Positions 1-64,000 of a DNA stretch of 64,000 bases are shown here, piece after piece. Each line of letters starts with the position of its first letter. Position 1 is the first letter of the stretch. The notes beneath the pieces were generated by a model that did not search any database, had not been told where the DNA came from, and saw only the letters and a program-made list of their open reading frames with translations. This stretch comes from Deltaproteobacteria bacterium (GTDB taxonomy: Bacteria > Desulfobacterota > Desulfobulbia > Desulfobulbales > SURF-16): assembly GCA_016219175.1 (NCBI GenBank), contig JACRCD010000079.1:1-64000 (forward strand), in the 5' to 3' direction. Both the position numbers and the translations under genes were made by a program.

Positions 1-2
1 AA

Positions 3-131
3 GTTATGCGCAGCGAGGTCAAGGCATGGGAGTCAGCAAGAAACGGGATGAATGCCGGGGTTAACTGGCAGTTCACTACTGAAAATGCGCGGATCAAACT
101 GAACAGACTTTATCCAACATTAGAGATGTGA
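3..131 (+). mobile_element. IS630-family transposase, C-terminal fragment (cut by window start)
   Basis: The reading frame open from base 3 to the TGA at 129-131 encodes 42 residues ending in a block typical of IS630-family DDE transposases: W-Q-F-T-T-E-N-A-R-I-K-L, then L-Y-P. In that family this block follows the third catalytic acidic residue. Only the tail is in the window, so it is not possible to say whether the element is intact. It sits immediately upstream of the restriction/defence-like island. Confidence 0.75.
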
Positions 132-486
132 CACGACACTAGGCGATTTTCACTGCCCAATTTGCCTACTCTTTAAAAATTTCAGATTTAAAAATTGACA
201 AATGAAATGACTCTTCGCCGTTAAAGCGGGTTTTCGCTCGACTGGGGCTGAGGCGGGGAAGAGATCATCAGGAAACATCTTAAGTTCCGGGAAGTGAGCC
301 AGACATCAACCTTCCCAAATCACATCTCATTTATACTGTTTGCCTACCCAAAAAAGTTCTTGTGTCATATTTTCCTTGCAAATTATTTGGAAATAGTTTG
401 GACTCTGAGTTTTTAAGAAAATCAATTTGCCCGGTTTCTTCCAAATTTTCAGTAAGGAAAGATTGAAAAGTTGAAAATATCAATAT
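132..486. other. AT-rich non-coding spacer between transposase tail and methyltransferase
   Basis: No convincing ORF is present. The stretch is AT-rich and should carry the right end of the IS element and the promoter of the methyltransferase operon. A TTGACA-like hexamer lies near 196, but no well-spaced -10 box was found for it. No clear terminal inverted repeat could be assigned from one end alone. Confidence 0.5.
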
Positions 487-524
487 TCGTTGTATATATT
501 GATATTTATCAATATATACAACGA
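487..524. promoter_or_regulatory. 18-bp palindrome abutting the methyltransferase start (candidate operator)
   Basis: The arms 487-504 and 507-524 are fully complementary (18 bp) with only a TT centre. The half-site runs TCGTTGTATATATTGATA. It lies directly against the GTG (528) and ATG (534) start candidates. Long palindromes at this place in restriction-modification operons usually bind a controller protein or the methyltransferase itself; as RNA it would form a hairpin just before the start codon. Which one applies is inference, and no controller gene is visible in the window. Confidence 0.6.
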
Positions 525-527
525 TGA

Positions 528-1583
528 GTGTCGATGAAAATCACAAATAAAACAGCCATTGATTTGTACTGCGGCTCCGGGGCCGTTACCGCTGGATTGA
601 AATCGGCGGGCTTTCAAGTAGTTTGTGCCATTGATGTTGATCCCATTGCATGTGCCACATATCGTGCAAATCATCCCGAAGTTCATCTCTTTGAAGAAGA
701 CATAAAAACCATCTCCCCCAAGCGGTTTGCGAATGACCTTAAAGGTTCTCTTGATCTCTTGGCGGTATGTGCACCTTGTCAACCATTTAGTAATCGTAAT
801 AGGCACAAATCCACCAAGGATCAACGTGCCAAGCTTGTGCTTGAGGCTTTATCCTTTGTTGAGGAATTGAAACCGAAGCTGGTTTTTTTTGAAAATGTGC
901 CTGGTATCGGTCGTCAGCCCGTGTTTAACGAATTGGCTGAAAAGATGGTAGCTTTAGGCTATCATCTCTCTCCACCGAAAAAAATTGATGCAGCTGATTT
1001 GGGTGTTCCTCAACGACGGCAGCGGATGATCCTTATCGGTGCAAGAAATGATGATCTTCTTACACAAGCGAGTAAAATAAACTTTTCTAAACGACGAACC
1101 GTTTTTGACGTAATTGGCAACCTCCCGTCTCCACCCGTGGGTATTGAGAATATCGAAAATGATGTTTTGCATTATTCCCGCCGACATTCCGTGATCACGA
1201 TAGAACGGCTACAGCATATCCCACATGATGGTGGCAGCCGAGATAATTTGCCGCCTCAGCTTCAATTAAGGTGCCACAAAGATTTAAACAAAAATTCATA
1301 TCCTGACTCTTATGGCCGTTTAAAGTGGCGAGATGTAGCTCCCACCCTGACCACCGGTTGTACTGATTTAACCAAGGGGCGTTACGCTCACCCCGTAGAA
1401 GACAGGGCGATTACATTGCGTGAAGCGGCCCGGTTGCAATCCTTTCCGGACGATTATATTTTCGTGGGTAATGCTTCTCAAATTGCAACGCAAATCGGTA
1501 ATTCCGTCCCGCCGACGATGATGCATGGGATTGCAAAGACTCTTTACTCGGCACTGTCGAATAATAGTTCTGCATCTCTTTAG
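528..1583 (+). CDS. DNA (cytosine-5) methyltransferase, Dcm type
   Basis: This 351-residue C5-cytosine methyltransferase would transfer methyl from SAM to C5 of cytosine in a short unknown target. Visible motifs in order: I (D-L-Y-C-G-S-G, ~12-18), IV (P-C-Q, catalytic Cys84), VI (E-N-V, 122-124), VIII (Q-R-R-Q-R, 162-166) and X (G-N-S-V-P-P near the C terminus). The target recognition region between VIII and IX is short. The start may be GTG 528 or ATG 534; no strong ribosome site precedes either. The vsr start lies 2 nt after the stop, so the two are co-transcribed. Base composition is AT-richer than the core genes after 7200, consistent with transfer. Confidence 0.93.
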   Translation: MSMKITNKTAIDLYCGSGAVTAGLKSAGFQVVCAIDVDPIACATYRANHPEVHLFEEDIKTISPKRFANDLKGSLDLLAVCAPCQPFSNRNRHKSTKDQRAKLVLEALSFVEELKPKLVFFENVPGIGRQPVFNELAEKMVALGYHLSPPKKIDAADLGVPQRRQRMILIGARNDDLLTQASKINFSKRRTVFDVIGNLPSPPVGIENIENDVLHYSRRHSVITIERLQHIPHDGGSRDNLPPQLQLRCHKDLNKNSYPDSYGRLKWRDVAPTLTTGCTDLTKGRYAHPVEDRAITLREAARLQSFPDDYIFVGNASQIATQIGNSVPPTMMHGIAKTLYSALSNNSSASL

Positions 1584-1585
1584 CC

Positions 1586-2026
1586 GTGATTATGTCAAAA
1601 CGGCCCTCCCCATCATCCCCTCAAGTCTCTCTGAATATGAAGAAGGTGCGCATTAGGGACACCGGCCCAGAAATGGCGGTTCGTCGCCTGCTTTATGCAA
1701 AGGGATTGCGATACAGGGTTAATTACAAACCTAAATCACCGAAGCTCGGCCGTTCAACTATTGACATAGCTTTCCCGGGAAAGCGACTTGCGATTTTTAT
1801 AGATGGCTGCTTTTGGCATAACTGCCCTGAACACGGGGAAATCCCTAAAGCCAACAGAAAATGGTGGGGGAAAAAGTTTGCCGAGAACGCCGAGCGTGAT
1901 GAAAAAGTATCTAAAGCATTAATAGAAGGGGGCTGGCGGGTTAAAAGATTTTGGTCTCATGAAACCCCGGAAAATATTTGCAAGCTCATTCAAGAAACCA
2001 TTAAAGATTCACCGAACTTGATTTAA
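1586..2026 (+). CDS. vsr: Vsr very-short-patch repair endonuclease
   Basis: Vsr nicks 5' to the T of T:G mismatches that arise when 5-methylcytosine deaminates, so it limits the mutagenic cost of the neighbouring methyltransferase. The 146-residue length fits the family. The core D-I-A-F-P-G...F-I-D-G-C-F-W-H-N-C-P-E-H-G carries the catalytic Asp and the Cys/His zinc-binding residues of Vsr; R-D-T-G-P-E near the N terminus is also family-typical. The start is GTG 1586 or ATG 1592. It is preceded by the methyltransferase (2 nt) and followed after 21 nt by the large ATPase gene. Confidence 0.93.
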   Translation: MIMSKRPSPSSPQVSLNMKKVRIRDTGPEMAVRRLLYAKGLRYRVNYKPKSPKLGRSTIDIAFPGKRLAIFIDGCFWHNCPEHGEIPKANRKWWGKKFAENAERDEKVSKALIEGGWRVKRFWSHETPENICKLIQETIKDSPNLI

Positions 2027-2047
2027 GCATAATTATACCAAGGAGAA

Positions 2048-5026
2048 ATGATGGCTAAAATCAGGGTCAGGGCACGTGCCGTAGACATGCTCGGCCGACA
2101 ACAAATTGCCGGTATTCCCACCGCAATTCACGAATTATTCAAGAATGCCCATGATGCATATGCCATGCATGTTGAGGCGGACTATTTTCGCGGAAATGGC
2201 GCCTTTGTCCTGCGGGATGATGGCTATGGAATGACGCTGGAGGAGTTCGAAGGCAAGTGGCTGACCATCGGAACGGAGAGTAAAATCAATGCAAATGCGC
2301 TGCCCATACCAACGTTTCTCGGGGAAGGAGTCGAACGGCGACCCGTTCTGGGAGAGAAAGGGATCGGACGACTCGCCATAGCCACTATCGGCCCTCAAGT
2401 ATTGGTACTCACCCGGGCCAGACGGGATGATGGCCTTCGTGATTTAGTGGTCAGTTTCATTCATTGGGGACTTTTCGAGATTCCCGGTATTGATGTGGAT
2501 CAAATAGAAATCCCAGTGGAAACTTTGCCTGGGGGGCAATTGCCCGACTCGAAATTTGTCGCTAAACTCGTCAATCGCGTACGTGAAAATGTAGAACGCC
2601 TTTCTAAAAGTATCTCTCCTGTGATGAGAACTACTCTTCTTTCCCAACTTGACACTTTCAATATCGATCCCGCAGCCGTCGAAGACGATCTCGGCTACCC
2701 ATCCCTCCGCAGTGATGGATATGGGACTCATTTTTATATTTTACCCACCGATTCAATTCTTGAAGCAGATATTGACGAAAAGAGTCATACCGCATCCCCT
2801 TTGATAAAAACCCTATTGGGTTTCTCCAACACAATGCTTCCGGATCGGTTGCAACCCGCGATCTTGACATGTTTTCGCGACCATCGCCGAGATGGCAATA
2901 TTGATGAACTGATCGGCGCTGGAGAGTTTTTCACCCCTGAGGAATTTTCTGAGGCTGACCATAATTTTATTGGCAAGTTTAATGAATATGGTCAATTCTC
3001 CGGCAAGATAAGTCTTTATCGCCAAGAGGCGTTGGACTATCAAGTAGCATGGCCGGAGGCGCATGGGGTCAAGACGGACTGTGGGCCATTTGAATTTCGT
3101 TTGGCCTACGTCCAGGGGAATCCGAATGAAAGTAGATTGTCGCCGGAAGAGTGGGCCAGAATGACGACAAAACTCAATCTCATAGGTGGGCTGTACATTT
3201 ACAAGGATGGGATTCGGATACTCCCTTATGGAGACTCTAGTTTTGATTTCCTCAATATAGAAATCCGTAGGGCTAAGGCGCACAAAGACTGGTTTTTCAC
3301 CTATCGTCGAATGTTCGGTGCCGTTGAGGTCAACCATATTGATAACCCCCTCCTCATTGAGAAAGCGGGTCGCGAGGGTTTCAGAACCAATAAGGCATAC
3401 AGGCAGATTAAAGCGATTCTTGAAAATTTCTTCCAACAGGTTGCAAAAGATTATTTCCGAGCTGATTCGGTATACGGCGAAGAATATCGTGCCATCAAAG
3501 CCCAGTATGTGCGTGATGCTGAATTACTAAAAAAACGAGAATCAAGATTGAAAGACCGGAAAAAAACTTTTGCCGATACATTAGATAAGTTTTTCAGAAA
3601 TTTAGAAGAAGGTAAGCCGAGTTCGATGGCAAATGAGATTTTGAAAAAAGCTCAACGGAGTGCTGACGGCATCCGTGCCATTAAAAATCCAGAGGTGGCG
3701 GCTAGAGAGTTGCTTGCGATGGAATCGGAAATCCGCAAGGATATCTCCCGTTTACGCGGGGAGTATCAAATTTCCAAAGCCAGAGGGATCGGTCTGACGA
3801 AAAATCAGGTTAGCGATTGGAATTCTTATTTGAAAAACCTGGAAAAACTTGAGCAAGAGGTTTTCGTTCCCCTTGAGAATGAGGTTGAAAAAATTATTAA
3901 CGAGTTGGCCGCCGGATCCTTCGTGGCCCTCGATAGACGCAGGCGCATAGGTCAAGCATTGACCGATGTGAGCACCACCCGGAAAAAAGAGATTGCCAAC
4001 CTGAGCCGAAAAGCCAAAGAGGAAGCCGATCAACTATCCCAAAAAGTTATTGAACAGGCACAGCGGCGTCTGGCGACTATCGATGCAACAATCACCGCCA
4101 TTTATGCTGAATTCTCGCAGTCCGAAACTTCGGCCCTTTCCGATGATGAACTTGTTGAACTCCAAAAGCGTTTTTTGGACCGGATCTCGGAAACCGCCGG
4201 TTACGAGTCGGAAGCGCTTGCAAGTATCCTTCATCAAGTACATTCCCTCGCGGAAGCGATAAAAAACAACGAATCATTTGAAGATGAAACGGCTGCACTG
4301 GAAAGCACTCTGAAGAGTAAGATCGAGGAGTTGGATACTTATTCCGACTTGGCTCAGGTTGGTACGGCCGTGGGCATCGTTCATCATGAGCTGGAAGGCG
4401 TGATAAAAGGTGTGAGGAAAAACTTTCGCTTGCTTCAGCCTTGGGCCAAAGCGAATAAAAAACTCAATGAAATTTACGCGGGATTAAAGAATAGTTTTGA
4501 TCACCTTGACAGTTACCTTAAGCTGTTCACCCCGTTAAGTAGACGTTTGAATCGTGAGCAGGTCGAAATCAGCGGTGAACATATCTCGAAGTACCTTCTT
4601 GATATTTTTGACAGCAGGCTGCTGCGCCACCAGATCAATTTCATTTTGGACGACAGTTTCAAGGGCAAAGTGGTGAAGGGGTTCCCCTCTACCATTTTCC
4701 CAACCTTCGTCAATCTGGTCGATAACGCAATCTATTGGCTGACCACCCAAAAAGATGGGGAAAGAAATATTTTTCTCAAAGCGGATGACAGGGGATTTAG
4801 TGTCCGCAACACCGGCCCCGGCATCAGTATTCGTGATGCGGAACGCATTTTTGAATTCGGAATTTCCAATAAACCCGGAGGGCGGGGGATGGGACTTTAC
4901 ATTTCTAGAGAGACTCTCCGAAAAGATGGTTTTGATTTGGTTCTGGAAAATCCCGGCGAAAATAATTCGCCAACTTTTCGTATCGTTACCGAGAAAAAGG
5001 AAGTACCTGGGGAGGAGGGGGCGTGA
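2048..5026 (+). CDS. Large protein with two GHKL ATPase modules (MORC/Hsp90-like N terminus, histidine-kinase-like C terminus)
   Basis: This is a 992-residue cytosolic protein. The N-terminal GHKL fold has an N-box (E29, N33, D36), D-D-G-Y-G-M (57-62), W-L-T-I-G-T-E-S-K (71-79) and G-E-K-G-I-G-R (102-108), as in MutL/MORC/Hsp90 ATPases. A long charged, helix-rich region spans about 470-770. The C terminus looks like a histidine kinase: H-H-E at 779-781, N-box N-L-V-D-N-A around 890-894, a G1 box in which Asp is Asn (N921-T-G-P-G), and G-R-G-M-G-L. No transmembrane segment is seen. AGGAG at 2041-2045 suits ATG 2051 better than 2048. It overlaps the receiver-like gene by 4 nt, which implies paired expression. 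Function is not known; a damage- or phage-sensing ATPase is inferred from context. Confidence 0.8.
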   Translation: MMAKIRVRARAVDMLGRQQIAGIPTAIHELFKNAHDAYAMHVEADYFRGNGAFVLRDDGYGMTLEEFEGKWLTIGTESKINANALPIPTFLGEGVERRPVLGEKGIGRLAIATIGPQVLVLTRARRDDGLRDLVVSFIHWGLFEIPGIDVDQIEIPVETLPGGQLPDSKFVAKLVNRVRENVERLSKSISPVMRTTLLSQLDTFNIDPAAVEDDLGYPSLRSDGYGTHFYILPTDSILEADIDEKSHTASPLIKTLLGFSNTMLPDRLQPAILTCFRDHRRDGNIDELIGAGEFFTPEEFSEADHNFIGKFNEYGQFSGKISLYRQEALDYQVAWPEAHGVKTDCGPFEFRLAYVQGNPNESRLSPEEWARMTTKLNLIGGLYIYKDGIRILPYGDSSFDFLNIEIRRAKAHKDWFFTYRRMFGAVEVNHIDNPLLIEKAGREGFRTNKAYRQIKAILENFFQQVAKDYFRADSVYGEEYRAIKAQYVRDAELLKKRESRLKDRKKTFADTLDKFFRNLEEGKPSSMANEILKKAQRSADGIRAIKNPEVAARELLAMESEIRKDISRLRGEYQISKARGIGLTKNQVSDWNSYLKNLEKLEQEVFVPLENEVEKIINELAAGSFVALDRRRRIGQALTDVSTTRKKEIANLSRKAKEEADQLSQKVIEQAQRRLATIDATITAIYAEFSQSETSALSDDELVELQKRFLDRISETAGYESEALASILHQVHSLAEAIKNNESFEDETAALESTLKSKIEELDTYSDLAQVGTAVGIVHHELEGVIKGVRKNFRLLQPWAKANKKLNEIYAGLKNSFDHLDSYLKLFTPLSRRLNREQVEISGEHISKYLLDIFDSRLLRHQINFILDDSFKGKVVKGFPSTIFPTFVNLVDNAIYWLTTQKDGERNIFLKADDRGFSVRNTGPGISIRDAERIFEFGISNKPGGRGMGLYISRETLRKDGFDLVLENPGENNSPTFRIVTEKKEVPGEEGA

Positions 5027-6831
5027 CCTACACATCTGAAGATTTCAACCAATTTTGCCACGAAGCGGCTGGCCAGTTCCTTCAAACAGTCGTGGTGATT
5101 GACAATGAAGCAGTTTTTTGTGATGAACCCTGTGATTTTTTTGGGCAGACTGATATTCCCACCTCAGCGATTAAGGAACGATCATATGGAGTTCTTGGCG
5201 GGCAGATAGTGTCTGCACAAGAAAAAACGGAATTATCCGAAACTCCTCCCTCGGAATTGGCAGTGAATGGGAGAGACGATGATAAACCACCCGAAGAGTT
5301 TAGTAAAAATATTTTGATGGCTAAACCTCTGATCAACGCTTTTGCCGATAAAGGTGTTGTTTGTTCAATCATTCGCCCTGATCTTGAAGATGCAGAAGTT
5401 GTACAAAGATCAATAACCGTGGCTTCGATCGCCGATATTGTCGTCGTCGATTGGGCGCTTGGAAAAAAACCAGGTGAGACCGAGGGCCAAAAAGCTAAGG
5501 AGATTATTAAAGGAATTATCGAAGGCGATCTGAAAAAGCGCGGACGTCTCCGATTAATCAGCATCTACACTGCAGAAAATGTGCCGAGTGGTATTATTGA
5601 CGACCTTTTCAAGCATATCAAAGATATGTTTGAAAAGGTCGATCCCATTAGCAAGGATTCCGAAAATTTCACCATACAAAATCGTTTTTTGAAGATTACG
5701 GTCCTGCTGAAAACAGCGGCTGGAGATAATATCCCCAATATCAAGCCAGTTGATTTTGACGCACTTCCCGAAAAACTGCATGAACTGTTCGCCGGGCTGA
5801 ATAATGGTCTACTCCCGTCAGTTACACTCAGGGCCATTGCCGCGATTCGGGAAGGTACTCATCATCTCCTCACGGTTTTGCACAAAGATTTGGATTCGGC
5901 GCTAGTTGGACACCGCTGTCTGCTGCCTTATCCAGAGGACGCGGAAGAGTTTTGTGAAGATCTCGTAGCCGGAGAAATCAGATCGATCTTGGCACTGGCC
6001 AAAATCGGAACGAAATACGTCGGAAAAGAACAGAACGAATTATGGGTTGCCTCTCGCCTCGACTCTGACGGCTTCCTGAATTATGGTGAATTCAAGGCAG
6101 CATCTGAACAGATTTCGACTCTGCTTTCGGCGGAAGACACAAGACAAGGATCGTTTATAGCTGGCGTCAAAAGTGAATGGGCAGGACGTAATAAGATTCA
6201 AGGGAGAAAAGCACCTACTTTGGATAAAAATTTCATACCTCAATTTCTTCATGGTGAAGAAGTGGGTGGGGTAAAATCCAATCATGAATTTGCACGGTTG
6301 ACTTCATTCAAGCGAGAGTCTTTTGGACTCAGGAAACCTCCAAAGGGCTGGGTGCCGAAACTTACACTTGGTACCGTTCTCCAACGAGTTGCAGACGGAA
6401 AGGTATTTCTGTGTTTACAACCACGATGCGAAAGTGTTCGATTGGACAATGCGGAGAAGCGTATTTTCCCCTTCCTTGAGCTTGGAAAAGGTGAGCAAAA
6501 AGAGTGTCTAATTGTCAACACAGTGGGTAGTGATCATGCTCCCGTTGAGAAAAAACTCTTTTTTGAACCAAAGCCAAAAAACCAGGCCATTTTTGAATTC
6601 ACAAGCACCTCTGGCCATGCCATTACTGCTAACAATGAAAACAATTTTTATATATTTGAGGCAGATGAAGCCCCGGCTCAACGGGGCCGACAGACAACAG
6701 CGATTTCCAGATTTTATTGGTTGGGTGACTTGAAAGATCCGTATGCTCAAAATATCGTAGGGAAAATGTCCGATGCGGTTGGTAGTGTTGGGATCAACCC
6801 GTATGAGTGGCAGAGGCGACTGGGTAAATAG
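5023..6831 (+). CDS. Protein with N-terminal response-receiver-like domain, partner of the dual GHKL ATPase
   Basis: The 602-residue product starts at GTG 5023, overlapping the previous stop (GTGA) and preceded by a G-rich ribosome site (GGGGAGGAGG). Residues about 20-190 look like a receiver domain: V-V-V-I-D27 after a first strand, a long insertion, V-V-V-D143-W as the candidate phospho-acceptor strand, and L-I-S-I-Y-T with a Thr near 183. A receiver with a large insertion beside a kinase-like partner suggests phosphorelay signalling. The remaining ~400 residues match nothing I recognise and have no HTH or transmembrane segment; they would be the effector part. The similarity is by motif only. 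Confidence 0.6.
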   Translation: MTYTSEDFNQFCHEAAGQFLQTVVVIDNEAVFCDEPCDFFGQTDIPTSAIKERSYGVLGGQIVSAQEKTELSETPPSELAVNGRDDDKPPEEFSKNILMAKPLINAFADKGVVCSIIRPDLEDAEVVQRSITVASIADIVVVDWALGKKPGETEGQKAKEIIKGIIEGDLKKRGRLRLISIYTAENVPSGIIDDLFKHIKDMFEKVDPISKDSENFTIQNRFLKITVLLKTAAGDNIPNIKPVDFDALPEKLHELFAGLNNGLLPSVTLRAIAAIREGTHHLLTVLHKDLDSALVGHRCLLPYPEDAEEFCEDLVAGEIRSILALAKIGTKYVGKEQNELWVASRLDSDGFLNYGEFKAASEQISTLLSAEDTRQGSFIAGVKSEWAGRNKIQGRKAPTLDKNFIPQFLHGEEVGGVKSNHEFARLTSFKRESFGLRKPPKGWVPKLTLGTVLQRVADGKVFLCLQPRCESVRLDNAEKRIFPFLELGKGEQKECLIVNTVGSDHAPVEKKLFFEPKPKNQAIFEFTSTSGHAITANNENNFYIFEADEAPAQRGRQTTAISRFYWLGDLKDPYAQNIVGKMSDAVGSVGINPYEWQRRLGK

Positions 6832-7218
6832 TTTTGGTTGGGTATACAATATGTGTGCTTAAAAAGAAAAGAGGGGTTAGTCTGCCTCTTGCCCTCAGAA
6901 CAATCCTAAGTCAAAATATCTCCCTATTATGATGCATGTAGATATCCAAAGGTAACATACATATAAAATTCCCATAACCGGATTTAACCTTCCTACTGCT
7001 TACCCACACGAAACGCCGAAGAGCCAAATCAGATCAGATGTATTCACTATTCCCGACCGACATCACCGCCACGGCCCACCATAGAACAAGCCTTTAACCA
7101 TCCTCAGGTTAGTTAAAGGCTTGTTTTATATAAAATTTAGTGAGGATTACTGCTGCCCGCATTGCCGGCCATACCCAAGCAATGCGAGAATGAGAAAGCT
7201 AGAATTGTCGCGCCGAAG
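6832..7218. other. Spacer at the island/core junction
   Basis: No gene was recognised. The stretch contains the strong terminator listed separately and marks the switch from the AT-rich plus-strand module to GC-richer minus-strand core genes. A second, weaker inverted pair (GCATTGC / GCAATGC, about 7158-7189) lacks a U-run. No integrase or attachment repeat could be identified. Confidence 0.5.
7085..7127 (+). terminator. Rho-independent terminator closing the methyltransferase-receiver operon
   Basis: AACAAGCCTTTAAC (7085-7098) is perfectly complementary to GTTAAAGGCTTGTT (7112-7125), a 14-bp stem with a 13-nt loop followed by a short T-run. Orientation favours transcripts reading in from the plus strand. 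Because lon ends 94 nt away on the other strand, the stem may also stop lon transcripts. Confidence 0.8.
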
Positions 7219-9573
7219 TCACTCTACAATAGCGACCTTCAAGGCATCCCTGATATCGGTCACATAATGAAAATTGATGGTATTTCTGACTGATTCGCGA
7301 ATTTCGGACACATCCTTTTTATTCAAGGCGGGCAGGATCACATCGGTGATGCCGGCGCGGACCGCGGCCAGCACCTTTTCCTTAACGCCGCCCACGGGCA
7401 GCACGTCGCCGCGCAGGGTTATTTCCCCGGTCATGACCACATCCTTGCGCACCGGGCGGTTGGTGAAAAGAGAGGTCAAGGACACCACCATGGCCACCCC
7501 GGCCGAAGGTCCGTCCTTGGGGGTAGCGCCTTCAGGCACGTGAATGTGGATCTCGTTTTCGGCAAAAAGCGTCTCATCAATATTCAGAGCCGTGGCATGG
7601 GAGCGGATATAGGACAGAGCGGCGCTGGCAGACTCTTTCATCACGTCGCCCAGCTTGCCGGTCATTTTCAGGCTGGGCGCCCCTTTCATCTTGGCGGATT
7701 CGATAAAGAGCAGCTCGCCTCCGAACGGGGTCCAGGCAAGTCCCGTGGCGAGCCCCGGTCCCCACGAATGGGCGGAGGTCTCCGGAAAGAACTGAATGGG
7801 TCCCAGAAATTTCTCCAGATCCGCCACGTCAATGTTGGCCTTCTTGGTTTCACCGGTGACAATATCCTTGGCCACGCCCCGGCAGACGGTGGCCAGCTGC
7901 CTTTCCAGGTTTCTAACCCCGGCCTCGCGGGTGTAGGAACGGATGATGGAACGGATGGCGTCATCGGAAAACGAGATATCGTCGCCGGTCAAGGCATGGG
8001 CCTCGATCTGCCGCTCAATGAGATGTCTTTTGGCGATATTGAGCTTCTCCTCCTCGGTGTAGCCTGACAGGGTAATCACCTCCATCCTGTCCCGCAGCGG
8101 GCCGGGCACGGTGTCAAGCATGTTGGCCGTGGTGATAAACATGACCTTGGACAGATCGAAGTTGATCTCCAGATAATGATCGCTGAAGGTGGAGTTCTGC
8201 TCAGGGTCAAGAACCTCAAGCAGGGCCGAGGATGGATCGCCGCGAAAATCCATGCCGAGCTTGTCGATTTCATCAAGCATGAAAAGAGGATTGTTGGAGC
8301 CGGCTTTGCGCAAACTCTGGATAATGCGGCCAGGCAGGGCGCCGATATAGGTACGCCGGTGGCCGCGGATCTCGGCCTCATCACGCACCCCGCCCAGGGA
8401 AATACGCACGAATTTCCTGCCCATGGTTTTGGCGATCGACTGCCCCAGTGACGTCTTCCCCACCCCGGGGGGACCGACAAAACAGAGGATGGGGCCATGC
8501 ATGTCTTTTTTGAGTTTGCGCACCGCCAGGAATTCAACGATTCTTTTTTTGATGCGTTCGAGCCCGTAATGATCCTTGTCAAGATCCTCCTGGGCCTTCT
8601 TGATGTCCAGGGAATCCTCGGTTGACGTCTCCCAGGGCATCTCCAGCAGCCAGTCGATATAGGTGCGGGAAACGGTGTATTCCGGGGAAGAGGGGGAAAT
8701 TCTGCCCAGCCGGTCCATCTCCTTTTTGGCGACCTTGCGGGCCTCCTCGCTCAGTTTGGCATTTTCAAATTTCACCTTCAGCTCGTCAAGATCGAGATTT
8801 TCATTGTCTTCGCCAAGCTCCTTGCGGATGGCTTGCAGCTGCTGGCGGAGGAAAAATTCCCGCTGTTTTTTATCAATGTCTTCCTTGACGGATTTCTGGA
8901 TCTCCTGGCTCATCTGGGCGGTATCAAGCCGTTTGTTCAGGTTGGCGGTCACCTTGCGCAGCAGATCCTTCAGGTTGGCGATCTCCAGGATGGCCTGCTC
9001 CTCCTCCTGGGTGATATGCAGCTGGGAAGAGATAAGGAAGGCGGAATGGAAGGGGTTGGTCAACGACTCAACGGTCATGACCAGCTCCGGGGGAAGCATG
9101 ACGAGTTCGGCAAGTTGTTTAAACTGAGTCTTCAGGTTCAGATCAAGGGCCTCGCACTCCTGGTCCATGGTCTCATCCATGGGGAGAACCTCTACCCTGG
9201 CGCTCAAATAGGGTGATTCCTGTACATATTCGATAATTTTGATTTTCTTAAAACCGCTAGTCAGGACATGATAGGCATTATCACTGTTTTTTATCAGTTT
9301 GTGGATGTATCCGGCAACGCCGATGGTGTAGAGATGCTCTCCCGTCACCTGGTCAGGTTCTCCCTCGGTGGCCTTATGGGTTACCAACCCAAGCAACCGG
9401 TCCTTGAGCAGGATGTCGTCAATAAGCTGTTTTGATTGCTGGCTTTTTACCTGAAGCGGGAAACCCATGCCTGGAAAAAAAACAAAGCCATGCAGGGGAA
9501 GGATTGGCAGTATGTCGGGTATTTCAATCTGGGTGGGATCTACGTTGGAACTTCCTTTCTTATCATCACTCAT
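7219..9573 (-). CDS. lon: Lon ATP-dependent protease
   Basis: The 784-residue length is typical of LonA. The N-terminal substrate-binding domain starts with the I-L-P-L-H-G...F-F-P-G block. The AAA+ module has Walker A G-P-P-G-V-G-K-T near 366-373 and Walker B F-M-L-D-E-I-D. The C-terminal protease domain has catalytic Ser690 in P-K-D-G-P-S-A-G and Lys733 in G-V-K-E-K. It degrades misfolded and regulatory proteins in the cytosol. A GGGGAGAG ribosome site precedes ATG 9573. It follows the small heat-shock gene by 17 nt, so the two likely form a heat-shock operon. Confidence 0.98.
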   Translation of the reverse strand: MSDDKKGSSNVDPTQIEIPDILPILPLHGFVFFPGMGFPLQVKSQQSKQLIDDILLKDRLLGLVTHKATEGEPDQVTGEHLYTIGVAGYIHKLIKNSDNAYHVLTSGFKKIKIIEYVQESPYLSARVEVLPMDETMDQECEALDLNLKTQFKQLAELVMLPPELVMTVESLTNPFHSAFLISSQLHITQEEEQAILEIANLKDLLRKVTANLNKRLDTAQMSQEIQKSVKEDIDKKQREFFLRQQLQAIRKELGEDNENLDLDELKVKFENAKLSEEARKVAKKEMDRLGRISPSSPEYTVSRTYIDWLLEMPWETSTEDSLDIKKAQEDLDKDHYGLERIKKRIVEFLAVRKLKKDMHGPILCFVGPPGVGKTSLGQSIAKTMGRKFVRISLGGVRDEAEIRGHRRTYIGALPGRIIQSLRKAGSNNPLFMLDEIDKLGMDFRGDPSSALLEVLDPEQNSTFSDHYLEINFDLSKVMFITTANMLDTVPGPLRDRMEVITLSGYTEEEKLNIAKRHLIERQIEAHALTGDDISFSDDAIRSIIRSYTREAGVRNLERQLATVCRGVAKDIVTGETKKANIDVADLEKFLGPIQFFPETSAHSWGPGLATGLAWTPFGGELLFIESAKMKGAPSLKMTGKLGDVMKESASAALSYIRSHATALNIDETLFAENEIHIHVPEGATPKDGPSAGVAMVVSLTSLFTNRPVRKDVVMTGEITLRGDVLPVGGVKEKVLAAVRAGITDVILPALNKKDVSEIRESVRNTINFHYVTDIRDALKVAIVE

Positions 9574-9590
9574 GTCAAATGTCTCTCCCC

Positions 9591-10031
9591 TTACTCTCCT
9601 TTGATTGCAACTCGGATCTGACTCGGCACCTTCTTCTTGGGCAGGCGGATCAGCAGAAATCCGTTTTTACAGGTTGACGAGGCGGCCTCCGCGTCAACAG
9701 GACCGGCAAGCGGAATTGTCCGCTTGAATTTCCCGTACTCCACCTCAAGCTGATGAATGCAGGTTGTATGTTCAAATTTCGGCCTTAACCGTTCTCCTGA
9801 AACAATAACCTGCGCATGATTGACCAGTACGGCCAATTTATCCGGATCAATACCTGGCACCTCCATGTAAATGACAAAATCATCAACCGTTTCATAGACA
9901 TCCGTGGCAGTGGCCAGATTTTCTTTAAGGTAGGGAAACATGCGGTGGGTGGACATGTTGCGGAGCATGCGCCCGAATTCTCTTTCAATCTCGTCAAATG
10001 TGTTAAGCCGTTGTTTTTTGAAAGGATCCAT
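9591..10031 (-). CDS. Small heat shock protein, Hsp20/alpha-crystallin family
   Basis: The product is about 146 residues with one alpha-crystallin domain. It has the strand pair V-I-Y-M-E-V-P-G-I, the V-S-G-E-R turn, the F-K-R-T-I-P-L element, and K-N-G-F-L-L-I-R-L-P near the end. Such proteins hold unfolding polypeptides for later refolding or for proteolysis, which fits the adjacent lon. The frame can be read back to 10052, but GAGG sits 9 nt before the ATG at 10031, so that start is preferred. Confidence 0.93.
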   Translation of the reverse strand: MDPFKKQRLNTFDEIEREFGRMLRNMSTHRMFPYLKENLATATDVYETVDDFVIYMEVPGIDPDKLAVLVNHAQVIVSGERLRPKFEHTTCIHQLEVEYGKFKRTIPLAGPVDAEAASSTCKNGFLLIRLPKKKVPSQIRVAIKGE

Positions 10032-10124
10032 ACTGTTTTGCCTCAGTCTCATGCGGGTTGATTAAGTTATTTGCTTATTCTATCTTACACTCTAAAATAA
10101 GGATGTGAAGTAAAAAAAAGGAAC

Positions 10125-10180
10125 TGCTCGGGTGTTTAGGCTACAGACTGCGGGCTGCAGGCGAAAGGACAGGCGGGAGG
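10125..10180. repeat. Dispersed intergenic repeat, GTGTTTAGGCT family (copy 1)
   Basis: Contains GGTGTTTAGGCT followed by a CTGCAGGC...GAAAGGACAGGCGG tail. A longer match is at 39309-39360, and shorter members lie at 35736, 40106 and 59108. It lies between hsp20 and dgkA. Confidence 0.55.
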
Positions 10181-10312
10181 GGATAATTTTTTGATGTGAT
10201 GCGGCTGTTCTTGCTCAGAAAGCAGAGAGCTGATACATTGCAAAAGTTTGTCTTTGGTTAAGAAGTTGTTGCAGCCGATATTTCAAAAAAACACCATAAA
10301 GGGAAAAGGTAT

Positions 10313-10699
10313 ATGGAAAATATGCAGCATGATTTACAAAAGAGAAACGGCCGAGGAATTCGTCGTCTGGTCAGGGCCTGGAAGTCCTCGTTTGCCGGCT
10401 TCAAAGCGGCATTTAAGCAGGAAGAGGCCTTTCGTCAGGAGCTGCTGCTTTGTGTCTTGCTGTTTCCCGTCGCCCTGCTGCTCGGCGGGACCGGGGTGGA
10501 AAAAGCGCTGCTTGCCGGCAGCCTGCTGCTGGTGTTGATCGTCGAACTGCTCAATTCCGCCGTGGAGGCGGTGGTCGACAGGGTCGGCCTGGAATATCAT
10601 CAGCTTTCCGGCCAGGCCAAGGACATGGCGTCGGCCGCCGTGTTTCTGGTGATTCTGCAGGCCGTTGTGGTCTGGTGTCTCGTTCTGATCCCCGCCTAG
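10313..10699 (+). CDS. dgkA: Diacylglycerol kinase (prokaryotic, DgkA)
   Basis: This 128-residue inner-membrane enzyme phosphorylates diacylglycerol to phosphatidate with ATP. After a basic amphipathic N terminus come three hydrophobic segments (~46-62, 65-83, 105-126). The family signature E-L-L-N-S-A-V-E-A-V-V-D-R lies after segment 2, and K-D-M-A-S-A-A-V, with the metal/ATP residues, comes before segment 3. It stands alone on the plus strand between minus-strand blocks. An AAAGG-type site lies upstream of the ATG. Confidence 0.95.
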   Translation: MENMQHDLQKRNGRGIRRLVRAWKSSFAGFKAAFKQEEAFRQELLLCVLLFPVALLLGGTGVEKALLAGSLLLVLIVELLNSAVEAVVDRVGLEYHQLSGQAKDMASAAVFLVILQAVVVWCLVLIPA

Positions 10700-10714
10700 T
10701 TTATTGCCAACCGC

Positions 10715-10740
10715 GTGCGCAACAGACAGCCGTTGCGCAC
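10715..10740. repeat. REP-like palindrome (GTGCGCAAC stem)
   Basis: GTGCGCAAC (10715-10723) and GTTGCGCAC (10732-10740) form a perfect 9-bp stem with an 8-nt loop just after dgkA. The same stem recurs at 35774-35799 and 36682-36707. There is no U-run, so it is a repeat rather than a classical terminator. Confidence 0.7.
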
Positions 10741-10797
10741 CCCCACGGAAATAGCTTCCACAGCGCGCGAACAGCTTGCGGTTTTTTTCATTTCTAC

Positions 10798-10850
10798 CTG
10801 TCAAAAACCTACAACGCGGTAGATCGAATTTTTTACGGCGCCATCACCTG
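10798..10850. repeat. Dispersed repeat with ATTTTTTACGRCGCCATCA core (copy 1)
   Basis: CTACAACGC, AGATCG and ATTTTTTACGGCGCCATCA occur in the same order and spacing as at 52350-52400, beside the chemoreceptor gene. It overlaps the 3' end of the sulfatase-fold gene. Confidence 0.5.
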
Positions 10851-12733
10851 TTGAATCTCCCTAATTCACCCATTACTTTTACGAGATTGTCGCGGCTTGA
10901 TGCGTTAAAGGCCGCCTCATCACCAACAGGTTCGTCATTTTTCGTCGTAATGATGTTCTGTACGGGCGGTCCTTTATAAGGATAAACAGCCTTGTAATTC
11001 CGGTCGACATAACAGATCCTGTTCCAGTCGGACAGCACGGTATATTGGCGGCGCTGTTCCCCCAGCAGATCAAAGCCCAGGGAATAGTCTTCCGGGGGAT
11101 TTTGCACGCCCAGCAGCTTCATGACGGTCGGCGCGATATCGACATGACTGGTCATGCGATCCTCCACCCCCGGTTCGGTTCCCGGCACATAGAGGACGAG
11201 TGGAACCCGGCTCTGCTCCTCGACGAAATTCGAATTGTGCCCCCAATGCCCTTTTTCCATAAACTCCTCGCCATGATCACCGGTGATGATAACCACGGTA
11301 TTATCCAGCAGATGCTCCTGCTCAAGAAAATCCAGCACCCTCTTGATCTGGCTGTCCTGGTGGTGGCAGGCATTGACGTAGCGGTTGAAAATCAGGCCAA
11401 TATCCTTTTCCAGGGACATGGTCGCGTAATTTAATTCCTTCAGGTACTCCTTGCGGATAACGCTTTCCTCGGGGAAATAGTAGCGCGCATGGGGTGATTC
11501 AAAAAACATGAAGGTCATGAAAGGTTTTGCCGTGTCGCGGTTTTTCAAAAAATCAAGCATGTCCGTGATATTTTTCCGGTCGGACTGCCAGCCGAAACCC
11601 TCATTATGCTTGTGGAGCCTCTCGTCGGGCACCTTGGCAAAGATGGTCTTGTCAAATTCGGGATAGGAAAATTCAGCGCTGGTGTACATGCTCAACTGAT
11701 AAGCCTGACGCTGCAGTTCGTCCATGAGCACCGGGCTGCGCTTCTCGGCCAGAAAGGAAAACCAGCAATGACTGTAGAGTCCGTAAAACATGGAAAACAT
11801 GCCCTCCCTGGTGCCTATGCCGCCGCTGTAATGCTGGGTGAAGCGTCTGCCTTTTTGCGAGAAGGCAAATGTCTCCGGCATGATTTCCGGATCCAGCATG
11901 TTCCAGCGCAGGGATTCCGCCACCAGCCAGATGATATTGAGGGGCTTGGCCGGTGGGGCTACCTGCAGGGGGTGCAGGGGATAGTTCAGAGAAGATGACC
12001 TGACGTCAATGGACAGATTGTCTTTGCGGGCCACGTCAATCCCCATTTTCTGGGCAAGACCGCGGAAGGTGAGGGGCAGGTACAGGGGGTAATAATTGGC
12101 GGTAACCAGGATCGGGCTGTAACCCTGCAGGTGGCTGACCCCATAGGTAATTCTTTCGCCGCAGGTGAGCATCAGGAAGATAACCGCGAAATACAGATAC
12201 ACCTTCTGTTGTTTGCCCGGGGGGTGCGGCAGTCCGCGGGTGACAAAGGCATGCAGAAGCCATAACAGCAGGGAAAGCGTGCATATGATGCCGCCAATAA
12301 TAAGGGCGTAGGTCAGAAAGGCGGCGTCGCTGGTCCCCATGGATTCAATGCCGCCGGGGGTGGTTAGCAGGTTCCAGACAAAGCCGTTGAAATGAAATCC
12401 CAGCAGATTATAAATCGTGCGATCCGCGTACAGCAGGATGATGGTTAATGAGGTCGTGGCGATGGCCAGCCCATGGGTCAGCACGGAGGACAGCTGTTTT
12501 TTTTCATTTCTGCCAAACGTCTTGCCGGTCAGGTAATGAAAAAATCTCGTGCTGACATAGGCCGGCAGTAGATAAATAAAACCGTAGGTCAGGAAGACCG
12601 CCAGGGAAAAAAATGCGGTTTTTACATTGTGAAAATCCGTTTTCTGCAAGAAAGACGAGCAGAAGGCCAGGGTCACGAAATAAGTCAACGAAAAATAGAG
12701 ATCAAGCAAACGGGAACGATCGCGATACGTCAT
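10844..12733 (-). CDS. Inner-membrane protein with periplasmic sulfatase-fold domain (YejM/PbgA-like)
   Basis: The 629-residue product has about five transmembrane segments in the first ~230 residues, then an alkaline-phosphatase/sulfatase-fold domain from about 265. The block G-I-G-T-R-E-G-M-F-S-M-F-Y-G resembles the YejM form of the nucleophile loop. I-I-T-G-D-H-G-E-E-F and G-H-W-G-H-N-S-N are metal-ligand loops. YejM/PbgA proteins link cardiolipin or LPS sensing to envelope homeostasis; phosphoethanolamine transferases share the fold. Membrane topology and length fit YejM best. Its start is 4 nt from the cytochrome gene's stop, so the two may be co-transcribed. Confidence 0.8.
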   Translation of the reverse strand: MTYRDRSRLLDLYFSLTYFVTLAFCSSFLQKTDFHNVKTAFFSLAVFLTYGFIYLLPAYVSTRFFHYLTGKTFGRNEKKQLSSVLTHGLAIATTSLTIILLYADRTIYNLLGFHFNGFVWNLLTTPGGIESMGTSDAAFLTYALIIGGIICTLSLLLWLLHAFVTRGLPHPPGKQQKVYLYFAVIFLMLTCGERITYGVSHLQGYSPILVTANYYPLYLPLTFRGLAQKMGIDVARKDNLSIDVRSSSLNYPLHPLQVAPPAKPLNIIWLVAESLRWNMLDPEIMPETFAFSQKGRRFTQHYSGGIGTREGMFSMFYGLYSHCWFSFLAEKRSPVLMDELQRQAYQLSMYTSAEFSYPEFDKTIFAKVPDERLHKHNEGFGWQSDRKNITDMLDFLKNRDTAKPFMTFMFFESPHARYYFPEESVIRKEYLKELNYATMSLEKDIGLIFNRYVNACHHQDSQIKRVLDFLEQEHLLDNTVVIITGDHGEEFMEKGHWGHNSNFVEEQSRVPLVLYVPGTEPGVEDRMTSHVDIAPTVMKLLGVQNPPEDYSLGFDLLGEQRRQYTVLSDWNRICYVDRNYKAVYPYKGPPVQNIITTKNDEPVGDEAAFNASSRDNLVKVMGELGRFNR

Positions 12734-12737
12734 AGAA

Positions 12738-14570
12738 CTACCTTATCACCCCTGTGGCAGCAACCACGGTAACCGGGGTTTTATCTGCATCATCGTAAAA
12801 TTTGACAAAACGTTTAACCTCGGCCAATGAACCATCCCGGCCGAGATCCTGCATAAAGGAGCGGGAGAGCGTCGTATAAAGCAGCTCCGCCGTTACCCTG
12901 AATGGGCCGGGATGACCGCCGATGGGAACTTGATAGGTCACCAGATCCGAACCACCGGTAAAATTGCCGTCTGTTGCGGCCTCGCCTTTTACCGCAATAT
13001 CCACCGGGGCGGTCAGCTTGTCGAATCCTTTCGGCAGCAGCCGGTTGTCCTTGATATAGCCGGAAGCGCGCAGCAGAGTAAAGGTCACCTTGCCATCCGT
13101 GTCCTGCATGACCGATTCGTAGATCTGTACCTGGTCCGGGCCGGTAATCAGATCATAATGAGGTTCACAGGACATTTTTTCATCGCCGTCATCTCCGGCT
13201 ATTGTTCCGTCAGCCCCCACCCCTCCTGATTCAAAAATGACGGCGCCGCCGCCGTCCCGCACGGTGAAATGAAGCCAGGCGCGCCGGGAGGGGAAGCCGG
13301 TGGGGAATTTATGCCCGACCTTGCTTTCCAGAACAACGCTGGTGGTCAGCATGCCGCGCTCGACGGAACCGTCGATTAAGGAAAGCGATGCGCTTTGCTG
13401 CTGCAACTGGACGGCGGTGCGCTTCTTTGTCTCCGTAATTTTTTTCGTCGGGGCCGAGATCTCAAGTGTTTCAAGATTATCCTGCAGGATATTGAGCATG
13501 AAGACGTTGCCGCCGACAAAATGGTGCTGGGAAAAATGATCTTTTTCCGTGGACTCCTTGTGGGAGGGCATGGCAATCAGAACCCCGCCGGCCTTTGAGT
13601 GAGGCATATGGCATTCCTGGCAGGTCCTCACCTTGCCGACACTTTCCTCGATATTATGCCGGGTGCCGGCCGGTTCGCCGAATTCGCTGTGCAGCCACTC
13701 CAGATAGGGGGTCTGCTCGGGAAATTCACCGGCGATGTTGCCGGCGGAGTCAAGAAATGGGGTGTAGAGGGTATGACAGGCGGCGCAGAGGGCGGAATCA
13801 TTGGTATGGGAGCCGTACACCGGGGTGAAGCCGAGGCCTGTCCGCATGGGCTCGGCCACCACTTCCTTATAGGGACCGAAAATGGGGCGATCCGGGGCCG
13901 GGGTTACGGTGTCGATCCCGAATTTGCCGCTGAAGCTTTTTTTGGCGCCCAGACCCTGATCCTGGATTTGATGGCAGAGGCTGCAGGATACCCCGTCAAA
14001 GGCGGCGTCATGCAGTGGTGATGCCGGATCGGCAAAGGCATCATAAGCGGTAATTGCTGATTTTGCCCCGTAGGCCCGAGGGTCGACATTGAGCTGCGTC
14101 CAGGCCATGGGCATATGGCAGGTCACGCATTTTTCTTCAATCACCTGTTTGATGGCCGGATTACGGCTGGTTTCCGAGACAACCTTTGCCCGCCATAATG
14201 GGTCCTTGGCGGCATTGGCCATCATGGTCGAGCGCCAGTGATTGTTAATGGACATGTCGAGCCCCTCTTTATCTTGAAGATACGCATGGCATAAAGCGCA
14301 ACGGCCCGCGCCAACGAAATTTTTCTCCGTGAAAATGGTCTGCGGGGAACCAAGAAGGAATTGCTGCTTGCTACTTTTCGGCACGGTCAATGGTATGTCC
14401 CCGGAGTGCTGGTCAATCTTCCGGGCACCCGTATCGAGGGAAGATGCCGCCCCCATGTTTTCACCGGAGGTCCCGGCACAGCCGTTTATGAATGCCAGCG
14501 AGAGAAAAACGGTGGTTGCAAACAAAAACTTTCGCCGCCGCATGAGGTGGCATTTTCTATTTTTCGTCAT
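12738..14570 (-). CDS. Pentaheme c-type cytochrome lipoprotein
   Basis: Five C-x-x-C-H motifs are present (C-A-L-C-H, C-V-T-C-H, C-S-L-C-H, C-A-A-C-H, C-Q-E-C-H), several followed by Met-Pro as in multiheme cytochromes. The N terminus has a basic stretch, a hydrophobic core and I-N-G-C, a plausible lipobox, so the protein is probably membrane-anchored and periplasmic or outer-surface facing. The C-terminal ~250 residues are beta-rich without hemes. The frame extends to 14654, but AGGA 6 nt before the ATG at 14570 and the signal peptide favour this start (about 610 residues). The electron partner is unknown. Confidence 0.85.
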   Translation of the reverse strand: MTKNRKCHLMRRRKFLFATTVFLSLAFINGCAGTSGENMGAASSLDTGARKIDQHSGDIPLTVPKSSKQQFLLGSPQTIFTEKNFVGAGRCALCHAYLQDKEGLDMSINNHWRSTMMANAAKDPLWRAKVVSETSRNPAIKQVIEEKCVTCHMPMAWTQLNVDPRAYGAKSAITAYDAFADPASPLHDAAFDGVSCSLCHQIQDQGLGAKKSFSGKFGIDTVTPAPDRPIFGPYKEVVAEPMRTGLGFTPVYGSHTNDSALCAACHTLYTPFLDSAGNIAGEFPEQTPYLEWLHSEFGEPAGTRHNIEESVGKVRTCQECHMPHSKAGGVLIAMPSHKESTEKDHFSQHHFVGGNVFMLNILQDNLETLEISAPTKKITETKKRTAVQLQQQSASLSLIDGSVERGMLTTSVVLESKVGHKFPTGFPSRRAWLHFTVRDGGGAVIFESGGVGADGTIAGDDGDEKMSCEPHYDLITGPDQVQIYESVMQDTDGKVTFTLLRASGYIKDNRLLPKGFDKLTAPVDIAVKGEAATDGNFTGGSDLVTYQVPIGGHPGPFRVTAELLYTTLSRSFMQDLGRDGSLAEVKRFVKFYDDADKTPVTVVAATGVIR

Positions 14571-14690
14571 TGTTATCCTGTTGGCCTCGGCTGTATCCTG
14601 TTTATAAACGACGGCCGCGAAATTGTCGATTTGCCAATCCTTTTGCCGATCCATCTTGACAAGCGGGCAAAGAATATCTAATAAACTTTT

Positions 14691-15257
14691 ATGGTAAACA
14701 TTGCAAATATACTCAGTCTGTCCCGGCTGATCATGTCACCGTTCCTGCTTTTCCTTGCCTGGTCATCCAGGCCGGAACTTTTTCTTTTTTTTGTTATTCT
14801 GGCGCTGGCAACGGATCTGCTGGACGGCTATTTTGCCAGGAAATACCAGCTGGTGTCCGAGCTGGGGGCCAGGCTCGACAGTATGGCCGATGTGGCTATC
14901 TACCTGACGGTTCCTCTTTCCATATGGTGGCTGTGGCCGGAAATTATCATCAGGGAGGCCGGGTATGTGGCTACCGCCCTGGTCAGTTTCACTATACCCG
15001 TTATTTTCGGATTTGTGAAGTTTCGCCGCCTGACGAGCTACCACACCAGGGGCGCCAAGCTGTCGGCCCTGCTTTTAAGCAGCAGCACATTGCTCATGCT
15101 GCTGCAAGGACCATCATGGCCCTTTCACCTTGCCACGGCGTTTTTTGTCTTGGCGGAGCTTGAAGAATTCTGCATTACCGCATTGCTGACCCGCTGGCAG
15201 CCGGATATTCCTTCCGTCTTGCCGATAGTGCGGCAACGCCGCCGAGCCCGGCACTGA
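14691..15257 (+). CDS. CDP-alcohol phosphatidyltransferase family membrane enzyme
   Basis: The 188-residue protein carries the full signature D-G-x2-A-R-x8-G-x3-D-x3-D (D-G-Y-F-A-R ... G-A-R-L-D-S-M-A-D), which binds CDP and two metal ions. Five to six hydrophobic segments surround it. Family members join CDP-diacylglycerol to an alcohol such as glycerol-3-phosphate, serine or inositol; the acceptor cannot be told from sequence here. It is divergent from the cytochrome gene. Confidence 0.9.
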   Translation: MVNIANILSLSRLIMSPFLLFLAWSSRPELFLFFVILALATDLLDGYFARKYQLVSELGARLDSMADVAIYLTVPLSIWWLWPEIIIREAGYVATALVSFTIPVIFGFVKFRRLTSYHTRGAKLSALLLSSSTLLMLLQGPSWPFHLATAFFVLAELEEFCITALLTRWQPDIPSVLPIVRQRRRARH

Positions 15258-15278
15258 AGGAAGGACAGAACCCGCCGC

Positions 15279-15581
15279 TCATTTCAGCTTGTCCGCGGAC
15301 CACTCCGCCGCGGCGCCGGCTATAATGAGTTCTCTCTTCTTTTCCAGGGGCATCTTTTTTAGTTGATATTCCCGTTTGGCTGCCGCGGACCTGGATTCCG
15401 CCCATTCACAGTATACCAGCCGCACCGGCCGGCGCGACCTGGTATATTTTGCCCCCCTTTTGCCGGAGTTATGCGCGGCAAGACGTTCTTCCAGATTTTT
15501 GGCGATACCGGCATAGAGCGATCCGTCGTGACAACGGACGATATAGACATGCCAATGCTTTTCTCTGTCTTCCAAAGGCAT
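15279..15581 (-). CDS. GIY-YIG nuclease-fold protein (YhbQ/UPF0213 type)
   Basis: A 100-residue single-domain protein. V-Y-I-V-R-C-H-D-G-S-L-Y-A-G-I is the GIY-YIG variant typical of the UPF0213 group, followed by Arg, the H-N-S-G-K-R-G-A-K-Y-T-R block and W-A-E-S-R-S-A-A-A-K-R-E. The proteins are predicted DNA-structure nucleases. The gene starts 7 nt downstream of the protease stop and may be transcribed with it. Confidence 0.88.
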   Translation of the reverse strand: MPLEDREKHWHVYIVRCHDGSLYAGIAKNLEERLAAHNSGKRGAKYTRSRRPVRLVYCEWAESRSAAAKREYQLKKMPLEKKRELIIAGAAAEWSADKLK

Positions 15582-15588
15582 GGTTCAA

Positions 15589-16791
15589 TTACTCCCGCGG
15601 CGGCTGCTCGCCTGCTTCCATCTCTTCCCGTCCGGGCAGGGAAGCGGCCAGCCGACGCGCCAGTGCGGGCTCAAGATTGTTGAGAATCCGGGAGGAGCTC
15701 ATGAAGCACGCCACATCACGCAGCAGCCAACAGGTAAGGCCGAGGTTAAAATGAGCCTCGGCAAAATCAGGCTGTAATCTGACGGCCTGTTCGTAGGCGT
15801 TTTTTGCCTCCGGCAGAAGATCGAGATGGCTGTACGCCACTCCCAGGCTGTAATGGCTTAAAGAGATGTCGGGCATGAGGCTGATGGCCTGTCTGAAGGA
15901 AGATGCCGCCTCCCGGTGCATATCCAGTCTGCCCTGACAGGTGCCGGCATAGAACCACACCTCCCATCCCCTCCACAGGTTGCCGCCGATCGTGGCGTGT
16001 TTCGTCAAAATCGCGGTGAAAAGCGCCAGGGCCTGTTGATACTGCTTGTCCTCCATGGCTTTTTTCCCTTGCTGGAACATCTCTTCATCCGTCTGCCCGG
16101 TTTCTCCTTTTTCCTGAAAAGCGGCAAGCGGTTCATCAACGGCCGGCATGGCAAGAATCTTGGCGGCGGGAATGGCAAAGTTGTATCCCTGCCCGGAGGA
16201 GAATTGGAAAGCGGCCACCCCAATCACCTCACCCTCGCTGTTGAGCAAAGGGCTGCCGCTCGAACCTGCCTTGATAGCTGCCGATATTTGCAGCAGGTGG
16301 CCGAAACCGGGAACCGAGGGCAAAGAGAGAATCGTCCCCCTGGAGACGACCCCCTCCTCTCCGGCCGGATTGCCGATGATCAATACCGCGTCGCCTTGCT
16401 GAGCCGGTGTCGAGCTGACCTGTAAGGGGGTGACCGAATTCGGGGGCATCCGGATAGCCAGCCTGACCAGATCACTCCTGACATCCCTGGCCACCACCCT
16501 TGAGACCGCAAATATCCCGCCGTCACTGGTTTTGATTGAGGCGCGGCTTATGCCTGCCATAACATGGTCATTGGTGATGACCTCACCATCGCTACTGATA
16601 AAAAATCCGCTGGCCTGACTCTGTCTGCTGCTTTTTTCGTCATGAACCAGTACCATCACGGTGGCTGCGGCCGCCTTGCGGACCAGCTCACTGTTTTCTT
16701 CCTCAACCGGCGAAGCGAAGCAGAAACGGCCAAGGAGTAGGGCGCAGACACCCATCATGCAGATTATGCGGAGCCTCTCTTCTCTGCTCAT
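15589..16791 (-). CDS. Secreted trypsin-like serine protease with TPR repeats
   Basis: A signal peptide (basic start, I-I-C-M-M-G-V-C-A-L-L-L, cleavage near F-A-S-P) is followed by a chymotrypsin-fold protease with the triad visible: His in T-N-D-H-V, Asp in R-S-D-L-V-R-L and Ser in K-A-G-S-S-G-S-P. There is no PDZ domain, unlike DegP; the C-terminal ~170 residues are TPR-like helical repeats. The frame extends to 16881, but the ATG at 16791 begins the signal peptide and lies 7 nt after the radical SAM stop, which suggests translational coupling. Periplasmic quality control is likely; the substrate is unknown. Confidence 0.85.
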   Translation of the reverse strand: MSREERLRIICMMGVCALLLGRFCFASPVEEENSELVRKAAAATVMVLVHDEKSSRQSQASGFFISSDGEVITNDHVMAGISRASIKTSDGGIFAVSRVVARDVRSDLVRLAIRMPPNSVTPLQVSSTPAQQGDAVLIIGNPAGEEGVVSRGTILSLPSVPGFGHLLQISAAIKAGSSGSPLLNSEGEVIGVAAFQFSSGQGYNFAIPAAKILAMPAVDEPLAAFQEKGETGQTDEEMFQQGKKAMEDKQYQQALALFTAILTKHATIGGNLWRGWEVWFYAGTCQGRLDMHREAASSFRQAISLMPDISLSHYSLGVAYSHLDLLPEAKNAYEQAVRLQPDFAEAHFNLGLTCWLLRDVACFMSSSRILNNLEPALARRLAASLPGREEMEAGEQPPRE

Positions 16792-16798
16792 GCGACTC

Positions 16799-18433
16799 TC
16801 ATTGCCTGCTGCCGTTTGCGACATGGATGTTCTTGTTTCGTTGGGTGGTGATGAATCCTGCTTCAGCCCGGATTTTCTCAAACAGCGCGTAGCGGAACCT
16901 GGGAATCAATTTTAACCCGTTTTTGCCTGCCGCATATAATTTTTTTTCCGTGAGCAGTTTCCGCAGGAGGGCAACCCCTGTTGCCACTCTGCCTTGACCG
17001 CAATTATTTTCCTCCAATATATCGGTAAGTTGTATGTCATCAACCGGTAACCCCTTTAAAAAATTGATTATTCTTGCCGTGGTAAAGAGGGTGAAGAGAT
17101 CATCCCTGCCGCAGGCCGCGCTGGTGACGGCCATGGCTGTTGAACGGGATCTGAAGATATCCCCTGCCGTCATCTCCGGAAATGAAGCGGCGATAGGCGC
17201 CCCAGGGGTCAGATAAAATAGCGAAACACCTATCAAAACAGGGAGTTGCGCCAGAACAACGAGGGTGCGGATCATGCTTGACAACTCTTCGCCGGGCAAC
17301 CCGATAATCTGATGCACTTCCAGCTCAAATCCCAACTCTGTCGCCATGCGGATAACCCCATGAAATTTGTCCGTGTCCTGAAAGCGGTTAATATTTTTCA
17401 GGACCCGCTGGTCGGAACTGACCAGGGCAAGATTCAGCCGGGCAAATCCGGCCCGGCGCATGTGGGTCAGCACCTCCTGATCCAGACTCTGATAGGATAT
17501 GCCGTTCATGGCAAGCAGGCTTATCTTCCGGTCGCTGAAATTTTGCCGAATGAGCGCGCATAAGGCCAGGATCTCCCGGCGGTCCAAGGTGAGATTATCG
17601 TCTTCGAAATCAAAAACCCGAAAACCTTCCCGGTAGCGCTGCTGCATTTCGGCAATGATCTTTTCCGGACCGCGCCTGCGGTATTGCCGGCCGAAAACCT
17701 GGTGCACGGAACAAAAGGAGCAGCGATGAGGGCAGCCTCGGGAGCTTTGGATAAAAGTCAAAGGAGCGTGGTTATAAGAATATCTGTCCAGGGGAAGATC
17801 GGACAGGTCAGGCGCGGGCAGCTCGGCAAAGGGATAATTTGCACTAACGGGGTTGAGACGCATGTCACCGTCTTTTTTATAGCCGAGATTGGGAACCTGG
17901 CCCAGATCGCCTCCTGACCGCAGTGCTTTTACGAGCTCCACCAAGGGTCTCTCACCCTCACCGCGGATAATGAAATCGATGTTGGCATTGCCGAGCATCA
18001 GTTGCGGGGAACAGGTGGCCTGCCCGCCGCCGATCACAATCTGCGTCGCCGTTTTGTTCCTGATTGCCGCCGCACACTCAAACACCTCCCGGTAATATGG
18101 GGAAAACAACGCGGAAATGCCCACCAGGTCAGGATTTTCCTTGGCTATCTCTTCGGCGATTTTCTCAAAGGACAGACCGAAATGATAGTACTGGTGAAAT
18201 GACGAAAAAGGGCTCTGGTTAGGTTGGGAGTAATATTTTTTGAGATACCCGAGTTCCCGGGGGATGGGAATGGTCCGCCGCCCCCAGCCGTGATGAAAAT
18301 CCCGGACAACCACCTTGACCTCGGGACAGCGTTCCGCCAGAACTGCCTTTAAAAAGCAGAGGCCGAGAGGCTGCAGCCTGACATCGGTGTCATAGAAATC
18401 CTGGATCGGGGGCTGCATAAGGATTATTTTCAT
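16799..18433 (-). CDS. B12-binding-domain radical SAM protein
   Basis: The product is about 544 residues. The N-terminal Rossmann-like cobalamin-binding region (residues 1-160, Q-P-P, V-G-I-S, I-G-G-G) is followed by a radical SAM domain with the 4Fe-4S motif C-P-H-R-C-S-F-C. This arrangement is shared by BchE-like and many uncharacterised enzymes; the substrate is unknown. The frame runs to 18487, but that extension is only the intergenic palindrome read through, so ATG 18433 is taken as the start. It is upstream of the protease gene in the same transcript. Confidence 0.88.
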   Translation of the reverse strand: MKIILMQPPIQDFYDTDVRLQPLGLCFLKAVLAERCPEVKVVVRDFHHGWGRRTIPIPRELGYLKKYYSQPNQSPFSSFHQYYHFGLSFEKIAEEIAKENPDLVGISALFSPYYREVFECAAAIRNKTATQIVIGGGQATCSPQLMLGNANIDFIIRGEGERPLVELVKALRSGGDLGQVPNLGYKKDGDMRLNPVSANYPFAELPAPDLSDLPLDRYSYNHAPLTFIQSSRGCPHRCSFCSVHQVFGRQYRRRGPEKIIAEMQQRYREGFRVFDFEDDNLTLDRREILALCALIRQNFSDRKISLLAMNGISYQSLDQEVLTHMRRAGFARLNLALVSSDQRVLKNINRFQDTDKFHGVIRMATELGFELEVHQIIGLPGEELSSMIRTLVVLAQLPVLIGVSLFYLTPGAPIAASFPEMTAGDIFRSRSTAMAVTSAACGRDDLFTLFTTARIINFLKGLPVDDIQLTDILEENNCGQGRVATGVALLRKLLTEKKLYAAGKNGLKLIPRFRYALFEKIRAEAGFITTQRNKNIHVANGSRQ

Positions 18434-18445
18434 GGGCGGCAATCC

Positions 18446-18478
18446 GCGTGTGCAAACGATGAAACCATTTGCACACGC
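18446..18478. repeat. REP-like palindrome with GATGAAACC loop
   Basis: GCGTGTGCAAA (18446-18456) pairs perfectly with TTTGCACACGC (18468-18478) around CGATGAAACCA. The loop GATGAAAC recurs at 55566 and, inverted, at 55626, while the stems differ but stay complementary. Confidence 0.7.
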
Positions 18479-18613
18479 TACGAACAAAGAGGCGTTACAG
18501 TGGGCCAGCGAGATGTGCTATTTGAGCAAAATAAGCACGAAAAATCGCGACATGCTTCGTTTAGACAGAGCGGCAAATATACTCGACGCCCCCGTTTGAA
18601 GAGACCTGCGAAT

Positions 18614-18633
18614 TTAAAACCGGAAATTTCCGG
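18614..18633 (-). terminator. Weak terminator-like palindrome after purM
   Basis: CCGGAAATTTCCGG (18620-18633) is a perfect palindrome. On the minus strand it is followed by TTTT, and it begins 12 nt past the purM stop. The usable stem is only about 5 bp around an AATT loop. Confidence 0.4.
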
Positions 18634-18644
18634 AGGACATTACA

Positions 18645-19697
18645 TCATTCAATATAATCGACAGGATTTTCATCGTCCTTTCTGGCCGCAACCTCGCCGA
18701 TAACATATGGCGATTCACCAAGGGCCATCAGTTGCTGCGTAACATCATCAACAACACGCGAGTCAATTATCAAAACCATGCCGATTCCGCAATTAAAGGT
18801 CCGGAACATTTCATCGGTGGAAACGTTACCATTTTTCTGAAGAAATTGAAAAATCGGCAATACAGGCCAGCTTCCCTTCTGGATAATCACCTTTGTGCCT
18901 TTGGGAAGAACGCGGGGGATATTATCGGTGAACCCGCCCCCTGTAATATGCACCATACCCCGCACTTTAAAATTTTTGAAAAGATTAAGCAGGGTTTCAA
19001 CATAAATCCTGGTAGGCCGGAGCAGTTCTTCCCCTAAGGTGCAACCCAAATCATCCACGCGATCCGTAACAGACAGCCCCATTTCTTCAAAACAAATCTT
19101 ACGCACCAACGAATAGCCGTTGCTGTGAATGCCGCTGGAGGTAAGTCCTACAAGTTTGTCCCCCACTTTAATTTCTGAACCGTCAATGATTTTATCACGT
19201 TCGGCAATACCTACGACAAAGCCGGCCAGATCATAATCACCGGAATTATAGAGCCCCGGCATTTCAGCCGTCTCGCCGCCGATCAGGGAACATTTGGCAA
19301 TCTCACAACCCTTGGCAATACCCTTGACGACATCCGTTGCCACATCAAGATCGAGTTTTCCCACGGAAAAATAATCCAGAAAAAATAACGGCTGGGCACC
19401 GCAGACAACAATATCGTTCACACACATGGCAACAAGATCAATCCCTATCGTGTCATGCTTGTTGCACAGACTGGCTATTTTTAACTTTGTGCCGACACCA
19501 TCCGTGGATGAAACAAGGACAGGATCGGTAAACCGGTCGCCACCTATGGCAAACAGGCCGCCAAAACCACCGATATCCGTCAGAACCCCCCTGCGGAAGG
19601 TGGAAGCAACTAACGGTTTTATTCTCGATATAAAGTCATTCGCTTTATCTATATCAACGCCGGAATCGGCATACCTGGAACTTTGTATATGAGCCAT
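18645..19697 (-). CDS. purM: Phosphoribosylformylglycinamidine cyclo-ligase (AIR synthetase)
   Basis: PurM closes the imidazole ring: FGAM plus ATP gives AIR in purine synthesis. It is 350 residues from ATG 19697 (a GTG 15 nt upstream is also possible). Family blocks include Y-A-D-S-G-V-D-I at the N terminus, D-G-V-G-T-K, G-I-D-L-V-A-M-C-V-N-D-I, G-G-E-T-A-E-M-P-G-L-Y and the H-I-T-G-G-G-F-T-D-N region. It is monocistronic; no other pur gene is near. Confidence 0.97.
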   Translation of the reverse strand: MAHIQSSRYADSGVDIDKANDFISRIKPLVASTFRRGVLTDIGGFGGLFAIGGDRFTDPVLVSSTDGVGTKLKIASLCNKHDTIGIDLVAMCVNDIVVCGAQPLFFLDYFSVGKLDLDVATDVVKGIAKGCEIAKCSLIGGETAEMPGLYNSGDYDLAGFVVGIAERDKIIDGSEIKVGDKLVGLTSSGIHSNGYSLVRKICFEEMGLSVTDRVDDLGCTLGEELLRPTRIYVETLLNLFKNFKVRGMVHITGGGFTDNIPRVLPKGTKVIIQKGSWPVLPIFQFLQKNGNVSTDEMFRTFNCGIGMVLIIDSRVVDDVTQQLMALGESPYVIGEVAARKDDENPVDYIE

Positions 19698-20251
19698 TTT
19701 TACTTTAACCACTAAGGTTTCAATTAAAAGTTATTTCGTATAAGGTATCGACAGACAACTTTCCCGCAGGTTTAATATTGAGCCGCCAGCCCGACTAAAC
19801 ATTGAAAAAAATAATTTATAACAGCTTGTTATAAATTAAAAACGTAATTAAATAATAAAGAAATATTTACTTACCAATGGGTAAAAAGTCAATCTGTTTT
19901 CTTTGCCACCCAGCTAACACTTGACGCATTGGTATAAAATATTTTTTTTAATTTTAACACGTTAAAGCAAATTCATTTTCTCGTAAGCAGGCGCCCGGAT
20001 CATGAATGGTCATTCATTCCAGGTTGATTTCCTGATCCAAATGAGTTAATAATTATCATGAAAAAAAAGCATGGAAACAACAAATTAGTTCTCATTGTCT
20101 TTATAGCGTGGGGCATTACAACACATATATTGAGCAAAAATCGCACCACTTCTTGAATGACAACCCTATCCTCCTCCCAGTCCGGGAGTGCTTGTTTATC
20201 CCCGCCAACAGGGAAATAATTTTTTTTGTTTAAAACAAAGGAGCACCAAAT
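19698..20251. other. AT-rich intergenic region with an inverted repeat at 19813-19837
   Basis: This 554-base divergent spacer between purM and a zinc-ribbon gene has no supported ORF. AATTTATAACA (19813-19823) and TGTTATAAATT (19827-19837) form a perfect 11-bp inverted repeat around GCT, positioned as an operator could be for purM. AAAGGAG lies before the ATG at 20252. No riboswitch consensus was recognised. Confidence 0.5.
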
Positions 20252-20911
20252 ATGCTGTCTTATGATTCCTGTCTTAAATATGCCCAAGAAAATCATTACT
20301 GCCCGCATTGCAAGGAACGCCTGTCCTGCTGCGAAACACCGCCGTTTCATATTGGCGACGGATTAGGCTGGGGATGTGAAGTCATGTTTGTCTGTTTAAA
20401 CGACAATTGCCCGGTCTATGCCAGGGGCTGGAAGCATATTGAAGATCAATACGGGCATTCCGGATCGTACCGTTACATGCTGCTTCCCGGTGAAGAGAAA
20501 GGCGGCACGCTCATGGTGGGAAGCCCGGAGGCCTTTACCGGATGCGTGATCGACCCTGAGGTTGTCAAAAAACAAAACGTTCGCTATCAGGAAGAAAAAG
20601 AGGCCCTGCACGGATTAGACGCCTGCATAAAAGAGCACAATCTGCAACCCGCTCTCAAACTTATTCTTGATGAAGCCGCCGGGCTGGAAGGCAGGATACG
20701 ATCATGCGATTGCCTTGTTGACCTAAACGATCTTGCCTGTATCGATCCCATCAGAAACCACACCTTTACCAATCCGGATATAGAACACCGCGCCAATATA
20801 TCCATCCAGCGGGTTCTCCAGGGAAATTTCAAGAAAGAATGCCCTTACTGCGCTGAAATCATTAAAAACCAGGCAAAAATGTGCATGCACTGCGGCAAGG
20901 AGATCTCCTGA
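20252..20911 (+). CDS. Zinc-ribbon protein of unknown function
   Basis: 219 residues. Two Cys clusters frame the protein: C-P-H-C-K-E-R-L-S-C-C near the N terminus with later C-L-N-D-N-C, and a C-terminal C-P-Y-C...C-M-H-C zinc ribbon. The middle is charged and helical. There is no signal peptide, no transmembrane segment and no recognised catalytic motif. AAAGGAG sits 7 nt before the ATG. Cytosolic, possibly nucleic-acid or protein binding; I do not recognise the family by name. Confidence 0.75.
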   Translation: MLSYDSCLKYAQENHYCPHCKERLSCCETPPFHIGDGLGWGCEVMFVCLNDNCPVYARGWKHIEDQYGHSGSYRYMLLPGEEKGGTLMVGSPEAFTGCVIDPEVVKKQNVRYQEEKEALHGLDACIKEHNLQPALKLILDEAAGLEGRIRSCDCLVDLNDLACIDPIRNHTFTNPDIEHRANISIQRVLQGNFKKECPYCAEIIKNQAKMCMHCGKEIS

Positions 20912-21034
20912 CTTCGCTCTTCACCAAAAGCAAAATGAAAAACTCGCGGTCGAGACATTTTCACCTTGCTATTGAACTACGAATCTATTATAAATCTCAA
21001 TCTTCAAAAGAAAGCATTCTTTAACTTTTGGATG

Positions 21035-21111
21035 GTGAGCGTAGCTCAGCTGGTGGTAGCTTCGGATTGTGGCTCCGATGGTCGTGGGTTCGAGTCCCAT
21101 CGCTCACCCCA
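21035..21111 (+). tRNA. tRNA-His (anticodon GTG)
   Basis: A cloverleaf can be drawn: acceptor GTGAGCG/CGCTCAC, a D arm from GCTC, anticodon stem TCGGA/TCCGA with loop TTGTGGC (GTG anticodon), and T arm GTGGG-TTCGAGT-CCCAT. Discriminator C and an encoded CCA end the gene. G at 21034 would be the G-1 that pairs with C73, the histidine identity element. Followed at once by a terminator. Confidence 0.96.
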
Positions 21112-21124
21112 TTTTATTTACCCA

Positions 21125-21157
21125 AGGATTCAGGCAGTTAGCCTGAATCCTTTTTTA
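21125..21157 (+). terminator. Rho-independent terminator of tRNA-His
   Basis: GGATTCAGGC (21126-21135) pairs perfectly with GCCTGAATCC (21141-21150) around AGTTA, followed by a run of T. Confidence 0.93.
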
Positions 21158-21299
21158 TTTGTATGTTCGGTCCCCGTAAATCCCACGCTTTTCCTGCATG
21201 GCCGCTGACGACAGGGCAAAACCTCCAGAATTCAGCAGGCAAATACATCCCCACCTCTTTCAAGCGGTCCTCGCTGCCTCTATTTACGATTACCTGAAA

Positions 21300-21785
21300 T
21301 CAAGGACCACAGCACTTCTTGAATTTCTTGCCGCTCCCACAGGGACATGGATCATTTCTCCCGGCTTTTTTTGCAGCATGCGCCGCGGGTGGAGAATTCT
21401 TTTTGATGTCCCCATCCACATAGAACCAGTGGCCATCCTCTTTTACAAAACGGCTGACTTCATGCAGGCTCAGGATTTTCTGTTGGGAAAGAGCAGTGGC
21501 AATGAATTCGACTATCCCTTCATTGTCGGTTGCCAATCCCTTCTCCGTCCTGATTATTTGCAGACTTTGCCAGTCGGCGATGGTAGCCGGGTCAAGGTCA
21601 GCCGGCCGGGTGGATGGATGCCATGTCCTGAGCAGGTAGCCGACATCTTTAACAACATAGGCTGTGTAGCGTGACCGCATCAAGTCTTCCGCCGTTATTG
21701 CCGAGCGAGCACCGGCAAGCAATGATTTACAACATTGCGTAAATGGCGGACCAGAGTTGCAGGGACAGTGGTTTGTGGCCGGCAT
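21300..21785 (-). CDS. ychJ: YchJ-family protein with SEC-C zinc motifs
   Basis: 161 residues. An N-terminal SEC-C-like motif (C-P-C-N-S-G...C-C) precedes the YchJ core ([16 protein letters not shown]). A second SEC-C motif ([13 protein letters not shown]) ends the protein. The middle is an NTF2-like fold. The biochemical role is not established; the zinc tails resemble that of SecA. Monocistronic, convergent with tRNA-His. Confidence 0.9.
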
Positions 21786-21826
21786 GGTCAGAATAAAAAC
21801 CTGTGGGATTTCCCCTCACCCCGATA

Positions 21827-24172
21827 TTAGGTGACAACGATGGGAAGTTTCAGCGTGAATGTTGTCCCTTTGCCCGCTTCGCTCTCGACCATGATCTCCC
21901 CGTTGTGTTTCTTGATAATATCATAAGCTATGCTCAGTCCGAGACCAGTGCCTGCGCCAACGTCCTTGGTCGTGAAGAAAGGTTCAAATATCCTGTTTAT
22001 CTTGTCCTGGGGAATTCCACAGCCGGTATCCGCGATTGAGACATATATATGTTCCTTGCCGCTCCATGTCTTGACCGTTATCATTCCCTGTTTCTCTATG
22101 GCATGGGCGGCATTGACCAGGATATTCATAAATGCCTGGTTCAGTTGGCCGGGATTGCACTTTGTCAGTGGAATATCCCCATATTCCTTTTTCAGCTCGG
22201 CCTTGTACTGCAATTCGTTCCAGACTATGGTTATCGTGCTTTCCAAGCCGGCATTGATGTCCGCCATGCTGAATTCCGCCTCATCAAGCCTGGCGAAAAC
22301 CTTGAGGTTCTGGACTATATCCTTCACTCTCTCCGTCCCATCAAGGGATTCCGCCACCAGGCTTTCTATGTCCGATATGATATAATCAATCTTCAGTGCT
22401 TTCTTGCTTTCCTCAATACCGGCAACCAGCCTGTCCGGATTTTTTTGGGCTAAGCCCTCAACAATTCTTATAAATTCGAAAACTTTACCGGCGTATTTTT
22501 GCAGGGTCCCGAGGTTGCTCATGATAAAACCTATGGGATTATTGATTTCATGCGCCACCCCTGCCGCCAGCTGACCAATGGACGCCATCTTCTCCCGCTG
22601 CAGCAGCTGGGACTGCACAGCCTTGAGCTCGGAAAAGGCCTTCTCCAGCTCTTTATTAAGGAATTTTAGTTCTTCATTGCTTTGCTGCAAGGCTTCCTCA
22701 TTTTTTTTGCGCTCGGTAACGTTTCTCGATACGTGCACAACCTGGATGATATTCCCATTATTATCTTTTATCGGTGAGGTGGAGACTTCCACATATGCTT
22801 TCTTACCATTTTTAGCATAATGCACATGCTCTACCATCGAATGGCCGTTGTTTTTTTCCAAGTCCAACAATGGGCAGATATCGTCCGCCGACTGGCATGC
22901 CTCGGAACTGTGATGGGTTATCTCGTGACATTTTTTGCCAATCGTCTCTTCCTCGCTGAATCCAAACTCTTTCAGGAAAACACTGTTGGCATCCACGATG
23001 GTAAAGTCATTGACGTCAATAATTGAAATAGCGTCATTCATACTGTCAAGCACGGTTTTTGTGAATTTATTGGACTGCTTGAGCTTCCGGTTGAGCTTGA
23101 GAACATACGAGGTGACAAGACCCATAAAGGTCAAGCCGGCAATGCTTAAGACAAACAGATACCAGTATGCCTTCAAAACCTCGGTCAGGGTTATTTTCCC
23201 GAAGTCAACGTAAGGACCGACCCGCAGCTCTTTCATGGCTTCGTGTACCGGCTGGTAATCGAGAGGTGTCGTCCAGCCGGCTATTTTGGCGCTCTTTGCC
23301 GCTTGACTGTCCTCCGGCATGCTTAAAAGCGCAATGGCGACCTTCTGGGCCAAGTCATCCGAGGTATGGCCGACCTTTGCAAATGGCCATTCAGGATAAA
23401 GAGGTGTGCTGAGTACATAGGGAAACCCCTCAACATGCCGCTCATTGATAATGCGGAAAGAACTAAGGTCAATCAGCCCTTCATCAGCCATGTGTTCAAG
23501 GATATCGGTGCGTACCGTGCCGGCATCGATCTTGCCGTCTCTTACCGCGTATACAACCTTGTCGTGGGTGCCCTCGAACCGCAGACTTTCAAATTCCTTG
23601 TAAGGATTAATGCCTTTCTTCTTCAGCTCCAGCCATGCTACCCGCCAGCCGCCGAAAGAGGTTTCCTCAACAGCCATGAAAGACTTGCCGCTGAGGTCCT
23701 CAAGGTTCTTGATGTCCTGCCGGTCATTTCGGCAAAAGATCACCCCGCCAAAGACGGTGAAAGCGCCCTTGCCGCTTTTGTTTTTCAGGGTAGAGATGCG
23801 CGTCACGCCATAAGCCGCTTCCAACTCGACATAAATAGAGGTGTTGGCCAGGACAAAATCAACAGCGCCCTGTTTTACGGCCGGACCTATTTGCTGGAAA
23901 TCAAGCGGGACAATAACAAATGAATATTGGGGATTTTTTTCGGTAAGGTATTTCGCGGTAGGCGCCCAAATCTTTATAGTCTCATCAAAACCGCGATGGG
24001 CGAGGACGCCAATTCTGACGGTACTGCTCTCCGCATAGGTACCGGCGGGGGCCAGCATCAACAGGGCGAGGAGAGCAATAGCCAGCAATAAAGAAGCACA
24101 ACGGACAGTTACGACCCGCATGCCCTTTCGTCCCGGCCAGGCGCCATTATGGAGGAATGATTCAAGTGCCAT
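21827..24172 (-). CDS. Sensor histidine kinase with periplasmic PhnD-type ligand domain and PAS
   Basis: 781 residues. A signal segment (~18-50) leads into a PhnD/phosphonate-binding-like periplasmic domain (~55-320), as in TtrS-type sensors. A transmembrane helix (~340-362) and a PAS domain (~375-495) follow. Then come a HisKA dimerisation helix with G-V-A-H-E-I-N-N-P and a HATPase (N-box N-I-L-V-N-A-A-H-A-I, G1 D-T-G-C-G-I-P, G-T-G-L-G-L-S). All kinase boxes are intact. ATG 24121, which starts the signal peptide directly, is an alternative start. No response regulator gene is adjacent, so the partner is elsewhere. The ligand is unknown. Confidence 0.9.
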   Translation of the reverse strand: MALESFLHNGAWPGRKGMRVVTVRCASLLLAIALLALLMLAPAGTYAESSTVRIGVLAHRGFDETIKIWAPTAKYLTEKNPQYSFVIVPLDFQQIGPAVKQGAVDFVLANTSIYVELEAAYGVTRISTLKNKSGKGAFTVFGGVIFCRNDRQDIKNLEDLSGKSFMAVEETSFGGWRVAWLELKKKGINPYKEFESLRFEGTHDKVVYAVRDGKIDAGTVRTDILEHMADEGLIDLSSFRIINERHVEGFPYVLSTPLYPEWPFAKVGHTSDDLAQKVAIALLSMPEDSQAAKSAKIAGWTTPLDYQPVHEAMKELRVGPYVDFGKITLTEVLKAYWYLFVLSIAGLTFMGLVTSYVLKLNRKLKQSNKFTKTVLDSMNDAISIIDVNDFTIVDANSVFLKEFGFSEEETIGKKCHEITHHSSEACQSADDICPLLDLEKNNGHSMVEHVHYAKNGKKAYVEVSTSPIKDNNGNIIQVVHVSRNVTERKKNEEALQQSNEELKFLNKELEKAFSELKAVQSQLLQREKMASIGQLAAGVAHEINNPIGFIMSNLGTLQKYAGKVFEFIRIVEGLAQKNPDRLVAGIEESKKALKIDYIISDIESLVAESLDGTERVKDIVQNLKVFARLDEAEFSMADINAGLESTITIVWNELQYKAELKKEYGDIPLTKCNPGQLNQAFMNILVNAAHAIEKQGMITVKTWSGKEHIYVSIADTGCGIPQDKINRIFEPFFTTKDVGAGTGLGLSIAYDIIKKHNGEIMVESEAGKGTTFTLKLPIVVT

Positions 24173-24359
24173 GATTTATAATAATACACAAACCGCATGT
24201 AGGACGAAAGATGAAAATGGTTCCTTACGGAATTTATGGGGACCAGTCCGGGCGGCAAGCATTGAAAAAAAAAGCCCCTTCACTAATGCCTGTCGCCTTT
24301 TCATGAAACTCTCTTTCATGCCTCGTTGTTCCTTGCTCGCGGGATGAGGGTTATCAGAA

Positions 24360-25226
24360 TCAGAGAGAATGGTCCTTGGTGAAAAAAGTGGCAAACAGGC
24401 TCAGAACAAACCAGCCAAAGGCAAAAAGAATGACGGTGGCCCCGGTAGCGCTCCGCGCCCACTCCTGGGCCGAGACGAGAAGCCCCGCCACGGCCGAGGT
24501 GACGCTTATAGCCAGGGCCCACCAGAACATGGCGCCGGCCGAACGGGTGAAATTCCTGGCCGCGGCGGCCGGGACGATAAGCAGGGCCGTCACCAGCAGC
24601 ACGCCCACGGCCCAGACCGAGAAGGTCACCACCAGCGACAGGAGCGCCGCGTAGACATACTGATAGGCAGCGACCCGCACCCGGTGCGCCGTTGCCAGGG
24701 TGGGCGAGATGCCGATATAGAGCATGCGGTTATATCCCCAGGCCTGAAATGCCATGACGGTGATAAAGAGCAGGATGAGCCAGCGGATCTCTCCTTCGCC
24801 GATGGTGAGGATATCGCCATAGAGGAAGCGCTGCATGTCCCTGGCCAGACTGGCATCCCTGCTCACCACCGCCAGACCGAAGGCAATGAGGGCCGAAAAG
24901 AAGACCCCGATCACCGTGTCCGAGGAAAGCATACTGCGCCGTTGCACCGCGACGATGCCGAGTCCGATTAACAGGCCGAAAGCCGGCATGGTCAGGTGGG
25001 GATCAACCGAGGCGAGCAGACCGATGGCCACTCCGGCGAAAGCGGAGTGGCTGATGGCATCGGCAAAGAAGGCCATGCGGAAGTTGACCACCTGCACCCC
25101 CATGGCCGCGGCCATGGGCGCCAGCAGTACCAATCCCACCAAGGCCTGCTGCATGAAGCGCGATTGCAGACACTCACAGGGAATAAGCAGGGGGATCAAG
25201 TCGAAAAAAACAGTCAGATCAAACAT
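24360..25226 (-). CDS. znuB: Metal ABC transporter permease (ZnuB/MntB family)
   Basis: About 288 residues with eight or so hydrophobic segments. The block G-V-Q-V-V-N-F-R-M-A-F-F-A-D-A-I-S-H-S is the ABC-3 family signature near the second helix. The frame extends to 25292, but AGGAAG 9 nt before ATG 25226 marks the start, overlapping the ATPase gene by 8 nt. It forms the membrane pore for Zn2+ or Mn2+ import. Confidence 0.92.
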   Translation of the reverse strand: MFDLTVFFDLIPLLIPCECLQSRFMQQALVGLVLLAPMAAAMGVQVVNFRMAFFADAISHSAFAGVAIGLLASVDPHLTMPAFGLLIGLGIVAVQRRSMLSSDTVIGVFFSALIAFGLAVVSRDASLARDMQRFLYGDILTIGEGEIRWLILLFITVMAFQAWGYNRMLYIGISPTLATAHRVRVAAYQYVYAALLSLVVTFSVWAVGVLLVTALLIVPAAAARNFTRSAGAMFWWALAISVTSAVAGLLVSAQEWARSATGATVILFAFGWFVLSLFATFFTKDHSL

Positions 25227-26022
25227 GGAATTTCTTCCTGCAGCAGGCGGCCGTACAGCTCGTGTCTCCCTCCGGCATGCCGTGGGCGTCAACGAGCCCC
25301 ATGTGCAGCCCGAAAATGGCCGTCAGGGTCTCGCCTGTCAACACCTGGCGCGGCGGACCTTCGGCCGCAACCCGGCGGTTCAGACAGATGACATGGGTCG
25401 CATGATGGGTGACCGTCGCCAGATCATGGCTCACCATAATCTGGGTAAAGCCTTTTTCACGGCGCAGCTCATCAAGCAACTCGCAGAAGATCTGTTCACC
25501 CTGCATATCAACGCCGGCCGTGGGTTCGTCGAGCACGAGCAGATCCGGCTCCTCCTGCAGGGCAAGGGCCAGGAGCACCCGTTGCATCTCTCCGCCGGAA
25601 AGGGCGCCCAGTCTGCGTCCCTCCAGGGCTTCAGCCCGCACCGCGCCAAGCAGCTCCCGCGCCTTTGCCATGCCCCGGCGACACCCGAACCAGAAAGGCA
25701 AACGCTGACGCCCCATGAGCATGAACTCCATGACCGTAATCGGCATGCCCCGGTCAAAAGAAAAGCGCTGCGGCACGTACCCTATCCTCGGCGCCTTCTC
25801 CCCGGGGGCGATACTGATCAAACCATGATAAGGAATCATGCCCAGCAGGGCCAGCAGCAGGGTGCTCTTGCCCGCTCCGTTCGGTCCGATGACCGCGGTC
25901 CAGCTGCCCCGCGGCACGGAAGCGTTGACCCGGTCGAGGATGCTGACTCCGCTGCTGGTCACAGTCACTTCCTTGAAGGTGACGGCGGCTTTAGCCAGTG
26001 GCCCATTGTCTATCCTGATCAT
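25219..26022 (-). CDS. znuC: Metal ABC transporter ATP-binding protein (ZnuC family)
   Basis: 267 residues. Walker A G-P-N-G-A-G-K-S-T, Q-loop Y-V-P-Q-R, signature L-S-G-G-E, Walker B L-L-V-L-D-E-P and H-loop V-S-H-D are all present. The tail has a Cys/His-rich end (C-T-A-A-C-C) that might bind metal. It overlaps the substrate-binding protein gene by 4 nt and znuB by 8 nt, so this is a tight operon. Confidence 0.93.
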   Translation of the reverse strand: MIRIDNGPLAKAAVTFKEVTVTSSGVSILDRVNASVPRGSWTAVIGPNGAGKSTLLLALLGMIPYHGLISIAPGEKAPRIGYVPQRFSFDRGMPITVMEFMLMGRQRLPFWFGCRRGMAKARELLGAVRAEALEGRRLGALSGGEMQRVLLALALQEEPDLLVLDEPTAGVDMQGEQIFCELLDELRREKGFTQIMVSHDLATVTHHATHVICLNRRVAAEGPPRQVLTGETLTAIFGLHMGLVDAHGMPEGDTSCTAACCRKKFHV

Positions 26023-26957
26023 TTTGCGCCCAAGGTCTTGCCAAGAACCAGCATGTTATGCCGCATCACTGTCTCGTAATAATCAAGGGGACCGTTCTCG
26101 GGACCGGAGGCCCCCGGGTCCAGAGTAGCGACAGCCACGCCTGTCTCCCTGGCTATTGTCTGCCCCACCTTCGCCGGATACTGAGGCTCGGTAAAGATCC
26201 CCCCCGCCTTTTTCTCTCTGATGATTTTCACAATCCTTAACATCTCGGCTGCCGAGGGTTCCTGTCCGGCGTGGGCCTGGACCACGGCCACGACTTCCAG
26301 CCCCATATCGCGGGCCAGATAATCAAAAACGCCATGCTGGGTGACGATGCGGTTGTTGCCGAGCCGTTTACCGAGAGCGGAAAAATCGTCCGCCAGCTTC
26401 TGCATTTTTTCCTCGTACGCCTTGGCATTGGCCAGGAAGGTTGCCGCGCCGGCCGGGTCGAGCTCGGCAAGCTCGGCCGCAATATTCATGGCCAGCCGGC
26501 CGGCCAACCGCGGGCTGGTGAACAGATGGGGATTTACCCCGCCATGCTGATCATGGTCATGTTCCTGGCGGTCAGCCTCTTCATGGTCATCCTGGCCTGC
26601 ATAGCGCAGGATCTCCTTGATTCCGGCGGAGCTGTCGACCACCTTGAGGTCCGGATTGGCCTTTTTTACCGGTGCGCCCAGGTATTCCTCCATGCCGAGA
26701 CCGTTGACGATCAACACGTCGGCCCTGGCTATCTTTTGCATGTCTTGGGGAGTGAGGGCATAGTCATGGGGGCAACCCAGGGCTGCCGGCAACATTAATT
26801 GCACCGTTACAGCACTATTGCCGCTTACCACATTACGGGTAATCTGGAAGATGGGAAAGGTGGTGCAGAGGATAGTTTTCTTATTCCCATCCGCCCGTGC
26901 GGGCAGACAGGCAAGAAGCAGGGCCAGGACAATAAGGAAAGGTTTCATCCGATTCAT
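26019..26957 (-). CDS. znuA: Metal ABC transporter substrate-binding protein (ZnuA family)
   Basis: 312 residues with a Sec signal peptide (cleavage near P-A-R-A-D). Cluster A-1 metal-binding features include C-P-H-D-Y for the first His, a His/Asp-rich loop (D-D-H-E-E...H-D-H-D-Q-H) typical of zinc rather than manganese binding proteins, and later H-G-V-F-D-Y and Q-A-H-A-G. The protein captures Zn2+ (less likely Mn2+) in the periplasm. First gene of its operon and divergent from the arsR-selenoprotein operon, so the two may share control. Confidence 0.92.
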   Translation of the reverse strand: MNRMKPFLIVLALLLACLPARADGNKKTILCTTFPIFQITRNVVSGNSAVTVQLMLPAALGCPHDYALTPQDMQKIARADVLIVNGLGMEEYLGAPVKKANPDLKVVDSSAGIKEILRYAGQDDHEEADRQEHDHDQHGGVNPHLFTSPRLAGRLAMNIAAELAELDPAGAATFLANAKAYEEKMQKLADDFSALGKRLGNNRIVTQHGVFDYLARDMGLEVVAVVQAHAGQEPSAAEMLRIVKIIREKKAGGIFTEPQYPAKVGQTIARETGVAVATLDPGASGPENGPLDYYETVMRHNMLVLGKTLGAK

Positions 26958-27230
26958 CGCGGTTTCAGTTTACTCGTTGCGGATCAATGTCAGTAATTTT
27001 AAAAAAAATCGCCCGCCCCACGCCGTCACCCCGGCGCAGGCCGGGGTCCGGAACTGCCGTAACACCAGGATTCCTCCCGGGCATGGCCCTGGGAAGGCAA
27101 CTTGACAATTCATCAAACGCTATACCACAACCAACTGTTTTGTGTCTATTAATAACGGTTTTCCCGGCTGATCAAGCCATCAACCTGCTCCCGCACCTTT
27201 CTTTGCGGAAAAAATTAATGAAGGAACCTC
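26958..27230. other. Divergent spacer between znuA and the selenoprotein operon, with REP-like hairpin
   Basis: CCCCGGC-GCAG-GCCGGGG (27029-27046) is a perfect 7-bp hairpin of the kind found in dispersed CGTCACCCCGGCG...CCGGGGTCC repeats. No ORF is supported. The promoter side toward arsR is listed separately. Confidence 0.5.
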
Positions 27231-27267
27231 TTGACATTTTCAGCTCAACGCATAAATATATATTTAT
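27231..27267 (+). promoter_or_regulatory. arsR-operon promoter with a 16-bp operator palindrome over the -10 region
   Basis: TTGACA at 27231-27236 is followed by a -10-like TAAATA at 27253-27258 (spacer 16). The perfect palindrome ATAAATATATATTTAT (27252-27267) covers that -10. Operators of ArsR/SmtB repressors are AT-rich dyads of this kind over the promoter, so autoregulation by the next gene is the natural reading. Confidence 0.65.
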
Positions 27268-27335
27268 ATATTAGTTTTCAGAAAATACCGCCCAATACCG
27301 TCTTGCGAACAAAAAAAACCGCATAAACAAAACGA

Positions 27336-27689
27336 ATGAACAGACAACCGCCAACACCCCCCGCCATGGACATCCGGGAATGCTTAGCGAAAACGGACCC
27401 GCAGGGTGTGGCCTTTCTGGCCAAAACCCTGGGGGACGAAAACCGGCTGAGGATCATCATGGCCCTGGCCCAGGGAAAGAAACCGGTTTCCCGGCTGGTC
27501 GAGGAACTGGGTATCTCTCAGCCCCTGGCCTCGCACCATCTCAAGGAACTGAAACGGGCGCTGCTGGTGACCATGGAGAGGAACGGTCCTTTTGTTTACT
27601 GCGAACTGGCGGACCAGCGCATCGCCTCAATCCTGGCCGACCTGGGCGCGTTGGCGGCCGACCTGCTCGCCAGGCGAACCTCCTTTTAA
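27336..27689 (+). CDS. ArsR-family winged-helix transcriptional regulator
   Basis: 117 residues. A winged helix with L-G-D-E-N-R-L-R-I-I-M-A-L, the recognition segment G-I-S-Q-P-L-A-S-H-H-L-K-E-L and the wing V-T-M-E-R-N-G-P-F-V-Y-C, the classic ArsR pattern. Only two Cys are present (near residue 16 and in the wing), so the inducer site is not a canonical ELCVC motif. No strong ribosome site precedes ATG 27336; ATG 27366 is an alternative. It likely represses its own operon, which continues with four selenoproteins, and could also act on divergent znuA. Confidence 0.88.
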   Translation: MNRQPPTPPAMDIRECLAKTDPQGVAFLAKTLGDENRLRIIMALAQGKKPVSRLVEELGISQPLASHHLKELKRALLVTMERNGPFVYCELADQRIASILADLGALAADLLARRTSF

Positions 27690-27706
27690 TTGGAAAGAGA
27701 ACGGCA

Positions 27707-28180
27707 ATGAAGGAACAAAAAAAACTGCATGAAATCCTGGACCACCTTGAACCGGCCAAAGCCCTTTCATTGCTGACTCCGGCCCTAAAAAAAATCCTGG
27801 CCCATCTGGATGAAAAAGCCAGGGTCAAGTTTGTCACGGACATGATCGAAGAGCAAGGGGTCGATAAGCTCTCCAGCATGGTGAACCTCTGACTGGCCGA
27901 ATGCATGGACGAAGGTGTCGATCCAACGCAGATGTGTCAGAGCCTGGTGCATAAAGTGGCGCAATCCAAACAACTGATGGCGATCACCGATCCCGGCATC
28001 CTGGTACTGTTTGAAAACTGGCTCGATGAGCTGGAAGACGAGGTGGCGGCGTATCTGCACATCCATCCCGCCTCCGGCGCCGTTGAGCTGGCCGACAAGC
28101 TCGGGCTGTCAAAAAGCGGCGCTGTTTTTCTGCTGGCGAAGCTGCGGAGGGAAGGAAAATTTACAGGAGGTGGACAATGA
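27707..28180 (+). CDS. Selenoprotein with predicted C-terminal winged helix (Sec62)
   Basis: The frame from ATG 27707 (GGAAAGAG upstream) reads through TGA 27890-27892 to the TGA at 28178-28180, giving 157 residues with Sec at 62 (V-N-L-U-L-A-E-C). Codon usage is continuous on both sides, and ATG 27905 lacks a ribosome site, which argues against two genes. A SECIS-like hairpin follows at 27906-27925. Residues 1-60 are helical. The last ~45 residues (H-P-A-S-G-A-V-E-L-A-D-K-L-G-L-S-K) look like a winged helix. U62 and C66 form a U-x3-C pair that could be a redox switch or metal site. It overlaps the next gene by 4 nt (ATGA). Function unknown; a redox-sensing regulator is inferred. Confidence 0.72.
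27906..27925 (+). promoter_or_regulatory. Bacterial SECIS-like hairpin for Sec62
   Basis: TGGA/TCCA and CGA/TCG form a 7-bp stem with one bulged A (27921); the apical loop AGGTG has G in position 2. The loop begins 20 nt after the TGA, inside the spacing expected for SelB-recognised elements. Confidence 0.65.
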
Positions 28181-29898
28181 GAAAACCGTGGCGAATTGTG
28201 TTCCTGTTTCTGGTTGCGCTTCTCAGCCCCATGGTGATGGGAACGGCGGCAGCCGCCACCCTGGCCGATGTGCAACAGGAAGCGGTGCGCGGCGGCTACC
28301 GGCTGATTAACAGCGACGAACTCCGGGACATGCTCAACCGTCATCCCGCGGGCGTAGTGCTGGTCGATACCCGCCAGGAATGGGAGTATGCGGCGGGCCA
28401 CATCAGCGGGGCGGTGAACTTCCCCATGGAGCCCACCTGGCTTGCCCGTCTGACCAAGCGTGGAGAGTTGCAACAGTTCCTGGGCCAGGACAGGGAAAAA
28501 CATATCGTCTTTTACTGAGCCGGACTGGCCTGAGTCAGAAGTGACTCGGCAGCCCGGGTGGCTGTCTCGCTTGGTTACAATAATGTGTACCGTGACCCGC
28601 TGGGTTTTCCCGAGTGGCAGGCAAAGGGTCTGCCAACGGCGGCAACGGCCGGCGGTCACAATAAAACCGATCCCGCCCTGGCCCCGGCGGCTTCGGCCAA
28701 GGGCCTGATGCAGGGTTGGGCGTTTGTTCTCACCCTGGCCGGTATTTTTCTCGGCGGCATGGCGCTCAATCTTACCCCTTGCGTCTATCCCCTCATCCCC
28801 ATCACGGTGTCCTATTTCGGCGGCCGCAGCGGCCAGGGCCAGGGGAAACTGCTCGCCCACGGTTTCTGTTACATCACCGGCCTGGCCATGACCAATTCCA
28901 TCCTTGGCGTGGTGGCCGCCATGACCGGCAGTCTCATGGGCGGCATGCTGCAAAACCCCTGGGTGCTGGCCACGGTTGCCGTGGTGCTGCTTGCTTTCGC
29001 CAGCAGCCTTTTCGGCTTCTGGGAGCTGCGCTTGCCTACCGGCTTAACCCGCGCCGCCTCCAGAAGCTATGCCGGCTATTTCGGCACCTTCTTCATGGGC
29101 ATGACCCTTGGGGTGGTGGCGGCGCCGTGCATCGGCCCTTTCGTGCTCGGCCTGTTGACCTGGGTCGCCAGCACGGCAAACCCTGTTTTCGGGTTCATCG
29201 TTTTTTTCACCTTGAGCCTTGGCCTCGGACTGCCCCTGTTCATCCTGGCCATGTTTTCCGGCAGACTTGAAAAAATGCCCCGCTCCGGCGAATGGATGAA
29301 CTGGGTGAGGAAGGCCATGGGCTGGGTGCTGGTCGGCATGGCCGCCTATTTTGTAAGACCGCTCTTTCCCAAGGCGGCAAGCGTCGTTATCTACATCCTG
29401 ATCGCCCTGGCCGGTGGCATTCATCTGGGCTGGCTCGACCGGAGCAAGGCAGCCTTCCGGGCCTTTGCCTGGATAAAAAACGGCGCCGGCATTGCCGGGG
29501 TCTCTCTTGCCCTTTTTCTGGCCGCTTCCTGGGTCCTCCAGGGACAGGGGGTCACCTGGCAGCCCTATTCACCAGAGGTGCTTGCCCAGGCGAGAAACAA
29601 GGGGCAGCCGGTGATCATGGATTTCTACGCCACCTGGTGCGCGCCCTGCCGGGAGCTGGACGAGATCACCTTTCACGATCCGGCGGTCGTCAAAAAAACC
29701 GCGGGCTTCGTCATGGTAAAAATCGATCTCACCGAGGGCAACAATCCCGTCTACCAGCAGCTTGTCAAGGACTACGACGTAAGAGGGGTTCCCACCGTTG
29801 CCTTTCTGGACGGGAGCGGCGTTGAGCGGCGCGATATGCGGCTGGTTGATTTCATGCCGCCGTCAGAGTTTGTCAAATGGCTGGATAAAATCCAATAA
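28177..29898 (+). CDS. Selenoprotein: rhodanese - DsbD/CcdA membrane domain - thioredoxin fusion with two Sec (U114, U119)
   Basis: One frame of 573 residues, interrupted only by TGA at 28516 and 28531. A GGAGGTGG site precedes ATG 28177. Order: signal peptide (~1-27); periplasmic rhodanese (~35-145) whose active loop reads F-Y-U-A-G-L-A-U-V-R-S, where related rhodaneses have Y-C-x4-C; DsbD-like membrane domain with C202 (T-P-C) and C318 (A-P-C) in its helices; periplasmic thioredoxin domain with C488-A-P-C491. DsbD moves electrons from cytosolic thioredoxin to periplasmic partners; here the acceptor seems built in as a possible selenenylsulfide/diselenide rhodanese. Each TGA has its own SECIS-like hairpin. 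Substrate (persulfide, selenium or sulfur species) is inference. Confidence 0.88.
28530..28549 (+). promoter_or_regulatory. SECIS-like hairpin 1 of the rhodanese-DsbD gene (for U114)
   Basis: GAGTCA (28532-28537) pairs perfectly with TGACTC (28542-28547) around GAAG, with one G-U and one C-G pair outside. The loop starts with G and lies 19 nt after TGA 28516. The second TGA is part of the 5' side of this stem, so both elements are nested in coding sequence. Confidence 0.8.
28548..28566 (+). promoter_or_regulatory. SECIS-like hairpin 2 of the rhodanese-DsbD gene (for U119)
   Basis: CAGCC (28550-28554) pairs with GGCTG (28560-28564) around CGGGT, extended by a G-U and a G-C pair. The loop has G in position 2 and lies 21 nt after TGA 28531. 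It abuts hairpin 1; the two can coexist if the outer pairs of one open. Confidence 0.75.
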
Positions 29899-29909
29899 AG
29901 GAGGAAGTT

Positions 29910-30179
29910 ATGCTGAAAATACGTTTTTTTCTCAACGAACCCAACGGCAAGACCTGAAACCACTTCAAGGAAATGTTGCCCAGGCTGGGCACAAATGATG
30001 CCGTTTCCATTGAGGTTATTGCTAAGCCGCGCCAGGAATACCAGACAATGGCCTACGCCGACCTGGGTCTTCCCAAGGCGCCGGCCGTCATGATCGGCAA
30101 AGATATTATCGTCGAAGGCCGGGACATCGACGAACAGGAACTCGACAACATTATCCGCCAGCGCATGGCACACAAATAA
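29910..30179 (+). CDS. Small thioredoxin/glutaredoxin-fold selenoprotein 1 (Sec16)
   Basis: 89 residues, with AGGAGGAAGTT directly before ATG 29910. TGA 29955-29957 is codon 16 in the segment N-G-K-T-U-N-H-F. The pattern is thioredoxin-like: first strand K-I-R-F-F-L, Sec at the start of the first helix, A-P-A-V-M-I as the cis-Pro strand, and a final helix. It has no signal peptide and no Cys, so it would act in the cytosol through Sec alone (monothiol-type). About half identical to the next gene, a tandem duplicate. A likely reducing partner of the upstream DsbD fusion, by context only. Confidence 0.83.
29977..29991 (+). promoter_or_regulatory. SECIS-like hairpin of selenoprotein 1
   Basis: TGCCC (29977-29981) pairs with GGGCA (29987-29991) around AGGCT; the loop has G in position 2 and lies 24 nt after the TGA. 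The identical hairpin occurs at the same distance in the next gene. Confidence 0.75.
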
Positions 30180-30197
30180 GTCAATAAGGAGGAAATC

Positions 30198-30518
30198 ATG
30201 CTGAAAGTCCATTTTTTTCTGAACGAACCCAACGGCGGGCCCTGAAAGCACTTCAACAAGATGATGCCCAGGCTGGGCACAAAATATGACGTCGCCATTG
30301 AAGTTACATCCAAACCCAAGGCCGAGTATCTGACTGACGAATATTTCGCCCTTGATCTGCCGGTGGCCCCGGCCATCCTGGTTGGAGACGAAATCGTCAC
30401 CGAAGGCAAGGATTGCGAGGACCGCGCGGTCGAGGTGGTCATCTGCCGCAGTCTTGGCTTGCCGGAACCGGAAGAGGAAAGCAAGACGGGAGTCCTCGGC
30501 AGACTGTTCGGCCGTTAA
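30198..30518 (+). CDS. Small thioredoxin/glutaredoxin-fold selenoprotein 2 (Sec16)
   Basis: 106 residues, with AAGGAGGAAATC before ATG 30198. TGA 30243-30245 is again codon 16, in N-G-G-P-U-K-H-F. Strand K-V-H-F-F-L and cis-Pro segment V-A-P-A-I-L-V-G match its neighbour. Two C-terminal Cys (in G-K-D-C-E and V-I-C-R) and a longer tail distinguish it. The shared U-x-H-F motif at the helix start is the likely active site. It begins 18 nt after selenoprotein 1 and is the last gene of the operon. Confidence 0.83.
30265..30279 (+). promoter_or_regulatory. SECIS-like hairpin of selenoprotein 2
   Basis: TGCCC (30265-30269), loop AGGCT, GGGCA (30275-30279), 24 nt from TGA to loop, identical to the copy at 29977-29991. 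Confidence 0.75.
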
Positions 30519-30591
30519 GGACCGAGGCAAAGGGCAGCCGCCTTGAGATAAGGATGTCGGGTGCTTTTTTCACTGGTGTTTTGGCAAATGA

Positions 30592-30620
30592 TTGACACCC
30601 CGGTATTTAATAATTAATAT
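30592..30620 (+). promoter_or_regulatory. Strong sigma70-type promoter
   Basis: TTGACA at 30592-30597 and TAATAT at 30615-30620 with a 17-nt spacer. It drives the low-complexity protein gene that starts at 30670. Confidence 0.75.
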
Positions 30621-30669
30621 AAATTATGGTTTGTCAAATTGCTATTCCACTTAGGTAAGGGGGCAGGTT

Positions 30670-31263
30670 ATGCAGGTTACCAATTCAGCATCCAACATCC
30701 CATTCAAGACACCTACTGAAATTGACGGCCAGAACAGAACGCAGCCGCAACAACAAATCACGCCGCAGACCGAAACCCCGGTCCAGCTGTCAGCAAACGA
30801 CAAGGTCTCCCTGTCCGCCGAGGCAAAATCATTAAACAGGCAACAGGCCAAGGAAAATACCGCCTCGGCCGCCGCGGAAAACACCAGCCAGGTCAACCCC
30901 GGCTTGAAAACCCAGAACACCTTGGAAAATCAGCAGAATGGTCCGGCTCAGGTACAGGGTGTGCAAGAGGCTGATTCGGCCGAGGAAGCCGCCGCTCCGC
31001 CCCCGCAACCAGCGGAGCCGCAGGCAAGCCAAGCCGCCCCGGTAAAAAGCGAGACAAAGGCTGTGGCGGAGACCCCCGCTGAAAGCCCTGCCACTCCCGA
31101 GTCAGCCACCGCAACCAACAGCAAGCCGCAGACCACCACTCCCGCTTCCCAGACTGTTGCCCCGCAAAACCAGCCCACAGCGCAAAAACCTGCCCAGGAG
31201 GCCCCAATGGCCGCGGCAGGAGGCATGTCACCGGGCAAATACAGCATTGACCTTTCGGCCTGA
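30670..31263 (+). CDS. Low-complexity Gln/Ala/Pro-rich protein of unknown function
   Basis: 197 residues, poor in hydrophobics and aromatics. The N-terminal ~60 residues contain D-K-V-S-L-S-A-E-A-K, similar to segments in flagellar regulators such as FlgM and other small motility proteins. The middle is disordered and rich in A, P, Q, T and E; the end is G-K-Y-S-I-D-L-S-A. It has no signal peptide or transmembrane segment and no Cys. A G-rich ribosome site and a near-consensus promoter suggest good expression. I do not recognise the family. Confidence 0.7.
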   Translation: MQVTNSASNIPFKTPTEIDGQNRTQPQQQITPQTETPVQLSANDKVSLSAEAKSLNRQQAKENTASAAAENTSQVNPGLKTQNTLENQQNGPAQVQGVQEADSAEEAAAPPPQPAEPQASQAAPVKSETKAVAETPAESPATPESATATNSKPQTTTPASQTVAPQNQPTAQKPAQEAPMAAAGGMSPGKYSIDLSA

Positions 31264-31635
31264 TCCGGCCGGAAGGGAAAAATCGCCAGCAGCGCGGGAC
31301 GGCCATAAAGAGATTATTCCCGTGCGGGGTGGAACTACGCCGTCATGACGCCAATCTGGCCGCCCCATTTCACCTATTTAACTCGAACAGTCTAAAAGGC
31401 CGAATTGCCGGCGACACAAACATAACCGCCGTGCTTATGGCAGATGTGACAGGGCTTGGCATTTGGCCAGAGCTGGGAGCTCCATGGAAATTGGTGTCGC
31501 AAGGAAAACCGTTACCTGTGACCGTGACATCTACAACTTTCTGTACACAATTATTATCACAACGTTGCAGTTTTGTAATGTGGCGAAATGTCGTAGCAGG
31601 ACATCGGAAAGTCCAGCGCCCCCTTAAAAGACCAA
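31264..31635. other. Intergenic region with no supported gene
   Basis: A 133-codon frame (31329-31730, plus) runs across this stretch but overlaps the 3' end of the YvcK-like gene on the other strand, lacks a ribosome site and shows no domain. The minus strand has a short C-H-I-C-H-coding segment near 31436, closed by stops. It may be a degenerate element; nothing firmer can be said. Confidence 0.4.
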
Positions 31636-33906
31636 TCAGTCAGTCAGGGGCAGCTGTTCCTCAAAGACAGGAGAGGTGTGACCAAAAACAACTTTTCGAA
31701 AGAATTCAATGGTATCCATGCGACGATTGAGCATTCTCACCTGCTCCCTGACCAGACCGGTCATGGGGATGCGGGCGATGGCCATCTTGTATTCAATGTT
31801 TGAGGCGTAACGGCTGTCAAGATACCAGGCATAGATGAGCCCCATCAGCATGCCGGGGGGGGTGAATCCCTCCGAACCGCTGATCAGCCGGGTATAGAGC
31901 AGATTGTTATTTTCAGCCTGGTTCATGCGCACCATGCGCAGGAAACGGGCCAGCTCGTCAGTTGAAAAAAAGCAGCGTCTCGACTCCTCGGGCTCAAGGG
32001 TGAGGCGATATATCTTTCCCACCACTGCCCCGCCCTGCTCGACCGGCAGCATCTCCTTGCGCGCCGCGTAATCGCCCAGCAGCGACTGCCCCAGGGCAAC
32101 CAGAAAGGCGCATTCAAAGGCCACGGGGTCGCGGAGCGCATCCTCACGGATTTTTATCAGGCAATCGACAGGATCGTAATAGGAAAAGACGCTGTCCCAC
32201 CTCATGCTGCGCAGCCACTGTTCCCGTTTAACAGGCAGCAGCCCCGCAACATTTTGCAGATGATCGAGGCCGATGTCGGTGTGGCGCCAGAATATATCCT
32301 CCAGCTGATTCTTTATCCCGCTATCCAGATCCCATTTCTGCAAGTAACCGCCAAAAAGATTGCGGCGCCGGTCAAGGGTCAGACGGTCCCCTCTGACTGA
32401 ATGAGTAACCTGGTAGGCCGGAGGCAGCTTGGTCATTGCCTCACGCGGGATATGATCCCGCACCGCCATGATGATCTTGATTGCCTTGGCCAGGGCCACC
32501 GGATCATGCTGTACCTTTCTTATTTTCAGGGCGGATTCCGAAAAGATGCGCGCCTCAACCGGAGCAAATCCCATCCGCCAGACCTTGCCGCGGTCAAGGT
32601 AAATAGGAACCTTGTCTTCCACGGCATAACTCTGCAGGATGCTGCCGGGAATATCCTGCATGCCCATCACCAGCAAATGATCGAAAAGATCGCTGACGCC
32701 GCCCGGGATGTTGCGCTGGTAAGCGTTTATCAGGTCGGACACGTAAAAGCGCCGGTGCGGATCCTCCAGCACCAGATCGGTCTCGCCTTTCTGGATCCAG
32801 AGATTGGCGATAAGAATTTTCAAGGCATGTTGATTTTCCCGCACGGCCTGGGCCAGACCGGGCACCTGCATAATAGGAATGATGCTGGTATAAAGACTGC
32901 CAGGGGCAAAGACGATGATATCGGCTGAAGAAACCGCATCGAAAACCTCACGGGGCACAGCGGGTTCATCGGCAAATTCGACAAATACCCGATCAACGGC
33001 GGTGTTGCGCCGGGCGGTGGCGGTCTTGCTCTCGCCGCTGGCCACCACCCCGTTACTGTACAAAACACGCAGATGGGCAGGTGTCGTCGTGCACGGCAGC
33101 ACCCCCCCTTCCCGGGCGCCGATCAATTTCGCCAGCCGGTTTATTCCCGCCAGCAAATCAGATGGAGAGACGTTCTTGCCCTGGCCGACCGTCCGGTAAA
33201 CAGCGGCGACCAGCAGCAGATTGCCCAGGCAATGGGGCCTGTTAAGAAGCGGCAGCAGGCGGGGATCGCCAAAGAGCGCGTCAAGCAGGCTGAAAAGTTC
33301 GCCCGCCATCCTGAGCGGCAAGCCGGACAGGGACAGACACCCGCCGAGCAGGTCGTTGACGGATGAGGGCCGGCTGCTGAAGCGGACATTAAAAAGAGAG
33401 TGGAGAATGGCCGCGGTCTGGCGGCACTCCTCACTGCTCAGCCTATAGGTTTCGCTCAGGTTTTTTTCCCGGATGGAAGAAAGCAGGACATGACGGATAT
33501 CCCCCAGGGCAATGATGGGGAGGTCCTTCATCAGTTCGCCGGTGGAGCCGCCGTCATCGGTCACGCAGACAATGGCGCTGGTATTGGGAAAGAGTTCCTT
33601 GATGCCCTGAAACGGATCAGCAGGCCAGGCGGGATTGCGGCTGTCGCCGCCGATAACATTGGACAGCCCGCTTCCCCCTCCGAATACGGCCACCCGCAGA
33701 TGGGAGGTATCCACTCCGCGCAAAGCGGCCGCCATTTCTTCAAAAGAGGAAGCGAGACGATCCGGCGCCGCGGGCGGGCCGACCAGAACCAGCTCAATGA
33801 GCTTTTCCACCAGATTGCGTCTCGGCACCAGGTCCAGAGGTGAAATTCGGTTTTCTTCCAGCTCTTTCAGCCGGACCGATAGCGGATCGTCTGCTGTTTG
33901 ACTCAT
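31636..33906 (-). CDS. YvcK/CofD-like protein with long extensions
   Basis: 756 residues. The nucleotide-sugar/CofD-type Rossmann core shows A-V-F-G-G-G-S-G-L-S (~73-82) and C-V-T-D-D-G-G-S-T-G-E-L (~118-129), as in YvcK. YvcK proteins (~320 residues) bind UDP-sugars and affect cell-wall or gluconeogenic metabolism. This protein carries a ~70-residue N-terminal and a ~300-residue C-terminal extension, the latter without a recognised domain. It lies 14 nt upstream of no other gene; mdh begins beyond its start on the same strand and may be co-transcribed. Confidence 0.8.
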   Translation of the reverse strand: MSQTADDPLSVRLKELEENRISPLDLVPRRNLVEKLIELVLVGPPAAPDRLASSFEEMAAALRGVDTSHLRVAVFGGGSGLSNVIGGDSRNPAWPADPFQGIKELFPNTSAIVCVTDDGGSTGELMKDLPIIALGDIRHVLLSSIREKNLSETYRLSSEECRQTAAILHSLFNVRFSSRPSSVNDLLGGCLSLSGLPLRMAGELFSLLDALFGDPRLLPLLNRPHCLGNLLLVAAVYRTVGQGKNVSPSDLLAGINRLAKLIGAREGGVLPCTTTPAHLRVLYSNGVVASGESKTATARRNTAVDRVFVEFADEPAVPREVFDAVSSADIIVFAPGSLYTSIIPIMQVPGLAQAVRENQHALKILIANLWIQKGETDLVLEDPHRRFYVSDLINAYQRNIPGGVSDLFDHLLVMGMQDIPGSILQSYAVEDKVPIYLDRGKVWRMGFAPVEARIFSESALKIRKVQHDPVALAKAIKIIMAVRDHIPREAMTKLPPAYQVTHSVRGDRLTLDRRRNLFGGYLQKWDLDSGIKNQLEDIFWRHTDIGLDHLQNVAGLLPVKREQWLRSMRWDSVFSYYDPVDCLIKIREDALRDPVAFECAFLVALGQSLLGDYAARKEMLPVEQGGAVVGKIYRLTLEPEESRRCFFSTDELARFLRMVRMNQAENNNLLYTRLISGSEGFTPPGMLMGLIYAWYLDSRYASNIEYKMAIARIPMTGLVREQVRMLNRRMDTIEFFRKVVFGHTSPVFEEQLPLTD

Positions 33907-33920
33907 GGCAAAAAAAGGAA

Positions 33921-34847
33921 TTACAGACCGGTATCAGCCATCTGCTTGCGGACGGCCGCCTCGGATTCGGCCATGGCCTTCTTTTCCTCATCAGTCAGGG
34001 CGAACTGCAAAATCCTCTCCACCCCGCCGGCCCCGAGCACAACCGGTACGCCGAGGAAGCAGCCGGAAAAGCCGAACTCCCCTTCCACATAGGCGGCGCA
34101 AGGCAGCACCCGCTTGCTGTCGGTCAGAATGGCCTCGGCCATTTCCACCGCGGCAAGTCCGGGGGTGTAGAAGGCGGAACCGGTTTTCAGATGATTGACG
34201 ATCTCGGCGCCGCCGTGCTGGGTCCGTTTGACAATACCGTCCAGCTGCTCACGGGACAGGAGATCCGTAACCGGCACCCCGGCCACATTGGCCAGGCGGA
34301 TCAAAGGCAGCATGTTGTCCCCATGAATGCCCATGACCATGGCATTGACATCACGGGGGGCTACACCCAGGGCCTCGGCCAGGAAGGTCCGGTAGCGGGC
34401 GGAGTCGAGCACGCCGGCCATGCCCACCACCCTGTTTTTGGGAAAGGCGGAAACCTTGAAGGCGGTATAAACCATGGCGTCAATGGGGTTGGTCACCACG
34501 ATGAGCACCGCCCGCGGGGAATGCTTGGCGGCGTTTTCGGCGCAAGACTTGACAATGGCCACGTTCTTGGCCAGTAGATCGTCGCGGGACATGCCGGGTT
34601 TGCGGGCCAACCCCGCGGTGATGATGACCACATCGGAATCGGCCGAATCAGCATAATCATTGGAACCCTTGATATGTCCGGAAAAGCCGTCCACCGGCCC
34701 GGCCTGCAGCAGATCCAGGGCCTTGCCCTGGGGCACGCCCTCCACCACGTCAAGCAGGACGATATCGCCAAGGCGTCTGCTCGCCGCCCAATGGGCCGCC
34801 GTGGCCCCAACATTTCCCGCCCCGATGATTGTTATTTTATTGCGCAT
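33921..34847 (-). CDS. mdh: Malate dehydrogenase (LDH-like, NAD-dependent)
   Basis: 308 residues from ATG 34847, with GAGG 8 nt upstream (the frame extends to 34862). NAD fold [10 protein letters not shown]; active-site blocks V-T-N-P-I-D, G-V-L-D-S-A-R and catalytic His in M-G-I-H-G-D. The substrate loop reads A-R-K-P-G-M-S-R, consistent with malate rather than lactate. It interconverts malate and oxaloacetate, linking to the pyruvate carboxylase genes at 55666-59054. The yvcK-like gene follows 14 nt after its stop. Confidence 0.94.
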
Positions 34848-34889
34848 AGTCTGTATCCTCATGATGATTGATTAAAAGTTTCAGCGTGT

Positions 34890-34948
34890 AAGCGTTCCAA
34901 CGTTCAAACGATGAAACGATGAAACGCTGGAACGTTTGAACGCTTGAG
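34890..34948. repeat. Palindromic intergenic element containing GATGAAAC
   Basis: CGTTCAAACG and CGTTTGAACG pair around a loop containing two copies of ATGAAACG, between mdh and kdsB. It is related by its loop to the elements at 18446, 55556 and 55616. Confidence 0.55.
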
Positions 34949-34955
34949 CGTTGCT

Positions 34956-35714
34956 TCACAGCATCTCTTCCACCCGCTCCAGGTCTTTTGGCGTATCCAC
35001 CTCGATGGAATCATGCTCGGTCAACACCACCTTGATCCGGTAGCCATACTCCAGGGCGCGCAGCTGTTCGAGTTTTTCAAAACGCTCCCACTCCCCTTCC
35101 GGCAGGCCTACAAAGGTCAGCAGAAAGCCCTTGCGGTAGGCGTAAAATCCCAAGTGCTTATAATAGGTGGGGGGCGGCGGGTTGTCCGGATCCCGCTGAT
35201 AGGGAATCGACGCCCTGGAAAAATACAGGGCCATGCCGTTGTGGTCGAAAACCGTTTTGACATGGTTGGGATCATGGATCTCTTCCTTGCGGATGATCTT
35301 GTAGATCAGGGTGGCCATGGGCAGGGCCGGGTCATCGAGCAGGGGGCGCGCCACCTGCTCCACCACCTCCAGGGGGAAAAGGGGCTGGTCGCCCTGGATA
35401 TTCACCACCACATCCTGCTCCGGCACATCCATGACAGTGGCGGCCTCGGCCAGCCTGTCGGTTCCCGAGGCATGGTCGCGGCTCGTCATGACGGCCTCGC
35501 CGCCAAAGGAGCGGACGCAATCGGCAATCCTCTCGTCATCGGTGGCCACCGCCACCCTGGAAAGGAGGGGAGAGGCCATGGCCCGCTCGTAAACGTGCTG
35601 GATCATGGGCTTGCCCTTAATTTTTGCTAAGGGTTTTCCCTCAAAGCGGTTAGAATAATAGCGGGCGGGGATAATGGCCACCACCCTGGGTTCCAGTTTA
35701 TGTTTCAGATCCAT
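34956..35714 (-). CDS. kdsB: 3-deoxy-manno-octulosonate cytidylyltransferase
   Basis: 252 residues, usual family length. It activates Kdo (or 8-amino-Kdo) with CTP for lipopolysaccharide core synthesis in the cytosol. Blocks: I-I-P-A-R-Y-Y-S-N-R-F-E-G-K-P-L, V-A-T-D-D, G-T-D-R-L-A-E, N-I-Q-G-D-Q-P-L, Y-Y-K-H-L-G-F-Y-A-Y. A KdnA-type aminotransferase lies close by at 36726, so the true substrate may be the 8-amino sugar. Confidence 0.95.
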   Translation of the reverse strand: MDLKHKLEPRVVAIIPARYYSNRFEGKPLAKIKGKPMIQHVYERAMASPLLSRVAVATDDERIADCVRSFGGEAVMTSRDHASGTDRLAEAATVMDVPEQDVVVNIQGDQPLFPLEVVEQVARPLLDDPALPMATLIYKIIRKEEIHDPNHVKTVFDHNGMALYFSRASIPYQRDPDNPPPPTYYKHLGFYAYRKGFLLTFVGLPEGEWERFEKLEQLRALEYGYRIKVVLTEHDSIEVDTPKDLERVEEML

Positions 35715-35735
35715 AATGTAATTTATCGAGTAACG

Positions 35736-35750
35736 ACTCAGGTGTTTAGG
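35736..35750. repeat. GTGTTTAGG-family dispersed repeat (short copy)
   Basis: ACTCAGGTGTTTAGG matches the starts of the copies at 39309 and 59108. Confidence 0.45.
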
Positions 35751-35773
35751 TTTATCGTAGCGTTTCTATCCGC

Positions 35774-35799
35774 GTGCGCAACAAAAAACCGTTGCGCAC
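35774..35799. repeat. REP-like palindrome (GTGCGCAAC stem)
   Basis: GTGCGCAAC (35774-35782) and GTTGCGCAC (35791-35799) pair perfectly around AAAAAACC; same stem as 10715-10740. Confidence 0.7.
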
Positions 35800-35829
35800 T
35801 CAAAATGATCAAAGGTTACATGGTATTAG

Positions 35830-36600
35830 ATGGCTGACACCATAGCAAAAATCGCGGTGATCCGCGAGGCGCAAAAGCAACAGGAGCAGGCGGAAAATTT
35901 GGCCGCCGCCTTGGGAATCCCCCTGACCGCGGACAGCGGGCGGTACGATTTTCTGCTGGCCGTAACAGAGGCCAGACTGGAACTGCGGCAGACAGGCAGA
36001 CCTGCCCCGGGTCCGGTCTATGTCGACTTTACCGCTCCCGAGCTGGTCTACAGAAGACAATTCGGCGGGGGCAGGAAAGAGCCGCTGGCCCGTGCCGCCG
36101 GACTCAAAGCCAATCGTTGCCCCTTCGTACTTGACGCCACCGCGGGGCTCGGCCGGGACGGCTTCATCCTGGCCAGCCTCGGCTGCCGGGTGCGGATGAT
36201 GGAGCGCTCACCGATTATCGCCGCCCTGCTGGAAGACGGCCTGCGGCGCGCTGCCCGCGTGGCGGAACTGGCCGCTATCGTGGCCCGGATCAGCATCACC
36301 ACTGCCAACTGTCTCGAACTCGCCCCTGTGATCCCCTCGCCTGATGTCATTTACCTTGACCCCATGTACCCGCACCGGAGCAAAAGCGCCCTGGTGAAAA
36401 AAGAAATGCGTCTGGTGCGGGCCCTGGTGGGCGACGACAGCGACGCATCCGGGTTGCTGGAGTGGGCCTTACAGCATCAGGGGACACGGGTTGCGGTCAA
36501 ACGTCCCAAAGGGGCGCCCCTTCTTGGAGGCCGCAAGCCTGACACGGTCATTGCCGGCAAGAACAGCCGCTTCGACATTTATTTTACGGCAAAACCCTAG
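35830..36600 (+). CDS. rsmJ: 16S rRNA (guanine-N2) methyltransferase RsmJ-like
   Basis: 256 residues. It resembles RsmJ, which methylates G1516 of 16S rRNA: N-terminal helical part, V-Y-V-D-F-T, then SAM motif V-L-D-A-T-A-G-L-G-R-D-G-F, M-M-E-R-S-P, and catalytic V-I-Y-L-D-P-M-Y-P-H-R. The C-terminal V-A-V-K-R-P is family-typical. Single gene, divergent from kdsB. Confidence 0.92.
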   Translation: MADTIAKIAVIREAQKQQEQAENLAAALGIPLTADSGRYDFLLAVTEARLELRQTGRPAPGPVYVDFTAPELVYRRQFGGGRKEPLARAAGLKANRCPFVLDATAGLGRDGFILASLGCRVRMMERSPIIAALLEDGLRRAARVAELAAIVARISITTANCLELAPVIPSPDVIYLDPMYPHRSKSALVKKEMRLVRALVGDDSDASGLLEWALQHQGTRVAVKRPKGAPLLGGRKPDTVIAGKNSRFDIYFTAKP

Positions 36601-36681
36601 CGCACTATAACGTCTGTTTTTTTTGCAGGGTGGATACGGGGTGCATCGTGCCCACCGGTTATGCCGCAATGTTTCAACCGC

Positions 36682-36707
36682 GTGCGCAACAAAAAGATGT
36701 TGCGCGC
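36682..36707. repeat. REP-like palindrome (GTGCGCAAC stem, one G-U pair)
   Basis: GTGCGCAAC (36682-36690) pairs with GTTGCGCGC (36699-36707), with one wobble, between convergent rsmJ and the aminotransferase gene. Confidence 0.65.
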
Positions 36708-36725
36708 CCTACCATCTGTACCGCA

Positions 36726-37928
36726 TCAAATCTGAGCCGCCTTTTTGACGGCTGCGGTAATCTGCGCCAGCCGCTGTTCGGACAATTTCACCGGACCCTG
36801 GTAGACCAGCAGACGATCCATCAGGGCGGCCGAGACGGGCAAGGCCTCCTTGTCATAGACCACCCTGCGCTTGCCGTCCGGTCCGTTGAAAGGCCAGCCT
36901 GATTTCGCCAGGGTGGAACCGGCCAGCAGATGCTCCCATTTCGGGTAAAAATGCCAGGTGTTTGCGCCAAAGGCAATGGCGCCGGCCCCGTTTTCAGCAA
37001 GCACCGCATTCACCGCCTTTGCCTTGCCACCGTCCGGCAGGAAAAAAGCGATAAAGGTCGCCGTATCACCTTTTTCATCGAGGATGGTGCGGAAGGTGAC
37101 GCCGGGGATCTGGGCGATGGCCTCCCTCAAGGCCGCCTTGTTCTTCTTCTGGCTGCTGATCATGGTGTCAAGTTTAGCCAGCTGGGCAAGACCGATGGCG
37201 CCCTGCAGCTCCATCATGCGGAAATTAAAACCGATAAAACTGCGACCCTCGCCGCCCCTGGTTCCAGGGTTCGGCACGTGGTCATGGCCGTGATCATGAT
37301 ATTCGGACATGTCGCGCCACAGCTTTTCACTGTCGGTGATGATCATGCCGCCCTCGCCGGTGGTCATGGTTTTCACCGCGTCAAAGGAGAAGGTGCCGCA
37401 GGCGCCGAAGGTGCCCAGCCCTTTGCCGTCAAGCGTTCCCCCGGCGGCCTGGGCCGTGTCTTCCAGCACCGGGATGTTGTGTCTGTCACCAATAACCTTG
37501 ATCTCCCTGATGCGGGCCTGGGCGCCCAGCATGTGCACCGGGATGATGCACTTGGTGCGGCTGGTGATCTTTTTCTCCAGATCAGCGGGATCCATGTTCA
37601 GTGTTTCGTCAACCTCGGCAAAGACAGGAACCGCGCCGACATCAAAGATCGCCTCCCAGGTGGCGACAAAGGTAAAACACTGGGTGATCACCTCGTCCCC
37701 CGGGCCAACGCCGAGCGCGGTCAGGGCAACCTTCAGGGCCGCCGTGCCCGAGGTCACGGCCTGGGCATGTTTAGCCCCGCAGTACCCGGCGAAATTTTCC
37801 TCAAAGGTGCGCACCTTGTAAACCCCGCGCCGCTGCTCGGGAAATTCATAACGAAAGAGGACGCCCGTGTCGAGCACCTCCATGATCTCTTTTTTCTCTT
37901 CCTCTCCAAAAACCTCAAAACCTGGCAT
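36726..37928 (-). CDS. kdnA: PLP-dependent aminotransferase, KdnA-like (8-amino-3,8-dideoxy-octulosonate synthesis)
   Basis: 400 residues of the DegT/DnrJ/EryC1 family. PLP lysine in F-D-A-V-K-T-M-T-T-G-E-G-G. The opening M-P-G-F-E-V-F-G-E-E-E-K and the D-H-G-H-D-H block resemble Shewanella KdnA, as recalled, which aminates 8-oxo-Kdo with glutamate. AGGAG lies 7 nt before ATG 37928. An iron alcohol dehydrogenase precedes it on the same strand and kdsB is nearby, matching the enzymes needed for CMP-8-amino-Kdo. Without alignment the assignment rests on motif memory and context. Confidence 0.8.
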   Translation of the reverse strand: MPGFEVFGEEEKKEIMEVLDTGVLFRYEFPEQRRGVYKVRTFEENFAGYCGAKHAQAVTSGTAALKVALTALGVGPGDEVITQCFTFVATWEAIFDVGAVPVFAEVDETLNMDPADLEKKITSRTKCIIPVHMLGAQARIREIKVIGDRHNIPVLEDTAQAAGGTLDGKGLGTFGACGTFSFDAVKTMTTGEGGMIITDSEKLWRDMSEYHDHGHDHVPNPGTRGGEGRSFIGFNFRMMELQGAIGLAQLAKLDTMISSQKKNKAALREAIAQIPGVTFRTILDEKGDTATFIAFFLPDGGKAKAVNAVLAENGAGAIAFGANTWHFYPKWEHLLAGSTLAKSGWPFNGPDGKRRVVYDKEALPVSAALMDRLLVYQGPVKLSEQRLAQITAAVKKAAQI

Positions 37929-37950
37929 TGCTTATCTCCTTATATATCAG

Positions 37951-38109
37951 TCCTACTGGTCTGACTGGTCTGACTGGTCTGACTGGTCTGGCTGGTCTTA
38001 TTGGCCCTACTGGTCTGATTAGTCTGGCTGGTCTGATTAGTCCTGCTGGTCTTATTGTACTGTTTCTCTTAGACCAGTTAGACTAGTCTGACCAGTTGGG
38101 CCAGTAAGA
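37951..38109. repeat. 9-bp tandem array (12 units) with an inverted arm of 4 units
   Basis: Twelve contiguous 9-mers run from 37951 to 38058 (consensus TCTGACTGG; variants such as TCTGATTAG, TCTTATTGG). After 15 nt come four units of the complementary form (CCAGTTAGA...CCAGTAAGA, 38074-38109). The two arms can fold into a long imperfect hairpin in the leader between the alcohol dehydrogenase stop and the kdnA ribosome site. Confidence 0.85.
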
Positions 38110-38117
38110 CCGGTCCT

Positions 38118-39287
38118 CTACCACCCCTTATGGGCAATTTCATAGACCCTGATCACATCCTCCAGACTCGGTTTGCGGGGGTTGTTTTCCACCGGCCTGG
38201 TCACGGTCAAGGCGATCCTGGCCATCTCAGGGATCTTGGCGGCCGGGATGCCCAAGGCCTCAAGGCTGCCGGGGATCTCCACATCCCGATTCAGCTCGTA
38301 CACCGCTTCCACGGCAGTCTGACCCGCCTCGCGCAAGGGAAGATCATTGACATCGTAGCCCATGACCGAGGCGATCCGGGCAAATTTTTCAGGATTGCCG
38401 ATAATATTGTAATCAACGACAAAGGGCAGCAGCACGGCGTTGGCCAGGCCGTGGGGGATGTTGAACATGCCGCCCAGGGGGTAGGCCATGGCGTGCACCA
38501 GCCCGACCCCGGCGGTGGCCAGCGCCTTGCCGCCCAGCAGACTGCCCATGAGCATGGCGCTGCGCGCCTCAATATTGTTGCCGTTGGCATAGGCCATGGC
38601 CAGATTCCCGCTGATCAGTTCGATGGCCTCCAGGGCATACATATCGGATATGGTATGGGACTGGGTGGAGACAAAGGCCTCCAGGGCATGGGTCAAGGCG
38701 TCGATCCCCGGAGCCGCCGTAACCTTGGGGGGCAGGGTGAGGGTAAGGGCCGGATCGAGCACGGCGATATCCGGATAAAGTGGATCGCCGTTCATGCCGC
38801 CCTTGCTTTTCGTCTTTTCATTAATAAAAACAGCGGTAAAGGTCACCTCGGCGCCGGTACCGGCGGTGGTGGGCACCATGATCTTGGGGACCCCGGGTTT
38901 CTTGATCTTGCCGAGGCCGAGATAATCCACGGCCTTGCCGCCATTGGTCAGCAGAATACTGATGGCCTTGGCCACATCCATGGCCGAGCCGCCGCCCGCG
39001 CCGATCACACAGTCACAACCCGCCTTGGCGGCCAGGGTCTTGCCCTCATCGGCCAGCTTCAGGCCGGGCTCGGGATCAACGTGATCAAAAATTTTATATT
39101 TAATGTTATTGCTGTCAAGCGAGCCGGTTATCTTGCCCAGCAGGCCGACGCTTTTGAGATTGGGATCAACAACGAGCATAACTTTTGTGCCGCCGAGATC
39201 CTGCACGGCCTGGGCAAGACCATCGATGGCGCCGACGCCGAAACGTATCTGGGTGGGCTGGGTAACGGTGAATTTTCGCGCTGTCAT
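38118..39287 (-). CDS. Iron-containing alcohol dehydrogenase, possible functional KdnB
   Basis: 389 residues, group III (Fe-dependent) ADH. NAD-binding G-A-G-G-G-S-A-M-D-V-A-K; metal region with G-I-D-A-L-T-H-A-L-E, V-H-A-M-A-Y-P-L-G-G and I-P-H-G-L-A-N-A. It is upstream of kdnA with only the repeat array between, so it is a candidate for oxidising Kdo at C8 before amination. Its sequence resembles ordinary propanediol/ethanol dehydrogenases more than Shewanella KdnB as I remember it, so a fermentative role is an open alternative. Confidence 0.85.
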   Translation of the reverse strand: MTARKFTVTQPTQIRFGVGAIDGLAQAVQDLGGTKVMLVVDPNLKSVGLLGKITGSLDSNNIKYKIFDHVDPEPGLKLADEGKTLAAKAGCDCVIGAGGGSAMDVAKAISILLTNGGKAVDYLGLGKIKKPGVPKIMVPTTAGTGAEVTFTAVFINEKTKSKGGMNGDPLYPDIAVLDPALTLTLPPKVTAAPGIDALTHALEAFVSTQSHTISDMYALEAIELISGNLAMAYANGNNIEARSAMLMGSLLGGKALATAGVGLVHAMAYPLGGMFNIPHGLANAVLLPFVVDYNIIGNPEKFARIASVMGYDVNDLPLREAGQTAVEAVYELNRDVEIPGSLEALGIPAAKIPEMARIALTVTRPVENNPRKPSLEDVIRVYEIAHKGW

Positions 39288-39308
39288 AACCTGTTCCTTT
39301 GCAAGTGT

Positions 39309-39360
39309 ACTCAGGTGTTTAGGCTGTAGGCTGCAAGCTTGAAGGACAGGCGGTAAGAGA
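39309..39360. repeat. GTGTTTAGGCTGTAGGCTG-family dispersed repeat (long copy)
   Basis: Shares GGTGTTTAGGCT, CTGCA and GAAGGACAGGCGG in order with 10125-10180, upstream of the alcohol dehydrogenase. Confidence 0.55.
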
Positions 39361-39555
39361 CATAATAAATGTCAGTACCGACAACCCTACAGCCTAGAAA
39401 CCTCCAGTCTATCTCCCTAAGGTAGTTACGTTCCTTTTCTAGCGAAGAATAAAATAAATCTTTGCTTCCTCGACGACTTTAAGGTTAGATGAATCAAGGA
39501 CCGACTTTAGGCATAGCATACTACCGTAGCATAAAGAGAGATAGCAACTAAAATA

Positions 39556-40098
39556 ATGGAATATATCCTGTCTAAATCAGAAAAAAAACGCCGCGCCAAA
39601 AACATCGAAGAACTGGCCGCGGAGCTGGCTGATCTCTCGCCCCAGGAGATAAAAAAACTCCCCTGCGAGGATTTTATCAAAGAAGAAATCCTGGCCGCCC
39701 GGAATCTGAAAGCCGGCGCCAGGAAAAGGCAGATCAAATATCTGACCAAGAATCTGCGCGAGCTTGACCCGGAACCGCTCTTTGATTTTCTCTCCGAGAA
39801 AAAAGGATCACACCTGCAGCAGAAAAAGGAGTTCCACGAACTGGAAAACCTGCGGGACAATATCATCAACGATGCCCTGGCCGCATCCCGTGATTCAACG
39901 GATGCGGACGAGGAACCCGACCGGGAGTGGCAAAGTCCGGCCCTTGATTCCGCGGCGGAAATGCTCCCCGGACTTGACATCGACATGGTCCGCCAGACCG
40001 CCTGGCGCTACACCAGAAACCGCAGCGTGGCCCATAGCCGGGAGATTTTCCGGCTCCTGAAGGCCGCGGCGGAACGAAAAAAATGGCAGGAACAATAA
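39556..40098 (+). CDS. darP: DarP/YjgA-type ribosome-associated protein
   Basis: 180 residues, largely charged helix. The pattern S-K-S-E-K-K-R-R-A-K-N-I-E-E-L-A, G-A-R-K-R-Q-I-K-Y-L-T-K-N-L-R, F-H-E-L-E-N-L-R-D-N-I-I and A-H-S-R-E-I-F-R-L-L-K corresponds block by block to E. coli YjgA (DarP), which binds 50S subunits and helps late assembly. No Cys-based or catalytic motif. First gene of a plus-strand series. Confidence 0.88.
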   Translation: MEYILSKSEKKRRAKNIEELAAELADLSPQEIKKLPCEDFIKEEILAARNLKAGARKRQIKYLTKNLRELDPEPLFDFLSEKKGSHLQQKKEFHELENLRDNIINDALAASRDSTDADEEPDREWQSPALDSAAEMLPGLDIDMVRQTAWRYTRNRSVAHSREIFRLLKAAAERKKWQEQ

Positions 40099-40105
40099 AA
40101 AAAAT

Positions 40106-40135
40106 CAGGCTGTAGGCTATAGGCTGTAGGCTGAG
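40106..40135. repeat. CTGTAGGCTATAGGCTGTAGG dispersed repeat
   Basis: Three close GGCTGTAGGCT-like units between darP and the PPC gene; the same words occur at 39327 and 59119. Confidence 0.5.
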
Positions 40136-40154
40136 GGACCGCAGGAAATACAAT

Positions 40155-40595
40155 ATGGATTACCGTACAGGCACTGTCGGCAGGGTCTTTTCCATCCGCT
40201 TTGACGATGGCGAAGACTTTCTCGGCGGGCTGACCGAGTTGGTCAAAAAAGAAAATATCCGCAACGGCTGGTTTCAGGTCATCGGCGGCCTGCGGGAGGT
40301 TGATGTGGTCACCGGCCCCAGGGAACCCGTCATGCCGCCGGACCCTGTCTGGCGCGAGGTCAGAAATGCCCGGGAGACCCTGGGCAGCGGCAGCATCTAC
40401 CTGGATGAAAACAATGAACCGAAGATCCACCTCCATGCCGTGCTCGGCCATCATGGGGAGTCCATCACCGGCTGTTTGCGCCGGGGGAGCAAGACGTATC
40501 TGCTGCTGGAAGTTGTTCTTTTTGAAATCGCGGGCTTTGCGGCAAGCAGACCCTGGTCGGCTGAGAAAGGGTTCAATATTGTCACCTTCGCTTAA
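40155..40595 (+). CDS. PPC-domain (DUF296) DNA-binding-like protein
   Basis: 146 residues, one PPC/DUF296 domain: R-F-D-D-G-E-D-F near the start, W-F-Q-V-I-G-G-L, then I-H-L-H-A-V-L-G (metal-site His pair) and T-Y-L-L-L-E-V-V. Bacterial PPC proteins are small trimers; in plants the domain joins AT-hook proteins. Role here unknown. AGGAAAT lies upstream of the ATG. Confidence 0.9.
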   Translation: MDYRTGTVGRVFSIRFDDGEDFLGGLTELVKKENIRNGWFQVIGGLREVDVVTGPREPVMPPDPVWREVRNARETLGSGSIYLDENNEPKIHLHAVLGHHGESITGCLRRGSKTYLLLEVVLFEIAGFAASRPWSAEKGFNIVTFA

Positions 40596-40727
40596 TCCAA
40601 GTCGCCTTCAGCTCAATACCTTTGCCGGCTGCGCTGCGCGGCTCCTCGCCGTACTCCATGTACTGTCTCGTCGCTGCTCGCTTGCCTTCGCGGTCTCGAG
40701 CTGAATACAACTTGGGACAAGGTTTAT

Positions 40728-41471
40728 ATGCCAGTTAGAATCGACGAAGTCATTGCCTACGAGGTCAAAAGGGATATCGCCGACCGCTATTTCGGTTTCC
40801 GCAAGCTCATAGAGCAGGATAAGCTCTCCCTGGAAAACGAGATCAAGCATCACGCCTTCATCCTGGAAAAAAGGATCAGTTTTGACCTGATCCGCATCTA
40901 TATCCTCCTGAAAGACGAGGAGCTCATTGGCGCCTTTCTCGCCATGACCGGACTCGACAGCAAGCAATTCTACGATCCTTACTTCAAGGAGTCCGCCACC
41001 ATCAGAAACAGGGTTTTTGAGGGGATCAGGGTGCACGGCCTGACCAGATCGGGACGGTTTAACAATCTGGGGCTGGACTGCTATGAGAGGCTTGAATTGC
41101 ATACCGAACAGTACCGCCTGAAATTTGAGGAGCTGAAAAAAAGCGATGAGGATATCGCCGAGGAGATAAAAATCTTCTATCAGCAGAACGATCTGGGCAG
41201 CATCATGGGTTTTCTGCGCTCCCTGGGGGCAAGCCATGCCATGGGCGATATGCAGGGGGGCATGGAAATCGGCATGGCCCAGAGCCTGGAAAAAAAGATG
41301 GCCATCGCCCCCATGCTGCCGATCGAAAATTATCTGCCGGTCATCATGCCCCTGCCCACCCCTGCCCATATCTCCGGGGAATTTAAGAAACTGTTGGATC
41401 GCGGCTACAGGCTGCACGATGAAGAGACCTTGGAATTTCTGACCAGCAAAAAGCGGGCTGCCAGCCGCTGA
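40728..41471 (+). CDS. Conserved hypothetical cytosolic protein
   Basis: 247 residues, rich in charged helices; no signal peptide, transmembrane segment, Cys cluster or recognised catalytic motif. A Met/Pro/Gly-rich segment around 165-215 (M-G-D-M-Q-G-G-M-E, M-L-P-I-E-N-Y-L-P) divides two helical parts. It lies 13-20 nt before the THUMP methyltransferase and probably shares its transcript. Function unknown. Confidence 0.75.
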   Translation: MPVRIDEVIAYEVKRDIADRYFGFRKLIEQDKLSLENEIKHHAFILEKRISFDLIRIYILLKDEELIGAFLAMTGLDSKQFYDPYFKESATIRNRVFEGIRVHGLTRSGRFNNLGLDCYERLELHTEQYRLKFEELKKSDEDIAEEIKIFYQQNDLGSIMGFLRSLGASHAMGDMQGGMEIGMAQSLEKKMAIAPMLPIENYLPVIMPLPTPAHISGEFKKLLDRGYRLHDEETLEFLTSKKRAASR

Positions 41472-41490
41472 TCCGGACTACACTTTGCCC

Positions 41491-42630
41491 ATGTTCACCT
41501 ACCAGAAAACACAGAGATACTTTGCCCAGATGGCCCGTGGCCTTGAAAAACATGGAGCCGAGGAGCTTGCCGGCTTAGGCTGCCTTGAGGTAACCCCCAA
41601 GTTCATGGGCGTTTATTTTGATGCTGATCTTGCCACGCTCTACCGGGTCAACTACATGTCCCGTCTCTGCACCAGGGTCCTGGCCCAGCTGCTGACCTTT
41701 GACTGCCACAGCACCAAGTATCTGTATAAAACGGCCAGAAAGATCAACTGGCACGAGCTGCTGTCCGAGAAAAACACCTTTGCCATTGCCGCATCCGTGA
41801 CCGGCAGCAGCATCAAACACTCCCAGTACGCGGCCCTCTGCCTCAAAGACGCCATCGTTGACCATTTCCGGGACAGCCGCGGCATCAGGCCGGATGTGGA
41901 CACCGAGAACCCGGATATCTGGTTTCATCTGCGCATTGAACGCAACCGGGCCATTATCAGCCTGGACACCTCCGGCGGCTCCCTGCACCGCAGGGGATAC
42001 CGGCAGATGAGCGTGGAGGCGCCCATGCAGGAGACAGTGGCCGCCGCCGTCATCCGCCTCAGCGGCTGGGATGGCGGCGCCCCCCTGGTTGACCCCATGT
42101 GCGGTTCTGGCACCATCTTGAGCGAGGCGCTCATGCACTACTGCCATATTCCGGCGGCCTATCTGCGTAAAAAGTTCGGCTTTGAGATGATGCCCGAATA
42201 TGACCGGACGCTGTGGGAAAAGATCAAATCCGAGGCAAACAGCGCAATCCGCAGACCGCCGGGCGGCCTGCTTTCCGGCAGCGACTCCTCCGGCGAGGCG
42301 GTGAAAGCGGCCCAGCACAACCTGAAACTGCTGCCCCATGGTGACAAAATCGTCATCAAAAACAAGAAATACCAGGATGTTTCCCTGCCCGGCAAAGCCA
42401 TCATTGTCACAAACCCGCCCTATGGCCTGCGCCTGAAACAAAAAGAGGGGGCGGAGCAGTTCATGCGGGACCTGGGGCATTTTCTGCAAAAGCAGCGCGG
42501 TTGCCAGGCAGCCTATCTCTATCTGGGCAAGCCCGAGCTGGTAAAAGAAATCGGCCTGCGGGCCGCCTGGCAAAAACCGCTCATGAACGGCGGCCTGGAA
42601 GGGGTGCTTGCCAAGTTCGCCCTTACCTGA
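41491..42630 (+). CDS. THUMP-domain class I SAM-dependent RNA methyltransferase (RlmL/YpsC-like)
   Basis: About 379 residues. An N-terminal ferredoxin-like/THUMP region (to ~160) binds RNA. The Rossmann methyltransferase has V-D-P-M-C-G-S-G-T-I (SAM motif I) and T-N-P-P-Y-G (catalytic N-P-P-Y). Members methylate guanine N2 of 23S rRNA or tRNA. A TTG at 41485 is in frame but ATG 41491 is preferred. Confidence 0.9.
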   Translation: MFTYQKTQRYFAQMARGLEKHGAEELAGLGCLEVTPKFMGVYFDADLATLYRVNYMSRLCTRVLAQLLTFDCHSTKYLYKTARKINWHELLSEKNTFAIAASVTGSSIKHSQYAALCLKDAIVDHFRDSRGIRPDVDTENPDIWFHLRIERNRAIISLDTSGGSLHRRGYRQMSVEAPMQETVAAAVIRLSGWDGGAPLVDPMCGSGTILSEALMHYCHIPAAYLRKKFGFEMMPEYDRTLWEKIKSEANSAIRRPPGGLLSGSDSSGEAVKAAQHNLKLLPHGDKIVIKNKKYQDVSLPGKAIIVTNPPYGLRLKQKEGAEQFMRDLGHFLQKQRGCQAAYLYLGKPELVKEIGLRAAWQKPLMNGGLEGVLAKFALT

Positions 42631-42760
42631 CAAACGTCTAATCTTTTCTTTGACATTCCTTTTTTTTCCCCTTAATAATCAAAAAGGCAGACGCCGGCTC
42701 AGCCAATCCGCTCGTGCAAACGACGAGTCCATTTAAAAACATGCTCACCATGACACCTCT

Positions 42761-44389
42761 ATGGAAAGATTAGGCCAATCCCTCAAATCCAACGTGCACA
42801 TCATGAAGGCCCGGGTCACCAAGTATGCGGTATATGGGGTAATCATCGCCTTCATGGCTATCCTGGCCGCAACCCTGCTCAACTCCTACCTGCAGTCCGG
42901 GGAAATATCGCTTGCCGGCATCCTGAAGGCGCAAAAAACCAACGCCACCCTGTGGATACTCGACGCCATGCCGTTCATCTTCGCCTTCTGGGGGCAGTAT
43001 GTCAGCTCCATCATGGCCTACGAAGCAAGCACCATGGTCATTGACCAGACCAATGAGTTGCGGAGCCAGACGGCGGCCCTGGAATATCAGGCATCCCATG
43101 ACGCGACCCATGACCAGCTCACCGATCTTCCCAACAGAATTCTTTTGCGGGACAGGCTGGATCAGGCCATCCATGTCGGCCTGCGGGAGGAAAACAGGAA
43201 AATCGCCCTCTTCATCCTGGATCTGGACCGGTTCAAGGAGGTCAACGATACCCTCGGCCATTACAACGGCGACCGGCTGCTGAAACATGTGGCCCTCCGC
43301 CTGAAGGGGACCGTGCGGGGGTCGGACACCCTGGCCAGGCTCGGCGGCGATGAATTCGCCATTCTTCTGCCCCTGATCAAGGAAAACCATGATGTCCTCG
43401 TGGTGCTGAAAAAGATCCAGCAGGCCTTCACCTCTCCCTTTACCCTTGAGGGACTCAAGCTTGACGTGCAGGCCAGCATGGGTGTGGCCATCTTTCCCGA
43501 TCACGGCAGGGATGTGGACACCATCATGCAGAGGGCTGATGTGGCCATGTACGCGGCAAAGCAGGACAACCAGGGCTATGCGATCTACTCGACCGATCTC
43601 GACAAGCACAGCCCCCATCGGTTGACCCTGATGGGCGAGTTGCGGCAGGCAATCGATAACGACGAACTGCGGCTGCACTTTCAGCCGAAAATCAACGTCA
43701 AGACCAACAGCGTCACCGGCGTCGAGGCCCTGGTGCGCTGGCAGCACCCCCAGCACGGCTTCATGCCGCCCGATGAATTTATTCCTCTGGCTGAACGGAC
43801 CGGACTGATCAAACAGCTGTCCCTCTGGGTTTTAAAACGCGCCATTGAACAGGCGGTCAGCTGGCACAGGGCGAATATACAACTCAGCGTCGCCATCAAC
43901 CTCAGCCCCTCCACCCTGCTCGACACGGAACTTCCCGATGTGATCACCGGCGCCCTGGCCTCCTGCAGCCTGGCCCCGCGATACATAACCTTTGAAATCA
44001 CCGAAGGCTCCATCATCAAGGACCCGGAAAGGGCGCTGGAGATATTGACCCGTCTTGCCGCCATGGGCACCTACATCTCCATTGACGATTTCGGCACCGG
44101 TTATTCCTCCCTGGCCTATCTGAAAAGAATGCCGGCCAGCGAGGTAAAAATCGACAAGTCCTTTGTGCTGGATATGCTGAGCAACGAAAACGACGCGGCC
44201 ATCGTACGGGCGACCATCGATCTGGCCCACAATCTGGGCCTGCAGGTGGTGGCCGAAGGGGTGGAAAACAAGAAAACCGCGATGCGCCTGAAGGAGCTGG
44301 GCTGCGACATCCTCCAGGGCTACTATTTCAGCAAACCGCTCAGTGCCGAGGAGTTCTCGGCCTGGATGAAGTCCTATAGGGCTCTGTAG
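42761..44389 (+). CDS. Membrane GGDEF-EAL protein (cyclic di-GMP turnover)
   Basis: 542 residues. Two N-terminal transmembrane helices (~22-45, ~68-88) and a short coiled linker (~92-112) lead to a GGDEF domain with intact G-G-D-E-F and an EAL domain with intact E-A-L-V-R, D-D-F-G-T-G and E-G-V-E. Both synthase and phosphodiesterase sites look competent, so net activity cannot be told. No periplasmic sensor of size is present. Confidence 0.93.
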   Translation: MERLGQSLKSNVHIMKARVTKYAVYGVIIAFMAILAATLLNSYLQSGEISLAGILKAQKTNATLWILDAMPFIFAFWGQYVSSIMAYEASTMVIDQTNELRSQTAALEYQASHDATHDQLTDLPNRILLRDRLDQAIHVGLREENRKIALFILDLDRFKEVNDTLGHYNGDRLLKHVALRLKGTVRGSDTLARLGGDEFAILLPLIKENHDVLVVLKKIQQAFTSPFTLEGLKLDVQASMGVAIFPDHGRDVDTIMQRADVAMYAAKQDNQGYAIYSTDLDKHSPHRLTLMGELRQAIDNDELRLHFQPKINVKTNSVTGVEALVRWQHPQHGFMPPDEFIPLAERTGLIKQLSLWVLKRAIEQAVSWHRANIQLSVAINLSPSTLLDTELPDVITGALASCSLAPRYITFEITEGSIIKDPERALEILTRLAAMGTYISIDDFGTGYSSLAYLKRMPASEVKIDKSFVLDMLSNENDAAIVRATIDLAHNLGLQVVAEGVENKKTAMRLKELGCDILQGYYFSKPLSAEEFSAWMKSYRAL

Positions 44390-44572
44390 TGTCGGGTAAA
44401 GTATCATCCGACGTTTTCTCCCTGCCGCATCATGACGTTGAGTTACGGCCCGAGGCCTGACCCAGCCTGCCAGGCTGACTTTTCAAGACCCCACCTCAAT
44501 TGTTTTTCACCCTTGACGCCAATCATTTCTTACCATACCATAAAAAGTAAGACATCCAACAGGAGGTGGAAA

Positions 44573-44812
44573 ATGATCTCAACGGTAACCACGAAAGGCC
44601 AAGTTACGATTCCGGCAACAATCAGAAAAAAATACGGAATCCACCCGAACGACAGGGTTGATTTCCTCATCGAAGGGCACAGGATTATCCTTGTGCCGGT
44701 AAAGACACTGCGGGATTTTCGCGGCGCGGTACGGGGAAACGGGGAGCCTGACCAGGAACGGCAGGCCGCCAAAGAGGCGATGGGCCGCCGCACCATTGAG
44801 GAGATGTCATGA
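44573..44812 (+). CDS. AbrB/SpoVT-type antitoxin
   Basis: 79 residues from ATG 44573 with AGGAGG 6 nt upstream (the frame runs back to 44432 without support). Swapped-hairpin AbrB motif: V-T-T-K-G-Q-V-T-I-P-A-T-I-R-K-K-Y-G-I, D-R-V-D-F. Overlaps the toxin gene by 4 nt (ATGA). It should neutralise the PIN toxin and repress the pair. Confidence 0.92.
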   Translation: MISTVTTKGQVTIPATIRKKYGIHPNDRVDFLIEGHRIILVPVKTLRDFRGAVRGNGEPDQERQAAKEAMGRRTIEEMS

Positions 44813-45219
44813 AGGCGAAATTCCTCGACGCCAATGTCTTTATCCGCTATCTCACCAACGACGATCCGGCCAAGGCGGACAGGGTGGAAAGGCTGCTGGA
44901 ACTGGCGGCGAGCGGCAAGGAGCGGCTGTTGACCACCGAGCTGGTGCTGGCCGAGGTAGTCTGGGTTCTCGAATCGTTCTACAAACTGGACAACAGCGCC
45001 ATCGGTCCAATGATCAAGGCCATCCTCGCCACTCCGGGCCTTGAGGTCATCAACGGCAATCTGGTGGAAACGGCCATCGAGTATTACATGGCCCAAAACA
45101 TTGATTTCATCGACGGCTATATCGTGGCGACAATGGAACGTTATCAGGTGAGCGAAATTTTCTCCTATGACAAAAAACATCTGGCCAGGATAACAGCCAT
45201 CCAGCGCCGGGAGCCGTAA
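44809..45219 (+). CDS. PIN-domain toxin (VapC-like ribonuclease)
   Basis: 136 residues. PIN acidic residues: F-L-D-A-N at the start, T-T-E-L-V-L-A-E-V in the middle, D-F-I-D-G-Y-I-V near the C terminus and Y-D-K-K-H. Expected Mg-dependent cleavage of tRNA or rRNA when unbound by antitoxin. Confidence 0.92.
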   Translation: MKAKFLDANVFIRYLTNDDPAKADRVERLLELAASGKERLLTTELVLAEVVWVLESFYKLDNSAIGPMIKAILATPGLEVINGNLVETAIEYYMAQNIDFIDGYIVATMERYQVSEIFSYDKKHLARITAIQRREP

Positions 45220-45333
45220 AAATCAACGGCAATGGCTCGGTTCATATCGGTATTTTGCGTGGGGCATGACAAACAGTTGTTATTTCTCAAGACCTGATGA
45301 GGGCCTTTTAATGGTGCCCCCAATCTCCTGTGT

Positions 45334-45671
45334 TCAAACTGGCTTGTGTTCCTTGAGCCAGTCGCGCAAGGCGTCGTTGATGCGGGTTTGCCAGCCCTTG
45401 CCGGTGGCCTTGAAGGCGGCAAGGATGTCTTTGTCGAAGCGGACGGTTGTGGATTCCTTGTTGCCGCTTCCCGGCGCCCTGCCGCGTTTAAGCTTGGCAA
45501 TTTCCGTCCGCATGAGGGCCGTGGCGTCTGGCGAGTCAGGATCATCGGCCGGTTCGATGCCCGCGGCTTTTCACGGCGGACGCGCTCCCAGTCCGATTGC
45601 GATTCGCCGCGCAGGGCAGCGGCTTGCATTTCTTCACTGGTCTTGCGGGTAATGGTTGGCGAGCCACTCAT
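45334..45671 (-). pseudogene. BrnA-type antitoxin gene with a frameshift
   Basis: Reading from ATG 45671, the frame starts M-S-G-S-P-T-I-T-R-K-T-S-E-E-M-Q. At the GAAAAG tract (plus coordinates ~45567-45572) the frame must shift to continue into A-A-G-I-E-P-A-D-D-P-D-S-P-D and the BrnA-type DNA-binding segment S-T-T-V-R-F-D-K-D-I-L-A-A-F-K, I-N-D-A-L-R-D-W-L, ending at TGA 45336-45334. One base is apparently missing or added. No BrnT toxin gene is upstream. It could also be programmed slippage or a sequence error. Confidence 0.75.
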
Positions 45672-46101
45672 GGTAGACCTCCTTTCCGTCGCCTGCACGC
45701 CGAATCGTAGAGCCCGGCCAGGCCGGAGCCGAAGAGCAGCAGGGCGCCAGGCACCGGCACGGGCGCTGTTGCCGCAACTTCGATATTGTCAATGCGGGCC
45801 GTTGTCGTGGCGGAATCATCGCCATTCCAGATGAGCCCCCAGTCGAGGGAGATAACGGAACCCTGATAGGGTGTCAGATCGAAAGAGACGCGGCCGGAAC
45901 CGGAGGAGTCAACTTACCACTGTTCCGTGGCGTTGACCTTGAATTGCAGGTAATCCCCGAAGTCCGAATCACCCAGGGCAAGATCATAATCAAAGGAGAG
46001 GGTTGTGGCGGAAGGCGCCGAGATCGATCGGCGCGGCATAAGCGGAAAAGCCCCATGCCAGCACGCACGCACCAGCCAATCCTGAAACCATTTTCTTCAT
46101 T
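45668..46101 (-). pseudogene. Decayed PEP-CTERM (exosortase substrate) protein gene
   Basis: From ATG 46101 a signal peptide reads M-K-K-M-V-S-G-L-A-G-A-C-V-L-A-W-G-F. A frameshift then leads into a beta-rich part (L-S-F-D-Y-D-L-A-L-G-D), an in-frame TAA follows E-Q-W, and past it comes R-I-D-N-I-E-V-A-A-T. The end V-P-V-P-G-A-L-L-L-F-G-S-G-L-A-G-L plus R-R-R is a PEP-CTERM-type sorting tail. Two lesions mean it is probably dead. Its stop overlaps the BrnA start. Confidence 0.7.
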
Positions 46102-46563
46102 TGTCTTTCTCCACGGATAAATTTATCATGAACCAACGGAAATCATTGAAAAAATTTCGTCATGCCCGGGCCGCCCATGGCAAGGAAACGGATACACGAA
46201 ACCATGTGAGCTTCTTGCAAAATGACGACAAGGATCGTTTCGTCATTCCGGGCAAGCGCAGCGCGACCAGGAATCCATTGTGTTTTCTGGATTCCCGCTT
46301 TCGCGGGAATGACGGCAGGGTAATTTTATTTCATTTTGCAAGAGCCGCATGTTTAACAAATAACCGGCTGCAAGTAAAGCAAAACCTAGCAATTTCAATG
46401 CCTCGTTTCCAGCGAAACGACAAAGTCAATGGAATCAGAAGGTTGTATTTTTTCACAGCTTGAACGGTGGTCATTTTTTTCAGAATTCCGGAATTTTTTA
46501 GAGAAAACCGGAAACAGCGAAACCATGGCAATCATCCCATTTCCGATACACGGCAAGTCCCAT
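46102..46563. repeat. Non-coding stretch with a ~130-bp element bounded by inverted CTTGCAAAATGA
   Basis: CTTGCAAAATGA (46214-46225) and TCATTTTGCAAG (46331-46342) are exact inverted ends. Inside is a GTCATTCC...GGAATCC repeat and a hairpin ATTCCCGC-TTT-CGCGGGAAT typical of dispersed bacterial REP-like units. No gene is supported in the 462 bases; it may be a MITE. Confidence 0.6.
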
Positions 46564-48228
46564 TCAGCGGCGGAGGGCGCGACACCCTCCGCGCCAGCTG
46601 ATAAAGACGCATGATACTCCGAGAAGCACGGAGAAGAGAAGCCACAGCGCAAGATACGCCTTATACCCCCAGTAGATATCCCGGCCACCAATCCACTGCC
46701 GCATGAGATGGAACATGGGCCAGGCCCCGCCGCAGAGAATAACAAAGACCACGGTCATGGCGGCAAAGAGAAAAAGCAGCGCCCCCATGCCCCCCAGGGC
46801 GGCGGCCCGGTTTTCCGCCTTGAAATCGGCGTACATCGCCCCGAAACCCACCGCCATGCCGACAACGGTCAGACAGATGATCACACTGGCCGTCACGGAA
46901 AACCACCACATGGGGCCGCGGATGGCCAGCAAACCGTCCGAGGTGATGACCAAAAGCAGGGACAACAGGGTGAAGGGGATGCTGTAGAAGAGGAATTTGT
47001 AGACCAGAAAGCGCCCGACCCCAAGGGGCGAGGAGAGGATCAGCCAGAAGGCCTGCGTCTCCGCGCCGATAGAGGGAAAAACAAAACGTCCGGCCAGCGA
47101 GGTGATGATGAAACCCGTCATGCCCACATTCAAAAAGGAAATAAGGTTGGTGATATACTCGGTCTGCAGGGGAGAACGGTCAACGGGCAGGGCCTTGAAG
47201 CTGTAAAGATAGACAATCACCAGGGCGCCGATCATGAAAAGCTGCGACCATTCGGCCGAGTCCCGCAGAAAGGCCTTTGACTCCTTCCTGAAAATCCACT
47301 TTGCCGTGCCAGGACGGTAGCCGCCCGTCAGGGTAAAGGAACGGAAGCCCCCGAAAGACTCCTGGGAGCGGCTGTAGCCCGTAAGAAAAAAACGCTGCAT
47401 AGCCCATTCCCCCAGAAAATAAAGAGAAGGTCCGCCCAGTACGATCAGACCGAGCAGCAGCCAGTCCACCCTGCCATCCAGCAGGTAAAGAGAGAGCAGA
47501 TTGGCGGACCAGGCGGCGGGCACAAAGGGGGCGGCAGGCTGGGAAATGACCGAGAGATACTCGACAAAATGGGCGTACTTGTCGGGGTTGACCAGATCTT
47601 CGGGCCGCAGCATGCGGAAGATGATATAGATGAAAATGCCGAAACAGAGCGACAGATAAAAAATGATATCCTTGGTCTGCCGGGCCGGAAAAAAACGGAC
47701 CAGCATCACGGTCAGCATCATGCCGAAACCGGAAGCCATAAGCGCTGTGCAGGCAACGCAGGCCACCATGAGCGGCCAGTAAAAATAACCGGCCTGAAAC
47801 ACCCGCCCGTAGGCCCCGAACACCGGCACGGAGAAAACAATCATCATCCATGAGGTATGGATGGTTGTGGTCACATAGCGCATGAAATAAATTTCCGCGG
47901 GATCCACGGGCGCGGCAAAGATGATTTCGTTGTCCAGGGAAAGAAAGATGGTGGATACGGAGGAAACCATGCAGGAGAATATGAGCATGGCAAAGACGAC
48001 GATCCAGGCCATCTGAAAGATCTTCAGACTGAGAATGACGCCGATCTCGCTCTGGCTGTGAAAATAGCCGACCACCTTAACAGAGACGAGATAGAGGACA
48101 AGGCAGATCAGCAGCCCCAGACAGATGACTCCCACGCTTTTGCCCGGAAAGCGGCCAGCCGGAAAAAAACGGTTGCGCGAGGTACGCAGAAAGGGTGTCA
48201 GCAGCCGTAAATACATGTCACCTGTCAT
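46564..48228 (-). CDS. ABC exporter permease, 12-TM type
   Basis: 554 residues, at least ten hydrophobic helices, no ATPase motif. Residues 87-110 (S-S-V-S-T-I-F-L-S-L-D-N-E) and the helix-rich layout resemble putative ABC exporter permeases paired with a single ATPase. Its start overlaps the ATPase stop by 4 nt. Substrate unknown. Confidence 0.82.
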   Translation of the reverse strand: MTGDMYLRLLTPFLRTSRNRFFPAGRFPGKSVGVICLGLLICLVLYLVSVKVVGYFHSQSEIGVILSLKIFQMAWIVVFAMLIFSCMVSSVSTIFLSLDNEIIFAAPVDPAEIYFMRYVTTTIHTSWMMIVFSVPVFGAYGRVFQAGYFYWPLMVACVACTALMASGFGMMLTVMLVRFFPARQTKDIIFYLSLCFGIFIYIIFRMLRPEDLVNPDKYAHFVEYLSVISQPAAPFVPAAWSANLLSLYLLDGRVDWLLLGLIVLGGPSLYFLGEWAMQRFFLTGYSRSQESFGGFRSFTLTGGYRPGTAKWIFRKESKAFLRDSAEWSQLFMIGALVIVYLYSFKALPVDRSPLQTEYITNLISFLNVGMTGFIITSLAGRFVFPSIGAETQAFWLILSSPLGVGRFLVYKFLFYSIPFTLLSLLLVITSDGLLAIRGPMWWFSVTASVIICLTVVGMAVGFGAMYADFKAENRAAALGGMGALLFLFAAMTVVFVILCGGAWPMFHLMRQWIGGRDIYWGYKAYLALWLLFSVLLGVSCVFISWRGGCRALRR

Positions 48229-49007
48229 TGTTTTTTCAGCGCGGAAATAATGGCGGTCAAATCCTCGGCGCCGGTCAGTTCCAGAAAGACCTCCTCCAGA
48301 TCCGAATCAACTAGCCGCGCCTCCCGGCGCAGACTCTCCAGGGTGCCCAGCGACCGCAGTCTGCCCTGCAGAATAATACCGATGCGGTCGCAGAGCTCCT
48401 CGGCGATTTCCAGCGAATGGGTGGAAAGAAAGATGCTGTTGCCCCTGCGGGCATGGCTTTTGAAAAGTTCCTTGACGATTCTGGCGCTCTTCGGGTCTAG
48501 TCCGACCATGGGCTCATCAACGATAATCAGCGGCAAGTCAAGCATGAAGGCGGCGGTCATGATGATTTTCTGCCGCATGCCGTGGGAATAGCACTCAATC
48601 AGATGATGCCGCCAGTCGAGCAGATCAAATAAACGCAGAAAATATTCGGTGCGGCTAAACTGCTCAGGGGCAAGATCATAGAGGCTGGCGACAAACTGCA
48701 GGAATTCGTAACCGGTCAGCTTTTCATAGAGATAGGGCCTGTCCGGTATGTAGGCCGCCAGCCTCTTGCATTCCCGAGGGTTGGCACCCATGTCCAGGCC
48801 GCGGAGAGCGATCCGCCCCTCATCGGCTTGCAGAAGCCCGGCCAGCATCTTGATGGTGGTGGTTTTGCCCGCCCCGTTCGGACCGAGGAAACCGAAGATC
48901 TCCCCCCCGGACAGGGAAAAGCTGACATGATCCACGGCAATGTAACTGCCGAAACGCTTGGTCAGATTTTCAACAACGAGTAACTTCTTTTCTTCCTGGC
49001 CCGGCAC
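48225..49007 (-). CDS. ABC exporter ATP-binding protein
   Basis: 260 residues. Walker A G-P-N-G-A-G-K-T-T, signature in E-C-Y-S-H-G-M-R-Q-K (a Y-S-H-G-M variant typical of ABC-2 ATPases), Walker B L-I-I-V-D-E-P and switch S-T-H-S. GTG start 49007 shares a base with the transglutaminase stop. Powers the permease encoded next. Confidence 0.93.
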   Translation of the reverse strand: MPGQEEKKLLVVENLTKRFGSYIAVDHVSFSLSGGEIFGFLGPNGAGKTTTIKMLAGLLQADEGRIALRGLDMGANPRECKRLAAYIPDRPYLYEKLTGYEFLQFVASLYDLAPEQFSRTEYFLRLFDLLDWRHHLIECYSHGMRQKIIMTAAFMLDLPLIIVDEPMVGLDPKSARIVKELFKSHARRGNSIFLSTHSLEIAEELCDRIGIILQGRLRSLGTLESLRREARLVDSDLEEVFLELTGAEDLTAIISALKKQ

Positions 49008-50500
49008 TACTTTTTCCCTCCCGCCTCTCCCTCTTCACCACCCCCGGCCGCGCCGTTCGCCGGGAGAATCCGCAACCGGCCGAGCAGTCCGCCTATCTTC
49101 ATCTGCTCCTTGGTTTCGCCGATAACAAAACGGATATGGCTGAGGTCGGCGGGCAGCTGATCCCTGGTGGTATCAAGGGTCAACCACTGGTCGCCCACAC
49201 ACACCTCATTCCAGGCATGATAATAAAACGCTCCTTGGTGGAATGTCACTCCGGCCGCTATGCGGGCAGGTATGCCCGCGCTGCGCGCCAGGGCGGCAAA
49301 AAGAACGGCGTGTTCATTGCAATCCCCCACGCCTGTCGCCAGCGTGGTCACGGCATCGGGGATGCCGATCACCGGTCTTTTTTCCAGATTCTCATAGACC
49401 CAGCGGGCAATGGCTCTCACCTTCGGCAGGGGAGAGTCAAGACCGCGGCTTATCTCCCCGGCCCGGGCCGCGATCTTTTCATGATCGGCCTGAACATAGG
49501 GGCTTGCCGCCAGCTCGTCCGTCAAGCCGGGGCAGACTCCGGCCTCCAGGGCAGGAACAGCCTCGCGGCGGATGGTGACCATATCCCCCTGCAGCTGCTG
49601 CCTGCCGCCCTGCAGATCAAACTGGGTTTCCTCGGGCAGGACCAGCCGGAAGGCCATCTCCTCCCGCCCGGCCAAGTCAGGGAGATCGCCTGCGAAAGGC
49701 ACCGCCACGCTCCGCAGAATATCCTCGCCCTTTCTGCTGATATCCCTGGCCTTGAACTCGGGCTCGGCCAGAAAAACAAAACCCGCCGGAGACTCCTCCT
49801 TGATCACCTTGCCCTCCTCGTCAATCCAGCTGTTTATCCTGATGCCTTGGAAATTTTCCTCAAAATGATGGAGCAAAAAAATGCGCCCATTGATAAGCGT
49901 TTTTTCCAGGCCCCGGTATTCAATAAGGGTATCCTTGCCGCTCAGGGAAAGGGGATCGAAATAGGCAATTTTCACCTTGTCGCCGGGTTGCAGGTTTTGT
50001 CTGAGCAGATAATCCCGCTGATTCAGGGAAAGAAAGGGCGGCGAATCCAGCATGATGGAGTCGGTGATTGTTTCCTTGCCGGTCTCCAGGATGAAATCAA
50101 TCTTTCTCCCCGAGACCTTGCCCCTGGCCTGCATGGTATAAAAGGGAGAGGACATGGAAAAATCAAAGTCACGCAGCGCATAGCCGGTTGACAGATGCGC
50201 CTCAACCTCCATCCGCACCGGGTAATTTTTTTGCAGAACCATCAGATTGAGAAAGGCGGTCTGGGAAAGTTTGACCAGCCCGTCATCCTGCCTGAGCAGA
50301 ATGGTTTTCACATAGCCGATGCGCTCCTCCTTAAAATAAACGCCGGCAAAGCTCTCCTGCCTGGCCTTGGCCAGGGCCGCATCCTCATGCAGCGCCAGCC
50401 TGTTGACAAAATAATCGCGCTGGAGAAGAACACCAAACAGTACCGCCCAGAGGAGCAATACCGCTATTTTTGCCGGCTGGACAAATCGTTTTCGCATCAT
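49007..50500 (-). CDS. Membrane-anchored transglutaminase-like protein
   Basis: 497 residues. One N-terminal signal-anchor (~8-25), a ~300-residue beta-rich periplasmic region and a transglutaminase-core domain with Cys in V-G-D-C-N-E-H-A, His in Y-Y-H-A-W-N-E and Asp in L-T-L-D-T-T, a complete triad. Such domains act as peptidases or crosslinkers. It is the first gene of a three-gene overlapping operon with the ABC exporter, so it may process the exported product. Confidence 0.88.
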   Translation of the reverse strand: MMRKRFVQPAKIAVLLLWAVLFGVLLQRDYFVNRLALHEDAALAKARQESFAGVYFKEERIGYVKTILLRQDDGLVKLSQTAFLNLMVLQKNYPVRMEVEAHLSTGYALRDFDFSMSSPFYTMQARGKVSGRKIDFILETGKETITDSIMLDSPPFLSLNQRDYLLRQNLQPGDKVKIAYFDPLSLSGKDTLIEYRGLEKTLINGRIFLLHHFEENFQGIRINSWIDEEGKVIKEESPAGFVFLAEPEFKARDISRKGEDILRSVAVPFAGDLPDLAGREEMAFRLVLPEETQFDLQGGRQQLQGDMVTIRREAVPALEAGVCPGLTDELAASPYVQADHEKIAARAGEISRGLDSPLPKVRAIARWVYENLEKRPVIGIPDAVTTLATGVGDCNEHAVLFAALARSAGIPARIAAGVTFHQGAFYYHAWNEVCVGDQWLTLDTTRDQLPADLSHIRFVIGETKEQMKIGGLLGRLRILPANGAAGGGEEGEAGGKK

Positions 50501-50554
50501 GCGGTCAGGGGAATATCCTTATCCCGGCCAGAGCGATGTACAATCATATTGCCG

Positions 50555-52216
50555 TTATGAAGAACGGATCTGGCCGAGAAAATTTTCAACTTCTCCGTGC
50601 AGCAGCTGCACCTTTCTGGACAATTCAGAGGCAGCGCCCAGCACCCGGGAAGCCGCATCACCCGTCTCTTCAGTCGCCTCGGCCACCACGGAAATGTTTT
50701 TTGAGACGTCCTGAGTGGCGGATGCCGCCTGTTGCGTGCTTTGGGCGATCTTCTGCGTCACATCTTCCTGGCCGGCAACAGCCCCGGAGATTAAGGCGGC
50801 AATCCTGCTCAGCTCCTCAATGGTTGTGCTGATATCCTGAATCGCCTCCACCGCATCATTGGTGGCGCCTTGAATGCCGCTGATCTGATCACTGATTTCC
50901 GTGGTGGCCAGGGTGGTTTGTTTGGCCAATTCCTTGACCTCGTTGGCCACAACCGCAAAGCCCTTGCCCGCGTCCCCGGCTCTTGCCGCCTCGATGGTCG
51001 CATTTAAAGCCAGCAGCTTTGTCTGGCCGGCAACCTCGGTAATGAGTTGCACCACTTCCCCGATCTTCTGGGATGAGTCAACCAGACTCGCCACCAGCTT
51101 GTTGGATCGTTCCGCCTTTTCAACCGCCTGTCTGGAAATTTCCGCGGATTGATTTACCTGTTTATTTATTTCACCGACCGAGCCGGATAACTCTTCAGTG
51201 GATGAAGCGACATTGAGCACATTGGCTGATGTCTCGCCGGCCGAAGCAGCCGCATCATTTGATTTTTTCCTTGCCTGCTCGGCGTTGGCTGACATGACCC
51301 TGGCCGTCTCTTCCATCTCCGCCACCGCGGCTGATACCCCGGTGATCAAGCTGCCGACGCTTGATTCGAAGTCATCGGCCATTTGGTTCATGAGTTTTAC
51401 CTTTTCCTCCTCCACTTGCCGCTTGTTCGCCTCATTCTCGGCCGCCAGCCGCTGCCTTTCCACGGCGTTTCTCCTGAAAATCTGGACAGCGTCCGCCATC
51501 TTGCCGATCTCATCCTTTCTGTCCTGGGCGGGGATGGTCACGTTTATGTCGCCGTCCGCCAGTTGCTCCATGGCGTGGGTCATGAGGACCACGGGTTTGG
51601 TGATGGAACGCGCCAGCATGAAAATCATTCCGCTGATCAAAATAAGGAGAACGATGCTGCCCAGGCTCAGCATCATATTCTGCTTGGTCAGGGAGTCGTT
51701 CAATGGTGTGAGATCGAAGGTCAGGGCAATAACACCGCCATGTTCACCCTCCTGCCAGGACGGATGGCAACGGATACAGTCCGGGGTAACAATCTGCGGG
51801 GTGTATATCCGCACGTCGGAGGCGCCTGTTTTCCAGACAGGCTCCCGCGCGGTCTTCACCTCGTCCTGTAATTCCTGATCAAGGGGGCGGCCCTTCAGGG
51901 CGTCGCCGGAGGAGGAAACATTGACCACCAGCTGCCGGTCATACAGGGAGACGTCGATAACCCCTTTGATCTGCTTCTGATTCTCCAGCAGCTTCTGGAA
52001 GTTTTTCATCTGCCCTCTTTCCAGCGAATCCTTCACCCCCTGCTGCAATGATATGCCAAGGGTTTCAACGGAATCCATATAGGCGTTGGTCATCTCTTTC
52101 TTCACGTAGCTGTTCAAAAAGAGCGTGCCGGAGAAAAGAGCTGCAAAAAGCACGGCAACAACCGATATCACCAGCTTTATGGTTATCGACAAATCTGCTA
52201 ACGGTGTCTTGGCCAT
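50555..52216 (-). CDS. Methyl-accepting chemotaxis protein with a c-type heme motif in its sensor domain
   Basis: About 553 residues from ATG 52216 (AGGAG 8 nt upstream; the frame extends to 52333 only through a repeat). TM1 (~12-35), a ~150-residue periplasmic domain with C147-I-R-C150-H151, TM2 (~178-200), HAMP and a signalling tip [18 protein letters not shown]. The C-x-x-C-H motif places a covalent heme c in the sensor, as in Geobacter-type heme receptors, so redox or gas sensing is likely. Next to the hydrogenase genes. Confidence 0.9.
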
Positions 52217-52249
52217 CTTGATATCTCCTAATCGTTGATGAATCCGTAA

Positions 52250-52402
52250 AAAGTCGGCGCCAAAGCCCGGATGGCTAAGTAACAAAATTCGATATACAAG
52301 GCGTAGTGTATTTTTGAGAGTGAGGCTATACATATAGTATGCCGAACGAACAAAAATGCGCTACAACGCAGGAGATCGGATTTTTTACGACGCCATCAAT
52401 CG
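52250..52402. repeat. Imperfect ~140-bp palindromic element (ATTTTTTACGRCGCCATCA family)
   Basis: GTAAAAAGTCGGCGCC near 52248 and GGATTTTTTACGACGCCATC near 52380 are inverted. The interior pairs GGCGTAGTGTATTTTT with AAAAATGCGCTACAACGC. A shorter copy is at 10798-10850. Lies between the chemoreceptor start and the hydrogenase small-subunit stop; MITE-like. Confidence 0.55.
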
Positions 52403-53311
52403 TTATCCCTGCCGATTTGTTCTGTAAAAAGGCATATTCTTTTTCCGGGCAAAGAGTGGTGAGGCGCAGCCGATGCAGGGCGCATTGGCGTCAATGCACC
52501 AGGTCTGGCCGCCGTTCCACCAGCGGGAAGAGCAGTCGGCATGGGTTTGCGGCCCCAGGCAGCCAAGCTTGAAAAGGCACCCCTTGTCACCCAACTTTTC
52601 GGCAAACATTTCCTGCTGGAAATCGTGATACCGGGGACAGGTTTCGTGGACGGTGCGTCCATAGAAACGGCTGGGTGAGCCGCCTTCCGTTAATTCGGGC
52701 AGACCTATTTTCACCAGATGGACGATGGTCTGCCATACCCAGTCCGGGTGAACGGAACAGCCTCTTATGTTCACCACCGTTTTGGCGATATTATGTTTGC
52801 GGTAAAATTCCTGCAAGCCGATGGCGCCCGTCTGATTCCCCTCTGCCGCCGGAATGCCGCCGTCGCAGGCGCAGGTACCGATCGCCACCGCCGCGCTCAT
52901 GGTGGCGGCCGCCTCTTCGAGATAGGCGGCAAGTGTCTTATGGCCAATGACGCAGGCCTCGGGCATGGCCTCGGGAATAGCCCCCTCCAGCGCCAGAACG
53001 TATTCACCCGCCTGCCCGGAAACGAACTTGTCGATCAGTTCAATGGCCTGCTTGCCTGAGGTGGCGGAGAGATCCGCATGAAAGGCGAGCTGGGAGAAAT
53101 CGGTAATCATGGTGAGGGCGGAGGAGGATTCCGCCTGCAATAGAGAAATGGAACAGCCCGTGCAGGATTGCCCCTGCAAATAAAGAAGTTTGGGGATTGA
53201 CCTGGGGTCAATTTTTTTCAAGGCAGCGGCAACCGGTTCAGGCAAAACGCCGACACTAAAGGCCGAACTTAATACGGCGGCCAGTTTGACAAACTCACGT
53301 CTATCAAGCAT
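52403..53311 (-). CDS. [NiFe] hydrogenase small subunit, Tat-exported
   Basis: 302 residues. Twin-arginine signal D-R-R-E-F-V-K-L then a hydrophobic stretch. Cluster ligands: C-T-G-C, G-T-C-A-C-D-G-G and R-G-C-S for the proximal 4Fe-4S; H-E-T-C-P-R-Y...C-L-F-K-L-G-C and the C-terminal C...W-C...C-I-G-C series for medial and distal clusters. It carries the large subunit to the periplasm. It follows the large-subunit gene by 17 nt, the reverse of the usual small-large order. No C-terminal membrane anchor. Confidence 0.95.
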   Translation of the reverse strand: MLDRREFVKLAAVLSSAFSVGVLPEPVAAALKKIDPRSIPKLLYLQGQSCTGCSISLLQAESSSALTMITDFSQLAFHADLSATSGKQAIELIDKFVSGQAGEYVLALEGAIPEAMPEACVIGHKTLAAYLEEAAATMSAAVAIGTCACDGGIPAAEGNQTGAIGLQEFYRKHNIAKTVVNIRGCSVHPDWVWQTIVHLVKIGLPELTEGGSPSRFYGRTVHETCPRYHDFQQEMFAEKLGDKGCLFKLGCLGPQTHADCSSRWWNGGQTWCIDANAPCIGCASPLFARKKNMPFYRTNRQG

Positions 53312-53328
53312 ATGTTTTACTCCTTGAA

Positions 53329-54840
53329 TTAGTGCACGGCGCAGGCCAGGCAGGGATCAAAAGAATGAACGATTCTGACGGATTCGATCTGCTCATCCGG
53401 GTTTTCCACCCGGGTGCCGATAAGGGCGGATTCCAGCGCCCCTGGATTGCCCTTATCATCCCTGGGCGAACAATTCCAGGTGGTCGGCACCACACATTCA
53501 TATTTTTCGACTTTATGGTCTTGCAAACGGATATAGTGCAGCAGGGCGCCCCTGGACGCCTCGGTGGCGCCATATCCTTCGCCGGTGGCCGGGATGCGGA
53601 TCTCCGCGCCGGCTGGTTTCCCCGGCTCGATCCTTTCGCATTCCTCCAGAACAAAATCGGCGATAACCGCGGCGCATATGGCCCGGCTGAGATGCCGTCC
53701 GAGCACGGAATTCAGTTTATCCGGCGTAATGCCGGCAAGGGTGGCAAAATGATCAACAAGCTTTTTGACTTGCGGATTGTTGCCCTGATGGTAATCCACC
53801 AGAACCCTGGCCGCAGCGCCGACCTCGACCATTTGCCCGTTATACCTGGGCGCTTTCACCCACGAGTAGGCAGCAGCCTTGTTCGGATCCGGAACAAGCT
53901 CCCCAGCCCTCACGGTAAGGCCGGTCGGAGAAGAGTATCTGGCGTATTTGACATCCTCGGTAATAGCGCCGAAATCAACAGGTGACACATTAGCGCCGGA
54001 GAGGATGCCCGGGGCGAAAAGTTGCTTGCTGTCAGGCTGGGGTCCAAGCGGCAACAGCCCGAATGACATAAAACCGCCCTTGCTCTGGCCGATGTGCCAG
54101 TACTCCGGGAAAACCTTGGCCACGGTAACCAGATCGGGAATATATTTCTGGTGGATGAAATCCCGTACCTCCTCAATGAGCGCCTGATACGTAACAATGA
54201 GATCGAGCTCCGGGGTCTGGGAGCAGCCCCCCGGGAAAATGGCTGTGGCGTGGGGAAATTTGCCGCCGAAAACGGCAGAGGCCCGGTTCGCCTTTTTCTG
54301 GAGTTCCATGGCTTCGAGATAATGCTTCAAGGCCCCGATATTCACCTCCGCATCGTCCACATACTTTCCTGACAACCGGGGCAGAAAGGGCGCGGCTGGA
54401 TAGGTCTTGCCCGAGGCCAGCTCAGCCTTCACCCATTCCCTCACCTTGACCAGATCATGGTCCGCGCCCTTGTACTGGAGCACCGCGGTTACATCAACGA
54501 AATCGAGGGCGGAAAGCTGGTAGAAATGAAGAAGATAATCATAGAGATGATTAGCCCCTTGTATCAGGTTATGCAGAATGCGGCCGTTGGCGGGCACAGC
54601 CAGATTATACGCCTTCTCCTGGGCATAGGAAGAGGCAATGGCATGGGCATAAGGGCAGACCCCGCAGATACGCTGGGTGACCTGTTGCGCGTCCAGCGGG
54701 TCCCTGCCGCGCAGGATAACCTCAAATCCTCTGAACATCTCTCCCACGCATTGGGCATCTTCAACCACATTATCGCTGATAGTGGTTTTCACATTGAGAT
54801 GGCCTTCGAGTCTGGTCACTGGGCCAAGATCAATTTTCAT
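53329..54840 (-). CDS. [NiFe] hydrogenase large subunit lacking the C-terminal maturation extension
   Basis: 503 residues. N-terminal L1 motif R-I-C-G-V-C and L2 motif D-P-C-L-A-C bind the Ni-Fe centre; R-L-E-G-H at the N terminus is family-typical. The stop codon follows D-P-C-L-A-C-A-V-H directly, exactly where maturation proteases normally cut, so no C-terminal peptide is made. Cys, not Sec, fills the NiFeSe position. First gene of the pair; oxidises or makes H2 in the periplasm with the small subunit. Confidence 0.95.
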   Translation of the reverse strand: MKIDLGPVTRLEGHLNVKTTISDNVVEDAQCVGEMFRGFEVILRGRDPLDAQQVTQRICGVCPYAHAIASSYAQEKAYNLAVPANGRILHNLIQGANHLYDYLLHFYQLSALDFVDVTAVLQYKGADHDLVKVREWVKAELASGKTYPAAPFLPRLSGKYVDDAEVNIGALKHYLEAMELQKKANRASAVFGGKFPHATAIFPGGCSQTPELDLIVTYQALIEEVRDFIHQKYIPDLVTVAKVFPEYWHIGQSKGGFMSFGLLPLGPQPDSKQLFAPGILSGANVSPVDFGAITEDVKYARYSSPTGLTVRAGELVPDPNKAAAYSWVKAPRYNGQMVEVGAAARVLVDYHQGNNPQVKKLVDHFATLAGITPDKLNSVLGRHLSRAICAAVIADFVLEECERIEPGKPAGAEIRIPATGEGYGATEASRGALLHYIRLQDHKVEKYECVVPTTWNCSPRDDKGNPGALESALIGTRVENPDEQIESVRIVHSFDPCLACAVH

Positions 54841-55137
54841 AAATAATTCTCCCTGGTTATCTCCATCTTTATTTTATACACAGAGGGATTATTTCACGGG
54901 ACAATTAACCAAGTCAAATCATATTTATTTTATTTTTTTAATTAGTTAGAGGTGATCGAAAAACCGCAACGGCGATGCAGCCGCTGCGGCGGACAGAACC
55001 CCTAACACATTTTCCTTTTTCTCATTTTTTTTGATTGACAATGAACTTTTGTTCAATCCATTATAAATAAATAATATAGAGAGGTTATCAACGACTTACT
55101 GATAAAGTATAGAAACCGGCAAACAGGGAGGAAAAAA

Positions 55138-55482
55138 ATGGCAGGCAAAACCAAGGCAACGGGCAAGACGGCAGGCTCAAAAACGAATCCCGGCTCAAAA
55201 AGGAAAACCATTCAGTCCACGGAGTTTTCGCTGACTGCTCCGGATGCAAAGGAAGTCTATATTACGGGAGATTTCAATAACTGGAACGCGACAGAACATC
55301 AGATGCGGAAATTCAAGGACGGGAAATACAGCAAAATGCTGAAACTGAAACCGGGCAGATACGAATATCAGTTCATTGTCGATGGGCAATGGTGGACGGA
55401 TCCATCAAACCCAAATCGTCAGGACAACTCCTTCGGTTCACAGAATTCGGTGATCGAGATCGGCGAAAACGTTGTCTGTTAA
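55138..55482 (+). CDS. Small protein with AMPK-type glycogen-binding (CBM48) domain
   Basis: 114 residues. A basic, low-complexity N terminus (~1-25) precedes an early-set immunoglobulin-like CBM48: V-Y-I-T-G-D-F-N-N-W, L-K-P-G-R-Y-E-Y-Q-F-I-V-D-G and W-W-T-D-P. These carry the aromatic residues that bind alpha-glucan. GGAGGAAAAA lies before ATG. A free-standing CBM48 may target or regulate glycogen enzymes. Confidence 0.9.
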   Translation: MAGKTKATGKTAGSKTNPGSKRKTIQSTEFSLTAPDAKEVYITGDFNNWNATEHQMRKFKDGKYSKMLKLKPGRYEYQFIVDGQWWTDPSNPNRQDNSFGSQNSVIEIGENVVC

Positions 55483-55555
55483 AGCAACGCCCCGCCGAGC
55501 ACAGAAAAAATACAGAATCTCTTCAGCACACCGACGGCACCACCACGATAAACCA

Positions 55556-55582
55556 GGTGGGCACGATGAAACCGTGCCCACC
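55556..55582. repeat. REP-like hairpin with ATGAAAC loop (GGTGGGCACG stem)
   Basis: GGTGGGCACG (55556-55565) pairs perfectly with CGTGCCCACC (55573-55582); loop ATGAAAC. Same loop as 18446-18478 with a different, still complementary stem. May also end transcription after the CBM48 gene. Confidence 0.7.
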
Positions 55583-55615
55583 CTTCTACCACTGTAATCT
55601 ATATTTTTGCGTAGG

Positions 55616-55644
55616 GTATGCAAACAGTTTCATCGTTTGCATAC
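55616..55644. repeat. REP-like hairpin, inverted orientation (GTATGCAAAC stem)
   Basis: GTATGCAAAC (55616-55625) pairs with GTTTGCATAC (55635-55644) around AGTTTCATC, the reverse complement of GATGAAACT. Confidence 0.7.
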
Positions 55645-55665
55645 GCGAACTCTGAGCAGATACGT

Positions 55666-57597
55666 CTATTTTTTAGCACACTGCAGCGGTTCGACCTCGC
55701 AGGCAAGCTCAATTATTTTACCGCCCGGCTTCAAGGCATCACCAACCTTGGCATGAATCCTTGCAACCTTGCCGGCCACGGCGGCAAGCAGGGGGGTCTG
55801 CATCTTCATGGCCTCCAGCACCACCAGCTTGTCGCCGGCAGCCACATCCTGCCCCTCAGCCACGCTGATCTCGCAGACGTTTGCTCCGAAGGGAGCCCGC
55901 ACGTCGCCGACCTTGGCCAGATCCTGAATCTCCTTCTTGGACATGGCTACCTCCCTGGCAACGCCTTCGTCCTTTGTCTCCGCGGCCATGCTGAAGACCC
56001 GCTGGTAATGATCGACATTAAGATAGATGCTGGTGGCGCCGTCCTCGTTTTTCTGGGCAGGGCCGATCTCGATGATATGATCCTTGCCGTTGTGATCGAC
56101 AAACTGCAGGGTCTCCCCCAGGGCAAAACCGCCGCGCTTGAAGACAATTGAGGGCGGCAGCACGTAGACCTTGCCGAATTTTTCCTCGAACTTGAAAAAC
56201 TCAACCGCGTCATTGGGATGCTGGAGATAGGTGACCAGCTGTTGCTCGGTGGGTTCGTAGCCAAGCCTGTCCTGCAGCACCCTGCGTTCCTTGTCGATAT
56301 CGATGTCCTCGATTTTCTCGATGCCGCCCTGCTCCTCGACGATCTTGCGCCAGTCCGGGCCAAAGGCCTTTTCGTAAATCCAGTCTTCCGGGCAATAGAA
56401 CGGGAACGGGCCATACTTGCCGAGCAGCAGGTTTTTCAAGTCGCCTGAGCAGTTACCGTACCGCTCCCCGCCCTGCACATTGCTGACCGCCGTGGTCCAG
56501 AGGATCTGGGAACCGGGCGTCACGCTCCACCAGTTGCCCAGCTCCTGCTGCACCTTGGGCAGTTCCTCATGGAGGATCTCAGGCATTTTATTCAGGAATT
56601 TACCTTTAACCGCCTGCTCAAAGCTGCTGCCCATGGCCCCGCCCGGCAGCTTATGAATCTGCACCGTGGGCAGAAACCCCTTGAACTGGGATTCGAAGTA
56701 TTCGTAGTATTGGCGCTGTCCGCGCAGCACCTCGGAGGTCTCGATCACGGCGGACTCATCCACGCCCACGGCTGTGTAGCCGTAATCCTTCAAGGTCTGG
56801 ATGACGGAAAGAATCGGGGGCGGGCCGAAGTAGCCGGTAAAGGCGTGATCAGCCGCGTCGACGATGTTGGCGCCGTTCACCACCGCGGCGGTGATACGGC
56901 CGATGTCATTGCCGTCGGTATTGTGACCATGGTAATGCACGACCAGCTCGGGGAATTTATCCTTGATGGCCCGGACCAGCTCGCCGATGCGTTTGGGGGT
57001 TCCCAGTCCGCCATGGTTCTTGATGCAGAGGGAAATATCCTGGCCCGTGACCTCAAGGATCTCGCCGACCTTCTTGACATAATACTCATCCGTGTGCTGC
57101 GGCCCGGTGGAAAAACAGATGCTGGGCTCCAGCAGCTTGCCCGCCTTCTGCACCTCCTCGAACACCGCCTGCATGTTCGGCACGTGATTGAGAAAGTCAA
57201 AGACGCGCCAGACATCGACATACTTGGCAAACTCGCGCACGGTCAGCCGGATGACATTCTGGGGATAGGGCCGGTAACCGAAGAGATTCACCCCGCGACA
57301 GAGGGTCTGAAACATGGTGTTCGGCATCTTTTCCCGCAGCAGTTTCAGCTTCAGGAAGGGATCAACCTGTTTACGCAGGATATCCACATGCACCGAGGCG
57401 CCGCCGGTGATTTCCAGCGAAAAATAGCCGGACCGCTCGCGGGGGTCAGCCGCCAGCAGATCCGTATGGAGCAGGATTCTGTTCTTGAAGTCGGATTGGG
57501 ACAGGTCACGCGCGGTGTTGGTGATGAAATATCCCTTTGCCTCGCGTACTCTTTTTAAAACTTCACCGCTATGCATACCTTGAACGATTCGGTCCAT
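55666..57597 (-). CDS. pycB: Pyruvate carboxylase subunit B / oxaloacetate decarboxylase alpha-like (carboxyltransferase plus biotin domain)
   Basis: 643 residues from ATG 57597 (GGAAGGAG 5 nt upstream; a TTG at 57615 is in frame). HMGL-like TIM barrel: D-A-A-D-H-A-F-T-G and H-Y-H-G-H-N-T-D hold the metal and pyruvate residues. The C-terminal biotinyl domain has V-L-E-A-M-K-M. With the biotin carboxylase 14 nt upstream this makes a two-subunit pyruvate carboxylase feeding oxaloacetate, together with mdh, to anaplerosis. No Na+-pump subunits nearby, so a decarboxylase pump is less likely. Confidence 0.92.
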   Translation of the reverse strand: MDRIVQGMHSGEVLKRVREAKGYFITNTARDLSQSDFKNRILLHTDLLAADPRERSGYFSLEITGGASVHVDILRKQVDPFLKLKLLREKMPNTMFQTLCRGVNLFGYRPYPQNVIRLTVREFAKYVDVWRVFDFLNHVPNMQAVFEEVQKAGKLLEPSICFSTGPQHTDEYYVKKVGEILEVTGQDISLCIKNHGGLGTPKRIGELVRAIKDKFPELVVHYHGHNTDGNDIGRITAAVVNGANIVDAADHAFTGYFGPPPILSVIQTLKDYGYTAVGVDESAVIETSEVLRGQRQYYEYFESQFKGFLPTVQIHKLPGGAMGSSFEQAVKGKFLNKMPEILHEELPKVQQELGNWWSVTPGSQILWTTAVSNVQGGERYGNCSGDLKNLLLGKYGPFPFYCPEDWIYEKAFGPDWRKIVEEQGGIEKIEDIDIDKERRVLQDRLGYEPTEQQLVTYLQHPNDAVEFFKFEEKFGKVYVLPPSIVFKRGGFALGETLQFVDHNGKDHIIEIGPAQKNEDGATSIYLNVDHYQRVFSMAAETKDEGVAREVAMSKKEIQDLAKVGDVRAPFGANVCEISVAEGQDVAAGDKLVVLEAMKMQTPLLAAVAGKVARIHAKVGDALKPGGKIIELACEVEPLQCAKK

Positions 57598-57611
57598 GGT
57601 GACTCCTTCCG

Positions 57612-59054
57612 TCAAATGGCGTATTTATTTTCCTTCTTAAAATGTATTTCCGCGATCAGCCTGGCCAGCTTGTTCACCTCGCTGGGATCATCCTTGTAAT
57701 TAAAGAGGTCGGGATGGGTCTCAAGGTAGGAGGTGTCGAAATCCCCCCGCTGGAAATCCGGGTCGTTGACCAGATTCAGATAAAAGGGGATGGTGGTTTT
57801 GGGGCCGGTTATCGTGTAATTGCGCAGACAGCGCCGCAGCCGGTCCACTGTCTCGTTCCAGGTGAAGCCGAAAACCGTCAGTTTCACCAGCAGGGAATCA
57901 TAGACCTCGGGGATGGTAAAACCCTGGTAGACAAAACCGTCCAGCCGGACCCCGTACCCGCCTGGAGAGCGGTAGACGGAAACGGTCTTGCCGCCCTCCG
58001 GCATGAAGTCATTCTGCGGATCCTCGGCATTGATGCGCATCTCGATGGCATGACCGCGCAGCCGGATGTCATCCTGGGCAAACGACAGCTTGCGGCCCAA
58101 AGCCAGCTTGATCTGGGTGCGGACGATATCGATGCCGCTCACCATTTCCGTGACGGTATGCTCGACCTGCACCCTGGTGTTAATCTCCATGAAATAAAAA
58201 TTATAATCCTTATCCACCAGGAATTCGACCGTGCCGGCATTGAAATAATTGGACGCCTTGGCGGCCCGCACCGCGGTGTCACAGATCTGATCCAGCAGCT
58301 TTTTATCCTTGATCATGGACGGGGCAATCTCCACCAGTTTTTGATTGCGGCGCTGGATGGAACAATCGCGGGTGCCCAGGTGCACGGTGTTGCCGAAATT
58401 ATCGGCGATGATCTGCACTTCAACGTGCTTGGGTTTAAGAACCACCTTTTCCAGATAGACATTATCGTTATTAAAGGCCGCCTTGGCCTCGGATCTGGCC
58501 ATGGGCAGCTGCTCCTTGAGCTGCGCGTCGGTCTCGATAAGCCTGATGCCCCTGCCGCCGCCGCCGGCAGTCGCCTTGAGCATGACGGGATATTTGTATC
58601 GTGCCGCAAATTCCAGGGCCTCCCGCAGGCCGGCCTCCCCCTGGGAGAGATTTTCCGTGCCGGGCACCATGGGAATGCCTGCCTCGGCCATGATCTTTCT
58701 GGCCGTAACCTTGTCGCCGAGCTTGCTGATGACATCATGGGGAGGACCGATGAAGATGATGCCCGCCTCCTCGCAGGCCTTGGCAAAATCAGGGTTCTCA
58801 GCCAGGAATCCGTAGCCGGGATGAATGCAATCCACCCCATGATCCTTGGCCGCCTTGATGATTTTCGCGATATTTAAGTAATCACGGCGGGGACCGTCGC
58901 CGATCCAGATGGCCTCATCCGCCACCCGGATATGGAGGGCCGCGCTGTCCGGGGTTTCATAAATCGCCACAGCCACATGGCCCAGCTCCTGAATGGCGCG
59001 AATGATCCGTAAGGCGATTTCGCCGCGATTTGCCACCATTATCTTCTTTTTCAA
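57612..59054 (-). CDS. pycA: Biotin carboxylase subunit (pyruvate carboxylase subunit A)
   Basis: 480 residues. ATP-grasp biotin carboxylase: V-A-N-R-G-E-I-A at the start, K-A-T-A-G-G-G-G-R-G-I ATP loop, and H-V-E-V-Q-I and E-I-N-T-R-V-Q-V-E-H catalytic blocks. TTG start 59054 is supported by GAGGTGATCTC just upstream. Carboxylates biotin on the partner subunit with bicarbonate and ATP. First gene of the pycA-pycB pair. Confidence 0.95.
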   Translation of the reverse strand: MKKKIMVANRGEIALRIIRAIQELGHVAVAIYETPDSAALHIRVADEAIWIGDGPRRDYLNIAKIIKAAKDHGVDCIHPGYGFLAENPDFAKACEEAGIIFIGPPHDVISKLGDKVTARKIMAEAGIPMVPGTENLSQGEAGLREALEFAARYKYPVMLKATAGGGGRGIRLIETDAQLKEQLPMARSEAKAAFNNDNVYLEKVVLKPKHVEVQIIADNFGNTVHLGTRDCSIQRRNQKLVEIAPSMIKDKKLLDQICDTAVRAAKASNYFNAGTVEFLVDKDYNFYFMEINTRVQVEHTVTEMVSGIDIVRTQIKLALGRKLSFAQDDIRLRGHAIEMRINAEDPQNDFMPEGGKTVSVYRSPGGYGVRLDGFVYQGFTIPEVYDSLLVKLTVFGFTWNETVDRLRRCLRNYTITGPKTTIPFYLNLVNDPDFQRGDFDTSYLETHPDLFNYKDDPSEVNKLARLIAEIHFKKENKYAI

Positions 59055-59598
59055 GAGATCACCTCATCTATTTCGTTTCGTTGGGCATACCAACATTAAT
59101 CGTTAACACTCAGGGTGTTTAGGCTGTAGGCTATAGGGCTACCTGGACTGACTTAATATGTCGCCTCGCCCTCCTGTCTTTCGGTCTCCACCTAGGCGGT
59201 TACCATTAACCATCCGCACGGGTAAACGCCAGACAGCCGCGGACACAAAGGTATCCCCTCAGCAGCAGTTAGCCTGGCCGCAGCAACAAAGCATATCAAC
59301 TTTCTCAGGGGAGACAACGGGAAAGAACAGAAACAGCCCGGAATTGAAAAAACTTCAAAACGGTTTAAACGGAGTGAAAACTTAACAGAGAATTTTTCAT
59401 TAGGCAAGTAGAAACAGAAACAACGGCTATACAGGAGGATAGAGAGGCGGCTAAGCAGGTCGGGAAACCTTTCCCGGCAAGAGCAACTCGTTATTCCCAT
59501 ACCGGCGGAAAAAGACGGCAATGATTTGCCGCCCTACCCCGGCAATAGAGTAGGACAACAAACCCCTCCCGGCAGGAATGCCACATACCTGCGCGCCA
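59055..59598. other. Intergenic region upstream of pycA with dispersed repeat at 59108-59140
   Basis: Carries CTCAGGGTGTTTAGGCTGTAGGCTATAGGGCT (59109-59140), a member of the family at 10125, 39309 and 40106. A short hairpin of GCGGTT...AACC...CCGC lies near 59197. A 75-codon frame at 59158 has no support. No riboswitch consensus (GEMM, TPP, cobalamin) was recognised. Confidence 0.5.
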
Positions 59599-61122
59599 TT
59601 ATCGCCCAAAACTCCAGACAAAGACAGCCAGGGTCAGGTCAGCGGTTCCTTCCTGAAATGACTGGATGTAAAGCGCCACATCGAGTCCATCCACATCTCC
59701 ATCGCCGTCCAGGTCAACCGGGTCGGTGAATGTAAAGGCGGAGGCCATGGTGGCGCTGTCTCCGTCATTCCGGGTCACGGTCAGGTCAACAGCACCCACG
59801 GGCCAGGGTGGGGTGACGCAGACGATTTCAGTATTGCTCCAGGAGATGATTGTTGCCTCCACCCCGTCGAAGGTCACGAAACCTGTACCCTGCCCGGCTC
59901 CGAAGTTCCCGCCGGTGACGGTTACAGTGGCGCCGCCCGCGGTCGGGCCGGAGGTCGGGGTCAGGCCGGAAATCACCAAACCATCCAATGATCCAGCCTG
60001 TCCTGCTCGAACTGCGCGCACATAGCAACTGTAGGACTTATAGTAGCCGTCGACGATACCATAGTAGAAATCCACAAGCCACGCGCCGTACGTAATGCTG
60101 GCGTAAGTAGTCGACGACCAGTAAGCGAACGACACCGTGCCTGGGAAATATACAGTGTCGATGGCCGGAGAGATACGTGAATAATCCAGCAGCGACTGCA
60201 GCTCGTTGCGGTTGGGCAGCCGCCAGTCGTCATAGCCGGCCAGGTTGAGATTTTCGCTCTGCTCCAGGGCGTTTTGCCAGGTTAAGCGTGTGGCTGTTCC
60301 GTCGCAGACCTGGGTGGCGTTATTCCAAGTCTTCCCCATGCTGCACTGCTGCCACATCAAGCCGGTGGCAGAGTCGGTCACCGTGCCGTCGTTGTTAATG
60401 ACCAAATCACCCAATGACCCAGCCTGTCCTGCTCGAACCGCGCGAGCATAGTAACTACTTGACATATCGTCGTTGAGGACGTAACCATTGTAGAAATGTA
60501 CGAACCACGCGCCGTCCGCATAGTAGGCGCCGGTAGTAGACGACCAGTAGTAGGACGACACCGTGCCCGGGAAATATGCAGTGTCGATAGCCGGAGAGAT
60601 ACCGGAGTTCACCAACAAAGAGGACAGCTCCTTCACCGTGGGCAGCCGCCAGTCATCATGACCGCCGAAACCGGCATCATTGACGGCAGCAACAAAATCC
60701 TCGGTGTCGGTGCCTTCCCCGCAGACGCCCGGATCGCCGCCGTTGGTGGCGGGATTTGAATCGCACCAGGTGTAGGTGTTGTCCTTGTCGTGGATCCCGC
60801 CGTCATCGGTCTTCATCTCCCAGATCAAACCGGTGACGTTGTCGCGGGTGGCAAGCCAGCCATCGGCGTAGGTGGCCGTGTCCGGCAGCTCCACATCGCC
60901 ATAGCCCAGCTTGGTGTAGGACCTGGCCGGGCCACCATACTTCGCATCCTGGCCGTAGAAGGGTTCGCCCGGCTGCGGGCAGGGAATCTCAACCGTGTCG
61001 TTGTAACACATGGCCTGACCTGTGTCCGGCCACTGATCAAAGGCGGAAACCGTCAGCACGGAGACGAAAAAAGCCATCATCACCAGCAACCCTGTCATCA
61101 TTGCCTTTATTGTTTTCATCAT
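59599..61122 (-). CDS. Secreted protein with two DUF1566 (Lcl) domains, an IPT/TIG domain and a dockerin-like end
   Basis: 507 residues. Signal peptide (~1-27), then two DUF1566 domains (~95-230 and ~240-370), each with D-D-W-R-L-P, Y-F-P-G-T-V-S and Y-W-S-S-T-T and each ending V-R-A-G-Q-A-G-S-L. An IPT/TIG fold (~380-460) follows, then D-L-D-G-D-G-D-V-D-G-L-D-V-A, a Ca-binding dockerin-like repeat. DUF1566 has a C-type-lectin-like fold. Probably surface-exposed; ligand unknown. Confidence 0.88.
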   Translation of the reverse strand: MMKTIKAMMTGLLVMMAFFVSVLTVSAFDQWPDTGQAMCYNDTVEIPCPQPGEPFYGQDAKYGGPARSYTKLGYGDVELPDTATYADGWLATRDNVTGLIWEMKTDDGGIHDKDNTYTWCDSNPATNGGDPGVCGEGTDTEDFVAAVNDAGFGGHDDWRLPTVKELSSLLVNSGISPAIDTAYFPGTVSSYYWSSTTGAYYADGAWFVHFYNGYVLNDDMSSSYYARAVRAGQAGSLGDLVINNDGTVTDSATGLMWQQCSMGKTWNNATQVCDGTATRLTWQNALEQSENLNLAGYDDWRLPNRNELQSLLDYSRISPAIDTVYFPGTVSFAYWSSTTYASITYGAWLVDFYYGIVDGYYKSYSCYVRAVRAGQAGSLDGLVISGLTPTSGPTAGGATVTVTGGNFGAGQGTGFVTFDGVEATIISWSNTEIVCVTPPWPVGAVDLTVTRNDGDSATMASAFTFTDPVDLDGDGDVDGLDVALYIQSFQEGTADLTLAVFVWSFGR

Positions 61123-61492
61123 AATTTTCTCTGTTTTTGTGATTAATCAACTTACCCAGTTGTCTATTGGGCCTCATGCGCTATTCTTCATCCCCGTGAA
61201 AACGGGATCAAGCTTTTTTGCCGGGACAGGTTTCCCGACATTGTATCCACAATAAGCGTCGCAAAGATACCTGACACGAAATAAACAACAAACATACCAA
61301 ACAGCAACATATTGTTTTTAATAAATAAAATGCCAATGCCATTTTTTTCATTTTCCGCCTTTCCGGAAAACAAACTCTCACTGTCTGTCATTTTCTCTTT
61401 TAATCCTGACATGTTATCTCAAAACATACAAAATCCGGATTAATGAACCGCTTCAATATTCCGGAAACTCTTCTTTCAAACCGGTTATCCGC
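61123..61492. other. Intergenic region between the DUF1566 gene and the toxin-antitoxin pair
   Basis: Contains inverted pairs ATCCCG/CGGGGAT-like (near 61191-61209) and CGGGA/TCCCG (near 61222-61240) that would fold in the leader of the DUF1566 gene. One weak small frame is listed separately. No other gene seen. Confidence 0.4.
61188..61412 (-). CDS. Possible small single-pass membrane protein
   Basis: 74 codons with one hydrophobic segment (M-L-L-F-G-M-F-V-V-Y-F-V-S-G-I-F) and polar ends. Only a weak GAG-type ribosome site precedes the start, and the C-terminal codons overlap the leader hairpins. No homologue is recognised. It may be chance. Confidence 0.25.
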   Translation of the reverse strand: MSGLKEKMTDSESLFSGKAENEKNGIGILFIKNNMLLFGMFVVYFVSGIFATLIVDTMSGNLSRQKSLIPFSRG

Positions 61493-61544
61493 TTGACGAA
61501 AGGGTGAAATGCCATATAATAACCATATCAACCTATATGGTTAT
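61493..61544 (+). promoter_or_regulatory. Toxin-antitoxin promoter with operator dyad
   Basis: TTGACG (61493-61498), 16-nt spacer and TATAAT (61515-61520). Directly after the -10, AACCATAT (61521-61528) and ATATGGTT (61535-61542) form an 8-bp inverted repeat that extends two more pairs on each side, positioned for autorepression by the antitoxin. Confidence 0.75.
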
Positions 61545-61574
61545 AGCAACCATGACAACCTTACGAGGTATTCC

Positions 61575-61850
61575 ATGCCAACAAAATCCATCGGTGCCAT
61601 GAAACTACGCCAGGGGCTCGGGGCATTACTCAATGAAATCGTCTATCGAGGGGATGAGATTATCATCGAGCGGGCCGGCAAACCGGTTGCCGCCCTTATT
61701 TCCATGGATGACTATGAGGTCCTGCTCCATTCCCGGGAAGCAGCGGCGGGCAATCTCAAGAAAATCTGGGATAAAATCGGCGATAAGCCGGATACCAATC
61801 AAACTGACAGCCTCATTGCCGAAGCGATCCAAGCCGTCAGAACAAAATGA
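61575..61850 (+). CDS. Phd/YefM-type antitoxin
   Basis: 91 residues from ATG 61575 with GAGG 8 nt upstream (the frame runs back to 61509 through the operator). Phd/YefM pattern: L-R-Q-G-L-G-A-L-L-N-E-I, G-D-E-I-I-I-E-R-A-G-K-P-V-A-A-L-I-S-M-D-D-Y. The N-terminal DNA-binding part and C-terminal toxin-binding helix are complete. Overlaps the toxin by 4 nt (ATGA). Confidence 0.92.
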   Translation: MPTKSIGAMKLRQGLGALLNEIVYRGDEIIIERAGKPVAALISMDDYEVLLHSREAAAGNLKKIWDKIGDKPDTNQTDSLIAEAIQAVRTK

Positions 61851-62305
61851 TCCGGGCCGTTTTAGACACAAATGTCGTGGTGAGTGGTATCCTTTCCCCG
61901 CAAGGTGTACCGGCCCAAATTCTGCGCGCGGGGATTGACAAAGCGTTCACCTTTCTTTTTTCTCCGCCCATTTTCATCGAAATCCGCAGGGTTTTCCATT
62001 ATCCCAAAATAGCCAAACTGTTATCGGCCCGTCAGATTGCTCATGCGGAACTGGAGGATTTGCTCGCAAGCCTTGCCGCCTTTGCCGTTATTACGCCGGG
62101 GAAATTGGTTGTGGAGGTGGTTTCAGCCGATCCTGACGACAATATGTTTTTGGCCTGCGCACTTGAAGGACGGGCGGATTATCTGGTTTCCGGGGACACC
62201 CACCTCTTGACACTCAAAACCTACCGACACATTTCCATTGTGACACCGCAGGAATTTTGGGCTCTTCTGGAAAAACAGAAAGCACACCGGCTCAAAAATC
62301 GATAA
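61847..62305 (+). CDS. PIN-domain toxin (COG1569-type)
   Basis: 152 residues. V-L-D-T-N-V-V-V-S-G at the start, F-I-E-I-R-R-V in the middle, D-P-D-D-N-M-F-L-A-C-A and D-Y-L-V-S-G-D-T-H-L-L: the full acidic set of a PIN ribonuclease. Pairs with the upstream antitoxin. Confidence 0.92.
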   Translation: MIRAVLDTNVVVSGILSPQGVPAQILRAGIDKAFTFLFSPPIFIEIRRVFHYPKIAKLLSARQIAHAELEDLLASLAAFAVITPGKLVVEVVSADPDDNMFLACALEGRADYLVSGDTHLLTLKTYRHISIVTPQEFWALLEKQKAHRLKNR

Positions 62306-62344
62306 TGCTGAACACCTCGCCGATGGGCACACAACCCCATCCCG

Positions 62345-64000
62345 CTACTCGCCCGAAAGCGCCTTGACCAGTCCGGACTTGCGCCTGGTGGGGCTGCCCA
62401 CCGCGTCCATAAAGATCTTCTCATCACCCCACACCTCAACGGATTTGACCGCCCTGGTGACGGCCGTATAGATCAGCTCACGGCTCAGCACGGGGGATGA
62501 TTCCCGGGGCAGGATCAACAGCACATGATCAAACTCCGAGCCCTGGCTCTTATGCACGGTGACGGCGAAGGCTGTTTCGTGGCCGGGCAGTCTGGCGGGC
62601 AGCAGCCGGCGTATCCCCGTTGCCCCAGGGAAAAAAGCGCGCAATTCGTCATCAGCCTCCGGATCCCGGACAATCAACCCGGTATCGCCATTATAGAGCT
62701 GCAGCTCATACTGGTTGCGGCTGACCATGACCGGATAGCCGTGAAAATAGACGCTGCCCGGCGGGGCAAATAATTCCGTGGCCAGCAGATTGATGTTCTC
62801 CACTCCCCATGGCCCCCGGCGCAGGGCGGAGAGGACGGCGAACTCAGCCATGACGTTCAGCGCCTCGCCAGGGGAAGACGCAGCCACGATCCGCTTATGG
62901 TGCTCCCGTATCCTGTCAAGAACCCGCAACCGGAACTGCTCCATGTCCTCGCCAATGTCTACCCAGCGGGCATCGGCAAACCGGTCATCCTGCAAAACGG
63001 CGAGCGCCCCTGGCCCGTCGCCGCTGTTCACCGCCCTGCTCAAGGCCCCGATGCCGCTTGCCCCTGAAAAACGATAGGTCCGCTTCAGCTCGGCAAGCAT
63101 GTGGGAAAAGCCGCCGTCGCGCAAACCCTGGCAGATATCCCCCAGCACCGCCCCCGGCTGCACCGAGGCAAGCTGGTTGTGATCACCGAGCAGCAGCAGG
63201 GAGCAGCTCTCGGGCAGCGCCGCCATGAGCCAGGCCATGAGTGGCAGATCCACCATGGAGGCCTCGTCAACCACCACCAGCCTTGCCGGCAACCGGTTGC
63301 CGGCGTGATACCGCCTTCCCCCGGCCGAACTGCCCAGCAACCGGTGCAGGGTGACAGCCGTTTCAGGAATCGCCGCCTTTACCCGCGGGGCGCAGTCAAG
63401 ACCGCTCTTGGCGGACCTGATCGCCTCCTGCAGCCGGGCCGCCGCCTTGCCGGTGGGAGCGGCGAGCAGAACCGGTCTTTCCTCATCAGGATTCAATTCG
63501 TGAAAAAGGGCGAGGATCCTGGCTACCGTGGTTGTCTTGCCGGTCCCTGGCCCCCCGCTTATCACACAAAACCGGCTGGCCAGGGTTTTGCGCGCCGCCT
63601 CCCGCTGCCAGTCCGGCTCATTGCTTGCCGCCTTGTCCGCTGCCTGGAACATCCTTAAAATTCCCTTCTCCAACCCGTCCTTGTCAAGGACTTGAGGCCC
63701 CATGCGGCTGCGCGACAAAATAAACGCCGCCACCTCATGCTCGTACTGCCAGTAGCGTTGAAGATAGAGAAGCGGCGGATCAAGAATCAGAGGCTGCCAC
63801 TGCCCCGGCGACCCGACCACCCCGCTGTTGCGCAGTTCCCGGAGCCAGAAGTCCAGTTGCGGGCAGAGCGCCTCCTCCCCGGTGGGCAGGGGAACCGGAC
63901 GCCCGGAGAATTCTTCGAGATCAAGGCAGATATGACCTTCCGCCACCTGCCGCGAGACAAGCCGAGCCGCCAGGGCAAGCAGGGGAGAGGGGTGGCCGGC
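62345..64000 (-). CDS. recD: Exodeoxyribonuclease V alpha subunit RecD (5' end beyond the window)
   Basis: At least 551 residues are in the window; the frame is still open at 64000 with family-like residues (L-A-L-A-A-R-L-V-S-R), so the real start lies outside. SF1B helicase: Walker A G-G-P-G-T-G-K-T-T-T, V-V-D-E-A-S-M-V-D, L-L-L-G-D-H-N-Q-L and C-terminal V-H-K-S-Q-G-S-E-F-D. It is the fast 5'-3' motor of RecBCD, acting in double-strand break repair and foreign-DNA degradation. recB/recC would be expected upstream. Confidence 0.93.
   Translation of the reverse strand, partial: AGHPSPLLALAARLVSRQVAEGHICLDLEEFSGRPVPLPTGEEALCPQLDFWLRELRNSGVVGSPGQWQPLILDPPLLYLQRYWQYEHEVAAFILSRSRMGPQVLDKDGLEKGILRMFQAADKAASNEPDWQREAARKTLASRFCVISGGPGTGKTTTVARILALFHELNPDEERPVLLAAPTGKAAARLQEAIRSAKSGLDCAPRVKAAIPETAVTLHRLLGSSAGGRRYHAGNRLPARLVVVDEASMVDLPLMAWLMAALPESCSLLLLGDHNQLASVQPGAVLGDICQGLRDGGFSHMLAELKRTYRFSGASGIGALSRAVNSGDGPGALAVLQDDRFADARWVDIGEDMEQFRLRVLDRIREHHKRIVAASSPGEALNVMAEFAVLSALRRGPWGVENINLLATELFAPPGSVYFHGYPVMVSRNQYELQLYNGDTGLIVRDPEADDELRAFFPGATGIRRLLPARLPGHETAFAVTVHKSQGSEFDHVLLILPRESSPVLSRELIYTAVTRAVKSVEVWGDEKIFMDAVGSPTRRKSGLVKALSGE

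Follow-up and report, generated by a model that had tools for sequence, protein, structure and literature searches.

In the window, i.e., the whole 64,000 nt stretch of DNA analyzed, five in-frame TGA codons are spread over four genes, all behind a gene for an ArsR-type regulator. This locus raises the question of whether these codons specify selenocysteine (Sec), to which system the genes belong and what that system might do.

The Tso operon and its in-frame TGA codons

The locus is the Tso operon, with all five products scoring above the NCBIfam cut-offs for TsoR, TsoA, TsoB and TsoC. The frames, starts and overlaps of the selenoprotein operon were as described in the original prediction, including an ATGA overlap between tsoA and tsoB seen from frame reading, and the ArsR type of the regulator agrees with its matches to NF045707 and PF01022. 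Shadow frames account for some of the ORFs and neighbor clusters, and no cluster label was relied on unless it is named. The genes and TGA codons, with the conservation of TGA at the aligned codon of related loci, are as follows.

27336–27689, + strand: tsoR, ArsR/SmtB-family regulator gene (NF045707, 146.3 bits, cut-off 115; PF01022)
27707–28180, + strand: tsoA, LULAxC selenoprotein with U62, Cys66 and Cys77 (NF045695, 211.5 bits, cut-off 170; conservation)
28177–29898, + strand: tsoB (NF045694, 924.5 bits, cut-off 805; conserved C/U)
29910–30179, + strand: tsoC1, thioredoxin-like selenoprotein with U16 (NF045708, 136.7 bits, cut-off 45)
30198–30518, + strand: tsoC2, thioredoxin-fold selenoprotein with U16 (NF045708, 138.7 bits, cut-off 45)
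27890–27892, + strand: TGA, Sec62 of TsoA (TGA at 39/40 sites)
28516–28518, + strand: TGA, Sec114 of TsoB (79/80 sites)
28531–28533, + strand: TGA, Sec119 of TsoB (79/80 sites)
29955–29957, + strand: TGA, Sec16 of TsoC1 (79/80 TsoC sites)
30243–30245, + strand: TGA, Sec16 of TsoC2 (79/80 TsoC sites)

The prediction knew of no described system with this set of genes; the set is that of the named Tso operon, which is also listed in a 2026 review (PMC13188914, citing Haft and Tolstoy, 2025), and the NCBIfam matches together with this entry rule out an undescribed new system. We found no function stated for Tso in the literature searched, which comprises parts of the sources and does not cover the primary Tso paper.

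Because the aligned codon is TGA in nearly all relatives, the five TGAs are not due to chance; these counts include the window's own sites and exclude TsoB rows with less than 50% identity, which are other rhodaneses. The site is missing from L100. The genome check proposed with the prediction returned the complete Sec machinery, with selA, selB, tRNA-Sec and selD each above its family cut-off, and selD itself carries one TGA. Of the Cys expected to align at each U, TsoB showed CC in locus L098 and TsoC showed C in L022; for TsoA no clear Cys orthologue was found among the related loci and the only replacement was Arg (L089). Genome G278 also holds a stop-free TsoB.

Hairpins downstream of the TGA codons

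Bacterial selenoprotein genes are expected to carry a SECIS hairpin downstream of each UGA, and a candidate hairpin follows each of the five codons.

27906–27925, + strand: SECIS-like hairpin of TsoA, a 4-bp stem with a 12-nt loop (pairing, shuffles, comparison with non-Sec versions)
28530–28549, + strand: hairpin after Sec114, which includes the Sec119 codon (five inner pairs near-invariant)
28548–28566, + strand: SECIS-like hairpin after Sec119 (paired third-base changes; observed pairing reached by 0/1000 shuffles)
29977–29991, + strand: TsoC1 SECIS-like hairpin, 6 bp, 3-nt loop (pairing and shuffles)
30265–30279, + strand: TsoC2 SECIS-like hairpin, 6 bp, 3-nt loop (pairing and shuffles)

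The dimensions given in the prediction need correction: the UGA-to-loop distances are 17, 19, 21, 25, and 25 nt instead of 19–24 nt, and the TsoA stem has 4 bp on a 12-nt loop instead of 5–7 bp. With identical and incomplete rows left out, none of 1000 synonymous-codon shuffles reached the observed pairing of the hairpins in TsoA, at TsoB U119 and in TsoC. The pairing after U114 was reached by 105 of 1000 shuffles, and this hairpin therefore lacks covariation support of its own and fails as an independent covarying SECIS. The loop of the Sec119 hairpin lies 36 nt past Sec114, so this hairpin might serve both Sec codons. The hairpins are also kept in the Cys-coding TsoB of L098 (U119 hairpin, 7/7 paired), the Cys-coding TsoC of L022 (6/7) and the Arg-coding TsoA of L089 (4/4), so pairing alone does not discriminate and these non-Sec versions do not work as negative controls.

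These results bear on whether the TGAs could be real stops or remnants of pseudogenes, read across only accidentally. The standard code terminates at each of them, Rfam scans returned no SECIS match and the hairpins persist in non-Sec versions, all of which would fit such an explanation; against it stand the synonymous covariation in the hairpins, the complete Sec machinery, the assignment of the proteins to curated selenoprotein families and the near-universal retention of each TGA among relatives, on which pseudogenes or true stops were rejected. We give this explanation almost no chance of being correct.

Redox centers, candidate operator and gene neighborhoods

TsoB consists of a signal-peptide-like N-terminus (judged by eye), a rhodanese domain with U114 and U119, a DsbD transmembrane domain with C202 and C318, and a thioredoxin domain with C488 and C491; its Pfam matches (PF00581, PF02683, and PF13899) support the predicted DsbD-type membrane domain and Sec-bearing rhodanese. 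Structure-family matches point to rhodaneses for the N-terminal part, CcdA for the membrane part and DsbD for the C-terminal domain, and the score against the DsbD model PRK00293.1 (264.7 bits, cut-off 330) makes TsoB a relative and not a member of that family. The redox residues are kept in nearly all homologs (U114 and U119, 78/81 each; C202, 79/81; C318, C488, and C491, 81/81 each). The UxxxxU motif is UAGLAU here, and in relatives the redox loop has the rhodanese-type frame FYUAGxxUVRSDSAAR.

Both TsoC copies exceed the family cut-off and share the family motif NEPxGxxU; in our alignment, Gly occupies the first Cys position and Sec the second. The thioredoxin fold predicted for the small Sec proteins is supported by an AF2 model of one of them, TsoC2 (pLDDT 92; best PDB match with E 4.3e-3 and TM about 0.5). 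TsoA carries the motif LULAEC with U62, and its Sec is accompanied by two invariant cysteines, Cys66 and Cys77. The winged helix proposed for this protein found little backing, with Pfam below cut-off and Foldseek giving no match at E <1; the structure model is poor around Sec (pLDDT 54–61, pTM 0.41), a point against the function proposed below. A comparison of the TsoA profile with PDB sequences gave a single match, to a repeat protein (E 7.2e-5; 26 bits across 39 positions), in which no single stretch passes alone.

In all 41 full-length places of the phylum with readable upstream DNA, the gene immediately before tsoA is an ArsR gene. The neighbors of TsoA were counted at 42 places (42 of 51 TsoA rows, the nine partial stop-free rows being excluded), using 22 TsoB rows (21 with two TGAs above cut-off plus the partial one of G083, without the stop-free TsoB of G278 and DsbD-like rows), 31 of 41 TsoC rows, and 32 of 80 DsrE-like rows, which cover every one within 3 kb on TsoA contigs. 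TsoB stands beside TsoA at 19/42 places and a DsrE-like protein, on the same strand and within 3 kb, at 13/42 (12 TGA-bearing and one, in G148, with Cys), and the two never occur together (0/42). Counting against the function proposed below, the DsrE neighbors in G195 and G240 lie 2.5–2.7 kb upstream of TsoA, and at six of the 42 places TsoA has no TsoB, DsrE-like protein or TsoC nearby. Among these six, an N-terminal piece of TsoB (L108) is truncated at the contig end in G142:C382, the sequences of G191 and G249 end just past TsoA, that of G300 was read as far as this gene, and the partners are truly absent, where read, in G216 and G142:C195. In G330 (L121), a C-terminal thioredoxin-domain piece of TsoB sits between TsoA and TsoC; the count missed this piece and that of G142:C382, and neither place has a DsrE-like neighbor.

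A fused ArsR-rhodanese gene heads 14 of 81 TsoB loci, and coincides with TsoA in none of the 81; the fusions have a Cys pair in the ArsR domain and a rhodanese CxxxxC in 13/13 sequences. The fusion profile was seeded with 13 of the 14 loci. Neither regulator type was found within about 1.7 kb upstream in 24/81 TsoB loci, a further point against the proposed function, and in three more the upstream DNA is too short to tell.

The probable binding site of TsoR is an AT-rich palindrome that covers its own promoter, where we located two candidate elements.

27231–27236, + strand: TTGACA, -35-like element, read by eye
27250–27269, no strand assigned: TsoR operator candidate GCATAAAT-ATAT-ATTTATAT, two mismatches to ATATAAAT-N4-ATTTATAT

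Of 31 regions upstream of TsoR, 12 contain CTTGACA or its complement and 24 contain the operator candidate at up to four mismatches, the latter vs. 3.8% of shuffles. The same genome has a perfect match 312 nt ahead of a DsrE-like gene that carries an in-frame TGA and is followed by TsoY, and a one-mismatch site 52 nt ahead of genes for a DrsE_2 protein and for a flavoprotein similar to type III SQR. A DrsE_2 gene, the same by visible identity, is found downstream of tso in L022 and L081, behind a two- and a three-mismatch site, respectively. Against such a regulon, the DrsE_2 gene directly after TsoC in L024 has no operator-like site within three mismatches, and operator-like sites occurred at seven places with no visible relation vs. 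four for a reversed-pattern control; isolated sites yielded no coherent set of further members. Also on the negative side, the SQR-like protein scores 98 bits, far below the SQR_III cut-off of 525, and for the DsrE-like protein of this genome Pfam gave nothing at E ≤0.001; PF02635 (DsrE) was above cut-off for three of the five DsrE-like proteins tested. TauE stands beside tso in one locus.

No column of conserved Cys was found across 35 TsoR sequences, of which 15 have no Cys, 14 have one and six have two, at scattered positions; one column is nevertheless Cys in 15/35. Beyond the common fold, only the HH of the recognition helix stood out among Cys and His, so the usual Cys metal sites seem to be absent. 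The BigR model gave 42.9 bits, below its cut-off of 155.

Proposed function and relation to known systems

We propose, at about even confidence, that Tso could be a Sec-based transmembrane thiol/persulfide relay joined to a Sec-based sensing module with its own regulator; regulon and neighborhood evidence makes reactive sulfur the likely substrate class. Electrons would start from cytosolic thiols, perhaps via TsoC, and reach the membrane cysteines C202/C318 of TsoB, which would pass them on to C488/C491 of the C-terminal thioredoxin domain; these would then reduce the rhodanese domain outside the membrane, whose Sec pair may in turn reduce, or take sulfur from, polysulfide or persulfide. TsoA would probably supply a redox or persulfide signal to TsoR, because TsoR lacks a conserved Cys and the Sec62/Cys66/Cys77 center of TsoA follows the regulator wherever readable. 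A narrower and more speculative idea, which we hold as tentative and somewhat unlikely, is that TsoR and TsoA form a two-protein, Sec-dependent transcription sensor of a reactive-sulfur regulon acting through the ATATAAAT-N4-ATTTATAT operator. TsoR would be its Cys-poor ArsR repressor, TsoA would read the signal, and the regulon would comprise the TsoB-TsoC relay, the DsrE-like selenoprotein with TsoY, and DrsE_2 with the SQR-like flavoprotein. We know of no transcription sensor that uses selenocysteine.

Tso might instead serve in the detoxification of metal(loid)s or selenium oxyanions, TsoR being a true metalloregulator and the Sec relay acting at the membrane to reduce or transfer species of arsenic, mercury, selenite or tellurite. 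The NCBIfam name of TsoR is indeed metalloregulator, and in L152 and L153 a short TsoA-like Sec protein stands beside ArsR and a methyltransferase-like gene that resembles, by eye, the arsenite-methyltransferase-like protein of L098. This role appears rather improbable given the lack of a conserved Cys in TsoR, with the HH alone standing out, and the sulfur type of the partners (DsrE-like, SQR-like, rhodanese and, in one locus, TauE); likewise, no ars, mer or selenite-resistance genes stood out in an unsystematic look at neighbor clusters. We also doubt, to a similar degree, a role in general periplasmic disulfide or peroxide repair, with TsoB as a Sec-powered DsbD/ScsB-like reductase of periplasmic thioredoxin-like proteins whose rhodanese domain replaces the alpha domain and handles no sulfur. 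Its membrane and gamma domains do resemble those of DsbD, and redox cycling of UxxxxU through a diselenide is conceivable, but the loop retains its rhodanese-type frame, the fusion-regulator rhodaneses have CxxxxC at the same spacing and the regulon partners are of the sulfur-carrier type.

The operon adds one more copy to an already named system. The relay and sensing proposal gives it a function that can be tested: a candidate regulon and a candidate DNA site link Tso to an SQR-like enzyme and to proteins of the sulfur-carrier type, and the operon divides into TsoR-TsoA as a sensing module and outputs that are exchangeable. The regulon, the operator, the sensing idea with the Cys pattern of TsoR and TsoA behind it, and the alternation of TsoB and DsrE-like proteins beside TsoA are new as far as the literature was searched, a search that does not extend to the primary Tso paper. 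Passages of a Desulfurivibrio proteomics paper (PMC12142623), consulted for evidence of expression, showed no Tso-like protein. If the proposal is true, sulfur-cycling bacteria would use Sec both in gene regulation and in a persulfide relay across the membrane.

Compared with the Tso operon as curated (NF045707, NF045695, NF045694, and NF045708), no difference in kind was seen, gene order in the primary paper being outside this comparison; TsoC is present here in two copies, and a second operon of this genome holds TsoY together with a DsrE-like selenoprotein. TsoR resembles the persulfide-sensing ArsR repressors SqrR and BigR in its fold and in its putative sulfur-related regulon, but lacks a conserved Cys pair such as C41/C107, the sensing cysteines given for SqrR in PMC9995734, and its gene is followed instead by that of a Sec partner protein. 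The ArsR-rhodanese fusion regulators occupy a TsoR-like position before TsoB and share the spacing of its UxxxxU in their CxxxxC; they are single fused proteins with a Cys pair and no Sec. ScsB is related to the DsbD and CcdA transmembrane thiol reductases, and TsoB shares with this group the DsbD_TM Cys pair and a C-terminal gamma-like thioredoxin CxxC, but has a two-Sec rhodanese as its N-terminal domain. Finally, TsoC would have, according to the model, the thioredoxin fold, its redox residue sitting at the N-terminal end of helix 1 as in thioredoxins, but in a Gly-x-x-Sec motif that dispenses with the first cysteine.

Identity and coding of the operon

Five co-directional genes of the window match, in gene order, the NCBIfam families TsoR, TsoA, TsoB, TsoC and TsoC, all above the curated cut-offs, and by its sequence the operon is a member of the known Tso kind:

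27336–30518, Tso operon, five co-directional genes
gene 1, ArsR-family regulator, TsoR
gene 2, 157 residues with one in-frame TGA, TsoA
gene 3, 573 residues with two in-frame TGAs, five codons apart, TsoB
genes 4 and 5, the two TsoC copies (89 and 106 residues), both with a single TGA that falls at residue 16

Genes tsoA and tsoB overlap as ATGA. Since the set has these NCBIfam matches, the original prediction was wrong in taking it for undescribed; the accessible part of the literature on the Tso operon states no function for it. The same prediction of a selenoprotein operon, with an ArsR gene, four genes with TGA-bearing frames and five TGAs, is confirmed by conservation of the TGAs in relatives, and the genome check that it proposed found selA, selB, tRNA-Sec and selD in the same assembly, all above the family cut-offs; this selD itself contains one TGA. 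Divergent from tsoR lie genes for a metal ABC transporter (24360–26957, minus strand; ZnuA-type binding protein, ATPase and ABC-3 permease), and neighbour clustering found the ZnuA-type gene again only at L120, a copy of the same place. At 21827–24172, also on the minus strand, is a gene for a histidine kinase with a phosphonate-binding-type domain and PAS domains.

Relatives were collected by searching genome contigs with TsoB, the rhodanese/DsbD protein, and the best 80 of 110 were used, the titles of which are nearly all Desulfo-type or deltaproteobacterial. Desulfoprunum benzoelyticum (locus L071) is one example of a cultivated bacterium that has the operon. With the window included, the aligned codon is TGA in 39 of 40 sequences at the Sec site of TsoA (exception AGA), and in 79 of 80 at each of TsoB U114 (exception TGC), TsoB U119 (TGT) and the TsoC site (TGC). 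Both TsoB exceptions belong to a single protein, from locus L098, which has Cys at the two positions. Judging from these alignments, the five in-frame TGAs are not due to chance. The AGA (Arg) codon occurs in a TsoA at L089:2620 with an intact hairpin, and may be a sequencing error or decay. Genome G278 contains a full TsoB above cut-off and without internal stop (C128:37540–39243) and, additionally, a two-TGA TsoB; apparently, Sec and non-Sec paralogues are found in one genome.

Hairpins were evaluated by shuffling synonymous codons within alignment columns 1000 times, leaving protein and codon use unchanged. Among these aligned rows, which are kin, none of the 1000 shuffles attained the observed pairing for the TsoA, TsoB U119 and TsoC hairpins; for the one following U114, 105 of 1000 did. 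Across 79 distinct rows, the U119 hairpin pair +23:+29, made of two third codon positions, is always complementary: 70 rows have C-G and 9 have T-A. As a caveat to the hairpin evidence, pairing is also largely or fully retained where L098, L022 and L089 have non-Sec versions; an Rfam scan of the Tso hairpins matched no family.

Conserved residues and gene partners

The N-terminus of TsoB looks by eye like a signal peptide and leads into a rhodanese domain (PF00581), after which come a DsbD membrane domain (PF02683) and, last, a thioredoxin domain. Among 81 sequences, U114 and U119 are each present in 78, the rest being one CC and two gaps, while C202 is kept in 79 and C318, C488 and C491 are each kept in all 81. 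TsoC is predicted with high confidence to adopt a thioredoxin fold (pLDDT 92). The TsoA model is helical, confident in its C-terminal part and uncertain in the Sec region, and Foldseek returned no match to it better than E 1; Cys66 and Cys77 are invariant (36/36), and the neighbouring Sec62 is present in 35 of 36. A membrane-protein cluster is often found 3′ of TsoB or TsoC (23 of 111 loci, e.g., L064:8467–9162), and the single member tested is a VTT-domain protein.

The TsoA profile, searched over 395 genomes of the phylum, gave matches at E ≤ 0.001 in 45 and above cut-off in 32. Among 42 full-length, TGA-bearing places, upstream DNA was readable in 41, all with an ArsR gene directly upstream of TsoA (a tally of 52/52 loci counts ten of these places twice and adds one partial TsoA); for the 35 TsoR proteins compared, the TsoA start follows the TsoR stop by 14–35 nt in 33. 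TsoB directly follows TsoA in 19 of the 42 places, and a DsrE-like protein lies on the same strand within 3 kb in 13 (11 downstream, 2 upstream), as a TGA-bearing copy in 12 and with Cys in G148; none of the 42 has both partners. Of five DsrE-like neighbours tested with PF02635, three scored above cut-off and two just below. TsoC is the only partner in four places, one of which (G330) has a lone thioredoxin-domain piece of TsoB, and six places lack all three partners, although a closer reading of one (G142:C382) revealed a truncated TsoB.

Upstream of TsoB, 14 of 81 loci have an ArsR-rhodanese fusion, 36 a called TsoA and 24 neither, the remainder being partial or without DNA; fusion and TsoA never occur together. 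Across the 13 seed fusions, the ArsR domain has an invariant pair of Cys and the rhodanese domain a CxxxxC motif. No conserved Cys column was found among 35 TsoR proteins, which contain none (15), one (14) or two (6) Cys.

Loci L152, L153 and L154 (G278, G236) encode short proteins similar to TsoA in which the in-frame TGA belongs to another motif, VERUMQMC. Their genes stand behind an ArsR gene and a membrane gene resembling those for VTT-domain proteins (by eye), and at L152 and L153 a methyltransferase-like gene comes next. With 59 bits, the L152 protein stays below the TsoA cut-off (170), and it has no other NCBIfam match; from their sequences, these short proteins are possibly an unlisted selenoprotein family. 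Met-rich, TGA-free proteins resembling the C-terminal part of TsoA are encoded directly behind ArsR genes at L155, L157 and L158.

A candidate operator and its sites

The operator candidate and the main features associated with its further sites in the same genome are:

27250–27269, window, upstream of tsoR: TsoR operator candidate, palindrome ATATAAAT-N4-ATTTATAT
C27:539–558: perfect site, followed after 312 nt by a DsrE-like gene that has an in-frame TGA
L166:870–1184 (on C27): DsrE-like protein with an in-frame TGA, motif LQAUGKLLDLHG
C81: one-mismatch site, 52 nt before a DrsE_2 protein

Within four mismatches, the palindrome occurs in 24 of 31 TsoR upstream regions, versus 3.8% of shuffled regions. 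Sites with at most one mismatch number 24 in the 32 TsoA genomes, versus 4 for the reversed pattern, and are missing from 14 of these genomes; 19 genomes without TsoA gave 1 versus 1. Thirteen of the 24 sites precede tsoR-tsoA and one lies between tsoA and tsoB. One more precedes a tsoC by ca. 300 nt, at a place that also has a divergent ArsR-like ORF; the extra sites on C27 and C81 make up another two, and the remaining seven have no visible relation. A perfect operator also precedes the orphan TsoB of L080, one of the 24 loci with neither TsoA nor fusion.

On C27, the DsrE-like gene is followed by TsoY (472.7 bits; cut-off 250), also TGA-bearing. The DsrE-like protein had no NCBIfam match at E ≤ 0.01, and a search of the 395 genomes found homologues of its gene in 70 (E ≤ 1e-5), most of the matches with one TGA. 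On C81, the gene after DrsE_2 encodes a flavoprotein similar to type III SQR that scores far under the cut-off; next comes the beginning of another gene, and the L081 equivalent of this last gene belongs to the MMPL family. The same DrsE_2 gene (visible identity) lies downstream of tso in L022 and L081 and is preceded by operator-like sites with 2 and 3 mismatches, respectively, with a small ORF between site and gene; in L024, DrsE_2 follows TsoC and no comparable site precedes it.

Proposed role and known systems

Starting from the residues, domains, operator motif and partners seen in the sequences, we infer the direction of electron flow, the substrate, the signal and DNA binding by TsoR. 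Most likely, TsoB would pass reducing equivalents outward, in a DsbD-like direction, to the Sec pair of its rhodanese domain, which would act on polysulfide or persulfide; TsoC would be its cytosolic partner, and TsoR and TsoA would turn the tso set on as reactive sulfur increases. Possible rival roles are metalloid detoxification and general disulfide repair. The reading of a sulfur regulon with a Sec sensor is new, as far as the literature could be checked.

By sequence match, TsoB combines a first domain like rhodaneses, a membrane part like CcdA and a C-terminal thioredoxin domain like that of DsbD structures, and the invariant Gly13 and Sec16 of TsoC fall at the first and second Cys positions of thioredoxin (alignment by eye). 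According to the accessible text of PMC9995734, SqrR-type persulfide sensors rely on a Cys pair, whereas TsoR has no conserved Cys; the simplest reading is that TsoA takes the place of the sensor missing from TsoR.
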